Shown: piece by piece, positions 1 through 48,450 of the stretch
Layout: each line of letters begins with the position of its first letter
How positions within the stretch are numbered: the stretch's first letter is position 1
Assembly: GCA_004295245.1 (NCBI GenBank)
Contig: REAR01000065.1
Coordinates: forward strand, 1-48,450
From: Sphingobacteriales bacterium
GTDB lineage: Bacteria > Bacteroidota > Bacteroidia > Chitinophagales > Chitinophagaceae
Direction of reading: 5' to 3'
Length of the DNA stretch: 48,450 bases
Translations under genes and position numbers: made by a program
Notes under the pieces: model-generated
Seen by the model: the letters and a program-made list of their open reading frames with translations, nothing else
Databases searched by the model: none
What the model was told of the DNA's origin: nothing

Positions 1-1313
1 TACATACCATCCAGGCTTTTGGCATTTGTTTTTTTCCAGGTAGCGCCAGCGTCATCGCTGCGGTATATTTCGCAGCCAATAATTGCAGAAGCATCCAGTA
101 AATCATCGTTAGGTCCTTTCAGGTAATCGTAAATAACACTAGGTTTATAACTGCCATCAGACACCTTGTTTTTTATGGTTGCAGCCGTATTACCTGCAGG
201 AAAACGGTTTTGCTTTAAAAAGCTATCAACTTTTTTATCCTCTAAAGCAGCAAACTGCTCTTTGGTAAGGTTCTTAAAATCACGCAGTGTTAAACGGCTA
301 TTAATGGTGGCTGAATCTTTTTTAGCAGGTTCTTTTTTGCCTTGATTATCTACAATGGCATAAATAATTTTAGGGTCTTTAGGGTACACGGCTAAGCCAA
401 TTCTTCCAACAGTTGCAGTTGCCGGAAAGCCGCTGGCGGCTGTGCCACACAAAGTCCAGGTAGCACCTCCATCAGTAGATTTATAAAGGCCGCTGCTGGC
501 GCCTCCTTCTTCAAAATTCCAGGCAGTACGGGTGCGGTACCAGGCTGCGGCATATAGGTTGTTAGGGTTTAACGGATCAATTTCCACATCTATAACCCCC
601 GTTTTTTCATCTATAAACAAAACTTTTTTCCATGTCTTTCCACCATCGGTAGTTTTGTAAACGCCGCGTTCTTTATTAAAACTGTATAAATGCCCCATAG
701 CGGCCACCCAAGCAGTATTTGCATCGGTAGGGTGCAATACAATTTTTCCAATATGATGGCTTTCCGGCAGGCCCAGGTATTCCCAGTTTTTACCGTTGTT
801 GGTTGTTTTAAAAACACCCGTGCCAGCATAAGTAGAGCGGCTGCTGTTAACTTCACCGGTGCCCACCCAAATAGTGCGGGTTTTCCAGTCAACCGCAATA
901 TCTCCCATAAAAAGATGATCATTATTATCAAAAATGGGTGTAAAAGATAAGCCGTTGTTAACCGTATGCCATAAGCCACCAGTAGCATAAGCTACATAAA
1001 ATTCAGTAGGGTCAGCAGGGTTAGCATCAATATCCACCACGCGGCCGCTCATAGTAACAGGGCCTACATTTCTAAACTTCACATCACGCACCATACTCTT
1101 CAGCTCTCTTTCTTTGCGTTGCAGCATTTCTTTAACCCTAATTTCAGCAGGTGTTGGCGCATATTGCGCAAACAATGTAGCTGGCAGCGTAAAAAGCAAA
1201 GCAATAATAATGGGTATACCAGCAGTAGTAAGGCGTGGCAACTTTTCTTGCGTCGCACCCTTCAGCAATTGTAACTTTACTGTACGTAAACCGATGGTTT
1301 TGTTAAATGGCAT
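1..1313 (-). CDS. BNR/sortilin-like (VPS10-type) beta-propeller glycosyl hydrolase-like protein, 5' part
   Basis: Read on the minus strand from the ATG at 1313 to the window edge: 437 codons without a stop, so the C-terminus lies outside. A hydrophobic signal-peptide core ending LPATLFAQ follows an unusually long basic N-terminus. After it comes VRDVKFRNVGPVTMSGRV, then repeated BNR/Asp-box signatures such as TTNNGKNWEYLG, KTTDGGKTWKKV and STDGGATWTL spaced through the propeller. Bacteroidota proteins of this type are usually about 1,000 residues and exported; the substrate is generally unknown, and 'glycosyl hydrolase' is a family label rather than a shown activity. Oddity: residues about 16-33 are encoded by one arm of the dispersed repeat of this window (1214-1267). 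No in-frame ATG lies between 1313 and the hydrophobic core, so the 1313 start is the best choice but not certain. Confidence 0.85.
   Translation of the reverse strand, partial: MPFNKTIGLRTVKLQLLKGATQEKLPRLTTAGIPIIIALLFTLPATLFAQYAPTPAEIRVKEMLQRKERELKSMVRDVKFRNVGPVTMSGRVVDIDANPADPTEFYVAYATGGLWHTVNNGLSFTPIFDNNDHLFMGDIAVDWKTRTIWVGTGEVNSSRSTYAGTGVFKTTNNGKNWEYLGLPESHHIGKIVLHPTDANTAWVAAMGHLYSFNKERGVYKTTDGGKTWKKVLFIDEKTGVIDVEIDPLNPNNLYAAAWYRTRTAWNFEEGGASSGLYKSTDGGATWTLCGTAASGFPATATVGRIGLAVYPKDPKIIYAIVDNQGKKEPAKKDSATINSRLTLRDFKNLTKEQFAALEDKKVDSFLKQNRFPAGNTAATIKNKVSDGSYKPSVIYDYLKGPNDDLLDASAIIGCEIYRSDDAGATWKKTNAKSLDGM
1214..1267 (+). repeat. Single left arm of the dispersed GTTGCGTCGCAC repeat, inside a coding region
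   Basis: The outer motif TACCAGCAG at 1217-1225 is followed about 25 bases later by TTGCGTCGCACCCTTCAGC (1249-1267), the same order and spacing as the left arms at 6.9, 26.6 and 31.5 kb. It lies in the N-terminal coding region of the minus-strand BNR-repeat gene and is translated there as KGATQEKLPRLTTAG. No matching right arm is visible nearby. Confidence 0.75.
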
Positions 1314-1398
1314 AACAGTTGATTTGGTTGAGCAATTAAAGCAATGGTAAAATCGTTTTCTCATTAACCCTTTAAGGGTATCATCAAACTTACTAAAC

Positions 1399-2067
1399 AT
1401 GCGGTGTATATTTTTTCTTTTACTGTTTTTTTCCGTAAGCGGTTATAGCCAGTGGAAAGATTATATAATTGGGGTGAAAGGCGATACTCTTAACCGGGTT
1501 GATAAAAAAGACCAGAAACAGGGGCCATGGGTAATACGCTATAACGAAGTTAGAGGCGAGCCCGGCTTTGAAGAAGAAGGAGATTTTATTGACAACCGTA
1601 AAGAAGGTAGTTGGAGAAAGTATACGTTAATGGGCGATTTGTTTGCTTCAGAAAATTTCCGGTGGGGTTTTAAAGATGGCACCAACCGTTATTTTAATTT
1701 AAACGGAGATTTGGTAAAAGAAGAAAACTGGAGGGCGTTAAACCCCGATAAAGAGTATGATACATTAGATGTGGAAGATGTTACCAATCCGGGTAATTAT
1801 ACCACCGTAATTGTAAAAAACGAAGGAGCTTCTCTTAAACATGGCACTTGGAAGTATTTTGATAGCAACAGTGGTTTTGTAACTAAAACTGAGTTTTGGC
1901 AAATGGGCAAGTTGGATGAAAGCGACGGCATTACCAAGGCCAAGCCCAAACCAATTACAGACAGTTCAACAATAAAAAAGCCAAAGCCCAAAGAGGTAAT
2001 GGATTTTGAAAAGAAAAATGCAGGCAAGAAAAAAGTAAAGGTTAGAGATGGAAGCGTGGGCTATTAA
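1399..2067 (+). CDS. Secreted MORN-repeat-like protein
   Basis: 222 codons. Residues 1-18 (MRCIFFLLLFFSVSGYSQ) form a signal peptide, so the product is exported. The middle carries repeated G-x-W/Y strands (QGPWVIRYNEVRG, KEGSWRKYTLMGD, KDGTNRYFNLNGD, KHGTWKYFDSNSG) that resemble MORN repeats of the YwqK antitoxin-like family found in many Bacteroidota. The tail from about residue 185 is lysine/proline-rich and probably disordered. It is divergent from the BNR gene, so the roughly 85 bp between them probably holds both promoters. No partner toxin is adjacent, so a toxin-antitoxin role is not supported; the function is unknown. Confidence 0.75.
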   Translation: MRCIFFLLLFFSVSGYSQWKDYIIGVKGDTLNRVDKKDQKQGPWVIRYNEVRGEPGFEEEGDFIDNRKEGSWRKYTLMGDLFASENFRWGFKDGTNRYFNLNGDLVKEENWRALNPDKEYDTLDVEDVTNPGNYTTVIVKNEGASLKHGTWKYFDSNSGFVTKTEFWQMGKLDESDGITKAKPKPITDSSTIKKPKPKEVMDFEKKNAGKKKVKVRDGSVGY

Positions 2068-2084
2068 TAATAGCTATAACAGAA

Positions 2085-2161
2085 GAAATAAAAAAAGCGG
2101 CAAAAGCCGCTTTCAATAGTTGTACCCAGGATGGGAGTTGAACCCACACTCGCATTGCTGC
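2085..2161. repeat. Direct repeat copy 1: terminator plus 3' half of tRNA-Leu
   Basis: This 77-base segment matches 2461-2536 apart from one substitution and one inserted base. It includes the hairpin terminator and the variable-arm, T-arm and acceptor 3' half of the tRNA-Leu(UAA) gene. The two copies bracket the GIY-YIG ORF, as expected if a segment was inserted at the tRNA gene with duplication of its 3' end. Confidence 0.9.
2087..2114 (-). terminator. Rho-independent terminator after tRNA-Leu remnant
   Basis: Stem AAAGCGGC / GCCGCTTT with a TTTT loop, followed on the minus strand by a run of T (2087-2093 on the plus strand reads as A). It is a copy of the terminator at 2464-2490. Confidence 0.8.
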
Positions 2162-2206
2162 AATCCCGATTTTTTTAATCGGGACGCGTCTGCCATTCCA
2201 CCACCA
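2123..2206 (-). pseudogene. tRNA-Leu-like remnant
   Basis: On the minus strand this reads like a tRNA-Leu: a GGTGGTGGAATGGCAGACGCG D-arm region, then an anticodon-arm region, and a 3' half identical to that of the intact tRNA-Leu(UAA) at 2498-2583. It should not be functional. The 5' acceptor strand (AAACTGG) pairs at only about 4 of 7 positions with CCTGGGT, and the anticodon arm is replaced by an A-rich hairpin (TCCCGATT / AATCGGGA) with no normal 7-base loop. Its D-arm differs from the intact neighbour, so the 5' part seems to come from another tRNA-Leu. It overlaps the 3' end of the GIY-YIG ORF. Confidence 0.75.
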
Positions 2207-2438
2207 GTTTCTTAATATAATTTCTGCTTTTCATTTTTTTTATATGTCTTTCCGCTGCCATTGCTTCTTGCTCTGAAGAAAAAGCTTTTTGAGCCAGCAA
2301 AGAATAGAGCTTGCAATTTTTTGTCGCAGTAACTTTTCCTTTGTTATGTCGCGTTTCTAATCTAAGTAGCGGATTGGTAGAATATCCAACGTAGTACTTA
2401 TTGCAGTTTTGAGAAAAGAGTATGTAAACATAAAACAT
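2175..2438 (-). CDS. GIY-YIG nuclease-domain protein whose C-terminus is encoded by tRNA-like sequence
   Basis: 87 codons. It begins MFYVYILFSQNCNKYYVGYS, the YVYIL...YYVGYS pattern of the GIY-YIG nuclease core, and continues through PLLRLETRHNKGK (the conserved Arg region) and a helix with AAERHIKKMKSRNYIKKLV. This is the small single-domain class (UPF0213/YhbQ-like), whose members are presumed DNA endonucleases; some relatives are homing or repair enzymes. The last residues, LVVEWQTRPD, are read through the D-arm of the tRNA-Leu remnant. The ORF lies between two copies of the tRNA-Leu 3' end, which fits a small mobile or homing unit. Function is inferred from family only. Confidence 0.75.
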   Translation of the reverse strand: MFYVYILFSQNCNKYYVGYSTNPLLRLETRHNKGKVTATKNCKLYSLLAQKAFSSEQEAMAAERHIKKMKSRNYIKKLVVEWQTRPD

Positions 2439-2460
2439 ACATAAACTCTATTAGATTATA

Positions 2461-2536
2461 GAAATAAAAAAAGCGGCAAAAGCCGCTTTCAGTAGTGTAC
2501 CCAGGATGGGAGTTGAACCCACACTCGCATTGCTGC
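2461..2536. repeat. Direct repeat copy 2: terminator plus 3' half of intact tRNA-Leu
   Basis: This is the resident copy of the repeat described at 2085-2161. It comprises the terminator and the 3' half of the intact tRNA-Leu(UAA). Confidence 0.9.
2464..2490 (-). terminator. Terminator of tRNA-Leu(UAA)
   Basis: An 8-bp stem AAAGCGGC / GCCGCTTT with a TTTT loop lies directly downstream of the tRNA on the minus strand and is followed by T residues. It separates the tRNA from the GIY-YIG ORF. Confidence 0.8.
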
Positions 2537-2583
2537 GAACAGGATTTTAAGTCCTGCGTGTCTACCAGTTCCACCACCCGGGT
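2498..2583 (-). tRNA. tRNA-Leu (anticodon UAA)
   Basis: Minus-strand cloverleaf of 86 nt. The acceptor stem is ACCCGGG / CCTGGGT with discriminator A. The anticodon stem CAGGA / TCCTG closes the loop CTTAAAA, giving anticodon TAA. It has a long class II variable arm and a T-arm with GTTCAACTC. The 3' CCA is not encoded. It follows tRNA-Gly on the same strand. Confidence 0.93.
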
Positions 2584-2614
2584 AACAATAAGTTTGTACA
2601 GAACTAATCTGAAC

Positions 2615-2642
2615 AAAAAAGGTGTGACGTGTCACACCTTTT
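2615..2642 (-). terminator. Strong hairpin between tRNA-Gly and tRNA-Leu
   Basis: A 12-bp perfect stem AAAAGGTGTGAC / GTCACACCTTTT with a 2-base centre, followed on the minus strand by a T run. It would terminate transcription from the tRNA-Gly promoter, or act as a partial terminator or processing signal, before tRNA-Leu. Confidence 0.7.
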
Positions 2643-2649
2643 AGTCTGG

Positions 2650-2722
<73 letters not shown>

Positions 2723-2752
2723 ATCAATAAAAGAACTATTTTTTTGGGACTG

Positions 2753-2782
2753 CAAAAATAGGGATTAAACCATCTCTGCAAA
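2753..2782 (-). promoter_or_regulatory. Bacteroidetes-type promoter of the tRNA-Gly gene
   Basis: On the minus strand TTTG (2779-2782) is followed after 18 bases by TATTTTTG (2753-2760), matching the Bacteroidetes -33 TTTG / -7 TAnnTTTG pattern. It lies about 30 bases before the tRNA 5' end. Confidence 0.6.
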
Positions 2783-2796
2783 ATATTTTTTCAAAT

Positions 2797-3003
2797 TTAT
2801 TTGTACTTAGGAGTGTACAAAGTATTGTCTGGTACATTTACCTCAGGCTTTCCTTTATACCGGTGTGTGTATAAGCCGTAACAGCCGCCCAATACAAACG
2901 CTACAACACAAAAAACCTGTAAATAAAAAAGAAATACAGATGAGTTTACCCAACTGCGTGTAAAATCTTTTGATACTGTTTCTGTTTGTTCTGTATGCGC
3001 CAT
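2797..3003 (-). CDS. Small single-pass membrane protein, unknown function
   Basis: 68 codons. A polar N-terminus (MAHTEQTETVSKDFTRSW) precedes one hydrophobic segment at about residues 22-45 (SSVFLFYLQVFCVVAFVLGG), then a short basic/polar tail ending PKYK. I do not recognise a family. Support for a real gene comes from its codon structure, the clean membrane segment and its position about 40 bp downstream of the glycosyltransferase gene on the same strand. Confidence 0.55.
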   Translation of the reverse strand: MAHTEQTETVSKDFTRSWVNSSVFLFYLQVFCVVAFVLGGCYGLYTHRYKGKPEVNVPDNTLYTPKYK

Positions 3004-3045
3004 AATTATCTGATTTGCTGTGCAAAAATATAGTTTCAGCTTTAA

Positions 3046-4074
3046 TTATCCTTCATTGTTCTCCACAATTTCTGAAAATTTTGTTTTGCCAGAAACAAAA
3101 TGCTTCCAAACAACGCTGCTATGCAGCATTCCCTGCAATTTACCCTGCCTGCTAACCGGGAAAATACTTTTGCTTTTACTAAATAGGCCCCATTTTATAA
3201 AACTCAGATGTGCTTTTAGTATTGCAATAAAGTAGTTGGATTGTCCGGCTAGTAAACTTTTCCATGCACTGATTGCATCCAGCAAAAAACGAAAGGGCAG
3301 TTTCCAAAGTAATTGTGTTATTGGCAGGTTTTTGCTAAGCATTATCAGGTTGTTTCTGAAGTTGAGATACACTTTACGCTGGTTGCCTTTAGGTAAAGTA
3401 CCGCCACCTACATGATAAACGGTTGCTGCAGGGCACACCATAATGCTAAAACCTGCCAATTGCATTCTCCAGCACAAATCTATTTCTTCCATATGGGCAA
3501 AATAGTATTCATCTAATCCGCCACATTGATGGTATACCGAGGCTCTTACCATCATGGCCGCACCACTGGCCCAAAACACAGGTACCATATCGTTGTATTG
3601 TCCGTGATCTTCTTCACAAATATCAAATACACGGCCACGTGCAAAAGGGTACCCCAAATTATCTAACCAGCCACCGGCGGCACCTGCATACTCAAAACTG
3701 TTTTTGTTTTGCTGCATTAAAATTTTGGGTTGGCAAGCGGCTACCTGTTGGTTTTGTTGCATACAATACACCAAAGGTTGCAACCAATTTGGGGTAACTT
3801 CTACATCAGAATTCAGCAGTACATAATAATCGGCCTGTACTTGTTGTAGTGCTTTATTGTAACCTATAGAAAAGCCATAGTTCTCCTGCAGGCGTATTAT
3901 CTCAATCTGTGGGTATTGTTGTTGCAGGTAATGAATGCTGTCATCTGTTGAAGCATTATCTGCTACCACCACTTTATAATTACTATAAACGGTATCTAAA
4001 ACAGAAGGTAAAAACTGTTGCAGGTAGTGCCGGCCGTTCCAATTAAGTATTACTATTGCTACACTTGGTTCCAA
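3046..4074 (-). CDS. Family 2 glycosyltransferase (rhamnosyltransferase-like)
   Basis: 342 codons. It has a GT-A fold glycosyltransferase domain: the N-terminal strand VAIVILNWNG (residues 5-14), the nucleotide-sugar motif DNAS at 39-42, the metal-binding NSDVEV at 88-93, and an acceptor-side region with FWASGAAMMVRASVY followed by the catalytic-base motif HMEEIDLCWRM. This order is typical of GT2 enzymes that add sugars to cell-surface glycans (WbbL/rhamnosyltransferase-like). The C-terminal about 100 residues are amphipathic and may contact the membrane. It lies downstream of mutS on the same strand but 153 bp away, with a degenerate repeat arm between. The sugar donor and acceptor cannot be told from sequence. 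Confidence 0.9.
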   Translation of the reverse strand: MEPSVAIVILNWNGRHYLQQFLPSVLDTVYSNYKVVVADNASTDDSIHYLQQQYPQIEIIRLQENYGFSIGYNKALQQVQADYYVLLNSDVEVTPNWLQPLVYCMQQNQQVAACQPKILMQQNKNSFEYAGAAGGWLDNLGYPFARGRVFDICEEDHGQYNDMVPVFWASGAAMMVRASVYHQCGGLDEYYFAHMEEIDLCWRMQLAGFSIMVCPAATVYHVGGGTLPKGNQRKVYLNFRNNLIMLSKNLPITQLLWKLPFRFLLDAISAWKSLLAGQSNYFIAILKAHLSFIKWGLFSKSKSIFPVSRQGKLQGMLHSSVVWKHFVSGKTKFSEIVENNEG

Positions 4075-4178
4075 TACGGGTGATTGTTTGTTTAAATCGG
4101 GCTCAAAAATAAGCGATGCTGCATATACTATGAAATGAAGTTATTGTTGTTGCTGAATGGTGGTTTTGCCGATGAACT

Positions 4179-4223
4179 GAGCGTAGCAAGGATGCATAAC
4201 CGGAGCGGTGCCGCTGGTTACCG
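4179..4223 (+). repeat. Degenerate right arm of the dispersed repeat
   Basis: GAGCGTAGCAAGGATGC (4179-4195) is a decayed form of GTGCGACGCAAGGATGC. It is followed by CCGGAGCGG and the outer end GCCGCTGGTTACC (4210-4222), which closely matches the right arm at 23.15 kb. It lies between the GT2 gene and mutS. Confidence 0.6.
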
Positions 4224-4227
4224 CATA

Positions 4228-6825
4228 TTATTTCAACATAGACTTGATTTCGTTTAGTTTTAACAGTGCTTCTACCGGGGTCAGGCGATTAATGTCAATT
4301 CCCTCCAGCAAGGTTCTGATGTCTTTAAACGTATCACTGTGCGCATCAAAAATTGATAATTGAAATTTTGGGGCTGTGATTTTTTTCATTTCATTACCAA
4401 TTGAATCATCTACATTTTTTTCTTCCAAATGTTTTAAAATTTCGTTGGCACGTTGCAGCAGCGCAGGTGGCATGCCGGCCATTTTTGCCACATGTATACC
4501 AAAGCTATGTGTGCTGCCACCAGGTGCCAGTTTGCGCAGAAAGATGATTTTATTGCCTACTTCTTTATTGGTAATATGATAGTTTTTTATGCGGGGCAAT
4601 TTGTTCTCCAGCTCATTCAACTCGTGGTAGTGGGTGGCAAATAGTGTTTTGGGCTGATGGGTGCTGTTATGTAAAAATTCGGCAATACTCCATGCAATGG
4701 ATATACCATCGTAGGTGGATGTGCCGCGGCCAATTTCATCTAGCAATACCAAGCTGCGCTCTGTAAGGTTATTTATAATACTGGCAGTTTCATTCATTTC
4801 CACCATAAAGGTAGACTCGCCGCCACTCAGGTTATCGCTGGCGCCAACACGGGTAAAAATTTTATCTGTTAGCGGTATCTGTGCTTGTGTGGCTGGCACA
4901 AAACTGCCCATATGGGCCATTAGTGTAATTAATGCGGTTTGCCTTAGTAAAGCACTTTTACCACTCATGTTGGGGCCGGTTAAAATAATAATCTGTAGTG
5001 CCGCCGGATCTAAAATAATATCATTGGTAATATATGGTTCGCCTGCTGGTAAGTTTTGTTCTATTACCGGGTGCCGGCTTTCTTTAACATCCAGCGTTAC
5101 GCCATCGTGCAACACCGGTTTTTTATAATTATACTGTACGGCATTGCCTGCAAAGCAAATCAGACAATCTAGTATGCCTAAAATGGTGCCGTTGGTCTGC
5201 ATTGGTGCAATATAGTCCTGCAATTCAGTCAGCAGTTTTTCATACAACTGCATTTCTATTGCCAGTATTTTTTCTTCGGCACCGGTTATCTTTTCTTCAT
5301 ACTCCTTTAATTCAGGCGTTATATAGCGTTCTGCATTAGCAAGTGTTTGCTTGCGTATCCAACTGGCAGGTACTTTGTTTTTGTGAGCGTTGGTTACTTC
5401 TAAAAAATAACCAAACACATTATTGTAGCCAATTTTCAGAGAACTGATGCCTGTTGTTTCCGCTTCTTTTTGCTGCAGGCGGGCCACATATTCTTTACCA
5501 CCATGTGCAATCAATCGTAATTCATCCAAGTTTGTATCAATACCTTCTTTAAGCACACCTCCTTTATTAGCAGCAGCAGGTGGGTTTTCGGCAATTTCTT
5601 TTTCAATTTTAGCAGCAATATATAAGCAGGGGTTTAATGCATCGGCTAACCGGTTCAGGTAATCGTTCTCTGCTTGCACACAAAGTTGTTTAATGGCAGC
5701 AATATTTTGTAAACCTTTTGCTATCTGTGCTACTTCTCGCGGATTAATTTTTTTCATGGGTATCTTACTCACCAATCGCTCCACATCGCCGCATTGTTTT
5801 ATATGATGCACCAGCTTGGTACGCAGGTCTACCTCTTTTATAAAATATTCAACCAGGTTAAGCCGCTCATTAATCTTTAAAATATCTTTTAAAGGCAATA
5901 CAATCCAACGCTTAATTAAACGGCCACCCATGGGCGATACGGTGTTGTCCAGCACCTTCAGTAAATTATTGCCATTTTCAGCACCGCTACCAATCAGTTC
6001 CAGGTTTCTAATGGTAAAACGATCCATCCACAAATAATCTTCGCGGTTAATACGCTGCAGGGCTGTAATGTGTTGCAGGTTGGGGTGCTCTGTGTCTTTA
6101 AGGTAATGCAAAACAGCACCCGCAGCCACAATGCCGGTATGCATATCTTCAATGCCAAACCCTTTTAAAGAATGTGTTTGAAAATGTTTTAATAAACTTT
6201 CGGTGGCATAGGCTTCTTCAAACAACCAACTTTCTAATGTGTAGGTATAAAACTTAAGCCCAAATGTTTCTTTAAAATATTTTTGGTAACTGCGTTGAAA
6301 AATTACTTCAGCCGGTTTTAGTGTTTGCAACAATTTGTCAATGTATTCTATATTGCCTTCGGCTACAAAAAATTCGCCGGTACTAATATCTAAGAATGCA
6401 ATGCCTGCACTGTTCTCTGTAAAGTGAATGCCGGCTAAAAAATTATTACTATTATGTTCCAGTAGCTTATCGTTGGTGGCCACACCCGGTGTTACTAATT
6501 CGGTAACGCCTCTTTTCACAATGCCTTTTACTGTTTTTGGGTCTTCTAACTGATCACAAATGGCCACGCGGTAACCCGCTTTTACCAACTTGTGCAAATA
6601 AGTATCCAATGCATGATGCGGAAACCCCGCTAATTCTGACGATGAAGCAGCGCCATTATTTCTTTTGGTTAATGTAATGCCTAAAACTTTTGAAGCAATT
6701 ACGGCATCCTCACCAAAAGTTTCATAAAAATCACCTACCCTAAATAACAAAATGGCATCGGGGTATTTTTGTTTTATAGCCCGGTGCTGCTGCATTAATG
6801 GGGTATCGCTTGCTGCTTTTGCCAT
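4228..6825 (-). CDS. mutS: DNA mismatch repair protein MutS
   Basis: 865 codons, normal length for MutS1. The mismatch-reading wedge motif F-Y-E is at residues 33-35 (GDFYETFGEDA). Connector, lever and clamp domains follow, then the ABC-type ATPase with Walker A GPNMSGKS at about 617-624, the Q-loop/signature region ASDNLSGGESTFMVEM, Walker B LVLLDEIGRGTSTYDG and the ATP-switch histidine in LFATHYHEL. The protein binds base mismatches and recruits MutL. It has its own promoter-like TATATTTG only a few bases upstream of the ATG, so the transcript may be nearly leaderless. No MutL is adjacent. Confidence 0.98.
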   Translation of the reverse strand: MAKAASDTPLMQQHRAIKQKYPDAILLFRVGDFYETFGEDAVIASKVLGITLTKRNNGAASSSELAGFPHHALDTYLHKLVKAGYRVAICDQLEDPKTVKGIVKRGVTELVTPGVATNDKLLEHNSNNFLAGIHFTENSAGIAFLDISTGEFFVAEGNIEYIDKLLQTLKPAEVIFQRSYQKYFKETFGLKFYTYTLESWLFEEAYATESLLKHFQTHSLKGFGIEDMHTGIVAAGAVLHYLKDTEHPNLQHITALQRINREDYLWMDRFTIRNLELIGSGAENGNNLLKVLDNTVSPMGGRLIKRWIVLPLKDILKINERLNLVEYFIKEVDLRTKLVHHIKQCGDVERLVSKIPMKKINPREVAQIAKGLQNIAAIKQLCVQAENDYLNRLADALNPCLYIAAKIEKEIAENPPAAANKGGVLKEGIDTNLDELRLIAHGGKEYVARLQQKEAETTGISSLKIGYNNVFGYFLEVTNAHKNKVPASWIRKQTLANAERYITPELKEYEEKITGAEEKILAIEMQLYEKLLTELQDYIAPMQTNGTILGILDCLICFAGNAVQYNYKKPVLHDGVTLDVKESRHPVIEQNLPAGEPYITNDIILDPAALQIIILTGPNMSGKSALLRQTALITLMAHMGSFVPATQAQIPLTDKIFTRVGASDNLSGGESTFMVEMNETASIINNLTERSLVLLDEIGRGTSTYDGISIAWSIAEFLHNSTHQPKTLFATHYHELNELENKLPRIKNYHITNKEVGNKIIFLRKLAPGGSTHSFGIHVAKMAGMPPALLQRANEILKHLEEKNVDDSIGNEMKKITAPKFQLSIFDAHSDTFKDIRTLLEGIDINRLTPVEALLKLNEIKSMLK

Positions 6826-6830
6826 GGCGG

Positions 6831-6838
6831 CAAATATA
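6831..6838 (-). promoter_or_regulatory. -7 element of mutS promoter
   Basis: TATATTTG on the minus strand fits TAnnTTTG and ends five bases before the mutS ATG at 6825. Transcription would start at or just before the start codon. No convincing -33 TTTG is visible. Confidence 0.5.
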
Positions 6839-6901
6839 AATGCTTTGGCTGCTACCTTTATTAATTACCAATTCTTTGTGGAGAAATTGGGGAATTTATA
6901 A

Positions 6902-6950
6902 TACCAGCAGCAACATGTAAGCAACATCGTTGCGTCGCACCCTTCAGCCC
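6902..6950 (+). repeat. Single left arm of the dispersed repeat
   Basis: The outer TACCAGCAG (6902-6910) is followed by the core GTTGCGTCGCACCCTTCAGC (6929-6948). It lies between the divergent mutS and CotH-like genes. No right arm follows before 7049. Confidence 0.75.
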
Positions 6951-7048
6951 TATAACAATGGGCAACCAAGCAAAAGCGTTCAACTTACTTAACTATTCAT
7001 TAGAATAGCAAATAATAAGTGGCTACTTTTACTATCTAATCTTTACGC

Positions 7049-8686
7049 ATGATACGTTTGCTTGCCTTTATATTTGTTATGGCCTTTTTTTGCCCGGTTG
7101 CCGCACAAACCGTTACACTCAGTTCTTCTAATTTGCCCATTATTGTAATTAATACCGGCGGACAAGAAATACCCAACGATCCAAAAATTACAGCTGATAT
7201 GGGAATCATTTACAATGGTACTGCTCAGCGAAATAATATTACAGATCCACTAAACCATTACAATGGCAAAATTGGTATTGAAATAAGAGGGCAGTCCTCT
7301 CAGTCTTTTCCCATGAAATCGTATAGCATCGAATTAAGAGATAACGCTGGCGCTTCTGTAGATAAATCGCTCTTCGGACTGCCCAAAGAAGCAGACTGGG
7401 TATTGTATGCTCCGTATACCGATAAAACACTCATGCGAAATTTTTTGGCCTACACCATGAGCCGCGAAATGGGGCACTGGGCGGCCAATTGCCGTTTCGT
7501 TGAAGTAATGGTAAATGGAGATTATAAAGGCATTTATGTTTTTATGGAACGTATTAAAAGAGGTAGCGGTCGTGTAAATATTCCTAAGCTAAATACAACA
7601 GATATTGCCGGTGATGCGGTAACTGGCGGCTATATTTTTAGTTTGGATAAAGAACCTAACGGATGGTTTTCATCCTATGCCACACCCAACGCAACCACAT
7701 CAAATAATAAACGGCAATTCTCTTATGTGTATCCTAAACCAGAGAATATAGTACAAGCGCAGAAAGATTACCTGAAAAGCTATACAGATAGTTTTGAAAA
7801 CGCATTGGCGGGCCCTAACTTTCAAGATGCTGCAAATGGGGTAAGACGGTATGCAGACATCAACTCATTTATTGATTATTTTATAGTGAATGAAATAAGC
7901 CGCAATGTGGATGGCTATCGCCTGAGCACCTATATGTATAAAGACAGGGCCAGTAAGGGTGGTAAAATTATAGCTGGTCCGGTTTGGGATTACGACCTTG
8001 CTTTTAGAAACGCAGATTATTGCGCAGGCAGTAATACCAGTGGTTGGGCTTATGAGTTTAATTTGGTATGCCCGGCTGATGGGGCAGGTTTAATACCCTT
8101 TTGGTGGAACCGTTTTCTGCAAAAGGATACCGCCTTTCAGGCAACGTTGCGCTGCCGCTGGAAACAACTGCGGCAAAACAGCTTAAGCGACAGTCGTATT
8201 AACACGCTTATTGATTCTGTAGTGGCTTTGACCAATGAAGCAAGAATCCGACATTTTCAACGCTGGCAAATATTAGGGAAATATGTATGGCCAAACCCCC
8301 AGCCTATTGCCAGTACTTATGATGCAGAAATAGAATACCTGAAGGGTTGGCTAAATAACCGCACAAAATGGATTACAGATAATTTGCCTAATACAGGGGT
8401 GTGTTTTGACTATCCTGTAACCGCCAAAAGTTCGTTTATAGCAATACTATCTCCTAACCCCATAACAGCCAGCTCAAACTTTACAATACAATCAAAAAAT
8501 AATCAGTCACTGCAGTTAAAAATATATTCTATGCAGGGGCAGGTAGTACAGCAACAAACAATAACGCTTGCGGCAGGAATGAACTCAATACCTTTTGGCT
8601 CTGGCAATTGGTCAAAAGGGGTTTACCTGGTTGTGCTGCAATCTGCACAGGGTGAAAAATTTTCAAAAAAAATTTTAGTAGAGTAA
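7049..8686 (+). CDS. Secreted CotH-like protein with T9SS sorting domain
   Basis: 545 codons. Signal peptide MIRLLAFIFVMAFFCPVAAQ. Residues about 70-320 carry the CotH-type atypical kinase core: GIEIRGQSSQSFPMKSYSIE, the LPKEADWVLYAPYTDKTLMRN region, YKGIYVFMERIKRG and the metal-binding-like VWDYDLAFRNADY. CotH proteins phosphorylate spore-coat or surface proteins in some bacteria; in Bacteroidota the substrates are unknown. Residues about 470-545 form a type A T9SS C-terminal sorting domain (SPNPITASSNFTI through KGVYLVV to KKILVE), so it is probably exported through the type IX system and anchored or released at the surface. Kinase activity is family inference. Confidence 0.88.
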   Translation: MIRLLAFIFVMAFFCPVAAQTVTLSSSNLPIIVINTGGQEIPNDPKITADMGIIYNGTAQRNNITDPLNHYNGKIGIEIRGQSSQSFPMKSYSIELRDNAGASVDKSLFGLPKEADWVLYAPYTDKTLMRNFLAYTMSREMGHWAANCRFVEVMVNGDYKGIYVFMERIKRGSGRVNIPKLNTTDIAGDAVTGGYIFSLDKEPNGWFSSYATPNATTSNNKRQFSYVYPKPENIVQAQKDYLKSYTDSFENALAGPNFQDAANGVRRYADINSFIDYFIVNEISRNVDGYRLSTYMYKDRASKGGKIIAGPVWDYDLAFRNADYCAGSNTSGWAYEFNLVCPADGAGLIPFWWNRFLQKDTAFQATLRCRWKQLRQNSLSDSRINTLIDSVVALTNEARIRHFQRWQILGKYVWPNPQPIASTYDAEIEYLKGWLNNRTKWITDNLPNTGVCFDYPVTAKSSFIAILSPNPITASSNFTIQSKNNQSLQLKIYSMQGQVVQQQTITLAAGMNSIPFGSGNWSKGVYLVVLQSAQGEKFSKKILVE

Positions 8687-8730
8687 AAGGCATTGCTGCA
8701 ATACCTGCTATTAAAAAAAGCAACTTGCTT

Positions 8731-8738
8731 TATATTTG
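8731..8738 (+). promoter_or_regulatory. -7 element of the SpoU methyltransferase gene
   Basis: TATATTTG is a perfect TAnnTTTG match and ends four bases before the ATG at 8743. It rules out the upstream TTG at 8725 as the start, since that codon would lie ahead of the transcript. Confidence 0.55.
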
Positions 8739-8742
8739 CCCC

Positions 8743-9276
8743 ATGCGAAAACTAAGCATGGATGAATTGGGCCGTAAAACGGTAGAAGAATTTAAAGAGG
8801 CAGAAAAGTTGCCTGTGATAGCAGTGCTTGAAAATGTACGCAGCGCTTATAATGTAGGCAGTGTATTAAGAACTGCGGATGCTTTTCTACTAGAAGCAGT
8901 CTATACAACAGGCTATACACCACATCCACCACATAAACAAATTGATAAGACCGCATTAGGGGCGCATGAAAGTGTGTATTGCGAGCATTTTATGGATGCA
9001 GCAGCAGCGGTAACCAAATTAAAAGAAGCTGGGTTTATTATTTATGCGGTAGAACAAACAGCGGGTAGTACGATGCTGAACGATTTAGTAGTTTCTCCAA
9101 ATCAAAAAATTGCCATGGTATTTGGCAACGAAGTAACAGGTGTAGAAGCAGCAACTATTGCTCTTTGCGATGGTTGTGTGGAAATACCGCAGATGGGGAT
9201 GAAGCACTCATTAAATATATCGGTGGCAGCAGGGGTAGTGTTGTGGGAGTTGGTTCGTAAGATATTCATTAAATAA
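8743..9276 (+). CDS. SpoU/TrmH-family RNA 2'-O-methyltransferase
   Basis: 177 codons from ATG 8743. It contains the three SPOUT signature motifs: motif 1 NVRSAYNVGSVLRTADAF, motif 2 MVFGNEVTGV and motif 3 IPQMGMKHSLNISVAAG. These form the trefoil-knot S-adenosylmethionine site of TrmH/TrmL-like enzymes, which methylate the ribose 2'-OH of tRNA or rRNA. There is no N-terminal RNA-binding extension, so it is the short single-domain class, as in TrmL, which acts on the tRNA wobble base. The exact target cannot be fixed. It is convergent with the histone-like gene. Confidence 0.92.
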   Translation: MRKLSMDELGRKTVEEFKEAEKLPVIAVLENVRSAYNVGSVLRTADAFLLEAVYTTGYTPHPPHKQIDKTALGAHESVYCEHFMDAAAAVTKLKEAGFIIYAVEQTAGSTMLNDLVVSPNQKIAMVFGNEVTGVEAATIALCDGCVEIPQMGMKHSLNISVAAGVVLWELVRKIFIK

Positions 9277-9303
9277 AAAAAATCCCGCATTGATGCGGGA
9301 TTC
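9273..9303. terminator. Bidirectional terminator
   Basis: Stem AATCCCGCA / TGCGGGATT with a TTGA loop (9281-9302). On the minus strand it is followed by a long T run (plus-strand A at 9273-9280), ideal for the histone-like gene. On the plus strand a weaker T run follows, for the methyltransferase gene. Confidence 0.8.
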
Positions 9304-9325
9304 AATCTTTTTGGAGCAGTAAGTT

Positions 9326-9820
9326 TTAAAAACCTAAAGTGCCGTCTCCTGCAGGTGTTTCAGTAGCCGGAGCTTCTGCAACAACGGGAGCTGGTGCTAC
9401 CATTTCTTCTACAACAGGTGTAGCCGGTGGTGCTACTGGTGCAGCTACTGGTTTTTTAACAGCAGGTTTTTTGGTAACAACTGGCTTTTTGGCCACTACT
9501 TTTTTGGCAGTTTTTTTAGGGGCAACTTTTTTAGGGGAGGCCTTTTTTGGGGCTGCTTTTTTGGCTACCTTTTTCTTAGGTGCTACTTTTTTAGCGGCTT
9601 TTTTCTTGGGAGCTACCTTTTTTTTAGGAGCCGCTTTTTTCTTAGGGGCGGCCTTTTTTGGGGCTGCTTTTTTGGCTACCTTTTTTTTGGGGGCTGCTTT
9701 TTTAGCGGCTTTTTTCTTGGGAGCTACCTTTTTTTTAGGAGCCGCTTTTTTCTTAGGGGCTACCTTTTTAGCTGCCTTTTTTTTAGGCGCCGCTTTTTTG
9801 GCCTTTTTCTTACTTGCCAT
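9326..9820 (-). CDS. Histone H1-like lysine/alanine/proline-rich protein
   Basis: 164 codons from ATG 9820 (MASKKKAKKAAPKKK). An in-frame extension to 9868 exists, but its N-terminus is unlike this family. The first roughly 110 residues are almost only K, A, P and V in AAPKKK/VAPKKK/AAKK units, as in bacterial H1-like DNA-compacting proteins (Hc1-like). The last roughly 50 residues are A/P/V/E-rich with an acidic end (ETPAGDGTLGF). A unit of about 38 residues (114 bp) is tandemly duplicated at about 9540-9770. It probably binds DNA non-specifically and compacts the nucleoid; this is family inference. The repetitive DNA makes length variation between strains likely. Confidence 0.85.
   Translation of the reverse strand: MASKKKAKKAAPKKKAAKKVAPKKKAAPKKKVAPKKKAAKKAAPKKKVAKKAAPKKAAPKKKAAPKKKVAPKKKAAKKVAPKKKVAKKAAPKKASPKKVAPKKTAKKVVAKKPVVTKKPAVKKPVAAPVAPPATPVVEEMVAPAPVVAEAPATETPAGDGTLGF
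9540..9770. repeat. Tandem 114-bp coding duplication
   Basis: Two near-identical units of about 114 bp lie inside the histone-like gene. Both begin GGCCTTTTTTGGGGCTGC or a close variant and run through the same sequence order. They encode the repeated VAPKKKAAKK...VAKKAAPKK block. Confidence 0.75.
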
Positions 9821-10076
9821 ATTGTTATTGAATTTGAGGTTAGGAATGAGCTTTAAATTTACATACAAGTTTTAATTAGCCGCCATTTTTACTGATTTAT
9901 TTGAGTTTTTTTTTAATAAACACGCAAATAGTTTGATGCTTGCTACAATTATGGGTAGCTAAAATGAGAAAAATAAAAAATTGATGAAGCTAAACATCTT
10001 TCTAAAATGAGGCTATAGGGCTTATTAAGGCAAAATCATAGTTTTCAACAGCACTTTTTTATTTGATGTATTTAAT

Positions 10077-10084
10077 TACCTTTG
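10077..10084 (+). promoter_or_regulatory. -7 element of the fusA promoter
   Basis: TACCTTTG fits TAnnTTTG and resembles the rpsJ promoter element at 33904. The transcript would start near 10090, giving a leader of about 155 bases that contains a repeat arm. No well-spaced -33 TTTG is visible. Confidence 0.5.
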
Positions 10085-10172
10085 CGCCGCCAAATGCCCG
10101 CCATAAAAAAAGGTGGGGTAGGGGAAGTATTCGGTAATTGAGGTGAAAAATGAAGATAAAAGTGATGTGGAT

Positions 10173-10222
10173 GAAGGGTGCGACGCAACAACTGTTGCCC
10201 AATGAACGGATGCTGATAACAA
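10173..10222 (+). repeat. Single right arm of the dispersed repeat in the fusA leader
   Basis: GAAGGGTGCGACGCAACAAC (10173-10192) is the complement-oriented core. It is followed by GGATGCTGATAAC, the degenerate outer end. It lies 25 bases upstream of the fusA ATG, inside the predicted 5' untranslated leader. Confidence 0.75.
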
Positions 10223-10246
10223 CAAAATTTACAATTATCTATAATT

Positions 10247-12391
10247 ATGGCAGACTTAAAATTTCAACGGAACTTTGGTATTGCGGCTCACATTGATGCC
10301 GGTAAAACCACTACTACCGAGCGTATCCTCAGATACACAGGTATGATTCATAAAATTGGTGAAGTGCACGATGGTGCTGCTACCACCGACTGGATGGAGC
10401 AGGAAAAGGAGAGAGGTATTACCATTACTTCTGCTGCTGTAAGCTGCCAGTGGAATTTTCCTACTGATAAAGGAAAAGTTTTTGCAGATACAAAGAAATA
10501 TGCTTTTAACATTATTGATACTCCGGGCCACGTGGACTTTACTGTAGAAGTAGAGCGTTCTATGCGTGTACTGGATGGTTTGATTGCTTTATTTAGCGCT
10601 GTTGATGGTGTGGAGCCACAATCTGAAACAGTATGGCGCCAAGCTAACCGTTACAATGTACCCCGCATTGGTTTTGTAAATAAAATGGACCGTGCTGGTG
10701 CTGACTTTTTAATGGTGGTGAAGCAGGTTAAAGAAATGCTGGGTTCTAAAGCTGTGCCTTTACAGTTACCTATTGGTGCTGAAGATGATTTTAGAGGTGT
10801 GGTGGATTTGATTAAGATGAAAGGTATTATTTGGCATATGGAAACAGAAGGTATGACTTTTGATGAAATTGATGTGCCTGCTGATATGGTGGAAGAAGCC
10901 AATGAATGGAGAGCCAGCCTGGTTGAAGCGGTTGCTGAATATGACGACAATTTGATGGAGAAGTTTTTTGACGACCCGAACTCTATTACAGAAGATGAAA
11001 TGCATGAAGCTATTCGTAAGGCTACTATTGATTTATCAATTGTACCTATGATGTGTGGTTCTTCTTTTAAAAATAAAGGGGTACAAACTGCATTGGATGC
11101 GGTATGCCGTTACCTGCCTTCTCCGGTAGATATTGAAGCTATTAAAGGTACAGACCCATATTCTGGCGAAGAATTAATTCGTAGACCAGATGCTAAAGAA
11201 CCTTTTGCTGCTTTGGCTTTTAAAATTATGACCGATCCTTTCGTAGGTCGTTTGGCGTTCTTCCGAGTTTACTCTGGTCACCTGGATGCAGGTTCTTATG
11301 TATTAAACGTAAGAAGTGGTAAGAAAGAGCGTATCAGCCGTATCATGAAAATGTTTGCTAATAAACAAAACCCTATCGAGTTTATTGAAGCAGGTGATAT
11401 AGGTGCTGCTGTTGGTTTTAAAGAAATTAAAACCGGGGATACACTTTGTCACGAAGACCATCCGATTACTTTGGAGAATATGTTTATTCCAGAGCCGGTA
11501 ATTTCTGTTGCGGTAGAACCTAAAACACAGGCCGACGTTGATAAGATGGGTATGGCAATTGCCAAGCTGGTAGAAGAGGATCCTACATTACGTGTAAAAA
11601 CAGATGAAGAAACCGGCCAAACCATTTTAAGTGGTATGGGAGAGTTGCATCTGGAGATCATTATTGATCGTATGAAGCGTGAATTTAAAGTAGAGGTTAA
11701 TCAGGGTGCACCAATGGTGGCTTATAAAGAAGCATTTAATATTAGCATTGAACACCGCGAAACACTGAAGAAACAAACGGGTGGCCGTGGTAAGTTTGCA
11801 GATATTGTTTTTGAACTAGGACCTGTTGATGCTGAATGGAAAGCAGAAAATCCTGATAAGAACTTCCAGTTTGTAAACAATATTGTGGGTGGTTCTATTC
11901 CTCGTGAATTTATACAGCCTGTACAAAAAGGTTTTGAACAAGCTATGAGTAATGGTGTGTTAGCAAACTATCCGGTAGATAACCTGAAAGTACGGTTATT
12001 TGATGGTAGCTTCCACGCAGTTGACTCTGATGGTATGTCTTTTGAATTGTGTGCCAGACAAGGTTTCCGCGAGGCAGCCCGCAAAGCAAAGCCCGTTATT
12101 CTAGAGCCTATTATGAAAGTAGAAGTAGTAACCCCAGACCAATACATGGGTGATGTTACTGGCGACTTAAACCGCCGCCGTGGTATGCTGGAGGGTATGG
12201 ACAGCCGTAACAATGCACAGGTTATTAAAGCCAAAGTTCCGTTGAGTGAAATGTTTGGTTATGTAACACAACTGCGTTCACTATCATCTGGCCGTGCATC
12301 ATCTACCATGGAGTTTTCTCATTACAGCCCTGCACCTAATAATATTGCCGAAGAGGTAATTGCTAAGGTTAAAGGCAAAGTAAATGCATAA
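10247..12391 (+). CDS. fusA: Elongation factor G
   Basis: 714 codons, full length. The GTPase domain has the P-loop [12 protein letters not shown] (residues 14-25), switch and G2/G3 motifs ending DTPGHVDF, and G4 NKMD. Domains II-V follow to [16 protein letters not shown] near the end. EF-G drives tRNA-mRNA translocation on the ribosome and ribosome recycling. In many Bacteroidota fusA is followed directly by rpsJ; here it is a single gene with its own promoter and terminator, and rpsJ lies 21.5 kb downstream on the same strand. No rpsL or rpsG is upstream. Confidence 0.98.
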
Positions 12392-12413
12392 ACAATAAAT
12401 AGTTTATATAGCT

Positions 12414-12443
12414 CAACCCCGCCTATTGGCGGGGTTGTTTTTT
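12414..12443 (+). terminator. Terminator of fusA
   Basis: 10-bp stem CAACCCCGCC / GGCGGGGTTG with a TATT loop followed by TTTTTT, 22 bases after the fusA stop. Confidence 0.93.
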
Positions 12444-12655
12444 AGGTAAACAGCTTGTAGAATTAATTCTTTTTTATTTCAGATTATGTATTACCTATTC
12501 AGCAATAAGTGGTTTAAATTTAATAAGGCTGTATATTGCCAGTAATTTCATTAGGCTCTTATAAAATGGTTGTAAAAAACCTTACGCTTAGTAGCACATA
12601 ATTACAAGCCCTATCATTACTCTTTTTTAAGTTTATTAATCTTAAAACAATTTAC

Positions 12656-13087
12656 ATGCAAAAAAAAAACTACTATTTAATAGCAGTATTGTTTATGCTG
12701 CTGGTAACCGGCATTCAGGTAAATGCGCAACGTGTTGTAAAGCCAAGACCCGGTGCTACCGGTTCATGGAGATTGCTGGGTACAGTGCAGGCTGGTTACG
12801 CCGCTGACCATGACGTTATAATAGTGAGAGGGCCGTTTGATTATTTCCGTCGCCTAAAATTTAAAGTAACAGACGCTCCATTGCATATGCACCGTATGGT
12901 GGTGCGGTATGATGATAGGGGGCTGCCTGAAAATATAGACCTGCGGTTTAATATTCCTAAGGGGGGAGAAAGCCGGATCATAGATTTAAGAGGGCGTAAA
13001 AGAAAATTAAAATCAGTAGAATTTTGGTACGATACCAAGGGCCTTTTTAATGGCAAGGCGGATGTTACCTTATTTGGTATTAAATAA
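12656..13087 (+). CDS. Secreted protein resembling DUF2541
   Basis: 143 codons. Signal peptide in the first about 24 residues (MQKKNYYLIAVLFMLL to VNAQ). The mature part has GSWRLLGTVQAGYAADHDVI, FRRLKFKVTDAPLHMHRMVV and KLKSVEFWYDTKG, a pattern I associate with DUF2541-type small periplasmic beta proteins, though I cannot confirm this without a profile search. It is monocistronic: about 260 bases lie upstream, including the fusA terminator, and a repeat element lies downstream. Function unknown. Confidence 0.75.
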   Translation: MQKKNYYLIAVLFMLLVTGIQVNAQRVVKPRPGATGSWRLLGTVQAGYAADHDVIIVRGPFDYFRRLKFKVTDAPLHMHRMVVRYDDRGLPENIDLRFNIPKGGESRIIDLRGRKRKLKSVEFWYDTKGLFNGKADVTLFGIK

Positions 13088-13100
13088 TTTTTTTTAAATC

Positions 13101-13280
13101 AACAGTTGTATTCCACTCGGCTCCGGTTGCGTCGCACCCTTCAGCTGCAGCACATTTGTAAGCGCTTAAAATAAGAGTGGTTTGTGTTTTTAGCAAAAGT
13201 TGATTTTAGAATGGGTATTTGAAAGCTGGGCTATGTATAACCGTTGCAGTGTGCGACGCAAGGATGCTGATAAAAGTTAT
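13101..13280 (+). repeat. Two-armed dispersed repeat element
   Basis: The left core GGTTGCGTCGCACCCTTCAG is at 13125-13144. The inverted right core GTTGCAGTGTGCGACGCAAG is at 13243-13262, followed by GATGCTGATAA. The arms are about 100 bases apart with no ORF between. The element fills the gap between the DUF2541-like gene and the seven-gene operon, and its right end is 41 bases before the first operon ATG. Confidence 0.85.
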
Positions 13281-13320
13281 ACATCTCACAAAAACGTTTA
13301 AAATTTTTAAAAAAGAGTAT

Positions 13321-14148
13321 ATGAAAGTGGTTAAAAATTTTGCTTTTGTAACGGTACTGTTAGCCAGTTTTGCAGCTTGTAATAATCAATCTCAGCCTGC
13401 TGCAATTGCTGCTGCATTACCCCAAAAAAATGATACACTGCCCGCTACTGTGGCTACTGCAGATAACAGTGCTGCATCATTAGACTGGGCAGGTATTTAT
13501 AAAGGTGTGGTGCCCTGTGCCGATTGCGAGGGAATAGAAACCACTATTACTTTAAATGCTGATAAGACGTATGTGCTTGCCACGCGTTATATGGGTAAAA
13601 AGCAAACTGCCATTGAAGAAAAAGGAAGCTTTAGTTGGAATGATGCAGGCGCTATTGTAACGCTTGCTGGTTTAAAAGAAAAGCCTTCTCAATACCAGGT
13701 AGGTGAAAATAAAATAACCCAATTAGATATGAGTGGTAATAAAATTACCGGAGACATGGCTGATAAATATGTACTATTAAAGCAAGCAGCCACTGCAAGC
13801 GTAACTGAAACATACTGGAAGCTGACTGAATTAATGGGGCAAGCAATACCTGCATTAAAAGAAGGGCAAAAAGAAGTGCATATTATTTTAAAAAAGCAAG
13901 ACACCCGCATTACCGGTTTTGCAGGTTGTAACCGTATTAGTGGTGGTTATGAATTAAAAGAAGGTAACCGTATTAAGTTTACAGGGTTAATAAGCACCTT
14001 AATGGCCTGCGCCGATATGAAAACAGAACAAGAACTTTTAAAACTACTACCACAGGTAGATAATTATAGCTTAAACGGAGATAAACTTACATTAAACAAA
14101 GCCAGAATGGCGCCGCTTGCAAGGTTTGAAGCTGTCTATTTAAAATAA
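13321..14148 (+). CDS. Lipoprotein with NlpE-like and META (HslJ-like) domains
   Basis: 275 codons from ATG 13321; an in-frame start at 13219 falls within a repeat element and is rejected. The N-terminus MKVVKNFAFVTVLLASFAAC is a lipoprotein signal with Cys20. An NlpE-type domain follows (DWAGIYKGVVPCADCEGIET, with the C-A-D-C motif), then a META domain (ETYWKLTELMGQ ... ITGFAGCNRISGGY ... LMACADMKTEQELL). In proteobacteria NlpE senses envelope and surface stress and META/HslJ proteins are envelope-associated. This fusion is common in Bacteroidota but of unknown role. It is the first gene of a tight operon to 18233. Confidence 0.88.
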   Translation: MKVVKNFAFVTVLLASFAACNNQSQPAAIAAALPQKNDTLPATVATADNSAASLDWAGIYKGVVPCADCEGIETTITLNADKTYVLATRYMGKKQTAIEEKGSFSWNDAGAIVTLAGLKEKPSQYQVGENKITQLDMSGNKITGDMADKYVLLKQAATASVTETYWKLTELMGQAIPALKEGQKEVHIILKKQDTRITGFAGCNRISGGYELKEGNRIKFTGLISTLMACADMKTEQELLKLLPQVDNYSLNGDKLTLNKARMAPLARFEAVYLK

Positions 14149-14158
14149 TAAAACTAGT

Positions 14159-14707
14159 ATGAAATTAAGCGTTTTTATTACAAGTGTTTTTCTTTTTGCT
14201 GCTGTTAAAATTGGCTACTGTCAGGATACAGCACATCATGCTTTTCACAAGCATCATATGCTTACTGTAATTGTAGGGCATACACAGGTAAGCCAGGGTC
14301 TTGATGCCACTGGCGATCGCAAATGGTTGTCGCTTCCTTCTTGGGCTATTAACTATAATTATAAGTTTAGCCCTAAATGGGCCTTAGGCTTACATAATGA
14401 TATTGTAGTTGAAACTTTTGAAGTGGAGCAACATTTGAAAAGCGGTTCTGTAGAAACAATTGAACGGAGTTACCCCATTACTACAGCCGCAGTGGCATCG
14501 TATAAGCCGGGAAAAAATTTTAGTTATATGTTTGGTTTGGGCGGCGAGTTTGCGCATACAAAGAACCTTTTTTTAATAAGAGTAGGTGTTGATTATGGTT
14601 ACCACTTTCATAAAAACTGGGAACTGAATGTGTCTCTGGTAAACGATTTAAAAGTAAACGCATACAACTCTTTTGCCTTTGGTTTGGGTGTAACACGAAT
14701 TTTCTGA
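14159..14707 (+). CDS. Outer-membrane beta-barrel-like protein, unknown function
   Basis: 182 codons, 10 bases after the previous gene. Signal peptide MKLSVFITSVFLFAAVKIGYC. The mature part alternates polar and aromatic residues in strand-like blocks (SWAINYNYKFSPKWALGLHN, SYMFGLGGEFAHTKNLFLIR, GVDYGYHFHKNWELNVSLVN) and ends FGLGVTRIF with a terminal aromatic residue, all typical of a small outer-membrane barrel. No named family is recognised. The HHAFHKHH stretch near the mature N-terminus is histidine-rich and could bind metal, but this is speculative. Confidence 0.72.
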   Translation: MKLSVFITSVFLFAAVKIGYCQDTAHHAFHKHHMLTVIVGHTQVSQGLDATGDRKWLSLPSWAINYNYKFSPKWALGLHNDIVVETFEVEQHLKSGSVETIERSYPITTAAVASYKPGKNFSYMFGLGGEFAHTKNLFLIRVGVDYGYHFHKNWELNVSLVNDLKVNAYNSFAFGLGVTRIF

Positions 14708-14725
14708 TAACTAAATGTATCAATT

Positions 14726-15325
14726 ATGAAATGTATAGTAACAGCAGTGGTGTTTTTTTTAATTGCTGGTAACTCGATCGGGCAATCTACTTGGAAAGCC
14801 GCGGGTTACACACAGGCAGAATACCGAAAAGTAATGGTGCTTGCTAAAATAAGTGATGGCCTAACGCAAAGACAGGTAGAAGATGCCACCATTAAACAAT
14901 TACAATCGAAAGGTGTTGTAGCCATTGCAGCGTATAATAGTATTCTTGCAGCAGATACTGCCAGTGAGCAATCTTTTATGGCAAAAATGGACTTGCTGGA
15001 AGTGGATGCATTGATTGTTTACAGTGTATTGGGTAAAGAAGTGGAATATAATAACAGCCCTTCTGTTAATATGAGTGTGGGGGTGCCAGTTCGCTTAGGT
15101 ATTTTTGGTGGCTTTTTGGGTACTAATGTGCCCTTGGCCGGAGGTACCCGTGCTACGGATATTGTAAATGGCCGTGCTGTTTTTTACACCCGTGCTTCAA
15201 AAGACATGCAATGGAGTACTGCTTTAAGCGGTAAATTAAATAAGGGCACCGAGAAACTAGCTGCGCAGATTGCAAAAAATACGGTAAAAGCAATGTGGGC
15301 TGACAAACTTTTTATTAGTAAATAA
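14726..15325 (+). CDS. Exported protein, paralogue of the operon's last lipoprotein
   Basis: 199 codons. Signal peptide MKCIVTAVVFFLIAGNSIGQ. The mature protein starts STWKAAGYTQAEYRKVMVLAK and has RQVEDATIKQLQSKGVVAIAAYN. This order (TWK, KV-VLA, R-VED, L-KGV) recurs in the lipoprotein at 17625-18233, so the two are distant paralogues within one operon. They look like DUF4136-type envelope proteins, but I cannot confirm the family. The glycine-rich stretch around VPVRLGIFGGFLGTNVPLAGG may be an amphipathic loop. Function unknown. Confidence 0.7.
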   Translation: MKCIVTAVVFFLIAGNSIGQSTWKAAGYTQAEYRKVMVLAKISDGLTQRQVEDATIKQLQSKGVVAIAAYNSILAADTASEQSFMAKMDLLEVDALIVYSVLGKEVEYNNSPSVNMSVGVPVRLGIFGGFLGTNVPLAGGTRATDIVNGRAVFYTRASKDMQWSTALSGKLNKGTEKLAAQIAKNTVKAMWADKLFISK

Positions 15326-15347
15326 TCTTTAATCGATTTAAATAAAC

Positions 15348-16112
15348 ATGAAAAAATTAATAACTGTGCTTAGCTGCACTGTATCTAGTATTGCGTTATT
15401 CGCACAGGATAGTACCAAAGCAAAAAAAGATATTGATCCGTCAAATCCTACCAATCTTTATACACAGGTGAATTTTACTTTAGAGTCGCAAACAGGCCCT
15501 AAAACCAGCTTGTTTGGCTTAAATACAAAAGTGCAATATGCGTTCAACCCTGATAATTTGATATTAGTAGAAGTGCCGTTGTATCAAAATTCTATTAAAT
15601 CAAAGTTTGGGTTGGGCGATAGTCGTGTACGCTATTACACGGTTGCAAAGAAAAATATTTCTAAAAGAGTAATGGCATTAGTACCGTTCGCAGATATTAC
15701 TATACCTACCGGTTCTTATGAATCGGGGTTGGGTAGCAGTAGCTGGACTTTAGCAGTAGGTGCTGTGGTAGGTGTATTAATAAACAAAAAATTGTCACTG
15801 TTTCCGGGTTTAAGTTATGTGCATATTACCAAGCCTTCAACAGATTTAATACCAGATCCGCTAAAGTTTAGCGCAAACGGAATTGGGTTGCAATTAAATG
15901 CCAGCTACAAGTTTAATAAAAGCACGTTTATGTTTATTAACCCCACACCTACATTTATTAATGCCAATGGTAAATGGAAATCAATATGGGCAGCAGAGCT
16001 TAACCTTAATAAAATAATAACACCTAATAAATTTAAAGTGAATTTGGGATGGAACCCTAATTTCACATCAGAAATTCATACTGTAAGACTAGGCGCTACT
16101 GTATTCTTGTAA
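15348..16112 (+). CDS. Outer-membrane transporter-like beta-barrel protein
   Basis: 254 codons. Signal peptide MKKLITVLSCTVSSIALFAQ. The mature sequence runs in regular amphipathic strands (TSLFGLNTKVQYAFNPDNLI, FGLGDSRVRYYTVA, LVPFADITIPTGSYESG, WTLAVGAVVGVL, FKVNLGWNPNFTSE) and ends LGATVFL. It resembles MetA/phenol-degradation-type transporter barrels (the GLGDSRVRYY and PTGSYESGLGSSSW pieces are characteristic). Such proteins are thought to be outer-membrane channels. It lies 22 bases after the preceding gene and is effectively contiguous with the next. Confidence 0.75.
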   Translation: MKKLITVLSCTVSSIALFAQDSTKAKKDIDPSNPTNLYTQVNFTLESQTGPKTSLFGLNTKVQYAFNPDNLILVEVPLYQNSIKSKFGLGDSRVRYYTVAKKNISKRVMALVPFADITIPTGSYESGLGSSSWTLAVGAVVGVLINKKLSLFPGLSYVHITKPSTDLIPDPLKFSANGIGLQLNASYKFNKSTFMFINPTPTFINANGKWKSIWAAELNLNKIITPNKFKVNLGWNPNFTSEIHTVRLGATVFL

Positions 16113-16124
16113 TTGCAATGCTCT

Positions 16125-17162
16125 ATGGCGGGTAATAAAATACTAAAATCAATAATTGTAACGACCGCTCTTTTATTTGCAGTTCTCAATAGCAATGGGC
16201 AAGTAAAAGACACATTGTTTTTTTTAAATAAAACCATTGTTATAGGAGAGCTTACCCGTGTACGCTTGGGACGTATTGAATTTGATGCGGATGGCATTGG
16301 TAATATCAGCGTTAAGAACGATAAAATTTATACGATACGAGCAGCTAAACATTATTTTAGAATTGAAACTGTTACCGATAAAGTTTATTACGGCACCATA
16401 GACAGCAGTGCCAGATCTGGTACTATCAAAATTATTACCGCTACCAGGCAAATAGAAGTGCCTATAGCTGGTATCAGTACACTTTCTTATTACGGCAGCG
16501 ATTGGAAATCAAAACTAAGCGGAGAGGTGGGTGCAGGGTATACGTTCACAAAATCCAGCAATATCGGTCGTTTCAATATGAATGTGAATATGCGTTACCG
16601 CACCAAACATACAGAAGCGCTATTAACAGGTAACACCATTATAACAAAAGACAGTATTAAGGTTTATCGCGAAAGAGAAAATTTACAATTGGCTTTTAAT
16701 TACTATTTAAGTAGCCGGTGGTATGCAGCGGGCATGGTAAGTTATCAACGCAACCGCGAGTTGGGTTTAAAAAGCCGCTGGCAACAAGGGGTTGGTATTG
16801 GTTATAAATACATCACTTCTTCCAGCAACCAGGGTACCGCTGGCACTGGCATAGTGCTTAACCAAGAGCAGGCTTTTAGTAACCAGCGTAATGTTTTGTT
16901 TGAATGGGTGGTGCAAACAAATTATACACTGTTCTCTTTCAGTAAGCCTAATTTAACCATCAGTACGGCACAAACATTTTTTTTAAACCTGTCGCAAAAA
17001 GGAAGAATACGTTGGGATGGAGACCTGAGTGTTAATTGGGAACTGGTAAGCGACCTGTCTTTAAAGACAAGTTTTTATCATAATTACGATAAAAAATCTC
17101 CGGCCACTTTATTGCCAAGGTTAGATTACGGTTTTGTAGCCGGGCTTAGTTATGAGTTTTAA
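16125..17162 (+). CDS. DUF481-like outer-membrane protein
   Basis: 345 codons from ATG 16125; the in-frame TTG at 16113 directly follows the previous stop and is less likely. Signal peptide about residues 1-26 (MAGNKILKSIIVTTALLF...). The N-terminal half is a soluble beta region (GELTRVRLGRIEFDADGIGN, DKVYYGTIDSSARSGTIKI) of the kind that precedes DUF481 barrels. The C-terminal half, from about residue 125 (GSDWKSKLSGEVGAGYTFTK), is a salt-induced-OMP-type barrel ending DYGFVAGLSYEF. Function unknown; part of the seven-gene envelope operon. Confidence 0.78.
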   Translation: MAGNKILKSIIVTTALLFAVLNSNGQVKDTLFFLNKTIVIGELTRVRLGRIEFDADGIGNISVKNDKIYTIRAAKHYFRIETVTDKVYYGTIDSSARSGTIKIITATRQIEVPIAGISTLSYYGSDWKSKLSGEVGAGYTFTKSSNIGRFNMNVNMRYRTKHTEALLTGNTIITKDSIKVYRERENLQLAFNYYLSSRWYAAGMVSYQRNRELGLKSRWQQGVGIGYKYITSSSNQGTAGTGIVLNQEQAFSNQRNVLFEWVVQTNYTLFSFSKPNLTISTAQTFFLNLSQKGRIRWDGDLSVNWELVSDLSLKTSFYHNYDKKSPATLLPRLDYGFVAGLSYEF

Positions 17163-17178
17163 ATTTTAAATTAGTGAA

Positions 17179-17598
17179 ATGGAATTAATAAAAAAATTAG
17201 AGCAATACGTATTTTACTTTTTAGTAACTATGTTGTTTTGCTATATACTGGTAGAAATAATAGAACTGGTTCACTTATTTATACAAAGTATACTAACCCG
17301 TGGCACAGATAACCGTTGGCTTCTTTCCAGCGATCAGGTGAAAGAAATATTACCTGTGTTTTTTAATATACTTATAGCTGTAGAGTTAATTGATACTTTC
17401 AATGTGTATATTAAAGAGAACTCAATTAAAGTACAAAACATTTTATTAATTGGTCTTATTGCAATAGGACGCAAAGTAATTTCTTACGACTTTGCGCATG
17501 CCGATGCATTGGCAAATATGGGGTTGGCTGTATTGGTAATAGCTTTTGCCGGCAGCTATTTTCTAATAAAAAAATCAGATACGTTTAACCAAAAATAA
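17179..17598 (+). CDS. PsiE-like inner-membrane protein
   Basis: 139 codons with four hydrophobic segments (about residues 10-30, 55-75, 85-100 and 112-130). Between the first two is the stretch RGTDNRWLLSSDQVKEILPVFFNILIAVELIDT, and ENSIKVQNILLIGLIAIGRK follows. This matches the PsiE family (phosphate-starvation-inducible E), whose biochemical role is not known. It is the only inner-membrane protein of the operon and might link the envelope lipoproteins to the cytoplasmic membrane; that is inference. Confidence 0.8.
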   Translation: MELIKKLEQYVFYFLVTMLFCYILVEIIELVHLFIQSILTRGTDNRWLLSSDQVKEILPVFFNILIAVELIDTFNVYIKENSIKVQNILLIGLIAIGRKVISYDFAHADALANMGLAVLVIAFAGSYFLIKKSDTFNQK

Positions 17599-17624
17599 AT
17601 TACACAAACTCACAAACAATTTTT

Positions 17625-18233
17625 ATGAAAAAGAACTTGTTATTAATTGTTGCTCTTGCAGCAGTATTCATGTCCTGCAACTCTACCCGCATTACAAAAA
17701 CATGGAAAGACCCCGAAGCCAGTGTGTCTATAGATAAATTAAATAAAGTATTGGTAGTTGCTTTATTAAAAGACGAAACCAGCCGCCGTGTGGCAGAAGA
17801 TAAAATGGCCGCCATGCTCAACGGAAAAGGGGTGGTGTCCTACTCCTACTTAACAAACGAAGTAAGCCAGAAAGACGAAAAAGCAATACAAGAAAAAATT
17901 AAAGCCGATGGATTTGACGGGGCCGTTACTTTACGCCTGATAGACGTTGAAAAGGACGTTGACTACACACCCGGTATGATTACCAGCTACCCCATGTATT
18001 ATCGCAGCTTTAGCGGTTACTATATGCGCAGCTGGCAAATGTATGCTACGCCAGACCGCTACACTACCACCAAAACATTTACAATAGAAACCAATGTATA
18101 CTCAATTACAAAAGATAAAATCATTTGGTCGGGCTTAACAGAATCTACCAATCCCGGTGGTGTTGGCAAACTTTCTAATGAAGTAACCAATGCTGTATAC
18201 AAGCGCATGGTTAAAGAAGGCTTTATCAAGTAA
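17625..18233 (+). CDS. Lipoprotein, paralogue of the protein at 14726
   Basis: 202 codons. The lipobox MKKNLLLIVALAAVFMSC gives Cys18 as the acylated residue. The mature start NSTRITKTWKDPEASVS and the block KVLVVALLKDETSRRVAEDK match the layout of the product of 14726-15325. A tyrosine-rich stretch (SYPMYYRSFSGYYMRSWQMY) lies near the middle. It resembles DUF4136-type lipoproteins; function unknown. It is the last gene of the operon, followed within 100 bases by a repeat element that contains a terminator. Confidence 0.78.
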   Translation: MKKNLLLIVALAAVFMSCNSTRITKTWKDPEASVSIDKLNKVLVVALLKDETSRRVAEDKMAAMLNGKGVVSYSYLTNEVSQKDEKAIQEKIKADGFDGAVTLRLIDVEKDVDYTPGMITSYPMYYRSFSGYYMRSWQMYATPDRYTTTKTFTIETNVYSITKDKIIWSGLTESTNPGGVGKLSNEVTNAVYKRMVKEGFIK

Positions 18234-18260
18234 AAATTCTTGGTTTAAGTGTTGTTATGA

Positions 18261-18434
18261 GGCCGGCAGCATAAGCAATGGCAGCATCCTTGCGTCGCAC
18301 TCTTGTACGGCAATGCAATACTCAACATAGTTAAAGCACCGGTAATTAATACCGGTGCTTTTTTGTTGCCCAAAGATTTGCTGTACAAGAGTGCGACGCA
18401 ACAATGCTATGCAAACCACCAACTGCTGGTAACA
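18261..18434 (+). repeat. Two-armed dispersed repeat element carrying a terminator
   Basis: Left arm: CCGGCAGC (18263-18270) then CCTTGCGTCGCACTCTTGTA (18288-18307). Right arm: CTGTACAAGAGTGCGACGCA (18381-18400) then ACTGCTGGTAACA (18422-18434). The inner CACTCTTGTAC / GTACAAGAGTG pair is a perfect inverted repeat. The space between the arms contains a strong terminator hairpin. The element lies between the envelope operon and the carboxylase gene. Confidence 0.88.
18333..18365 (+). terminator. Terminator inside the repeat element
   Basis: Stem AAGCACCGGTA / TACCGGTGCTT with a short ATTAA loop, then TTTTTTG. It probably ends the operon that finishes at 18233. It is nearly palindromic and could also act weakly on the minus strand. 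Confidence 0.88.
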
Positions 18435-18515
18435 TAAAAATTGTTTTATAAACACCGTTATCCAGAGCGGCTACTATTACTAACAATTGTTTATTTTGCA
18501 GTAAATACATAGGAA

Positions 18516-20147
18516 ATGAGTATTGAACAGAACCGGAATGAAGATGCCATGCGTTTGTTGGTAAGCCAGGTAAAACAACGATTTGCAACAGTGGCCCAGG
18601 GCGGTGGCAAAAAAGCAATAGACAAGCAAAGAGAGAAAAATAAATTAACGGCCCGTGAACGTATTAGCTATTTGTGCGATGAGGATAAACCATTTATTGA
18701 AATTGGCGCCTTTGCTGGTTATGAAATGTATGAAGAGTATGGAGGCTGCCCCAGCGGCGGCACCGTGGCAGGCGTGGGTTATGTAAGTGGCCATCAATGC
18801 GTGGTGGTAGCAAACGATCAGACTGTAAAAGCAGGAGCTTGGTTTCCTATAACAGGTAAAAAAAACCTGCGCATGCAGGAGATAGCAATGGAGAACCATT
18901 TACCAATTGTGTATATAGTAGACAGTGCTGGTGTTTTTTTACCCATGCAGGATGAAATTTTTCCGGATAAGGAACATTTTGGCCGCATCTTTAGAAACAA
19001 TGCCCGCATGAGTGGCATGGGCCTTACCCAAATTGCAGCAGTAATGGGGCCTTGTGTGGCTGGCGGCGCCTATTTGCCCATTATGAGCGATGAAACATTA
19101 ATGGTAGAAGGCAACGGTTCTATTTTTTTGGCGGGTCCTTATCTGGTTAAAGCCGCAATAGGAGAAGACACGGATGCTGAAACATTAGGCGGTGCGGTTA
19201 CGCATACAGAAATAAGCGGCATAGCAGATTATAAATTTAAAACAGAGCAGGATTGTTTGAACCAGGTAAAAAAAATAATAGGCAAACTACCGCTTAATGA
19301 AGCCGCAAAGACTTTTAATAGACTATCACCACATGCTGCTGCAAAACCAGCTGAAGCTATTTACAACATACAAAGCGAAGGGAATACTAAGCCCTATGAA
19401 ATGCTTGAGTTAATTGAATGTGTGGTAGACACTGATAGTTTTGATGAATTTAAAAAAGATTACGGCAAAACCATTGTGTGTGGTTATGCACGTATTGATG
19501 GGTGGGCTGTAGGCCTGGTAGCTAACCAGCGCAAAATTGTAAAAAGTAAAAAGGGCGAAATGCAAATGGGCGGTGTTATTTATAATGATAGTGCAGATAA
19601 AGCAGCCCGGTTTATTATGAATTGCAATCAAAAAAAAATACCCCTGGTTTTTTTGCAGGATGTAACCGGTTTTATGGTAGGTAGCAGAAGCGAGCACAGC
19701 GGTATAATAAAAGATGGAGCAAAATTGGTAAATGCGGTAGCAAATTCTGTGGTGCCAAAAATTACTATTATTATTGGTAATTCTTATGGCGCCGGAAATT
19801 ATGCCATGTGTGGTAAAGCCTACGACCCGCGATTTATTTATGCGTGGCCCAGTGCAAAGATTGCAGTAATGGGAGGCGAACAGGCAGCTAAAACATTATT
19901 GCAAATTCAGGTATCTGCCATGAAGGCAAAAGGAAAAGAGTTGAAAACAGAAGAGGAGCAACAGCTTTTAAATGAAATAAAAACCCGTTATGAAAAACAG
20001 GCAAGCCCATATTATGCCGCTGCCCGTTTGTGGGTTGATGCAATTATTGATCCGGCAGACACACGAAAACTGATTTCTGAAGCGATAAAAGCTGCAGATA
20101 ATAATACCCAAATACCGGTGTTTTCCACTGGTGTATTACAGGTTTAA
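18516..20147 (+). CDS. Acyl-CoA carboxylase beta (carboxyltransferase) subunit, methylcrotonoyl-CoA-like
   Basis: 543 codons, full length. Two crotonase-fold carboxyltransferase halves: the N-terminal part has KLTARERISYLCDEDKPF, GGTVAGVGYVSGHQCVVVAN and IVYIVDSAGVFLPMQDEIFP; the C-terminal part has IPLVFLQDVTGFMVGSRSE and ITIIIGNSYGAGNYAMCGKA. The stretch FPDKEHFGRIFRNNARMSG is typical of methylcrotonoyl-CoA carboxylase beta rather than propionyl-CoA carboxylase. It transfers carboxyl from biotin to an acyl-CoA, probably in leucine catabolism. No biotin carboxylase/BCCP subunit is adjacent, so the partner must be encoded elsewhere. Confidence 0.92.
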   Translation: MSIEQNRNEDAMRLLVSQVKQRFATVAQGGGKKAIDKQREKNKLTARERISYLCDEDKPFIEIGAFAGYEMYEEYGGCPSGGTVAGVGYVSGHQCVVVANDQTVKAGAWFPITGKKNLRMQEIAMENHLPIVYIVDSAGVFLPMQDEIFPDKEHFGRIFRNNARMSGMGLTQIAAVMGPCVAGGAYLPIMSDETLMVEGNGSIFLAGPYLVKAAIGEDTDAETLGGAVTHTEISGIADYKFKTEQDCLNQVKKIIGKLPLNEAAKTFNRLSPHAAAKPAEAIYNIQSEGNTKPYEMLELIECVVDTDSFDEFKKDYGKTIVCGYARIDGWAVGLVANQRKIVKSKKGEMQMGGVIYNDSADKAARFIMNCNQKKIPLVFLQDVTGFMVGSRSEHSGIIKDGAKLVNAVANSVVPKITIIIGNSYGAGNYAMCGKAYDPRFIYAWPSAKIAVMGGEQAAKTLLQIQVSAMKAKGKELKTEEEQQLLNEIKTRYEKQASPYYAAARLWVDAIIDPADTRKLISEAIKAADNNTQIPVFSTGVLQV

Positions 20148-20223
20148 ACGCAAAAAGGTGATTTTTTAATTTTATAAAATATCCCTATTTTCACAATTCA
20201 TTTACCAAACTAACCACCTAATT

Positions 20224-20973
20224 ATGAGAAAATCTACTCTTAAGAGTTTTCTTTTGCCTTTACTTATTCTTACAGTAGTATTTGTTTCCTGTAAAGATGA
20301 CTCGTATTTAACAACTCCTGTACCTGTAAAAGGTGTTTCTTTTGTTGAAGAATTTGATACTGTTACGGCTGCCTATGCCCGAGGTTGGAGGTACATCAAT
20401 GTATCGGCTCAAAAAGGAACCGGTTTTTGGAACCAAGGTGGTTTAAACGATCCAAATGTGACTGGTTTTCATGCTCCCATTCCATTTGCACCATATTCTT
20501 CTAAGGGTACATACCCCGGTTTTATTGCTGCAGATTTTACCAGTACCAGCGGTGGCGCAGTAACCATTAGTAATTGGGTGGTATCGCCTGTTACGCTAAT
20601 GCAAAACGGAGATAAAGTGGTGTTTTACACCCGTACTTATTTGTTTCCAATTACCGGAGATTCTACAGATTTTGCCAATCGTTTGCAGGTAAGAATTAAT
20701 AAAAGCGAAAGCTTGAATGTTGGATCTGAAGATGATCCGGGTGATTTTTCTACTAATATTTTAGATATTAATCCTTTCTATAAAGAGTCTACTTCACTAA
20801 ACCCTGATCCTACTGCATACCCTGCCCGCTGGACAAGGTTTGAAGCAACCGTTAATGGTTTAAATGGACCTACCAAAGGCCGCTTTGCATTCAGATATTA
20901 TACAGAAGAAGCCGGTAATGCAGGCCGAGCCACACTGGTGGCAATTGATAGTGTAGCGTTCATCAGTAAATAA
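20224..20973 (+). CDS. Choice-of-anchor J lipoprotein (first of a tandem pair)
   Basis: 249 codons. Lipoprotein signal ending LTVVFVSC with the acylated Cys23. The mature protein has the choice-of-anchor J pattern: SFVEEFDTVTAAYARGWRYI, then FIAADFTSTSGGAVTISNWV, DKVVFYTRTYLF, the LQVRINKSES strand, and GRFAFRYYTEEAG near the end, a jelly-roll fold of carbohydrate-binding type. It is followed 28 bases later by a paralogue. It is a cell-surface or periplasmic lipoprotein; ligand unknown. Confidence 0.82.
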   Translation: MRKSTLKSFLLPLLILTVVFVSCKDDSYLTTPVPVKGVSFVEEFDTVTAAYARGWRYINVSAQKGTGFWNQGGLNDPNVTGFHAPIPFAPYSSKGTYPGFIAADFTSTSGGAVTISNWVVSPVTLMQNGDKVVFYTRTYLFPITGDSTDFANRLQVRINKSESLNVGSEDDPGDFSTNILDINPFYKESTSLNPDPTAYPARWTRFEATVNGLNGPTKGRFAFRYYTEEAGNAGRATLVAIDSVAFISK

Positions 20974-21001
20974 CCATCTAACTAACCTGAAAAAAAACAG
21001 T

Positions 21002-21721
21002 ATGAAAAAAAATATAATTGTAACGCTGGTATTAGGCACTGTATTAACAGTTGCTTTTACTGCCTGCGAAAGAGACATTAAAGCCACTGATGATAACCGC
21101 CCGGCAATTGTGTCTAAATCTTTTGTAGAAGAATTTGACGATTTTAATACACTGGGTGCCCGTGGTTGGGTGTTTATAAACAACAGCGAACCAGTAGGCT
21201 CACAGGGTTGGAGACAGGGTAAATATGAAGTTCGATTCGATTCAAAAAACGGACAGGTTGTAGATGGCTTTCCTGCTTATAGCTCTCAGAAATCTCAAAA
21301 CGATTTTGTGAGCGCCGATTTAAACTGTGGTTTTGATGTATCTACTTTAAACGCATGGTTAATTACCCCCGTGGTACCTATAAAAAATGGCGATGAGCTT
21401 AGTTTTTATACCCGTTGCCGTGGAGATTTTCCGGACAGGTTGCAGGTACGTGCAAATTTAACTACAGGTACAGCTAATGTAGGAGCGCTTTCTAGTGATG
21501 TAGGCGATTTTACTACTACTTGGTTAGATATTAATCCAGGTTTAACCCTGAGTGGCTATCCCACTACATGGACAAAATACACTATTACCGTTGCTGGCTT
21601 ACCAACAAATACAACAGTAAGCAGCCGTATTGCATTTCGTTATTTTGTACCTACAGGTGGCCCTGCTGGTGCTAATTCTGATATGGTAGGTGTGGATTTA
21701 GTTGAGTTTAAAAGTAAATAA
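21002..21721 (+). CDS. Choice-of-anchor J lipoprotein (second of a tandem pair)
   Basis: 239 codons. Lipobox TVAFTAC gives Cys21. The mature part parallels the upstream gene block by block: SFVEEFDDFNTLGARGWVFI, FVSADLNCGFDVSTLNAWLI, DELSFYTRCRGDFPDRLQVR, VGDFTTTWLDINPGL and SRIAFRYFVPTGG. The two genes are therefore tandem duplicates that have diverged considerably. It shares a terminator at 21745 with the first gene. Confidence 0.82.
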   Translation: MKKNIIVTLVLGTVLTVAFTACERDIKATDDNRPAIVSKSFVEEFDDFNTLGARGWVFINNSEPVGSQGWRQGKYEVRFDSKNGQVVDGFPAYSSQKSQNDFVSADLNCGFDVSTLNAWLITPVVPIKNGDELSFYTRCRGDFPDRLQVRANLTTGTANVGALSSDVGDFTTTWLDINPGLTLSGYPTTWTKYTITVAGLPTNTTVSSRIAFRYFVPTGGPAGANSDMVGVDLVEFKSK

Positions 21722-21744
21722 ACCGAACTATCTTTTTTAATAGC

Positions 21745-21779
21745 ATCGGGCAGTAGTTTTATTACTGCCCGATTTTTTA
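21745..21779 (+). terminator. Terminator of the choice-of-anchor J pair
   Basis: Stem ATCGGGCAGTA / TACTGCCCGAT with a GTTTTAT loop followed by TTTTTTAT. It lies 24 bases after the stop and immediately before the next gene. Confidence 0.93.
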
Positions 21780-21789
21780 TTTTTACCAA

Positions 21790-22506
21790 ATGAAATCAGT
21801 GTTTTTTATATTTCTTGCTTTTCTAATGCTTGCATGTAACAATGCTACAACAGCAACCAAAGCAAACCCGGTGGCAGCTGCAGAAAATATGCAACAGCAA
21901 AATTTTGCATTGCTGGCAACCGCAAAACAACTGATAAAAGAGGGCGATTTAATTGTTAGAGGTGGAAAGGATTTTTCAAGCCGCTTTGTAAAAGAAATTA
22001 ATAAGCTGGATAAAAACTATTCTCATGGAGGTATTGCCGTGGTAAAGAACGGAGAGATTTACATTTATCATATCATTCCTGACCATAGTAAACAAAACGA
22101 CCGGGTGCGGTTAGAAAAATTGGATAGTTTTTGCACCCAATTTGATAATACCGACTTTGCCATTGCACGTTTTGCTATTGATAGTACAGAAATAAAAACC
22201 TTTATTGGCTATCTGGATGCACAATACAACAATAAAGTGCCTTTTGATATGGTATTTGATATTGCCGATGATAAGGCACTCTATTGTTCTGAAATGATTG
22301 CTAAAGGCCTTGCGCTGTCAACCAAAAAAAGAATTGTAATACCGCTGGATACATTAAATGATAAGAGCAAATACAAACTTATAAGAATGTATTATAAAGT
22401 GCCAGAAGAACGCTTTGCCAATATGCTTGTAATACCCATCGATCATTTGTTTATGAATAAACATTGCTCTATTATTAAAAGGTTTTCTTACCTGCAACAA
22501 CCGTAA
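21790..22506 (+). CDS. YiiX-like permuted-papain (NlpC/P60 clan) lipoprotein
   Basis: 238 codons. Lipobox LMLAC with Cys16. The papain-like core is circularly permuted: EGDLIVRGGKDFSSRFVKEI leads to the catalytic His79 in NYSHGGIAVV, and the nucleophile Cys166 lies in ALYCSEMIAKGL. Both residues are present, so it is probably active. Families of this type (YiiX/YebB-like) hydrolyse amide bonds in cell-wall peptides or lipids; the substrate is not known. Its stop is three bases from the rnhA start, so the two are probably cotranscribed. Confidence 0.85.
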   Translation: MKSVFFIFLAFLMLACNNATTATKANPVAAAENMQQQNFALLATAKQLIKEGDLIVRGGKDFSSRFVKEINKLDKNYSHGGIAVVKNGEIYIYHIIPDHSKQNDRVRLEKLDSFCTQFDNTDFAIARFAIDSTEIKTFIGYLDAQYNNKVPFDMVFDIADDKALYCSEMIAKGLALSTKKRIVIPLDTLNDKSKYKLIRMYYKVPEERFANMLVIPIDHLFMNKHCSIIKRFSYLQQP

Positions 22507-22509
22507 CAT

Positions 22510-22977
22510 ATGCCGGCTGCACAGCAATTAATTATTTATACCGATGGCTCTTCTCGTGGCAACCCCGGCCCCGGTGGTTACGGTGCCATTTTAAAATGGG
22601 GTAGTGTAGAAAAAGAATTGTCTCAAGGTTACCGCCGCACCACAAATAACCGGATGGAGTTGATGGCGGTGATTGCCGCATTGCAGGCGCTGAATAAGGA
22701 AGGTATTCCTGTTACTATTTACAGCGATAGTCAATATGTGGTAAAAGCAGTAGAAGAAGGTTGGCTTAAAAACTGGATTGCTACCGACTTTAAAGGCGGA
22801 AAAAAAAATAAAGATTTATGGACCTTGTATTATGCACTCAGTAAAAACTTTAAAGTAAAATTTGTTTGGGTAAAAGGCCATGCTAATAACGCCTATAACA
22901 ACCGATGCGATATTTTGGCCACCACAGCTGCAGATGGTGCTAATCTTATAACAGACGAAGGCTATGAAAATGCCTGA
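22510..22977 (+). CDS. rnhA: Ribonuclease HI
   Basis: 155 codons, typical length. The catalytic acids are present: Asp12 in IIYTDGSSRGNPGPGGYG, Glu50 in TTNNRMELMAVIAAL, Asp73 in YSDSQYVV and the final Asp in NNRCDILA. The basic handle KNWIATDFKGGKKNKDLW and VKGHANN are also present. It cleaves the RNA strand of RNA-DNA hybrids, for example at replication primers and R-loops. It overlaps nothing and lies immediately downstream of the YiiX-like gene. Confidence 0.97.
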   Translation: MPAAQQLIIYTDGSSRGNPGPGGYGAILKWGSVEKELSQGYRRTTNNRMELMAVIAALQALNKEGIPVTIYSDSQYVVKAVEEGWLKNWIATDFKGGKKNKDLWTLYYALSKNFKVKFVWVKGHANNAYNNRCDILATTAADGANLITDEGYENA

Positions 22978-22985
22978 TTTTTTTT

Positions 22986-23187
22986 GTTACCAGCATTTTA
23001 TCTTTAATCAGCAACTGTTGCGTCGCACACTTGTACAGTTAAATACAAGTCCTCAAGTCCGGTGTTCAAAAAAATTTTACACTAGCAGCAATCAGCTTCC
23101 AAACTTTCGGTCTTGTTGACTTACCTACATACAGCACAAGTGTGCGACGCAAGTAAAGCCTCCCCGGAGTGGCGCTGCTGGCTACCC
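22986..23187 (+). repeat. Two-armed dispersed repeat element
   Basis: Left: GTTACCAGC (22986-22994) and GTTGCGTCGCACACTTGTAC (23018-23037). Right: GCACAAGTGTGCGACGCAAG (23133-23152) and GCTGCTGGCTACC (23175-23187). The core has ACTTTCGGTCTTGTTGACTT (23103-23122), which is the reverse complement, with one mismatch, of 26706-26725 in another copy. The element occupies almost the whole gap between the convergent rnhA and the PA14-like gene. Confidence 0.9.
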
Positions 23188-23192
23188 AATAA

Positions 23193-25127
23193 TTATTGAA
23201 TTATTATTTGTTGCTGGTGTATAGTCTTACTGCCAGATAGCAATACAACGGTATAAGTGCCGTTGGCAAATTTTGTTTTATTAAATACAATCTGGCTGGT
23301 TTGGTTAGCGGCAAGTTGCCCTAATGCCTGCTTTTGTATTAATTGCCCCTGTTGGTTATAAATTGAAATGGCAGCAGCCGGCAAACTGTTTTTAACGCTT
23401 ACGTAAATATTATTACCATTTACTACAGTAGGGTAAATAGATAGTGGCTTGCTTTGTTGCAATTGCATTTTTAAAACAGGCGAGTAACTTTTTTTCCCAT
23501 CAACATCCACCGTTACCAGGCGATAATATATAACTGTACTGGTAATAGCCGCATCGGTATATTGATAATTTTTTGTAGTAACACTGTTGCCACTGGCTGC
23601 AACTTGCGTTATGCTGTTAAACACAGTTCCATCCAGACTTTTTTCTACTATAAAATAGGATGTATTATTTTCTTGTGCGGTTTGCCATTTTAATGCTACG
23701 TTATTGTTTTGGGGGTAGCCAGTAAACTGTTGCAACAATACGGGTATGGTAGGCCCGGCAATAGTAAACGATACGCGGTTGCCTCCACCACTTTCATAAT
23801 ACTCTAATACCATATTATAGCTGCCGGTTAAAAAAATACTGATGCTGGTGGTTTGATAGGCGTGCAAGCCCCAATTATTTATAATCCAGGTAGCGCCACC
23901 GTCTAAGCTAAATCGATACCCATCGTCTCCACCAACGGTAATGCTGTAGCTGCCACTGCCAAAAGTTTTTTGTAAACGAAAGCGGGCACTGAAGGTTTCT
24001 GTTTGTACCGGGCAATCGCTGGTACCAAAATTTGTATTGTCGCCGCCAAAGTTTTCATCAAAAGAAGGGTTGCCGCCGGTGCCGCGGAAAATAATGCCTT
24101 TATAAAAATCAAAATTGCTTCCGTCATAAAGATAGCCTCTCCACACATCGCTAGTACCATATGTATTGGGGTTGCCACTGCCGCTGCATACGGGTGTTAC
24201 AGCAAGTGAAACACGGTTGCCACCACCACTTTCATAGTACTCCAGCACAATATCTGCAGCGCCACTTAAAGTTGTAGTATAAATGCTGAGGTTATACGAT
24301 TGATCGAACCAACGATTTATAACCCATGTGGCTCCTCCATCTAAACTTAAACGATAGCCATCGTCTCCACCAACCGTAAACTCGTAATCACCTGGGGCAA
24401 ATGTTTTTTGTAAACGAAAACGTACACTAAAACTTTCTGTTTGTACCGCACAATCGCTGGTGGCAAACAAAACATCGGCGCCACCAAAGCTCTCATCAAA
24501 ATTAGGATTGCCGGCCACACCGCGATTAATGTATCCTTTATAGTCGTTAAAATTAGTGCCATCATACACATATCCATTCCAAATATCATTGGTGCCGTAA
24601 ACAGTGGGGTCTCCGGTAGGCAGGCAGGTTGCCGCAACGGCAAAAGAAACCCGGTTGCCACCGGTGTTCTCATAATATTCAAGTACCAGGTTATAAGTGC
24701 CGTTTAATACAGCAGTATAGGTTACGGTATTATAACCCTGATCGTTCCAGCGGTTAATAACCCAGGTGGCTCCGCCATCCAAACTCAGGCGAAATCCATC
24801 ATCGCCGCCAACGGTAAAGTCGTAGCTTCCGTTGGTAAATGTTTTTTGTAGTTTGTAGCGAACACTAAAGCTTTCTGTAAGTGTAGGGCATCCATTGGTG
24901 TTATAGTTAACAGCGTTGCCGCCAAAGTTTTGGTCAAAATTGGGCGAAGTAGTGTTTCCTTGATTAACAAAGCCTTGGTAAGTTGTAAAATTTACAGCAT
25001 CATACACGTAGCCAATCCAAACATTATTGTTGCCGTAGCTTGTTTGGTCGCCCAGTGGTGTACAAGGCTGTGCCTGGCTGGCTAAAAAGGTGCACACAAA
25101 AAAGAATGATATAAGGCTACGCATCAT
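23193..25127 (-). CDS. Secreted T9SS protein with three PA14-like repeats
   Basis: 644 codons. Signal peptide MMRSLISFFFVCTFLASQAQ. Three repeats of about 147 residues (roughly 20-165, 166-312, 313-458) each contain SFSVRFRLQKTF, TVGGDDGYRLSLDGGATW, INRW and VLEYYESGGGNRVS; the DDGxRL...DG...W signature is PA14-like, a carbohydrate- or ligand-binding beta fold. A fibronectin-like region (about 465-555: VALKWQTAQENNTSYFIVEK) precedes a type A T9SS sorting domain (SIYPTVVNGNNIYVSV to HQQQIIIQ). It is probably surface-displayed and may bind glycans. The DNA of the repeats is also similar, with a period of about 440 bp. Confidence 0.87.
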   Translation of the reverse strand: MMRSLISFFFVCTFLASQAQPCTPLGDQTSYGNNNVWIGYVYDAVNFTTYQGFVNQGNTTSPNFDQNFGGNAVNYNTNGCPTLTESFSVRYKLQKTFTNGSYDFTVGGDDGFRLSLDGGATWVINRWNDQGYNTVTYTAVLNGTYNLVLEYYENTGGNRVSFAVAATCLPTGDPTVYGTNDIWNGYVYDGTNFNDYKGYINRGVAGNPNFDESFGGADVLFATSDCAVQTESFSVRFRLQKTFAPGDYEFTVGGDDGYRLSLDGGATWVINRWFDQSYNLSIYTTTLSGAADIVLEYYESGGGNRVSLAVTPVCSGSGNPNTYGTSDVWRGYLYDGSNFDFYKGIIFRGTGGNPSFDENFGGDNTNFGTSDCPVQTETFSARFRLQKTFGSGSYSITVGGDDGYRFSLDGGATWIINNWGLHAYQTTSISIFLTGSYNMVLEYYESGGGNRVSFTIAGPTIPVLLQQFTGYPQNNNVALKWQTAQENNTSYFIVEKSLDGTVFNSITQVAASGNSVTTKNYQYTDAAITSTVIYYRLVTVDVDGKKSYSPVLKMQLQQSKPLSIYPTVVNGNNIYVSVKNSLPAAAISIYNQQGQLIQKQALGQLAANQTSQIVFNKTKFANGTYTVVLLSGSKTIHQQQIIIQ

Positions 25128-25344
25128 GGCCGCTAGTTTTTTATGAAATTCTATACTAATTTCAATGGATGGGGGGCTAAGGGCTTACCCTTAACGGAGA
25201 AGGACGTTCTTTAGTGTAAAGAGGGTTGCAAATTACCGGTTTGCCACAGCCTAAAGGACTAATAAAATGATTTTGCGCAAGAAGACAAGGGTTAGTAATC
25301 ATTCGTTTTTACAGGAAAACAATTCTTCTGTTTATATTCGGTTT

Positions 25345-26496
25345 ATGATACGTTCAATTTTAAACTGGAGGGCAGCATTGGCATTAATAGCAATTATTAT
25401 TGTGGCCAGTTCTGTTTTCTACTCGCAATACTTGGCCCGTAAAATAGCCAAAGAAGAAAGGGTAAGAGTAGAGCAATGGGTGGCGGCCGAAAAGCTTTTA
25501 ATGACAGATACCACCGGCATCAGCACCCCGTTGGTTACTTCATTAATTACAGAAAATAAAACCATTCCTATTATTGTAACCAACGAGAAAGGGCAGGTAG
25601 TGCTTACGGCTAATTTAGATTCAATAAAGTTGGCGGTAGATAGTAATTATGTACTTAACCAGTTGCAACTGTTTAAGCAACAGAATGAGCCGATAGAAAA
25701 TGCAAATCCGTTAAACCCCAAACAAAAAGATTTTATTTATTATGGCCACACCCGTTTGCTGAACGAGGTGCAGTATTACCCATTATTGCAACTGTTGGTG
25801 GTAGCCTTGTTTATTATAATTGCAATTGTTTCCATTGCGGCACGCAATAAGGCCACACAAAACCAATTATGGGCAGGTATGGCTAAAGAAACAGCCCATC
25901 AACTAGGCACACCCATAACATCTTTAGAAGGATGGGTAGAAATGCTAAAAGATAACCCCGCTAATGATGCTATTACCACAGAGCTGCAAAAAGATGTAAA
26001 CCGTTTAAAGCTGGTATCCGATCGATTTGGAAAAATAGGCAGCACCCCGCAATTAGAACCGCAACATTTGGTAGCGCAGGTAAACAGTATGGTTGAGTAT
26101 ATAAGAAAAAGAGCCAGTGGCAAAGTGCAACTGGTGTTTGACCATAGCCAGGCCGGAGACCCGGTATTACCACTATCGGCACCTTTGTTTGATTGGGTAA
26201 TAGAAAATTTATTGAAGAATGCATTAGATGCTATTGAAGGCAAAGGCAGCATCAACGTTTTATTAAAAGAAAATGAGCATACTGTTTTTATTGATGTAAC
26301 AGATACGGGCAAGGGTATTACTGCAAAAAATATAAACAATGTTTTTAAACCCGGCTTTACTACCAAAAAACGCGGCTGGGGTTTAGGGCTTAGTTTATCT
26401 AAACGCATTATAGAACAGTTTCATAAGGGAGAGATTTTTGTAAAACATTCAGAGCCGGGCAAAGGCACCACCTTTAGAATTATTTTAAAAAAGTAA
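25345..26496 (+). CDS. Two-TM sensor histidine kinase (orphan)
   Basis: 383 codons from ATG 25345. An in-frame ATG at 25267 would add 26 residues, but MIRSILNWRAAL places the first membrane segment (about 8-29) in the usual position. An extracytoplasmic sensor region of about 120 residues follows, then a second membrane segment (about 148-168), the DHp helix with His185 in KETAHQLGTPITSLEGW, and an ATPase domain with the N box (NLLKNALDAIEGKG), DTGKGI and GWGLGLSLSKRII. The HQLGTP form of the H box is common in Bacteroidota. No response regulator is adjacent, so its partner is elsewhere. A HAMP domain is not apparent. Confidence 0.9.
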   Translation: MIRSILNWRAALALIAIIIVASSVFYSQYLARKIAKEERVRVEQWVAAEKLLMTDTTGISTPLVTSLITENKTIPIIVTNEKGQVVLTANLDSIKLAVDSNYVLNQLQLFKQQNEPIENANPLNPKQKDFIYYGHTRLLNEVQYYPLLQLLVVALFIIIAIVSIAARNKATQNQLWAGMAKETAHQLGTPITSLEGWVEMLKDNPANDAITTELQKDVNRLKLVSDRFGKIGSTPQLEPQHLVAQVNSMVEYIRKRASGKVQLVFDHSQAGDPVLPLSAPLFDWVIENLLKNALDAIEGKGSINVLLKENEHTVFIDVTDTGKGITAKNINNVFKPGFTTKKRGWGLGLSLSKRIIEQFHKGEIFVKHSEPGKGTTFRIILKK

Positions 26497-26503
26497 GAAC
26501 CAT

Positions 26504-26511
26504 TATATTTG
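26504..26511 (+). promoter_or_regulatory. -7 element of the tRNA-Leu(GAG) gene
   Basis: TATATTTG, a perfect TAnnTTTG, lies 16 bases before the tRNA 5' end. The -33 region would overlap the 3' end of the histidine kinase gene. Confidence 0.55.
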
Positions 26512-26527
26512 CAGTCCTCAATTAAAT

Positions 26528-26611
26528 GCGGTGGTGGCGAAATTGGTAGACGCACTACTTTGAGGTGGTAGCGGTCGAAAGACTGTGGGAGTTCGAATCT
26601 CCTCTGCCGCA
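26528..26611 (+). tRNA. tRNA-Leu (anticodon GAG)
   Basis: 84-nt class II tRNA. Acceptor GCGGTGG / CTGCCGC (two wobble pairs) with discriminator A. D-arm GGCGAAATTGGTAGACGC. Anticodon stem CTACT / GGTAG with loop TTGAGGT, hence GAG. Variable arm GCGGTCGAAAGACTGT. T-loop GTTCGAATC. CCA is not encoded. Confidence 0.95.
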
Positions 26612-26614
26612 CTG

Positions 26615-26643
26615 GCCCCGGGTAATGCCGGGGTTTATTTTTT
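26615..26643 (+). terminator. Terminator of tRNA-Leu(GAG)
   Basis: Stem CCCCGG / CCGGGG with a GTAATG loop followed by TTTATTTTTT, four bases after the tRNA. It abuts the left outer end of the next repeat element. Confidence 0.88.
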
Positions 26644-26836
26644 GTAACCAGCAGCAGTTTTTTATGGCAACACCGTTGCGTCGCACACTTGTACAACAAG
26701 TCCGAAAGTCAGCAAGACCGAAAGTGTTTTGCAACTTATGTAAGCATCTTCCAAATTTTCTTACTTGCAAACTACTATTCTTCAGCACAAGTGTGCGACG
26801 CAACGGCCGCTGAATAGTATTACCAATGCTGGCAAC
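26644..26836 (+). repeat. Two-armed dispersed repeat element
   Basis: Left: GTAACCAGCAGC (26644-26655) and CGTTGCGTCGCACACTTGTA (26674-26693). Right: CAGCACAAGTGTGCGACGCA (26783-26802) and CCAATGCTGGCAAC (26823-26836). The core includes AAGTCAGCAAGACCGAAAGT (26706-26725), found inverted in the 23.0 kb copy. It lies between the tRNA terminator and the DUF2130 gene. Confidence 0.9.
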
Positions 26837-26903
26837 ATACTTTAAAAAAACTTACACGGGCAGGATGATGAGTGTTTCGTAAATTGGCGCCAAATAAGCA
26901 ATC

Positions 26904-28154
26904 ATGTCTGCTCAAATAAAATGCCCCAATTGTGGTAACCAGTTTGAACCCAATGATACCATACGGGAAGAGGTGGAGAAAGAACTGCGTACCAAGGTAA
27001 ACGAATGGAAAAAAAGTAAAGAAGATGAATTTGCCCGCAAAGAAAAAGATATGAGCGAAATGTTATTGGCAAAAGAACTGGCCTTTAATAAAAAGCTACA
27101 GGATGAAAAAGCAGCCTTGCAACAAAAAATGGAAGAGCAGTTACGAAAGAGCATTACTGCCGATTATGAAAACCAGGTGAAACTGTTAGAGCAAAGCAAT
27201 AAAGAGAACGAAGAGAAATTAAAATTATCCCGCCAAAAAGAATTAGAATTTTTAAAGAAAGAACAAGAGCTGCTAAGCCGAGAGCAGGAAATAGAAATAC
27301 AATTGCAAAAGATGTTGCTGCAAGAAAGAGCACAACTTACCGAAACTATACGCAAAGAAGAAACAGAGCGCAACAGCCTGCGGGAAACAGAGTACCAGTT
27401 TAAGTTAAAAGAAATGGAAGAAAAGCTGGAACAACAAAAAAAATTGGCCGATGAAATGAAACGCAAAGCAGAACAGGGTAGCATGCAGTTGCAAGGCGAA
27501 GTACAGGAGGTTGCATTAGAAGAGCTGTTAAGAATTGCTTTTCCGTTTGATAAAGTTACAGAAGTAGGCAAAGGCGTTAGGGGGGCCGACTGTGTGTTAA
27601 CCATACGTAATAATTTTGGACAAGAATGTGGCTCCATAATTTTTGAAAGTAAAAGAACCGTTGCTTTTAGCAACGATTGGATAGAGAAATTGAAAACAGA
27701 TATGCGTAGTCAGGGTGCAGATGCTGCCGTATTGGTTACGCAAGCGCTACCAAAAGAGATGAGTGGGTTTGGCGAGAAAGAAGGGGTATGGGTTTGCTCT
27801 TTTAACGAAGTGAAAGCTGTGGTGGCCATTATGCGGGATGCGATTGTAAAAATTTATAATGCCTCTCAGAGCCAACAAAACAAAGGAGATAAAATGCAAT
27901 TGCTATACACGTATTTAACCAGTAATGAGTTTGGTGAGCAATGGAAGGCCGTAAGAGAAGGGTTTATGAGTATGAAACTTTCTATACTAAAAGAAAGGGA
28001 TGCCATGGAAAAATTATGGAAGGCCCGTGAAAAGCAACTGGAAAAAGTATTGTTGAATGCCGCACATATAAAAGGAAGCATTGAAGGTATTGCAGGGCAA
28101 AGCGCTATTGATTTTACTTTAACAGATGATGATCGTTTATTAGAAGAAAGCTAA
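26904..28154 (+). CDS. DUF2130 coiled-coil protein
   Basis: 416 codons. It begins with a zinc-ribbon-like CPNCGNQFEPND (one CxxC pair visible). Residues about 25-205 are a long charged coiled coil (repeated KEE/QE/LLSREQE). The C-terminal DUF2130 domain has VALEELLRIAFPFDKVTEVG, VRGADCVLTIRN and SIIFESKRTVAFSNDWIEKL, whose E-x-K arrangement resembles the PD-(D/E)xK nuclease core seen in this family. The function is unproven. Its stop overlaps the stop of the convergent hybrid kinase gene by four bases. Confidence 0.88.
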   Translation: MSAQIKCPNCGNQFEPNDTIREEVEKELRTKVNEWKKSKEDEFARKEKDMSEMLLAKELAFNKKLQDEKAALQQKMEEQLRKSITADYENQVKLLEQSNKENEEKLKLSRQKELEFLKKEQELLSREQEIEIQLQKMLLQERAQLTETIRKEETERNSLRETEYQFKLKEMEEKLEQQKKLADEMKRKAEQGSMQLQGEVQEVALEELLRIAFPFDKVTEVGKGVRGADCVLTIRNNFGQECGSIIFESKRTVAFSNDWIEKLKTDMRSQGADAAVLVTQALPKEMSGFGEKEGVWVCSFNEVKAVVAIMRDAIVKIYNASQSQQNKGDKMQLLYTYLTSNEFGEQWKAVREGFMSMKLSILKERDAMEKLWKAREKQLEKVLLNAAHIKGSIEGIAGQSAIDFTLTDDDRLLEES

Positions 28155-30106
28155 ATAGCCATACGTTCAGTAATTGAAAAAAAATCGCTCCATTTTTTTA
28201 ACATGGCATAAAATTTATCAGTATCCAGCGGCTTAGAAATAAAATCGTTCATACCCGCTTTTAAACAGGCTTCTTCATTTTCTTTAAAGGCATCCGCTGT
28301 CATAGCAATAATGGCTTTGGGTTGCTGTTCTTTGGGTAGCGATGAGAGGATGGTCTTAGTTGCTTCATGCCCATCCATATTGGGCATATGTATGTCCATT
28401 AAAATAATATCATACTTATTTTCTGATGCTTTTTCTACCGCCATTAACCCATCTTTGGCAATGTCTGGTATTATATCGAGATTATGTAGCAGTTTTTGCG
28501 CCAAAAAAATATTAATATCATTGTCTTCTGCTACTAATATTTTTAAATGGCTTAATTCATTTTTTTGAATAACCTGTTGCGGTGCAGTGGCTCCTTTCAC
28601 CAGGTTTTCTCCGCGTTTGGCAATAATGGTAAATGCAAAACAACTGCCTTTGCCAACTTCACTGCTTATGGTAAATTCTCCTTGCATCAGGTGCACTAAT
28701 TTCTTACTGATGCTTAGGCCAAGGCCGGTTCCTTCAAAGCGACGAGATTTCATAGACTCTACCTGGTAAAACTCTTTAAAGAGATTGACTTGCTTTTCTG
28801 CAGGTATGCCAATGCCGTTATCTGTTACGGTAAACTTTATACAAATGTTATCGTTACTAATTTTCTCTTGTGTTACCACTATGGAAATTTTGCCTTTATC
28901 TGTAAACTTAACAGCATTGCCCACCAGGTTAATTAAAACTTGTTTTAGCCGGTTGCCATCTGCCACAATAAACTGGGGTAGTTTATTTTCAATAGAAAAA
29001 GAGAGTTCGTTATTTTTTTCTTTTGCTTTTAATAATAGTAAACTATATACATCCTGCACACAACTTAAAAGCTCGGTATTTTCTTCATCAAGGCTTACAT
29101 GTCCGGCCTCCAGTTTAGAAAAATCAAGAATATCGTTAATAAGTTTTAATAGTGTTTTGCCACTTTTTTTAATTACGTTAATTAATTCAGCCTGTTCAGA
29201 ATTCATGCAAGCTTTGCTGGCAAGGTCTGCTGCACCCATAATACCGTTTAAAGGCGTTCTTATTTCATGGCTCATCATGGCAAGAAAAGAAGATTTTGCA
29301 ACGGTGGCCATTTCTGCCGCTTCTTTTGCTTTTAATAATTCAAGCTCATAGTTCTTTTCAATAGTTATGTCTTGCGCGGTACCAAATAATGCCACTGGCA
29401 TGCCATGAATGTTTTTGGCTACTTTGGCAATACCTTTAATAAACTTAATCTCATTGCCGGGCACAATAATGCGGTGTTCTATAACATAATCTTTACCTAA
29501 GGTAACAGCATCGTTAATGGCTTGTTGCAAATCGGGTAAGTCGTCTGGGTGCACGCAATTGATATAGGCATCGTAAAGTGTATTCGTTTCTGGATCTATT
29601 TCAAAAATTTTATAAAGGTTATCAGACCATTTAACATCATAGGTACTAATATTAAAAGACCAGTTACCTATTTTTGATATTTCCTGTGCATATGCCAGGC
29701 TTATTTTTTTTTCAATCAGTTGTTGCTCGTATTGTTTTCTTTCTGAAATGTCGCTTTCAACAGCAATAAAGCCAATGCATTCTTGTTGTGGATTGTATAT
29801 TGGCGAAACATCCATTTTTATCCAATAGGGATCACCTTTTTTTGTGTAGTTAATCAGTTCTTCGGTAAAGGGAACCTGTTGTTGTAATTTAGCACTGATT
29901 GCATTAATAGTTGCTTTTGAGGTTTCTGGACCTTGTAAAAACGAGCCTGGTTTTTTGCCGGATACTTCTGCCAATTCATATCCGCTAATACGTATAAAAG
30001 CAGCATTCACCCAGTCAATAAAACCATTTTTATCGGTTATAATAACTGCGTTTTCGGTTTTGCTGGCAACCAGTGATAGCTTTTCTAATTCATTAAAATG
30101 TTTCAT
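28151..30106 (-). CDS. Hybrid sensor histidine kinase with two PAS domains and a C-terminal receiver
   Basis: 651 codons from ATG 30106; an in-frame ATG at 30163 adds 19 residues with no homology-like content. There is no signal peptide or membrane segment, so it is soluble. PAS/PAC 1 is at about residues 8-130 (ENAVIITDKNGFIDWVNAAF, then YKPSF-less PGSFLQGPETS). PAS 2 is at about 140-260. The H box has His280 (AMMSHEIRTPLNGIMG). The ATPase domain has the N box (LVNLVGNAVKFTDKG), DNGIGIP and GTGLGLSISKKLV. The receiver has ILVAEDNDIN with phospho-acceptor Asp571 in ILMDIHMPNMDG. The first PAS retains the NAAFxxxSGY pattern of LOV-like domains but not the NCRFLQG cysteine motif, so light sensing is not supported. 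Confidence 0.93.
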   Translation of the reverse strand: MKHFNELEKLSLVASKTENAVIITDKNGFIDWVNAAFIRISGYELAEVSGKKPGSFLQGPETSKATINAISAKLQQQVPFTEELINYTKKGDPYWIKMDVSPIYNPQQECIGFIAVESDISERKQYEQQLIEKKISLAYAQEISKIGNWSFNISTYDVKWSDNLYKIFEIDPETNTLYDAYINCVHPDDLPDLQQAINDAVTLGKDYVIEHRIIVPGNEIKFIKGIAKVAKNIHGMPVALFGTAQDITIEKNYELELLKAKEAAEMATVAKSSFLAMMSHEIRTPLNGIMGAADLASKACMNSEQAELINVIKKSGKTLLKLINDILDFSKLEAGHVSLDEENTELLSCVQDVYSLLLLKAKEKNNELSFSIENKLPQFIVADGNRLKQVLINLVGNAVKFTDKGKISIVVTQEKISNDNICIKFTVTDNGIGIPAEKQVNLFKEFYQVESMKSRRFEGTGLGLSISKKLVHLMQGEFTISSEVGKGSCFAFTIIAKRGENLVKGATAPQQVIQKNELSHLKILVAEDNDINIFLAQKLLHNLDIIPDIAKDGLMAVEKASENKYDIILMDIHMPNMDGHEATKTILSSLPKEQQPKAIIAMTADAFKENEEACLKAGMNDFISKPLDTDKFYAMLKKWSDFFSITERMAI

Positions 30107-30248
30107 TAAACATTTTGGGTAAGTAAAAAGGGTAAACGGAAAGGTACCAGTACCATTGCGCATTTTACTTTTTATAAGATAAACTAAGTGTAAGTAATTA
30201 GGGTTTTATAGAAAGCCCCATTTGTATGCGGGTTGGGTACTTCTAAAA

Positions 30249-30890
30249 TCAGCTGTGCAACCAGCTTACTATTTGCGTATTTATTTTTTTTGCGGACAGT
30301 GTTAATAAAACAGGCTGATGTTTACAAAATACAAACTGTAATTGCATGCTGCTATTAGCGGTTGTAAAATGCCCCGTCCATTGCATATGATTTTTAAAAT
30401 CTACTTTACCTGCCCCGTACCATTTAAAAATGGCTTCTTTACAACTCCACAAAATAGTTTTTGCAGTCAGGTCAGATAAGGAAGGTTCCTTTAATATCAA
30501 TTGCTGTAAAAACATCATTTCTGTTGGGTGAATAAATTTAGACGCAACCCGTTCAATTTTTGCATCAACCATTTCAATATCTATACCCACTCTTTGGTTG
30601 CTGCTGGCTATGGCGGCAGCAAAATTACCACAGTGTGAAATAGAAAAATGGTATGCTTCGTTTTCAAGAAATGGCTTGCGGGTGTCTGCAATAACAATTT
30701 CTTCTAACGGAAAATCTTCAAACAATTGGGTTAACAAATAACGGCCTGCTAAGTGTTGTACTCTTTTGTGAGGATGGGTTACTTCTTTGTTCAGCGGCAC
30801 TTTTTGCAAAAAAAAGGCCTCGGGTTCATCCAGCTTCCAAATGGCTAACCGCGTTTGCTGGTTTATATTATGTTGATAAAAAATAGCCAT
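30249..30890 (-). CDS. 4'-phosphopantetheinyl transferase (Sfp type)
   Basis: 213 codons. It has the two signatures of Sfp-like enzymes: VGIDIEMVD (magnesium and CoA binding) and WSCKEAIFKWYG (the W/F-(S/T)-x-K-E-x-x-x-K motif), plus FSISHCGNFAAAI upstream. It transfers the phosphopantetheine arm of CoA to a serine of acyl or peptidyl carrier proteins. No carrier protein or biosynthetic cluster is adjacent, so it may serve the primary fatty-acid ACP or a distant cluster. Monocistronic as far as can be seen. Confidence 0.92.
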   Translation of the reverse strand: MAIFYQHNINQQTRLAIWKLDEPEAFFLQKVPLNKEVTHPHKRVQHLAGRYLLTQLFEDFPLEEIVIADTRKPFLENEAYHFSISHCGNFAAAIASSNQRVGIDIEMVDAKIERVASKFIHPTEMMFLQQLILKEPSLSDLTAKTILWSCKEAIFKWYGAGKVDFKNHMQWTGHFTTANSSMQLQFVFCKHQPVLLTLSAKKINTQIVSWLHS

Positions 30891-30919
30891 TGTAAAAAAA
30901 ATCGCAATTATTTTGCCCA

Positions 30920-30957
30920 GCGTTGTACAACTGCTAACTGGTGCGACGCAACGAATG
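30920..30957 (+). repeat. Single right arm of the dispersed repeat
   Basis: The inner GTTGTACAAC (30922-30931) precedes TGGTGCGACGCAACG (30939-30953). It lies between the phosphopantetheinyl transferase gene and dcd, which diverge. No left arm is visible. Confidence 0.7.
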
Positions 30958-30998
30958 TAAAATAGAATTACTACAGTTATGGCACTAAAAAATAAACT

Positions 30999-31535
30999 AT
31001 GATATTAAGCGACTCAAGAATATTAGAAGAAATTGAAAAAGGTACCATTAAGATAGCACCTTATGATAGGGAATGCCTGGGCAGTAATAGTTACGATGTG
31101 CATTTGGGCAGCACCCTTGCAACCTACAAAGAGCATATTATTGACGCCAAAAAACACAATCAGATTGATTGTTTTGAAATTCCGGATGATGGCTTTGTGC
31201 TATACCCGCATATTTTTTACCTGGGGGTAACAGCAGAGTATACAGAAACGCATGCGCATGTTCCTTTTTTGGAAGGAAAGTCGTCTACCGGCCGGTTGGG
31301 CATTGATATACATGCCACCGCTGGTAAAGGAGATGTAGGTTTTTGCGGCAACTGGACTTTGGAGATTTCAGTAAAACAACCCGTAAAAATTTACAAAGGC
31401 ATGCCCATTGGCCAGCTCATTTATTTTCCGGTAGATGGAGAGATAGCAATAAAATACAATCAGAAAAAAAATGCCAAATATAGCGGGCAGCCTAACCGCC
31501 CCGTAGAAAGTATGATGTGGAAGAATAGTTTTTAA
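30999..31535 (+). CDS. dcd: dCTP deaminase
   Basis: 178 codons. The fold is that of dUTPase/dCTP deaminase trimers: MILSDSRILEEIEKG, GSNSYDVHLGSTL, LEGKSSTGRLGIDIHATAGK (substrate loop with the catalytic Glu), GFCGNWTLEI and GMPIGQLIYFPVDG. It deaminates dCTP to dUTP for dTTP synthesis; the bifunctional dCTP deaminase/dUTPase form also exists in some bacteria and cannot be ruled out here. The gene is bracketed by repeat arms (right arm upstream, left arm directly after the stop). Confidence 0.95.
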   Translation: MILSDSRILEEIEKGTIKIAPYDRECLGSNSYDVHLGSTLATYKEHIIDAKKHNQIDCFEIPDDGFVLYPHIFYLGVTAEYTETHAHVPFLEGKSSTGRLGIDIHATAGKGDVGFCGNWTLEISVKQPVKIYKGMPIGQLIYFPVDGEIAIKYNQKKNAKYSGQPNRPVESMMWKNSF

Positions 31536-31596
31536 GCCAGCATTAGTTTTTCATGGCAGCATCCGTTGCGTCGCACCCTTCAACAGCAGGTTAACA
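31536..31596 (+). repeat. Single left arm of the dispersed repeat
   Basis: The outer GCCAGC (31536-31541) directly follows the dcd stop. The core CCGTTGCGTCGCACCCTTCA is at 31563-31582. A degenerate AGCAGGTTAAC follows. It separates convergent dcd and tspO. Confidence 0.75.
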
Positions 31597-31604
31597 TGCA
31601 ACAG

Positions 31605-32078
31605 CTATGGGTTTAATTGCCAGATTGTATAATTAAGCATTGTTGCAAAACTTACCCAACTTATATAGGGTACCAGCAACCAAGCTGCTGTTTTGTTTAC
31701 CTTACTAAAAGCAATGATGGTACAAAAAATAGTTAGCCACAGCACCACAATTTCTATTAACGCTGCACCCAATTGGTGTTTTGAGAAAAAAAGATAGGTC
31801 CACAGTAAGTTTAAAACCAATTGTAGCGCATACAAGAAAAGCCCCCACTTTTTAAAAGCAGATTGGGGTAGGGTTTTCCAAACCAGGTAAGCGGCTATGC
31901 CCATAAGAATATAAAGCAAAGTCCAAACAGGGCCAAAAAGCCAGCTGGGTGGGTTCCAGGTGGGCTTTTGTAAACCAGCATACCAACCCGGTATTTCTGC
32001 AAGCGTATATTGGCTGCCAATAAAACCAATCAGCAACGGTGCTGCAATTGAAAGTATTAATTTTATTATTCTATTCAT
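31605..32078 (-). CDS. tspO: TspO/MBR family membrane protein
   Basis: 157 codons from ATG 32078, which lies one base after the stop of the upstream DUF3810 gene; an upstream in-frame ATG (32117) would overlap that gene. Five hydrophobic segments are visible, with the family markers PGWYAGLQKPTWNPPSWLFG (loop with the tryptophan-rich ligand region), GPVWTLLYILMGIAAYLVW and the last helix VPYISWVSFATMLNYTIW. TspO proteins bind porphyrins and related ligands in the membrane; the physiological role varies. Translationally coupled to the DUF3810 gene. Confidence 0.93.
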   Translation of the reverse strand: MNRIIKLILSIAAPLLIGFIGSQYTLAEIPGWYAGLQKPTWNPPSWLFGPVWTLLYILMGIAAYLVWKTLPQSAFKKWGLFLYALQLVLNLLWTYLFFSKHQLGAALIEIVVLWLTIFCTIIAFSKVNKTAAWLLVPYISWVSFATMLNYTIWQLNP

Positions 32079-32079
32079 A

Positions 32080-33180
32080 TTAAAATGTAGCAGCACCGTT
32101 TTTTTTATAATAAGCAATCAGCAGGGCTGTTACTTCACTATAACTCTGCATGCCGCTGGGTTGTTCATTTGCCCTCAAATAATTTGTATATAAATATTTA
32201 ATAACCGGCTCAATGGGGTTTTGGTGCTTCTCGTAAAACAATTGCAGTGCTTTAAAATCTGCTTTTGCTTTAGCAGGTATGCTTGTGTGAATAGTACGGG
32301 CCATTACAGAATCGCGGGTGTATAATTCTCTTATTGCGTAACTGTATAAATCAAAGTATAAAGAATACAAAAAAGCAGTATCCGTACTTTTTTTGGCGGT
32401 TAAATAACCGGCAAAATTGGCTTCGTTTTCTTTAGCATACCCGAGCTGGTGGCCAATTTCATGGCAGGTGGTAAACGGCTGCACAAATTGGGGCACGGTT
32501 GTATTTACCTGCGCTTCTCCGGTAAACGGGTTGTAGTAGCCGGTATAGCCTAGGTAATTACCTAAATAACTAAAAAGGGATGGCTTTACAGCTGCAACCG
32601 GATAATTTAATTGAGGATATTGTTGTGCTGCCAGTTTATAACTGTTGGTGGCTTCTTTAAAAAGGTTTTTTTTCGTCCAATAATTGGGTGGGGTAGCAGC
32701 GGCCACACTAAAAGTTGAGAGCCTTGTTGTCATCAATCTTGTTATCTGCTCTAAATCTCCGGTGCTGTATGGGGCTTGGGTTAATTGCAATTGATAGCCA
32801 TGCCCCAGGCGGTTATAGTTTAACCCCCACAACAAGTTAAAGGCTACGTAAATAAAAATTATGGCAAAGCCCGTTTTTTTAAGCGCTTTCAACCAATACT
32901 CTTTGGAAGTTTTTTTTTGCGCAATGCCTTTAATTGTTTTAATAATAACCCGCAGCAGGTAAAGAAAAAGTATTGCATACAGTATATCACCCGCACTAAA
33001 AGGCAACCAACCCAGTAACAACCTTTGAAACCTGCTAATTAATAAATATAATCCATTGCTATAATACGTTTCAATAAATGCCGGAAACAACGCAGCAATT
33101 TTTATAATTAAAGCTGTACTAAGCAATCCAATCCACCACCATTTTTTCTGATACATAGCTGGTATTCTTTTACCTGCCAT
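32080..33180 (-). CDS. DUF3810 membrane metallopeptidase-like protein
   Basis: 366 codons. Three membrane segments are at about residues 15-34, 62-80 and 105-122. The extracytoplasmic part contains a gluzincin-type zinc site, HEIGHQLGYAKENEANFAGY, i.e. HExxH with a downstream Glu, as in DUF3810. This is consistent with a membrane-bound peptidase, but no substrate is known. Starts ATG 33180. It is the first gene of a two-gene operon with tspO, separated by one base. Confidence 0.9.
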   Translation of the reverse strand: MAGKRIPAMYQKKWWWIGLLSTALIIKIAALFPAFIETYYSNGLYLLISRFQRLLLGWLPFSAGDILYAILFLYLLRVIIKTIKGIAQKKTSKEYWLKALKKTGFAIIFIYVAFNLLWGLNYNRLGHGYQLQLTQAPYSTGDLEQITRLMTTRLSTFSVAAATPPNYWTKKNLFKEATNSYKLAAQQYPQLNYPVAAVKPSLFSYLGNYLGYTGYYNPFTGEAQVNTTVPQFVQPFTTCHEIGHQLGYAKENEANFAGYLTAKKSTDTAFLYSLYFDLYSYAIRELYTRDSVMARTIHTSIPAKAKADFKALQLFYEKHQNPIEPVIKYLYTNYLRANEQPSGMQSYSEVTALLIAYYKKNGAATF

Positions 33181-33299
33181 GAAAATAGTTAATGCCTGTT
33201 TAATAAAGCTGATTTATTAAACTTTTATGACTGCAAAGGTTCTTAAACTAACACAACGGCAATAACAATAGCCATTATAAAAAACAAAAAATCATCAAT

Positions 33300-33599
33300 A
33301 TGAAAACAAAAAAAATTATCACCGTTCTTATTTTGTGTTTTGGGCTTATAATAACCGCACAGGCGCAATTGGTGGTGCGGGTAAGGCCGCATTCCCCGGT
33401 ACTTAAGGGCAGGCCTTTGGCACCTTCCCCGCGCCACATATGGATGGATGGAAGTTGGGCAGTTAGGGGAGGTGTTTATATGTGGACAGATGGGTATTGG
33501 TCATCTCCACGTAACGGACATGTATGGATAAACGGGCATTGGAAACACCAGCGTGGCGGTTGGGTATGGGTGCCGGGTCATTGGCGCAGAAGGTGGTAA
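33300..33599 (+). CDS. Secreted YXWGXW-repeat-type protein
   Basis: 99 codons. Signal peptide MKTKKIITVLILCFGLIITAQAQ. The mature part is four copies of a W-x-x-G-x-W motif: HIWMDGSWAVRG, YMWTDGYWSSPR, HVWINGHWKHQR and WVWVPGHWRRRW. This resembles the BcpO-type/YXWGXW family of short exported proteins; their role is unknown. The very basic end (HWRRRW) is unusual for an exported domain. A terminator follows 12 bases after the stop. Confidence 0.85.
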   Translation: MKTKKIITVLILCFGLIITAQAQLVVRVRPHSPVLKGRPLAPSPRHIWMDGSWAVRGGVYMWTDGYWSSPRNGHVWINGHWKHQRGGWVWVPGHWRRRW

Positions 33600-33610
33600 A
33601 ATAAGTAATC

Positions 33611-33640
33611 AAATCCCGGTGCCTACCGGGATTTTTTTTA
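33611..33640 (+). terminator. Terminator of the YXWGXW-repeat gene
   Basis: Stem AAATCCCGGT / ACCGGGATTT with a GCCT loop and a following T run. Confidence 0.9.
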
Positions 33641-33647
33641 TTTTGGG

Positions 33648-33838
33648 GTGCCAGTATTGTTATTACTACTAAGCAGTTGTTGCGTCGCACCCTTCAGCAG
33701 CGGTGCTTTTAGGGGCAAATAAATTATGGGCTGATATTCAGTAGTTAAATACTTAGAAATGCAAGTCTGGCCGGGCTTTTTACAACCGTTGCAGGGTGCG
33801 ACGCAACGGCTGATAGGCCTTGTTAAATGGCAGGGTAT
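33648..33838 (+). repeat. Two-armed dispersed repeat element
   Basis: Left: GTGCCAG (33649-33655) and GTTGCGTCGCACCCTTCAGC (33679-33698). Right: CGTTGCAGGGTGCGACGCAA (33788-33807), then GGCAGGGTATC (33829-33839), a degraded outer end. It lies directly upstream of the rpsJ promoter. Confidence 0.88.
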
Positions 33839-33880
33839 CTAAAAAATTGGCAGTCAGTTTAAAAATACTTTAAAAAATTC

Positions 33881-33911
33881 TTTGGCCGTAATACTTAAGC
33901 CGTTACCTTTG
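33881..33911 (+). promoter_or_regulatory. Promoter of the S10 operon
   Basis: TTTG (33881-33884) is followed after 19 bases by TACCTTTG (33904-33911), a textbook Bacteroidetes -33/-7 pair. Transcription should start near 33918, about 24 bases before rpsJ. Confidence 0.75.
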
Positions 33912-33941
33912 CACTCCCAAAATAAATTTGGGTTTTGGCTT

Positions 33942-34247
33942 ATGTCTCAACGAATCAGAATCAAATTACAGTCATACGATCATAATCTGGTAGATAAGTC
34001 TGCAGAGAAAATCGTGAAAACAGTTCGTACTACAGGTGCAGTGGTAACAGGTCCAATTCCTTTACCTACGCAAAAGAAAGTTTTTACTGTATTACGTTCA
34101 CCCCACGTAAATAAAAAGGCACGTGAGCAGTTTCAATTACATACTCACAAGCGCTTATTAGACATCTATACGTCTTCTTCAAGAACAGTAGATGCTTTGA
34201 GTAAGTTGGATTTGCCTTCTGGTGTAGAAGTTGAAATTAAGGCGTAA
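33942..34247 (+). CDS. rpsJ: Small ribosomal subunit protein S10
   Basis: 101 codons from ATG 33942; an upstream in-frame ATG (33882) lies inside the promoter and is rejected. Begins [20 protein letters not shown] and contains [20 protein letters not shown], the S10 hallmark. It is part of the 30S head near the tRNA sites and, with NusB, of transcription antitermination. First gene of the long ribosomal operon; a 264-base gap follows. Confidence 0.97.
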
Positions 34248-34511
34248 CAGCCCGGTAATAGCCATTTAGTTCTTATAAACATCGGTTATCTCTCAATACT
34301 GGCTTGCAGTACAAAAGAGCTCTGACAAACATTAAATTTCTCTCTGCAATTGCAGGGACAAACATATAAACAAGCCGTTCGGGGTTTGTTTACCGCCAGT
34401 ACTTCTGAATAAAAAGGAAAAGGTTGGTGGGTAAACGGGGATTGAAATCCAACAGGTAAAATTTACCAATAAGGGATTGTCTCTTCAACCTTGCGGCGCA
34501 AACATTAAAAA
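34248..34511 (+). promoter_or_regulatory. Long structured intergenic leader before rplC
   Basis: 264 bases, much longer than the other gaps of this operon (8 to 177 bases). Structures visible on the plus strand: a 9-bp hairpin AAACAAGCC / GGTTTGTTT type (34368-34391); a 7-bp long-range helix AAGGTTG (34420-34426) with CAACCTT (34486-34492). Inside that helix are a small hairpin GGAT-TGAA-ATCC (34439-34450) and a TTTACC (34462-34467) that can pair with either of two GGTAAA copies (34430-34435 or 34455-34460). It ends 19 bases before the rplC start. It could be an autoregulatory r-protein leader; I know of no match and this is inference from pairing alone. Confidence 0.45.
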
Positions 34512-35129
34512 ATGAAAGCGATCATTGGTAAGAAAGTTGGAATGACCAGCATTTTTGGTACCGACGGCAAACAAACTGCCTGTACCATTATTGAGGCTGG
34601 CCCCTGCGTTGTTACACAGGTTAAAACAAAAGAAACAGACGGCTACAACGCATTACAAATAGCATTCGGCGATAAAAAAGACAAACACGCTACAGCAGCC
34701 GAAAAAAATCACTTCGCAAAGGCTAATACTCCAGCCAAAAAGATTTCAAGAGAATTTCGCGACTACAGCATAGAAAAAATATTAGGAGAATCTATTACAG
34801 TTGAAATTTTCACTGAAGGTGAAAAAGTTGATGTAGTAGGTACTACAAAAGGAAAGGGTTTCCAGGGTGTTGTTAAACGCCATGGTTTCTCTGGTGTGGG
34901 TCAGCAATCTCACGGTCAGCATGATCGTCAGAGAGCTCCGGGTTCATTGGGTAACTCATCTGATGCCAGCCGTGTTATGAAAGGTATGCGTATGGCCGGC
35001 CGTATGGGTGGCGATCGTGTAAAATTGAAAGGTTTGCAAGTAGTAAAGATTTTCCCTGAAAAAAATTATATCCTTGTCAGCGGATCGGTTCCGGGTCATA
35101 ACGGAGCTATAGTTTTTATTCAGAAATAA
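34512..35129 (+). CDS. rplC: Large ribosomal subunit protein L3
   Basis: 205 codons. Begins [20 protein letters not shown] and carries the conserved loop [20 protein letters not shown] that reaches the peptidyl-transferase centre, then [19 protein letters not shown]3 is an early 23S rRNA-binding assembly protein. Follows the unusually long structured gap and is spaced 19 bases from rplD. Confidence 0.97.
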
Positions 35130-35148
35130 TTAAATAATTAGAAGTACG

Positions 35149-35787
35149 ATGCAAGTAGATATATTAAATATTAGTGGTAAGCAAACAGGTCGCACCATTG
35201 AGTTACCAGAAGAAATTTTTGGTATTGAACCCAATAAGCATGTTGTTTACTTGGCTGTTAAGCAATATTTAGCTGCACAGCGCCAGGGTACACATAAAGT
35301 TAAAACCCGTTTAGAAGTAAAAGGTGCTTCTAAAAAATTACACAAACAAAAAGGTACCGGTGGTAGCCGTAAGGGTAATATCCGTAACCCGTTGTATAAA
35401 GGTGGTGGTTCTATTTTTGGACCTAAGCCCCGCGATTACGATTTTAAATTAAACCGTAAGGTGAAGGATTTGGCTAAAATGTCTGCATTGGCATTTAAAG
35501 CAAAAGATAACGCAATTGTTGTAGTTGAAGAGATTGCTATGGATGCACCTAAAACCAAGCAATTTACTGAAGTGTTGAAGAGCCTGAATGTTGCCGGTAA
35601 GAAAACATTGCTTGTAACAGCCGACTACAATGACAATCTGTACCTGAGCCTACGTAACCTGCCTACAGTAGAAGGTTCTTTATTGGCCGATATGAATACA
35701 TACGACATTGTAAATGCTGATGTATTAGTATTAACAGAAAATGCAGCCAAAGTATTTACTGAAGAAGTGGTTGAAGTAAACGCATAA
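35149..35787 (+). CDS. rplD: Large ribosomal subunit protein L4
   Basis: 212 codons. Has the exit-tunnel loop KKLHKQKGTGGSRKGNIRNP and GGSIFGPKPRDYDFKLNRKV. In several bacteria L4 represses its own S10 operon, which makes it the natural candidate to act on any leader at 34248-34511; that link is inference. Confidence 0.97.
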   Translation: MQVDILNISGKQTGRTIELPEEIFGIEPNKHVVYLAVKQYLAAQRQGTHKVKTRLEVKGASKKLHKQKGTGGSRKGNIRNPLYKGGGSIFGPKPRDYDFKLNRKVKDLAKMSALAFKAKDNAIVVVEEIAMDAPKTKQFTEVLKSLNVAGKKTLLVTADYNDNLYLSLRNLPTVEGSLLADMNTYDIVNADVLVLTENAAKVFTEEVVEVNA

Positions 35788-35812
35788 TTAATAACAGCAT
35801 AAATTATAAGAG

Positions 35813-36112
35813 ATGAAACTCTCTGAAGTATTGGTAAAGCCTATTTTAACGGAGAAAGCAAATGCACAGCAGGAAAAACTGCGCCGCTATGCTTTCAGAG
35901 TTAGCAAAAAGGCTAATAAGTTAGAAATTAAAAAAGCGGTGGAAGAATTTTATGGTGTTACTGTAGTGGATGTAAATACCTCTGTAGTACCAGGTAAAAA
36001 TAAAACACGCTTTACAAAAGCAGGTTATATACAAGGTAAAAAATCTGCTTACAAAAAGGCTATGGTAACTGTAGCTGAAGGTGAAACAATTGATTTATAC
36101 GCTGCTATTTAA
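35813..36112 (+). CDS. rplW: Large ribosomal subunit protein L23
   Basis: 99 codons. MKLSEVLVKPILTEKANAQQ and the basic loop VVPGKNKTRFTKAGYIQGKK fit L23, which lies at the tunnel exit and docks trigger factor and SRP. Followed by a 67-base gap before rplB. Confidence 0.96.
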   Translation: MKLSEVLVKPILTEKANAQQEKLRRYAFRVSKKANKLEIKKAVEEFYGVTVVDVNTSVVPGKNKTRFTKAGYIQGKKSAYKKAMVTVAEGETIDLYAAI

Positions 36113-36179
36113 TCAGCGCTTTTATAAACAGAATGGCTGGCAAGGCCGCTAAGATTGCAAACAAAAAACGAATTTTAAA

Positions 36180-37013
36180 ATGGCATTAAAAAAGTTCAAA
36201 CCAATTACCGCAGGAACTCGTTGGAGAATTGGTAACGCTTATGCAGAAATTACAACAGACACTCCAGAAAAGAGCCTGTTAGAGAAAAAGAGCGGTACCG
36301 GTGGTAGAAATGCCCAAGGTAGAAGATCTATGAGATATATTGGTGGTGGTAACAAAAATCACTATCGTATTGTAGACTTCAAGCGAAACAAAAAGAATAT
36401 ACCAGCAACAGTAGCATCTATTGAATATGATCCAAACCGTACTGCATTCATCGCTTTATTGAACTATGTAGATGGTGAAAAAAGATACATCATTGCTCCG
36501 CAGGGTTTACAGGTAGGGGCAAGTATTATAAGCGGCGATGAGGTAGCTCCTGAATTAGGAAATGCACTGATGATGAAAAATATGCCTTTAGGTACCTTAA
36601 TTCATAATATTGAATTACAACCTGGGCAAGGTGGTAAAATGGCAAGAAGTGCAGGTTCTTCTGCACAGCTAGCCAACAAAGAAGAGAAATACGCGGTATT
36701 AAAAATGCCAAGTGGTGAGTTAAGAAAGGTACTAGTTAATTGTTATGCTACGGTAGGTGTTGTAAGCAACAGCGATCATAACCTGCAAAGCATGGGTAAA
36801 GCTGGTCGTAACCGTTGGAAAGGTATTCGCCCCCGAACCCGTGGTGTGGCTATGAACCCAGTAGATCACCCAATGGGTGGTGGTGAGGGTAAATCTTCGG
36901 GCGGTCATCCAAGAAGCAGAACCGGTAAATACGCAAAAGGTGAAAAAACACGTAAGCGTGATAAGGGTTCTAACAAACTTATCATTCAGCGTAAGAACGG
37001 TAAGAAATTATAA
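36180..37013 (+). CDS. rplB: Large ribosomal subunit protein L2
   Basis: 277 codons, full length. Signature elements include [54 protein letters not shown] and [20 protein letters not shown] with the conserved histidine near the peptidyl-transferase centre. Binds 23S rRNA and helps subunit association. Confidence 0.98.
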
Positions 37014-37064
37014 AAGAACAGAGCCGAATAAACATCATTAATTTATCAAATTAACTCATTCAAA

Positions 37065-37337
37065 ATGGGTCGTTCAATTAAAAAAGGTCCTTATGTTGCT
37101 TCTCACCTTGAGAATAAGGTGTTGGCAGTAAATGAAGGAAAAGCAAAAAAAGGTGTTATTAAAACCTGGAGCCGTCGTTCTACTATTACTCCGGATTTTG
37201 TAGGCCACACATTTGCTGTGCACAATGGTAACAAATTCATTCCTGTGTATGTAACAGAATTTATGGTAGGCCATAAATTAGGAGAGTTTGCACCAACCCG
37301 CAACTTCAAAGGACACTCAAGTAAAAAAATAGCTTAA
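37065..37337 (+). CDS. rpsS: Small ribosomal subunit protein S19
   Basis: 90 codons. [40 protein letters not shown] and [20 protein letters not shown] are all typical of S19, which forms a head complex with S13 on 16S rRNA. Confidence 0.97.
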
Positions 37338-37390
37338 TGGTATAAACGGCAGGTAACAATGCCTGAGCGTTTAACTGAAAATAAAATAAA

Positions 37391-37732
37391 ATGGAAGCAG
37401 TAGCTAAACTTAGAAATTATCCCACCTCACCACGTAAGATGCGCTTACTGGTTGATGAAATACGTAGTATGGGTGTTGAGAAAGCCCTGGCTTTTTTAGA
37501 ATTTCACCCACAGCATTCAGCTGTGCCTTTACGCAAACTGGTATTATCTGCCATCAACAACTGGAAACAAAAGAATGAAGGTGGCGATGAAACAGGACTT
37601 GTAGTAAAAACTGTATTTGTGGATGGTGCAAGAACTATTAAGCGTATGCGCCCTGCTCCACAGGGACGTGGATACCGTGTTCGTAAGCGCAGCAACCACG
37701 TAACTGTAATCGTAGATACTAAATCAAAATAA
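37391..37732 (+). CDS. rplV: Large ribosomal subunit protein L22
   Basis: 113 codons. Has [20 protein letters not shown] at the start and the extended hairpin [20 protein letters not shown] that lines the exit tunnel. Spaced 22 bases from rpsC. Confidence 0.97.
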
Positions 37733-37754
37733 CTAATCAACTAATAAACCAGAT

Positions 37755-38552
37755 ATGGGTCAAAAAACAAATCCTATTGGTGCGAGGTTAGGTATCATCC
37801 GCGGATGGGAAAGTAATTGGTACGGTAACAAGAAAGATTATTCCGTTAAACTGATTGAGGATAACAAGATCCGTAATTACCTGAATGCACGTATTAACAA
37901 AGGGGGTATCTCTAAAATTGTTATAGAGCGTACACTGGGTAAGTTGATAGTAACTATTCATACTTCTAAGCCTGGTATCATCATTGGTAAAGGCGGTAAT
38001 GAAGTAGATCGTATTAAAGAAGAACTGAAAAAGTTAACCGGTAAAGACGATGTGCAAATCAACATCCTTGAAATCCGTCGTCCGGAGTTGGATGCTATGA
38101 TTGTGGCAGACACTATTGCCCGACAGATTGAAAACCGAATTAACTATAAAAGAGCCATCAAAATGGCAATTGCCTCTGCATTACGTATGGGTGCAGAAGG
38201 TATAAAAATTAAAGCCAGTGGTCGTTTAGGCGGTGCAGAAATTGCCCGTTCTGAAGAAATTAAACAAGGCCGCACTCCATTGCATACCCTGCGTATGGAT
38301 ATTGATTATGCTTCTGTATTTGCTTTAACCGTTTATGGTAAAATTGGTTTGAAAGTGTGGATTTGTAAAGGCGAGGTTTTAACTAAACGAGACCTGAATC
38401 CGAATTTCGTTGGTGGCAAGAATGATGTAAGTGAAAGAAGAGACAGAAGAGAAGGTGGCGATCATCGTGGTGAAAGAAGAGACGACAGAAGAGGTGGAGG
38501 CAGTGATAACAGAAGAGGTGGTGGCGATAACAGAAGAGGGGGCAGAAACTAA
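37755..38552 (+). CDS. rpsC: Small ribosomal subunit protein S3 with a long Arg/Gly-rich tail
   Basis: 265 codons. Begins [20 protein letters not shown]. The KH domain contains [18 protein letters not shown] and the S3 C-terminal domain has [20 protein letters not shown] and [20 protein letters not shown]. The last about 40 residues are low-complexity R/D/G/E repeats ([31 protein letters not shown]), absent from E. coli S3 but of a kind seen in some Bacteroidota. S3 lines the mRNA entry tunnel, so the tail may touch incoming mRNA; that is inference. Confidence 0.97.
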
Positions 38553-38621
38553 GCACTCTGCAATACCGGTAAAAACCGGCATAAGCAAAACAAATAATAA
38601 CGGTATCAAACTTTAATAAAG

Positions 38622-39041
38622 ATGTTACAACCAAAAAGAACAAAACACAGAAAAACGCAGAAAGGCCGCATGAAGGGTGATGCTAAAAGAGGAACGACGT
38701 TGGCTTTTGGTTCATTTGGCTTAAAAGCGTTGGATAGTGTTTGGATGACTGACCGTCAGATTGAAGCAGCCAGACAATCTATGACACGTGCAATGAAACG
38801 TGAGGGTAGCGTTTGGATCCGCATCTTCCCTGATAAACCCGTTACCAAGAAGCCTGCAGAGGTACGTATGGGTAAAGGTAAAGGTAACCCCGAAGGCTGG
38901 GCAGCTATTGTAAAACCAGGTCGTATTTTGTTTGAGGCAGATGGTGTTTCTATGGCAGTAGCTAAAGAAGCGATGGAATTAGCTGCACAAAAATTACCCA
39001 TTAAAACCAAGTTCGTTGTTCGCCACGATTTGGAAGCCTAA
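38622..39041 (+). CDS. rplP: Large ribosomal subunit protein L16
   Basis: 139 codons. [40 protein letters not shown] and [20 protein letters not shown] match L16, which helps position tRNA in the A site and is needed late in 50S assembly. Confidence 0.97.
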
Positions 39042-39071
39042 TCATTGCAATAAAGTATAAATAATACTACA

Positions 39072-39281
39072 ATGTCAAAAAGAATTGATTTTATAAAGAG
39101 TGTAAAAGATATGAACGATACTGATTTAAAGGCAAAGCTTGCAGAAGATCAGTTGCGTTTAAAGAAACTGGAGTTTGCTCATGCTATTTCTCCATTGGAA
39201 AACCCAATGAGCATCCGTAGCCTGCGCAAGGATATTGCCCGGTTACAAACCGCTTTAAAGAAAAAACAACTTGGTTTCTAA
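39072..39281 (+). CDS. rpmC: Large ribosomal subunit protein L29
   Basis: 69 codons of mostly helical, charged sequence: DMNDTDLKAKLAEDQLRLKK then the L29 hallmark ENPMSIRSLRKDIARLQTAL. It lies at the tunnel exit beside L23. In the expected place between rplP and rpsQ. Confidence 0.94.
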   Translation: MSKRIDFIKSVKDMNDTDLKAKLAEDQLRLKKLEFAHAISPLENPMSIRSLRKDIARLQTALKKKQLGF

Positions 39282-39337
39282 TATAACTGCCAGTTGCCTT
39301 TAAAACAGCAACACAGTTACCGCTAAAAAATAATAAA

Positions 39338-39595
39338 ATGGTTGAAAGAAATTTGCGTAAAACTAGGATAGGGATTGTTACCAGCAACAAGATGACTAAA
39401 ACCATCACCGTTGCGGTTGAAAGAAAAGTAAAGCACCCTATCTACGGTAAGTTTGTAAAGAAAACTACCAAATTCCATGCTCACGATGAGAAGAGTGAGT
39501 GTAGCATTGGCGATACCGTAAAAATTATGGAAACCCGTCCGTTGAGCAAAACAAAACGCTGGAGACTGGTAGAAGTAGTTGAGAAAGTAAAATAG
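39338..39595 (+). CDS. rpsQ: Small ribosomal subunit protein S17
   Basis: 85 codons. [40 protein letters not shown] and [20 protein letters not shown] are typical of S17, a primary 16S rRNA binder. Confidence 0.96.
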
Positions 39596-39653
39596 TTATT
39601 GGCAGGTTGTTTAAAAGCAAACTGCAATCAGAAATATTTAAACAGTAAATAAA

Positions 39654-40022
39654 ATGGTACAGCAAGAAAGCAGGTTAAACGTTGCCGATAACAGTGGCGC
39701 CAAAGAGGTGTTGGTGATTCGTGTATTGGGAAATAGCGGACAGGATTATGCCGGTATTGGAGATAAAATTGTAGTTACTGTAAAAGATGCGATTCCTGCA
39801 GGCGGTATTAAAAAAGGTACCGTTACCAAAGCCGTAATAGTTCGTACAAAAAATAAATTACGCCGTAAAGACGGTTCATACATTCGTTTTGATGATAACG
39901 CTGTGGTATTATTAAACCAGGCAGATGAACCCCGCGGTACCCGTATTTTTGGGCCAGTGGCTCGTGAGTTGCGTGACAAGGGATATATGAAAATTATATC
40001 TCTGGCGCCTGAAGTGTTATAA
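39654..40022 (+). CDS. rplN: Large ribosomal subunit protein L14
   Basis: 122 codons. [35 protein letters not shown] and [20 protein letters not shown] identify L14, which contacts 16S rRNA in an inter-subunit bridge. Followed by a 177-base gap, unusual at this point in the operon, filled by a repeat element. Confidence 0.97.
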
Positions 40023-40033
40023 GAAAGCAGTTA

Positions 40034-40146
40034 GGTAACCAGGCGGTACAATAACCATCAGGCCCCGGTTGCGTCGCACACTTCAACCAAAGATAAGAGC
40101 TGAGCAGAGAGACAACAGTACAAGTGAGTGACACAACGATGATGCA
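40034..40146 (+). repeat. Decayed two-armed repeat element inside the spc operon
   Basis: Left: GGTAACCAGGCGG (40034-40046) and CCGGTTGCGTCGCACACTTC (40065-40084). Right: AGTACAAGTGAGTGACACAA (40118-40137) followed by CGATGATGC, a form of GTACAAGTGTGCGACGCAAC with three changes. The element is about 110 bp, the shortest two-armed copy, and sits between rplN and rplX. Confidence 0.8.
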
Positions 40147-40199
40147 CAAAGAACAAAAGTTTAGTACACAATTCTCTTAAAGAGATAAAGACAATAAAA

Positions 40200-40538
40200 A
40201 TGAGTAACAGATTTAAACCCAAATTCAACATTAAAAAGGGCGACGCTGTGGTAGTAATTGCCGGCGACGATAAAGATGCAAGCAAACCCCGTAAAGTGTT
40301 GGAAGTATACCCTGATATTTCTAAGGTATTGGTAGAAGGTGTGAACATTATTACCAAACACACCAAACCTTCTGCACAAAACACTAAAGGTGGAATTATT
40401 AAGAAGGAAGCGCCTATACACATTAGTAATATAATGCTGTGGGATGCCAAGAAAGGTGAGAAAACCAAAATAAAGCGCAGCCGTGAAACTGGTAAACTGG
40501 TTCGCATTTCTAAAAAATCTGGTGAAGCAATTAAATAA
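40200..40538 (+). CDS. rplX: Large ribosomal subunit protein L24
   Basis: 112 codons. The KOW motif region is present as [20 protein letters not shown] with [18 protein letters not shown] after it, then [21 protein letters not shown]24 starts 50S assembly. Spaced 8 bases from rplE. Confidence 0.95.
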
Positions 40539-40546
40539 GTAATACG

Positions 40547-41116
40547 ATGAGCACAACAAACTATATACCCCGTTTAGCTACCAAATACAAAAGCGAAGTA
40601 AAACCTGCTTTACAAAAAAAGTTTGGTTATAAAAGCACTATGCAAGTGCCCCGCTTAGAAAAAATTTGTGTTAACCGTGGCATTAACGGAGCTGTTAACG
40701 ATAAAAAATTAGTTGACATTACTGTAGATGAGCTGACGAACATCACTGGTCAGAAAGCTATTGCAACAATGTCTAAAAAAGATATTTCAAACTTTAAATT
40801 GCGTAAGAACATGCCAATTGGCGCACGTGTTACCTTACGCGGTGTAAAGATGTATGAATTCTTAGATCGTTTAATTGCCACAGCGTTACCCCGTGTACGT
40901 GATTTTAAAGGCATCAACGATAAATCTTTTGACGGCCGTGGTAACTATACCCTGGGTATTACAGAGCAAATCATTTTCCCTGAAATTGATATTGACAAGA
41001 TTAATAAGATTACCGGTATGGATATTACGTTTGTAACAACCGCTACTACCAACGAAGAAGCGTATGAATTGTTGAAGGAGTTGGGTATGCCCTTTAAAAA
41101 CAATAAAAAAGACTAA
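40547..41116 (+). CDS. rplE: Large ribosomal subunit protein L5
   Basis: 189 codons. Has [60 protein letters not shown] and the [20 protein letters not shown] strand. L5 binds 5S rRNA together with L18 in the central protuberance. Confidence 0.97.
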
Positions 41117-41187
41117 AGATAAACATCCAAAACAGGTAGCTATTGTGTAAGCAAAAGATACCCGATAATGGAACTTAAATAAAAACT

Positions 41188-41457
41188 ATGGCAAAAAAAT
41201 CAGTTGTAGCCAGACAGCGTAAAAGAGAAGCAATGGTTGCGCAATATGCTGAAAAACGTAAGGCTTTAAAAGCAGCCGGCGATTTAAAAGCATTAGATGA
41301 ATTACCAAAGAATGCCTCACCGGTTCGTTTAAAGAATCGTTGCCAGTTAACGGGTCGTCCAAAAGGCTATATGCGTTATTTTGGGTTGGGTCGTGTGATG
41401 TTTAGAGATATGGCATTGGCTGGTAAAATACCAGGTGTTACAAAGGCTAGCTGGTAA
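41188..41457 (+). CDS. rpsN: Small ribosomal subunit protein S14 (zinc-free type)
   Basis: 89 codons. [20 protein letters not shown] and [20 protein letters not shown]. It is the longer C-minus form: the CxxC...CxxC zinc knuckle of the short 61-residue paralogue is absent. S14 helps build the 30S head. Confidence 0.96.
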
Positions 41458-41534
41458 AAGCTTTAAGGGTACTTTTTTAAAAGCACCTTTAAACTAAGAA
41501 CAACAATATTTAAAATTTACAATTTAGAATTAAT

Positions 41535-41933
41535 ATGGTAACTGATCCTATTGCAGATTTTCTGACCAGGGTTCGCAATGCACAAATGGCTAACCACCGT
41601 ATTGTAGAAATTCCTGCATCTAATCTGAAAAAGCGTATCACTGAAATTTTGTACGAAAAAGGATATATTCTTAAGTACAAGTTTGAAGATGACAGCAAAC
41701 AGGGTGTTATTAAAATAGCTTTAAAGTATGATCCTACTTCAAAGGAGCCTGCTATTAAAAGCTTAGAGAGAATCAGCCGCCCGGGTTTGCGTACGTATGC
41801 CAAGCCGAATGAATTCGTTCGTGTTAAAAATGGTTTAGGTATTGCTATTCTTTCTACTTCAAAAGGAGTAATGGCAGATAAAGAAGCCAAAGCACAAAAT
41901 GTAGGTGGTGAAGTTCTTTGCTACATATATTAA
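41535..41933 (+). CDS. rpsH: Small ribosomal subunit protein S8
   Basis: 132 codons. MVTDPIADFLTRVRNAQMAN, GLRTYAKPNEFVRVKNGLGI and STSKGVMADKEAKAQNVGGE are typical. S8 binds the central domain of 16S rRNA and, in E. coli, regulates the spc operon at rplE; whether that operates here cannot be seen. Confidence 0.96.
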   Translation: MVTDPIADFLTRVRNAQMANHRIVEIPASNLKKRITEILYEKGYILKYKFEDDSKQGVIKIALKYDPTSKEPAIKSLERISRPGLRTYAKPNEFVRVKNGLGIAILSTSKGVMADKEAKAQNVGGEVLCYIY

Positions 41934-42044
41934 TAGCTGCGGTTAACTTATAGATACTGTGCGACAATGTAAGTGCTCTCTATACGGTTACTGAAAACGT
42001 ACAGTGAAACAAAAATTGGTTCATACACAAATAAAAAGATTATT

Positions 42045-42599
42045 ATGTCTCGTATAGGAAAAAAGCCGGTTGCAATTCCACAAGGTGTTACTGTAACAGT
42101 AGGCAAGGATAATGTGGTTACTGTAAAAGGTGCTAAAGGTGAATTAAAAGAAAACATTGACCGTGATATTACGGTAGAAGTGAAAGATGGAGAAGTGGTG
42201 TTTAATCGTCCAACCGATCAGATTCGTCATCGTGCGATGCATGGTTTATACCGTGCATTGGTTAATAATATGGTCAAAGGTGTTACCGAAGGTTTTAAAA
42301 CCAATATGGAATTGGTGGGTGTGGGTTATAAAGCCAGCAACCAAGGTAACTTATTAGATCTTTCTTTGGGCTACTCTCATAACATTGTTATTGAAATACC
42401 AAAAGAACTGAAAGTAGTTACTGCCCAGGAAAAAGGCCAGAACCCTACTATTAGTTTAGAAGGTATCGACAAACAATTGATTGGTCAAGTGGCTGCTAAA
42501 ATTCGCGGCTTACGTAAACCTGAGCCATACAAGGGTAAGGGTGTTAAATTTGTGGGTGAAGTATTACGCAGAAAAGCTGGTAAGGCAGCTGGTAAATAA
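42045..42599 (+). CDS. rplF: Large ribosomal subunit protein L6
   Basis: 184 codons from ATG 42045, where MSRIGKKPVAIPQGVTVTVG begins; an in-frame upstream start at 41973 adds 24 residues unlike the family. Ends with the L6 signature RKPEPYKGKGVKFVGEVLRR. L6 lies near the sarcin-ricin loop and the factor-binding site. Confidence 0.97.
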   Translation: MSRIGKKPVAIPQGVTVTVGKDNVVTVKGAKGELKENIDRDITVEVKDGEVVFNRPTDQIRHRAMHGLYRALVNNMVKGVTEGFKTNMELVGVGYKASNQGNLLDLSLGYSHNIVIEIPKELKVVTAQEKGQNPTISLEGIDKQLIGQVAAKIRGLRKPEPYKGKGVKFVGEVLRRKAGKAAGK

Positions 42600-42661
42600 G
42601 TAAGCCGGTTTTAAAAAGTTAACAATACTCCTGGCAGTATCAGGGGGAAAAAATAAAAACA

Positions 42662-43015
42662 ATGGACGCTAGAAGTTTAAGAAGAAAAAAAATACACCAA
42701 GGAATACGTAAAACGGTGGAGGGTACTACAGTAAAGCCACGTTTATCTGTATTTCGCAGCAATGCTGACATTTATGTGCAGCTGATTGATGATGCAAGTG
42801 GTAAAACATTGGCTGCTGCTTCTTCAAAAGACAAAGATATTGCAGCACAAAAAGTGAATAAAGTAGATAAGAGTAAACTGGTTGGTAGTGCCATTGCACG
42901 CAAAGCCGGTGAGTTAGGATTGAAAACTATTGTCTTTGACCGTAGTGGTTATTTATACCATGGCCGTGTTAAAGCTGTAGCTGAAGGAGCAAGAGAAGGC
43001 GGGTTGAATTTCTAA
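42662..43015 (+). CDS. rplR: Large ribosomal subunit protein L18
   Basis: 117 codons. RRKKIHQGIRKTVEGTTVKP, RLSVFRSNADIYVQLIDD and FDRSGYLYHGRVKAVAEGAR match L18, which binds 5S rRNA. Confidence 0.96.
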   Translation: MDARSLRRKKIHQGIRKTVEGTTVKPRLSVFRSNADIYVQLIDDASGKTLAAASSKDKDIAAQKVNKVDKSKLVGSAIARKAGELGLKTIVFDRSGYLYHGRVKAVAEGAREGGLNF

Positions 43016-43095
43016 GCATAAAATGGCACAATCGCTCTAGTAGCTAGTTTATGAAATTGTATAATTGAGCATTTATCAAAATATCAAATTTTCAA

Positions 43096-43614
43096 ATGTC
43101 AAAAGTTAATCTAAACAGGGTAAAAGCCGGCGACCTTGAACTAAAAGAAAAAGTAGTTGCCATTAACCGTGTTGTTAAAACAACAAAAGGCGGTCGTGCT
43201 TTCAGTTTCTCTGCATTAGTGGTGGTAGGAAATGAGAATGGTATTGTAGGTCATGGTTTGGGTAAGGCAAAAGAAGTACAGGAAGCCATTACAAAAGGAA
43301 TAGAAGACGCTAAAAAGAATTTGATTAAAGTTCCTATCATGAAAGGTACTGTGCCGCATGATCAGTTAGCAAAAGAAGGTGCTGCAAAAGTATTAATAAA
43401 GCCAGCAGCTCATGGTACTGGTGTAATTGCCGGTGGTTCTATGCGTGCCGTGTTAGAGAGTGCAGGTGTTACCGATGTATTGGCTAAAAGCCTGGGTTCT
43501 GCAAACCCGCATAACGTGGTTAAAGCAACTGTAAAGGCATTGGCATTATTGCGTGAGCCGATCAGTGTTGCTAAAACCAGACACATTTCTTTAAAGAAAG
43601 TATTTAACGGATAA
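43096..43614 (+). CDS. rpsE: Small ribosomal subunit protein S5
   Basis: 172 codons. [40 protein letters not shown] and [20 protein letters not shown] identify S5, which shapes the decoding site and the mRNA entry. Confidence 0.97.
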
Positions 43615-43667
43615 AAAACGGACTGGGCATTACACCGTAATGTACCTGCGCCATATACTCTTTTTGT

Positions 43668-43847
43668 ATGAAAAAGATAAAAGTTACTCAAATTAAAAGT
43701 GCCATTGACAGGTCTGAGCGTCAAAAACTTACTTTACAAGCATTAGGTTTAAATAAAATGAATGCTGCTAAAGAAGTAGAAGCTACTCCACAAATATTAG
43801 GCATGATACGTAAAGTGAATCACCTTATTAAGGTAGAAGAACTGTAA
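43668..43847 (+). CDS. rpmD: Large ribosomal subunit protein L30
   Basis: 59 codons, short enough to be missed by length filters. Translation begins MKKIKVTQIKSAIDRSERQK, continues TLQALGLNKMNAAKEVEATP and ends IRKVNHLIKVEEL, the full L30 pattern (TQxxSxI, LxALGL, V-TP-I-GM-xKVxHL). It lies in its normal place between rpsE and rplO. Confidence 0.95.
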   Translation: MKKIKVTQIKSAIDRSERQKLTLQALGLNKMNAAKEVEATPQILGMIRKVNHLIKVEEL

Positions 43848-43931
43848 AACATCCCTCCCTGTACGGGTGTTTACTCAATTTATTATAAGCGAGCAACAAC
43901 AGGGTGTTGCGTTAAGTAAATCAATCAACAC

Positions 43932-44381
43932 ATGAAACTGCATTCATTAAGACCCGCAAAAGGTGCCACACACAAAGAAAAACGCTTGGGCCGTGGTGAG
44001 GCTTCAGGCCGCGGTGGTACATCTACAAAAGGTAATAAAGGTCATCAAAGCCGTAGTGGTTTTAAAAACCGTATCGCTCATGAAGGTGGACAGATGCCTA
44101 TTCAACGTCGTGTTCCAAAGCGTGGTTTTAAAAATAACAACCGCATCGAATTTAAAGTATTTAACCTGGGTCAGGTAGATCATGTGGTTGAAAAATACGG
44201 CATCAAAGAATTTACTTTAGAGAATTTGTATATAAATGGTTTAATTGCACAAACAGACAGCGTTAAAATTTTAGGTAACGGAGAGCTCAAATCTAAACTT
44301 ACCTTTAAAGTAAATGCCGTAAGTGAAAAAGCAAAGGCAGCCATTGAAGCAGCCGGCGGAACAGTTGAAATTGTAAAGTAA
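43932..44381 (+). CDS. rplO: Large ribosomal subunit protein L15
   Basis: 149 codons. MKLHSLRPAKGATHKEKRLG, GRGEASGRGGTSTKGNKGHQ and GFKNRIAHEGGQMPIQRRVP are typical of L15, a late-assembly protein with a long basic extension into 23S rRNA. Its stop is followed by a terminator-like hairpin before secY. Confidence 0.97.
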   Translation: MKLHSLRPAKGATHKEKRLGRGEASGRGGTSTKGNKGHQSRSGFKNRIAHEGGQMPIQRRVPKRGFKNNNRIEFKVFNLGQVDHVVEKYGIKEFTLENLYINGLIAQTDSVKILGNGELKSKLTFKVNAVSEKAKAAIEAAGGTVEIVK

Positions 44382-44398
44382 TTTTAAGTAATTTGCAT

Positions 44399-44429
44399 AG
44401 ACGCATTTACCAATGCGTCTTTTTTCTTT
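44399..44429 (+). terminator. Terminator-like hairpin between rplO and secY
   Basis: 9-bp stem AGACGCATT / AATGCGTCT with a TACC loop followed by TTTTTTCTTT. It would attenuate transcription from the ribosomal genes into secY. The ATG at 44413 lies inside it. Confidence 0.75.
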
Positions 44430-44460
44430 AAGGCTCGTACAAATTAAACAAGTAAAATCC

Positions 44461-45771
44461 GTGAAGAAGTTCATACAAACATTAAAAAATATCTGGAGTA
44501 TCGATGAATTGAAATCAAAAATTCTCGTTACCCTGTTATTGCTTTTAATTTATCGTGTAGGCTCTCATATCATTCTTCCTGGTTTGGATCCTGCAAAAAT
44601 TAACGATAACGTTGCCAGTGATGGTATATTAGGTCTTATTGATGCTTTTGCCGGTGGTGCCTTTTCTCAGGCATCTATTTTGGCTTTGGGTATTATGCCC
44701 TATATCTCTGCTTCAATCTTTATGCAATTGATGACCATATTGGTACCTCAAATGCAAAAAATACAGAAGGAAGGAGATAGCGGTCGCCGTAAAATTAATC
44801 AATGGACCCGCTACCTTACTGTTGCAGTTACAGCAGTACAGGCAGGTGCTTATGTTGCGTTTTTAAAACAAGTAAATGGCAATGCGTTTATTGCCAGCTT
44901 TCAACCTTATTTCTGGTTATCTACTACTATCATCTTAACTGCAGGTACTTTATTTGTAATGTGGTTAGGTGAAAAAATTACCGATAAAGGATTAGGCAAT
45001 GGTACTTCTTTAATTATTATGGTGGGTATCTTGGCTCGTTTACCACAATCATTAGCACAAGAATGGTCTAAACAAACACTACTGGTTTTCGTTATTGAAA
45101 TTGCAGTGTTGGTTGCCATTATTATGGGGCTGATTATATTAGTACAAGGTGTTAGAAAAATACCAGTTAACTATGCCAAGCAAATTGTTGGTAACCGTCA
45201 GTTTGGTGGCGCCCGCCAGTTTTTACCTTTAAAAGTTAACGGTGCAGGTGTTATGCCTATCATTTTTGCGCAGGCAATTATGTTTTTACCGACCCTTTTA
45301 TCAAATTTTGATTCAACAAAAGGATTAGCCCGCATATTTAACGATCACAGCAATGGCTGGTACATGGTAATTTACTCTGTATTGGTAATTGGCTTCACTT
45401 TCTTATATACCGCTTTAATATTTAACCCTAAGCAAATTGCAGACGATTTAAAACGTAATAATGGGTTTATACCAGGTGTTAAACCGGGCCAGCCTACTGC
45501 AGATTATATTGGTTCTGTAATGGATAAAATTACATTACCGGGTGCTGTATTATTAGCATTAGTAGGTATTTTGCCCGGCTTTGCTCAAATGCTTGGCGTT
45601 ACACAAGGCTTCAGTAGTTTCTTTGGTGGCACTTCATTATTAATTATGGTGGGTGTTATTTTAGATACACTGCAGCAGGTAGAAACTCAGTTATTAATGC
45701 GCCAGTACGATGGTTTAATGAAAGGCGGACGTATACAAGGAAGGCAGACGGCACAAACACTAACTACGTAG
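44461..45771 (+). CDS. secY: Protein translocase subunit SecY
   Basis: 436 codons from GTG 44461. The product then starts VKKFIQTLKNIWSIDELKSK, as in other SecY proteins. The in-frame ATG at 44413 falls within a terminator-like hairpin and adds 16 unusual residues. Ten hydrophobic segments are present, with the plug-region sequence GGAFSQASILALGIMPYISA, NGTSLIIMVGILARLP, and the cytoplasmic loop VNYAKQIVGNRQFGGARQFL to PLKVNGAGVMPIIFAQ. SecY is the channel of the Sec translocon. It is followed by a terminator and a repeat element rather than directly by map. Confidence 0.96.
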   Translation: MKKFIQTLKNIWSIDELKSKILVTLLLLLIYRVGSHIILPGLDPAKINDNVASDGILGLIDAFAGGAFSQASILALGIMPYISASIFMQLMTILVPQMQKIQKEGDSGRRKINQWTRYLTVAVTAVQAGAYVAFLKQVNGNAFIASFQPYFWLSTTIILTAGTLFVMWLGEKITDKGLGNGTSLIIMVGILARLPQSLAQEWSKQTLLVFVIEIAVLVAIIMGLIILVQGVRKIPVNYAKQIVGNRQFGGARQFLPLKVNGAGVMPIIFAQAIMFLPTLLSNFDSTKGLARIFNDHSNGWYMVIYSVLVIGFTFLYTALIFNPKQIADDLKRNNGFIPGVKPGQPTADYIGSVMDKITLPGAVLLALVGILPGFAQMLGVTQGFSSFFGGTSLLIMVGVILDTLQQVETQLLMRQYDGLMKGGRIQGRQTAQTLTT

Positions 45772-45795
45772 TTCATTTTTTCAGTTATATAAAAG

Positions 45796-45829
45796 AACCT
45801 GGCATTATTTATCTTTGCCAGGTTTTTTA
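45796..45829 (+). terminator. Terminator of secY
   Basis: Stem AACCTGGC / GCCAGGTT around a 13-base loop, followed by TTTTTATT, 24 bases after the secY stop. It ends the ribosomal operon. Confidence 0.9.
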
Positions 45830-45847
45830 TTAAACGCATCACTGTGG

Positions 45848-46074
45848 TAGCCAGCGGCACAGCAAAGCCCGGCAGCCGTTGCGTCGCACACTTGTACGGT
45901 AGCGGGTTATTAATCGCTGGCTTATAGTAAAAGGTTTTGCAATAGGCATAAACATAATTCAGTACAAGTCTTGCTAAAGCCGGTATGAATTGCAACAGCT
46001 ACCCGTTGCTTGTAGCGTTGCAGCTAACATGTGCGACGCAACGATGACGCTATGGAATACTACAGCTGGTAACA
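45848..46074 (+). repeat. Two-armed dispersed repeat element (longest copy)
   Basis: Left: GTAGCCAGCGGC (45847-45858) and CCGTTGCGTCGCACACTTGT (45877-45896). Right: ACATGTGCGACGCAACGATG (46027-46046) and ACAGCTGGTAACA (46062-46074). The arms are about 130 bases apart. It sits between the secY terminator and map. Confidence 0.88.
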
Positions 46075-46088
46075 TTATATTTTATACA

Positions 46089-46904
46089 ATGATTTATTAC
46101 AAAACAGAGACAGAAATTACAATGATACGGGAGAGTGCCCGTTTGGTTAGTAAAACCCTTGCTACGCTTGCAGCTACTTTAAAGCCGGGTATTACCACTT
46201 TGTCTATTGATAAAATGATTGGTGAATTTATACGAGATCATCAGGCAGAGCCATCGTTTTTAAATTATAAAGGCTATCCATTCAACTCTTGTATTTCTAT
46301 TAACGACGTGGTGGTACATGGCTTTCCAAATGAAGAAGAGCTGAAAGAAGGTGATATATTAACCATTGATATTGGGGTTATAAAAAATGGCTATCACGGA
46401 GATCATGCTTACACTTTTGCCATTGGTTTTCCGGGCGAAGAAGTGGAGCAACTGATTAATGTAACCAAAGAATCGTTATACAAAGGCATTGAAAAAGCAG
46501 TTAGTGGTAACCGCGTTGGCGATATTGCTTTTGCAATACAAGATCATACAGAAAAGAAACATGGCTATGGTGTGGTGCGTGAGTTAGTAGGGCATGGCGT
46601 TGGCCGCAGTTTGCACGAAGACCCCCAAGTGCCTAATTACGGAAAGCGGGGTACCGGCCCTAAACTAAAAGAAGGTTTAACGCTTGCTATTGAACCTATG
46701 ATTAATTTAGGTACTAAAGAAGTGTATACAGAAGAAGATGGCTGGACAGTAAGAACGGAAGATGGTAAAGCTTCTGTACACTTTGAACATAATATATGTG
46801 TACGCAGGGGCAAGGCAGAAATACTTTCTGATTACAGTATTATTGAAGCCGCAGAAAAAGCAAATGCAAATTTGCATGGTAGTAAGCCAGTAGTGCTGGC
46901 TTAA
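46089..46904 (+). CDS. map: Methionine aminopeptidase type I
   Basis: 271 codons from ATG 46089 (MIYYKTETEITMIRESARLV). A start further upstream at 45990 would run through the repeat element. The five metal ligands are visible: two Asp in ILTIDIGVIKNGYHGDHAYT, His in GHGVGRSLHEDPQVPNYG, Glu in LTLAIEPMINLG and Glu in ASVHFEHNICV. It removes the initiator methionine from nascent proteins. It normally sits directly behind secY and before infA. Here a 317-base gap with a terminator precedes it and no infA follows. Confidence 0.96.
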   Translation: MIYYKTETEITMIRESARLVSKTLATLAATLKPGITTLSIDKMIGEFIRDHQAEPSFLNYKGYPFNSCISINDVVVHGFPNEEELKEGDILTIDIGVIKNGYHGDHAYTFAIGFPGEEVEQLINVTKESLYKGIEKAVSGNRVGDIAFAIQDHTEKKHGYGVVRELVGHGVGRSLHEDPQVPNYGKRGTGPKLKEGLTLAIEPMINLGTKEVYTEEDGWTVRTEDGKASVHFEHNICVRRGKAEILSDYSIIEAAEKANANLHGSKPVVLA

Positions 46905-46918
46905 GAAAAAAATAGTGG

Positions 46919-46965
46919 CGGCAGTAAAGTAGATTCTAAAATAATTTACTCTACTGCCTTTTTAT
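46919..46965 (+). terminator. Terminator of map
   Basis: GGCAGTAAAGTA pairs with TTTACTCTACTGCC (one internal mismatch) and is followed by TTTTTAT. It lies just before the flavoprotein ATG, so the two genes seem to be separate transcripts. Confidence 0.8.
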
Positions 46966-46970
46966 ATGAA

Positions 46971-48209
46971 ATGAAACAACAGCTAACAGTTATTGGAGGC
47001 GGCGCTGCCGGTTTTTTTTGTGCGGTAAATGCGGCACGACTCAATCCCTTATTAAAGGTTGTGATAGTAGAAAAAAGTAGTAAACTTTTAGCAAAGGTGA
47101 AGGTAAGTGGTGGTGGCCGCTGCAATGTTACACACGCCTGTTTTGATATTGCAACTATGAGCCGTAAATATCCTCGCGGACAAAATTTTGTAAAGAAAAC
47201 CTTTCACCAATTTTTTACAACAGATACAATTGAGTGGTTTAAAGAAAGAAACGTTACACTCATAACAGAGTCTGATGGAAGAATGTTTCCTTCTACCAAC
47301 AGCGCTGCTACTATAACAGATTGCTTGCTAAGAGAAGCGAATAAGTATGGGGTAGAAATAATTATGAACAGAGAAGTTGTGGCCGTGCAAAAAGAAGAAG
47401 CACATTTTAAACTGTTGTTTAATAATAACCATAGTATAGTATCAGATTATGTTTGTGTGGCTGCGGGCGGATATCCTAAAGCAACCATGTTTAACTGGCT
47501 GCTACAGTTGGGGCATAACATAGAAACACCGTTACCATCACTGTTTACTTTTAACTTACCGAGTAATGCAATAACGCAATTAATGGGCGTAAGTGTAGAA
47601 CAGGCTACTGTTAAAATAGTTAGTACCAAATTAGCAGAAACAGCCCCTTTATTAATTACGCACTGGGGATTGAGCGGCCCTGCAGTATTAAAATTGAGTG
47701 CATGGGGTGCAAGAGAACTGGCTGCTATGAGTTACGAATTTAATATAATAGTTAATTGGGTGCCTGCTATAAAAGAACCAGAACTACGCAGCTTATTACA
47801 GCAATACCGAAATCAATTGGCATATCAAAAGCTAGGCTCAAAAAATCAATTTGGCTTACCTGCCCGTTTGTGGGATTTTATATTGAAGCATTGTGGTATT
47901 GACACAAATGTCCGCTGGGCAGATTTATCGGCAACCTCATTAAATAAGCTGGTGCAAATATTAAATCAGCATGGCTTTAAAGTAAGTGGTAAAACAACCT
48001 TTAAAGAAGAGTTTGTTACCGCAGGCGGTATACAATTGAACGAAGTAGAACCCCATACAATGATGAGTAAATTACAGCAGGGTCTTTTCTTTGCCGGAGA
48101 AATTTTAAATGTAGATGGCATTACCGGCGGCTTTAATTTTCAAAATGCGTGGACCACCGGTTGGATTGCTGCTAAAACAATTGCAGACTTGTCTGTTACT
48201 GCTATTTAA
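46971..48209 (+). CDS. HI0933/YhiN-like FAD-dependent oxidoreductase
   Basis: 412 codons. The dinucleotide-binding fold LTVIGGGAAGFFCAVNAARL is at the N-terminus, followed by the family signature KLLAKVKVSGGGRCNVTHAC and DGRMFPSTNSAATITDCLL. The C-terminal part has VTAGGIQLNEVEPHTMMS and GLFFAGEILNVDGITGGFNF, which reform the FAD site. The family (BaiN/YhiN-like) is widespread; the physiological substrate is unknown in most bacteria. Convergent with the next gene, with an 8-base 3' overlap. Confidence 0.93.
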   Translation: MKQQLTVIGGGAAGFFCAVNAARLNPLLKVVIVEKSSKLLAKVKVSGGGRCNVTHACFDIATMSRKYPRGQNFVKKTFHQFFTTDTIEWFKERNVTLITESDGRMFPSTNSAATITDCLLREANKYGVEIIMNREVVAVQKEEAHFKLLFNNNHSIVSDYVCVAAGGYPKATMFNWLLQLGHNIETPLPSLFTFNLPSNAITQLMGVSVEQATVKIVSTKLAETAPLLITHWGLSGPAVLKLSAWGARELAAMSYEFNIIVNWVPAIKEPELRSLLQQYRNQLAYQKLGSKNQFGLPARLWDFILKHCGIDTNVRWADLSATSLNKLVQILNQHGFKVSGKTTFKEEFVTAGGIQLNEVEPHTMMSKLQQGLFFAGEILNVDGITGGFNFQNAWTTGWIAAKTIADLSVTAI

Positions 48210-48450
48210 TAGAATCTTTTACTGGCTTTTTTTTCTTTTTAAAAAGATTGAGGTTTTCAATTAAACCTTTTGCAGATTCCCCCATAATTTTCTTACTGTC
48301 TTTGCTTGAGCTGTCTTTTGTATTGTTAAGCTTATTTATTAATTCTTTTTTGGCCATATCAATTGCCTGATTTTTTATGGCAGTAGCCGTATCTTTTACC
48401 GCTTTTGTTACGGCATTCTTAGTACTGTCTGCTTTCGCCTTTGCAAATGC
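48202..48450 (-). CDS. 3' end of a minus-strand gene; Lys-rich C-terminus, possibly AsmA-like
   Basis: Only the last 82 codons are in the window; the 5' part lies beyond 48450. The visible tail is charged and helical (KADSTKNAVTKAVKDTATAI ... AIDMAKKELINKLN) and ends NLFKKKKKPVKDSIK. Such alternating K/D/A tails are found at the C-terminus of AsmA-like proteins and other large Bacteroidota envelope proteins; that assignment is only a suggestion. The stop TAG overlaps the end of the convergent flavoprotein gene. Confidence 0.7.
   Translation of the reverse strand, partial: AFAKAKADSTKNAVTKAVKDTATAIKNQAIDMAKKELINKLNNTKDSSSKDSKKIMGESAKGLIENLNLFKKKKKPVKDSIK

Follow-up and report, generated by a model that had tools for sequence, protein, structure and literature searches.

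GIY-YIG genes paired with arm-swapped tRNA copies point to a minimal mobile element at tRNA genes of Bacteroidota

In a stretch of 48,450 nucleotides from a Sphingobacteriales bacterium (the window), a small GIY-YIG nuclease gene lies behind an intact tRNA-Leu gene and is followed by a second, broken copy of this tRNA. Comparison with related genomes indicated that the nuclease gene and the second tRNA copy are gained and lost together, as one unit. The best explanation, to which we give a probability of about 0.6, is that the nuclease is the sole gene of a mobile unit, which enters its cognate tRNA gene by recombination, with the tRNA remaining intact. The data point to an undescribed minimal mobile element across Bacteroidota; no description of this class was found in a full-text search of open-licence papers, and one may exist elsewhere.

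The tRNA-Leu locus and its nuclease

Read along the minus strand, the locus consists of tRNA-Gly, intact tRNA-Leu(UAA), terminator, a 21-bp spacer, the GIY-YIG ORF, the second tRNA-Leu copy and a second terminator, with the following features.

2647..2722, minus strand: tRNA-Gly(GCC), next upstream; together with tRNA-Leu it forms the context of the empty site, conserved in 27 genomes
2497..2583, minus strand: intact tRNA-Leu(UAA) (ARAGORN; Rfam RF00005, 55 bits)
2460..2496, minus strand: terminator of the intact tRNA-Leu, repeat copy 1 (direct-repeat comparison)
2175..2438, minus strand: GIY-YIG nuclease ORF, 87 amino acids (ORF and PF01541)
2178..2207, minus strand: final ten codons of the ORF, LVVEWQTRPD, which coincide with the D-arm half of the broken tRNA-Leu (sequence and alignment)
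2164..2184, minus strand: hairpin TCCCGATT-AAAAA-AATCGGGA, which substitutes for positions 28-45 of the tRNA, the anticodon arm
2122..2213, minus strand: broken (psi) tRNA-Leu, consisting of the D-arm half, the hairpin and an intact variable/T/acceptor-3' part (repeats and alignment)
2084..2120, minus strand: second copy of the terminator (direct-repeat comparison)

Two direct repeats were identified, one of 37 nt with 97% identity (2084-2120 and 2460-2496) and one of 53 nt with 92% identity (2121-2173 and 2496-2548), and the local alignment score of the flanking repeats was 70, compared to approximately 11 in shuffled sequences. The initial annotation, made from the sequence alone, had proposed that the 3' half of tRNA-Leu and its terminator are doubled and that the tail of the ORF is encoded by a tRNA-Leu remnant, and both proposals were borne out. 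It had also described the second copy as carrying a different D arm; an arm is indeed altered, but the D arm is recognisable and it is the anticodon arm that has been replaced. ARAGORN reported a complete tRNA-Leu(UAA) at 2497-2583 only and called no tRNA in the broken copy. No intron family of Rfam matched at this locus, whose tRNA is intact.

The ORF matched PF01541 with 47.7 bits (curated cut-off 22.6; E 2e-12), and its residues Y5, Y16, G18, R26 and E63, which are the catalytic residues of the superfamily, are invariant in an alignment of 20 sequences (A2). The AF2 model of the protein (pLDDT 88.9) found its best PDB match in UPF0213. By sequence profile the nearest solved relatives were likewise UPF0213, followed by SLX1 (7CQ2, E 6e-8), whereas I-TevI (E 0.096) and UvrC (E 0.81) gave weaker matches; an activity directed at DNA structure is thus to be taken seriously as an alternative. 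The initial annotation had spoken of a homing-type nuclease; the protein is closer to UPF0213 and SLX1 than to I-TevI or SegB. Unlike known homing enzymes, the protein is a bare catalytic domain without a DNA-binding domain. The nuclease gene is under purifying selection, with pN/pS values of 0.15-0.41 between species, synonymous change being saturated in many pairs. An origin as phage or plasmid cargo was considered and rejected, as the window protein had no match among 50,697 records of phages and 72,556 of plasmids; A1 had no match among viral contigs.

Empty sites, distribution and tRNA isotypes

The orthologous tRNA-Gly/tRNA-Leu locus was compared in 27 genomes from the same family and order. 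Two loci, those of the window genome and of G006, are filled and contain both the nuclease and the tRNA-Leu 3' copy, while the 25 empty ones contain a single tRNA-Leu and neither of the two. G002, a genome of the same genus, has an empty site with the same upstream genes as the window locus. The initial annotation had suggested looking for empty sites in close strains; they were found at 25 orthologous loci. A second locus, coaX/tRNA-Phe, was compared in 30 Flavobacterium species, of which 3 are filled, all with a broken copy and a hairpin, and 27 are empty, with one tRNA-Phe and no remnant. The empty sites at both tRNA-Leu and tRNA-Phe remove two ancestral intact tRNA genes as an explanation.

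The window family was used as a query against 60 genomes of the same taxonomic family and against a species-wide genome set; of the 133 ORFs obtained, 113 have a flanking direct repeat clearly above shuffles. In the recomputed Bacteroidota set, 115 of 131 ORFs have tRNA sequence within ~260 bp; the initial annotation had suggested a search of this phylum for small GIY-YIG ORFs beside tRNA genes. In 84 cases tRNA sequence is present on both sides, and the amino acid is identical across the sides in 82 of them. The set of 131 is biased, because it was seeded with tRNA-linked members. A less biased set comprises all matches at E<=1e-6 in five closed genomes, 44 loci, of which 40 were read; the four others are mostly weak matches. 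According to automatic criteria, a tRNA accompanied by one or more additional partial copies is present at 22 of the 40, and in three more (L306, L312 and L314) broken tRNA copies were seen by eye. At L308 (G452:C1:2258700-2260500) a GIY-YIG gene follows an intact tmRNA with a direct repeat of ~55 bp on each side, so that tmRNA may be a further target. The other 14 loci mostly belong to a more divergent GIY-YIG subgroup, and several of them have 50-135 bp direct repeats on their flanks that are partly palindromic. At L309, L310, L319, L321, L335 and L336, divergent GIY-YIG genes lie away from tRNAs between direct repeats of 50-135 bp that contain palindromes such as GTCATCCTGAA...TTTCAGGATCTG; these may be a second kind of nuclease/repeat pair.

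At E<=1e-12 the GIY-YIG family was present in 178 of 296 sampled Bacteroidota genomes, with up to 18 matches per genome, tRNA-linked and other members being pooled in these counts. In the tree set, the protein family occupies this position at tRNAs for 13 amino acids; the closed genomes add further types and a tmRNA. A form B unit (see below) at tRNA-Asn was found on a contig labelled Candidatus Omnitrophota (L083), and occurrence beyond Bacteroidota is possible. The window genome (G000) contains a second unit behind tRNA-Val(UAC), in which the start codon directly follows the T-run of the terminator, the tRNA 3' part and terminator are repeated downstream of the ORF, and a hairpin, TTCCGCA-ATAGA-TGCGGAA, replaces the anticodon arm. 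A third G000 unit, on C133, is in tandem, and its repeated RNA end, as read from the sequence, resembles the 3' end of tRNA-Lys. Cargo other than a nuclease was found in a tRNA duplication in one instance, L009 (G009:C56:200055-203282), where two complete tRNA-Leu(UAA) genes ~1 kb apart surround a Fic-like gene, according to the ORF reading.

The nuclease tree of 126 sequences, 111 of them labelled, follows the tRNA isotype and not the host. The isotype label required 31 changes on the tree, compared to 79 for shuffled labels and 49 if labels were permuted within genomes only (minimum 39 of 500), whereas the genome label required 94, compared to 101 when shuffled, and nuclease lineages are therefore tied to tRNA isotype across families and classes. 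Isotype fidelity could also follow from spread by homology only, and is thus no proof of sequence-specific cutting. The nuclease of L098 shares 74-77% identity with its counterparts in three Flavobacterium genomes (L100, L101 and L102), whereas its CoaX shares only 56-57% with theirs, and this sequence comparison shows one case of horizontal transfer. The initial proposal of a minimal tRNA-targeting element carrying only a nuclease holds in so far as the unit is nuclease-only and isotype-faithful, comes and goes together with its tRNA copy, leaves one intact tRNA and has been transferred horizontally at least once. The proposal did not include the exchange of an arm for a hairpin, the mirror form that rebuilds the 5' end, the tandem arrays or the phylum-wide range.

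The swapped arm, unit forms and arrays

About three quarters of the loci (101 of 133) have a hairpin that is present in the broken copy and missing from the intact tRNA, a count that includes a few AT-rich or terminator-located hairpins that possibly arose by chance. It is the most constant non-coding part of the unit. The stem is mostly of 6-8 bp and the loop of 3-5 nt; the 5' strand is usually TCCCGA or TCCCGC, and the commonest form is TCCCGA-loop-TCGGGA. Hairpins were detected in 80 of 128 copy windows, compared to 4 of 128 shuffled, 4 of 333 flank and 2 of 131 ORF windows. The hairpin replaces a defined arm, namely the anticodon, T or D arm. The exact anticodon arm (27 to 45, or 26-44, 28-46) is replaced at approximately 20 loci of several isotypes, whereas the hairpin takes the place of positions 56 to 62 (T loop) in tRNA-Phe, 50/51 to 59/60 in tRNA-Asp and 24/25 to 36 in tRNA-Asn, and that of the D arm in some tRNA-Pro and tRNA-Phe. 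Mapped on the nuclease tree, the arm label required 17 changes, compared to 28 when shuffled (minimum 24).

A search of 395 genomes for the hairpin in its tRNA context, GCATCCCGA-N2-8-TCGGGARGGTC, returned 14 matches, none inside an intact tRNA, and 0 control matches. Starting from the hairpin, a nuclease was found alongside at 8 of 9 judgeable distinct loci, L342 and L352 being assigned via nuclease-hit coordinates; three loci are at contig ends. The possibility that the TCCCGA hairpin is simply a genome-wide REP of the nuclease was rejected: the unit-bearing genomes G000, G006, G075 and G069 contain 33, 65, 60 and 32 such hairpins, but 41 are present in G005, where the nuclease gave no match, and the G000 hairpins that were read are mostly part of other dispersed sequence. 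In G000 a dispersed repeat, GTGTGCGACGCAA-TCCCGAAGTTTCGGGA-CT(T/G)A, carries the same hairpin motif outside tRNAs in many places (L144-L158). At L101 (the end of the second unit) and L080, a hairpin lies within an existing hairpin (TCCCGAAGCGTC-CTCCCGAAGCGTCGGGAG) and within a terminator loop; these nested hairpins represent repeated insertion of the same motif.

Units were found in two forms. The intact tRNA is upstream in form A (115 loci), and it is downstream in form B (18 loci), in which the broken copy is upstream and the stop codon of the ORF is often the TAG at tRNA positions 8-10. Both forms occur among close relatives at one isotype, as at tRNA-Leu(CAA), where L129 and L137 are of form A and L131 is of form B. 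The terminators on the two sides of form A units are alike at 38 of 63 loci and unlike at 25. The unlike pairs favour an imported terminator, whereas the alike pairs, together with a repeat at L207 that extends into the apparently native flank and reaches the start codon, favour duplication in place or later homogenisation.

Closed genomes contain tandem arrays of up to 7 units, with a period of 306-450 bp in most. In G069, tandem arrays without a nuclease consist of the tRNA 3' part with hairpin plus terminator; two of them, L159 and L160 (G069:C19:529500-531900; C20:1052300-1054000), contain 7 tRNA-Met units of 123 bp and 4 tRNA-Phe units of 108 bp. G006 also has tandem broken tRNA and terminator sequences with the nuclease absent in cis. 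Several broken tRNA-Phe and tRNA-Leu copies are found per locus in this genome (L216 on C4; L021/L163 on C9), with palindromes in the D arm, the anticodon arm or the acceptor. At L213 (G024), the unit-bearing tRNA-Phe segment is inverted with respect to recQ relative to its kin L214-L216, and an additional psi-tRNA 5' fragment with a hairpin lies upstream of the intact tRNA.

Possible mechanism and comparison with known systems

The proposed mobile unit, of ~300-450 bp, would consist of the GIY-YIG gene and a copy of the cognate tRNA with one arm turned into a hairpin, the terminator usually being included. We infer that it enters the chromosome by recombination in tRNA sequence: a crossover 3' of the hairpin would give intact tRNA, terminator, nuclease and broken tRNA (form A), a crossover 5' of it would give broken tRNA, nuclease and intact tRNA (form B), and one working tRNA would stay with the host in either case. 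Tandem arrays and exact loss of the unit would result from recombination between the direct repeats. The nuclease may, as phage SegB suggests by analogy, cut or nick the intact tRNA gene of the empty site and so start the exchange, and the swapped arm might protect the tRNA copy of the unit itself. The intact tRNA beside the unit should nevertheless remain a target, and self-cutting requires an explanation. The nuclease-free arrays of G069 and G006 and the lack of a DNA-binding domain also count against this mechanism, as does the mixture of 38 alike and 25 unlike terminator pairs at the 63 form A loci, with which the terminator may either come with the unit or be duplicated in place.

Four other explanations were weighed. 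The unit may be a passive rider that spreads and multiplies when DNA taken up by the cell undergoes ordinary homologous recombination with tRNA sequence; the nuclease would have another job and start no exchange. Isotype fidelity would then reflect the homology that such recombination requires, any direct repeat can be expected to give arrays, and hairpin-bearing arrays do exist without a nuclease in cis; however, the same protein family is found at 13 tRNA amino-acid types and a tmRNA with other cargo only once, and its catalytic residues are invariant, which makes this reading unlikely. It is distinctly unlikely, in our estimation, that a structure-specific, SLX1-like nuclease acts on the hairpin and on that of the tRNA or terminator when these are extruded or in single-stranded form, with an insertion that duplicates the segment between two nicks and with the nuclease-free arrays as non-autonomous forms, comparable to REPs and RAYT. 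The unlike terminators speak against it, as does the tracking of isotype by nuclease lineage, which a pure structure-reader need not show, and the dispersed TCCCGA hairpins follow the presence of the nuclease poorly, as in G005. It draws on the rank of SLX1 as the next solved relative after UPF0213, ahead of I-TevI and UvrC, on the constancy of the hairpin, on the existence of nuclease-free arrays, on the L207 repeat and on the palindrome-containing direct repeats around several relatives away from tRNAs.

Integrative islands are recognised by a restored tRNA and by repeats of its 3' end. The same arrangement is seen here, and the repeats might be attL and attR sites of a unit moved by a tyrosine integrase in trans. 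This is very improbable, as units of 300-450 bp are too small for an integrase ORF and neither the arm swap, nor form B, nor an isotype-specific nuclease lineage is expected of attachment sites. Practically no weight is given to the view that an ancestor had tRNA-Leu duplicated in tandem around an unrelated gene and that one of the two tRNAs then decayed. Decay is indeed seen in the second copy, but the initial annotation had named two intact tRNA-Leu genes in relatives as the sign of such a history, and 25 of the 27 genomes have a single one without a second copy; similarly, 27 of 30 Flavobacterium species have one tRNA-Phe without a remnant, and the same gene family recurs at many isotypes. 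Ancestral duplication is thus refuted by the empty sites.

A broader proposal, to which we would give somewhat less than an even chance, is that of a phylum-wide class of perhaps the smallest autonomous mobile DNA, in which a bare GIY-YIG domain is combined with an arm-swapped tRNA copy serving as recombination port and protected end, with lineages dedicated to isotypes and with the nuclease-free hairpin/tRNA arrays as non-autonomous derivatives. If the proposed movement takes place, ~85 amino acids that form a bare catalytic domain, without a DNA-binding part, would suffice for site-specific mobility, and tRNA genes would be under constant attack and repair throughout the phylum. Isotype-dedicated lineages with a defined swapped arm are directly testable nuclease-target pairs, and such units would account for unusual remnants of tRNAs, for C-terminal tails encoded by tRNA sequence and for some of the assembly breaks in Bacteroidota genomes.

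Among known systems, SegB of T-even phages is a free-standing GIY-YIG enzyme that cuts within tRNA genes, at the motif RAWTSGAAC, and causes tandem amplification through recombination that needs UvsX/UvsY; donor alleles of SegB-type enzymes are reportedly cut poorly (PMC13096335). We read this motif as the complement of the T-loop. The likeness lies in a free-standing GIY-YIG enzyme in tRNA genes, tandem amplification and location near many isotypes (PMC13096335, PMC2988022). As in Seg-type systems, the units are present or absent at an orthologous site and involve no intron or intein. However, SegB is a phage gene product of 221 amino acids, whereas the window gene is chromosomal and encodes 87, without the region beyond the GIY-YIG domain that belongs to the Seg type, and no duplicated or arm-swapped tRNA surrounds SegB in T4 (repeat score 8, compared to 70 at the window locus). 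Sequence kinship of SegB with the window family was rejected, the similarity not being significant (pairwise E 0.06, HMM 0.33). The closest solved relatives in sequence and fold, the UPF0213 proteins BH0048 (1ZG2) and EF2693 (1YWL), have the same length and domain but are apparently known from structures only, and no link between UPF0213 and tRNA duplication was found in the open-licence literature. SLX1 shares the GIY-YIG fold but is eukaryotic, has an SLX4 partner and an extra C-terminal domain, and is not mobile.

Homing of group I introns differs in its self-splicing intron, which is absent from the window locus. REP/REPIN-RAYT systems similarly combine short GC-rich palindromes with one small nuclease gene and have nuclease-free copies, but RAYT is a Y1 HUH transposase, whereas the protein here is of the GIY-YIG type and the palindrome lies inside a tRNA copy. 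Integrative elements at tRNA sites also insert at tRNA genes and rebuild the tRNA, and the direct repeats of the tRNA end and the retained intact tRNA are common to both; such elements, however, encode an integrase and in most cases bring along many kilobases of cargo, whereas the unit of 300-450 bp described here has a single ORF, one small nuclease gene, with a hairpin-swapped tRNA copy and no integrase of its own. The unit class lacks the integrase of tRNA islands and the sequence feature of the Seg type, but would work like a free-standing homing enzyme.
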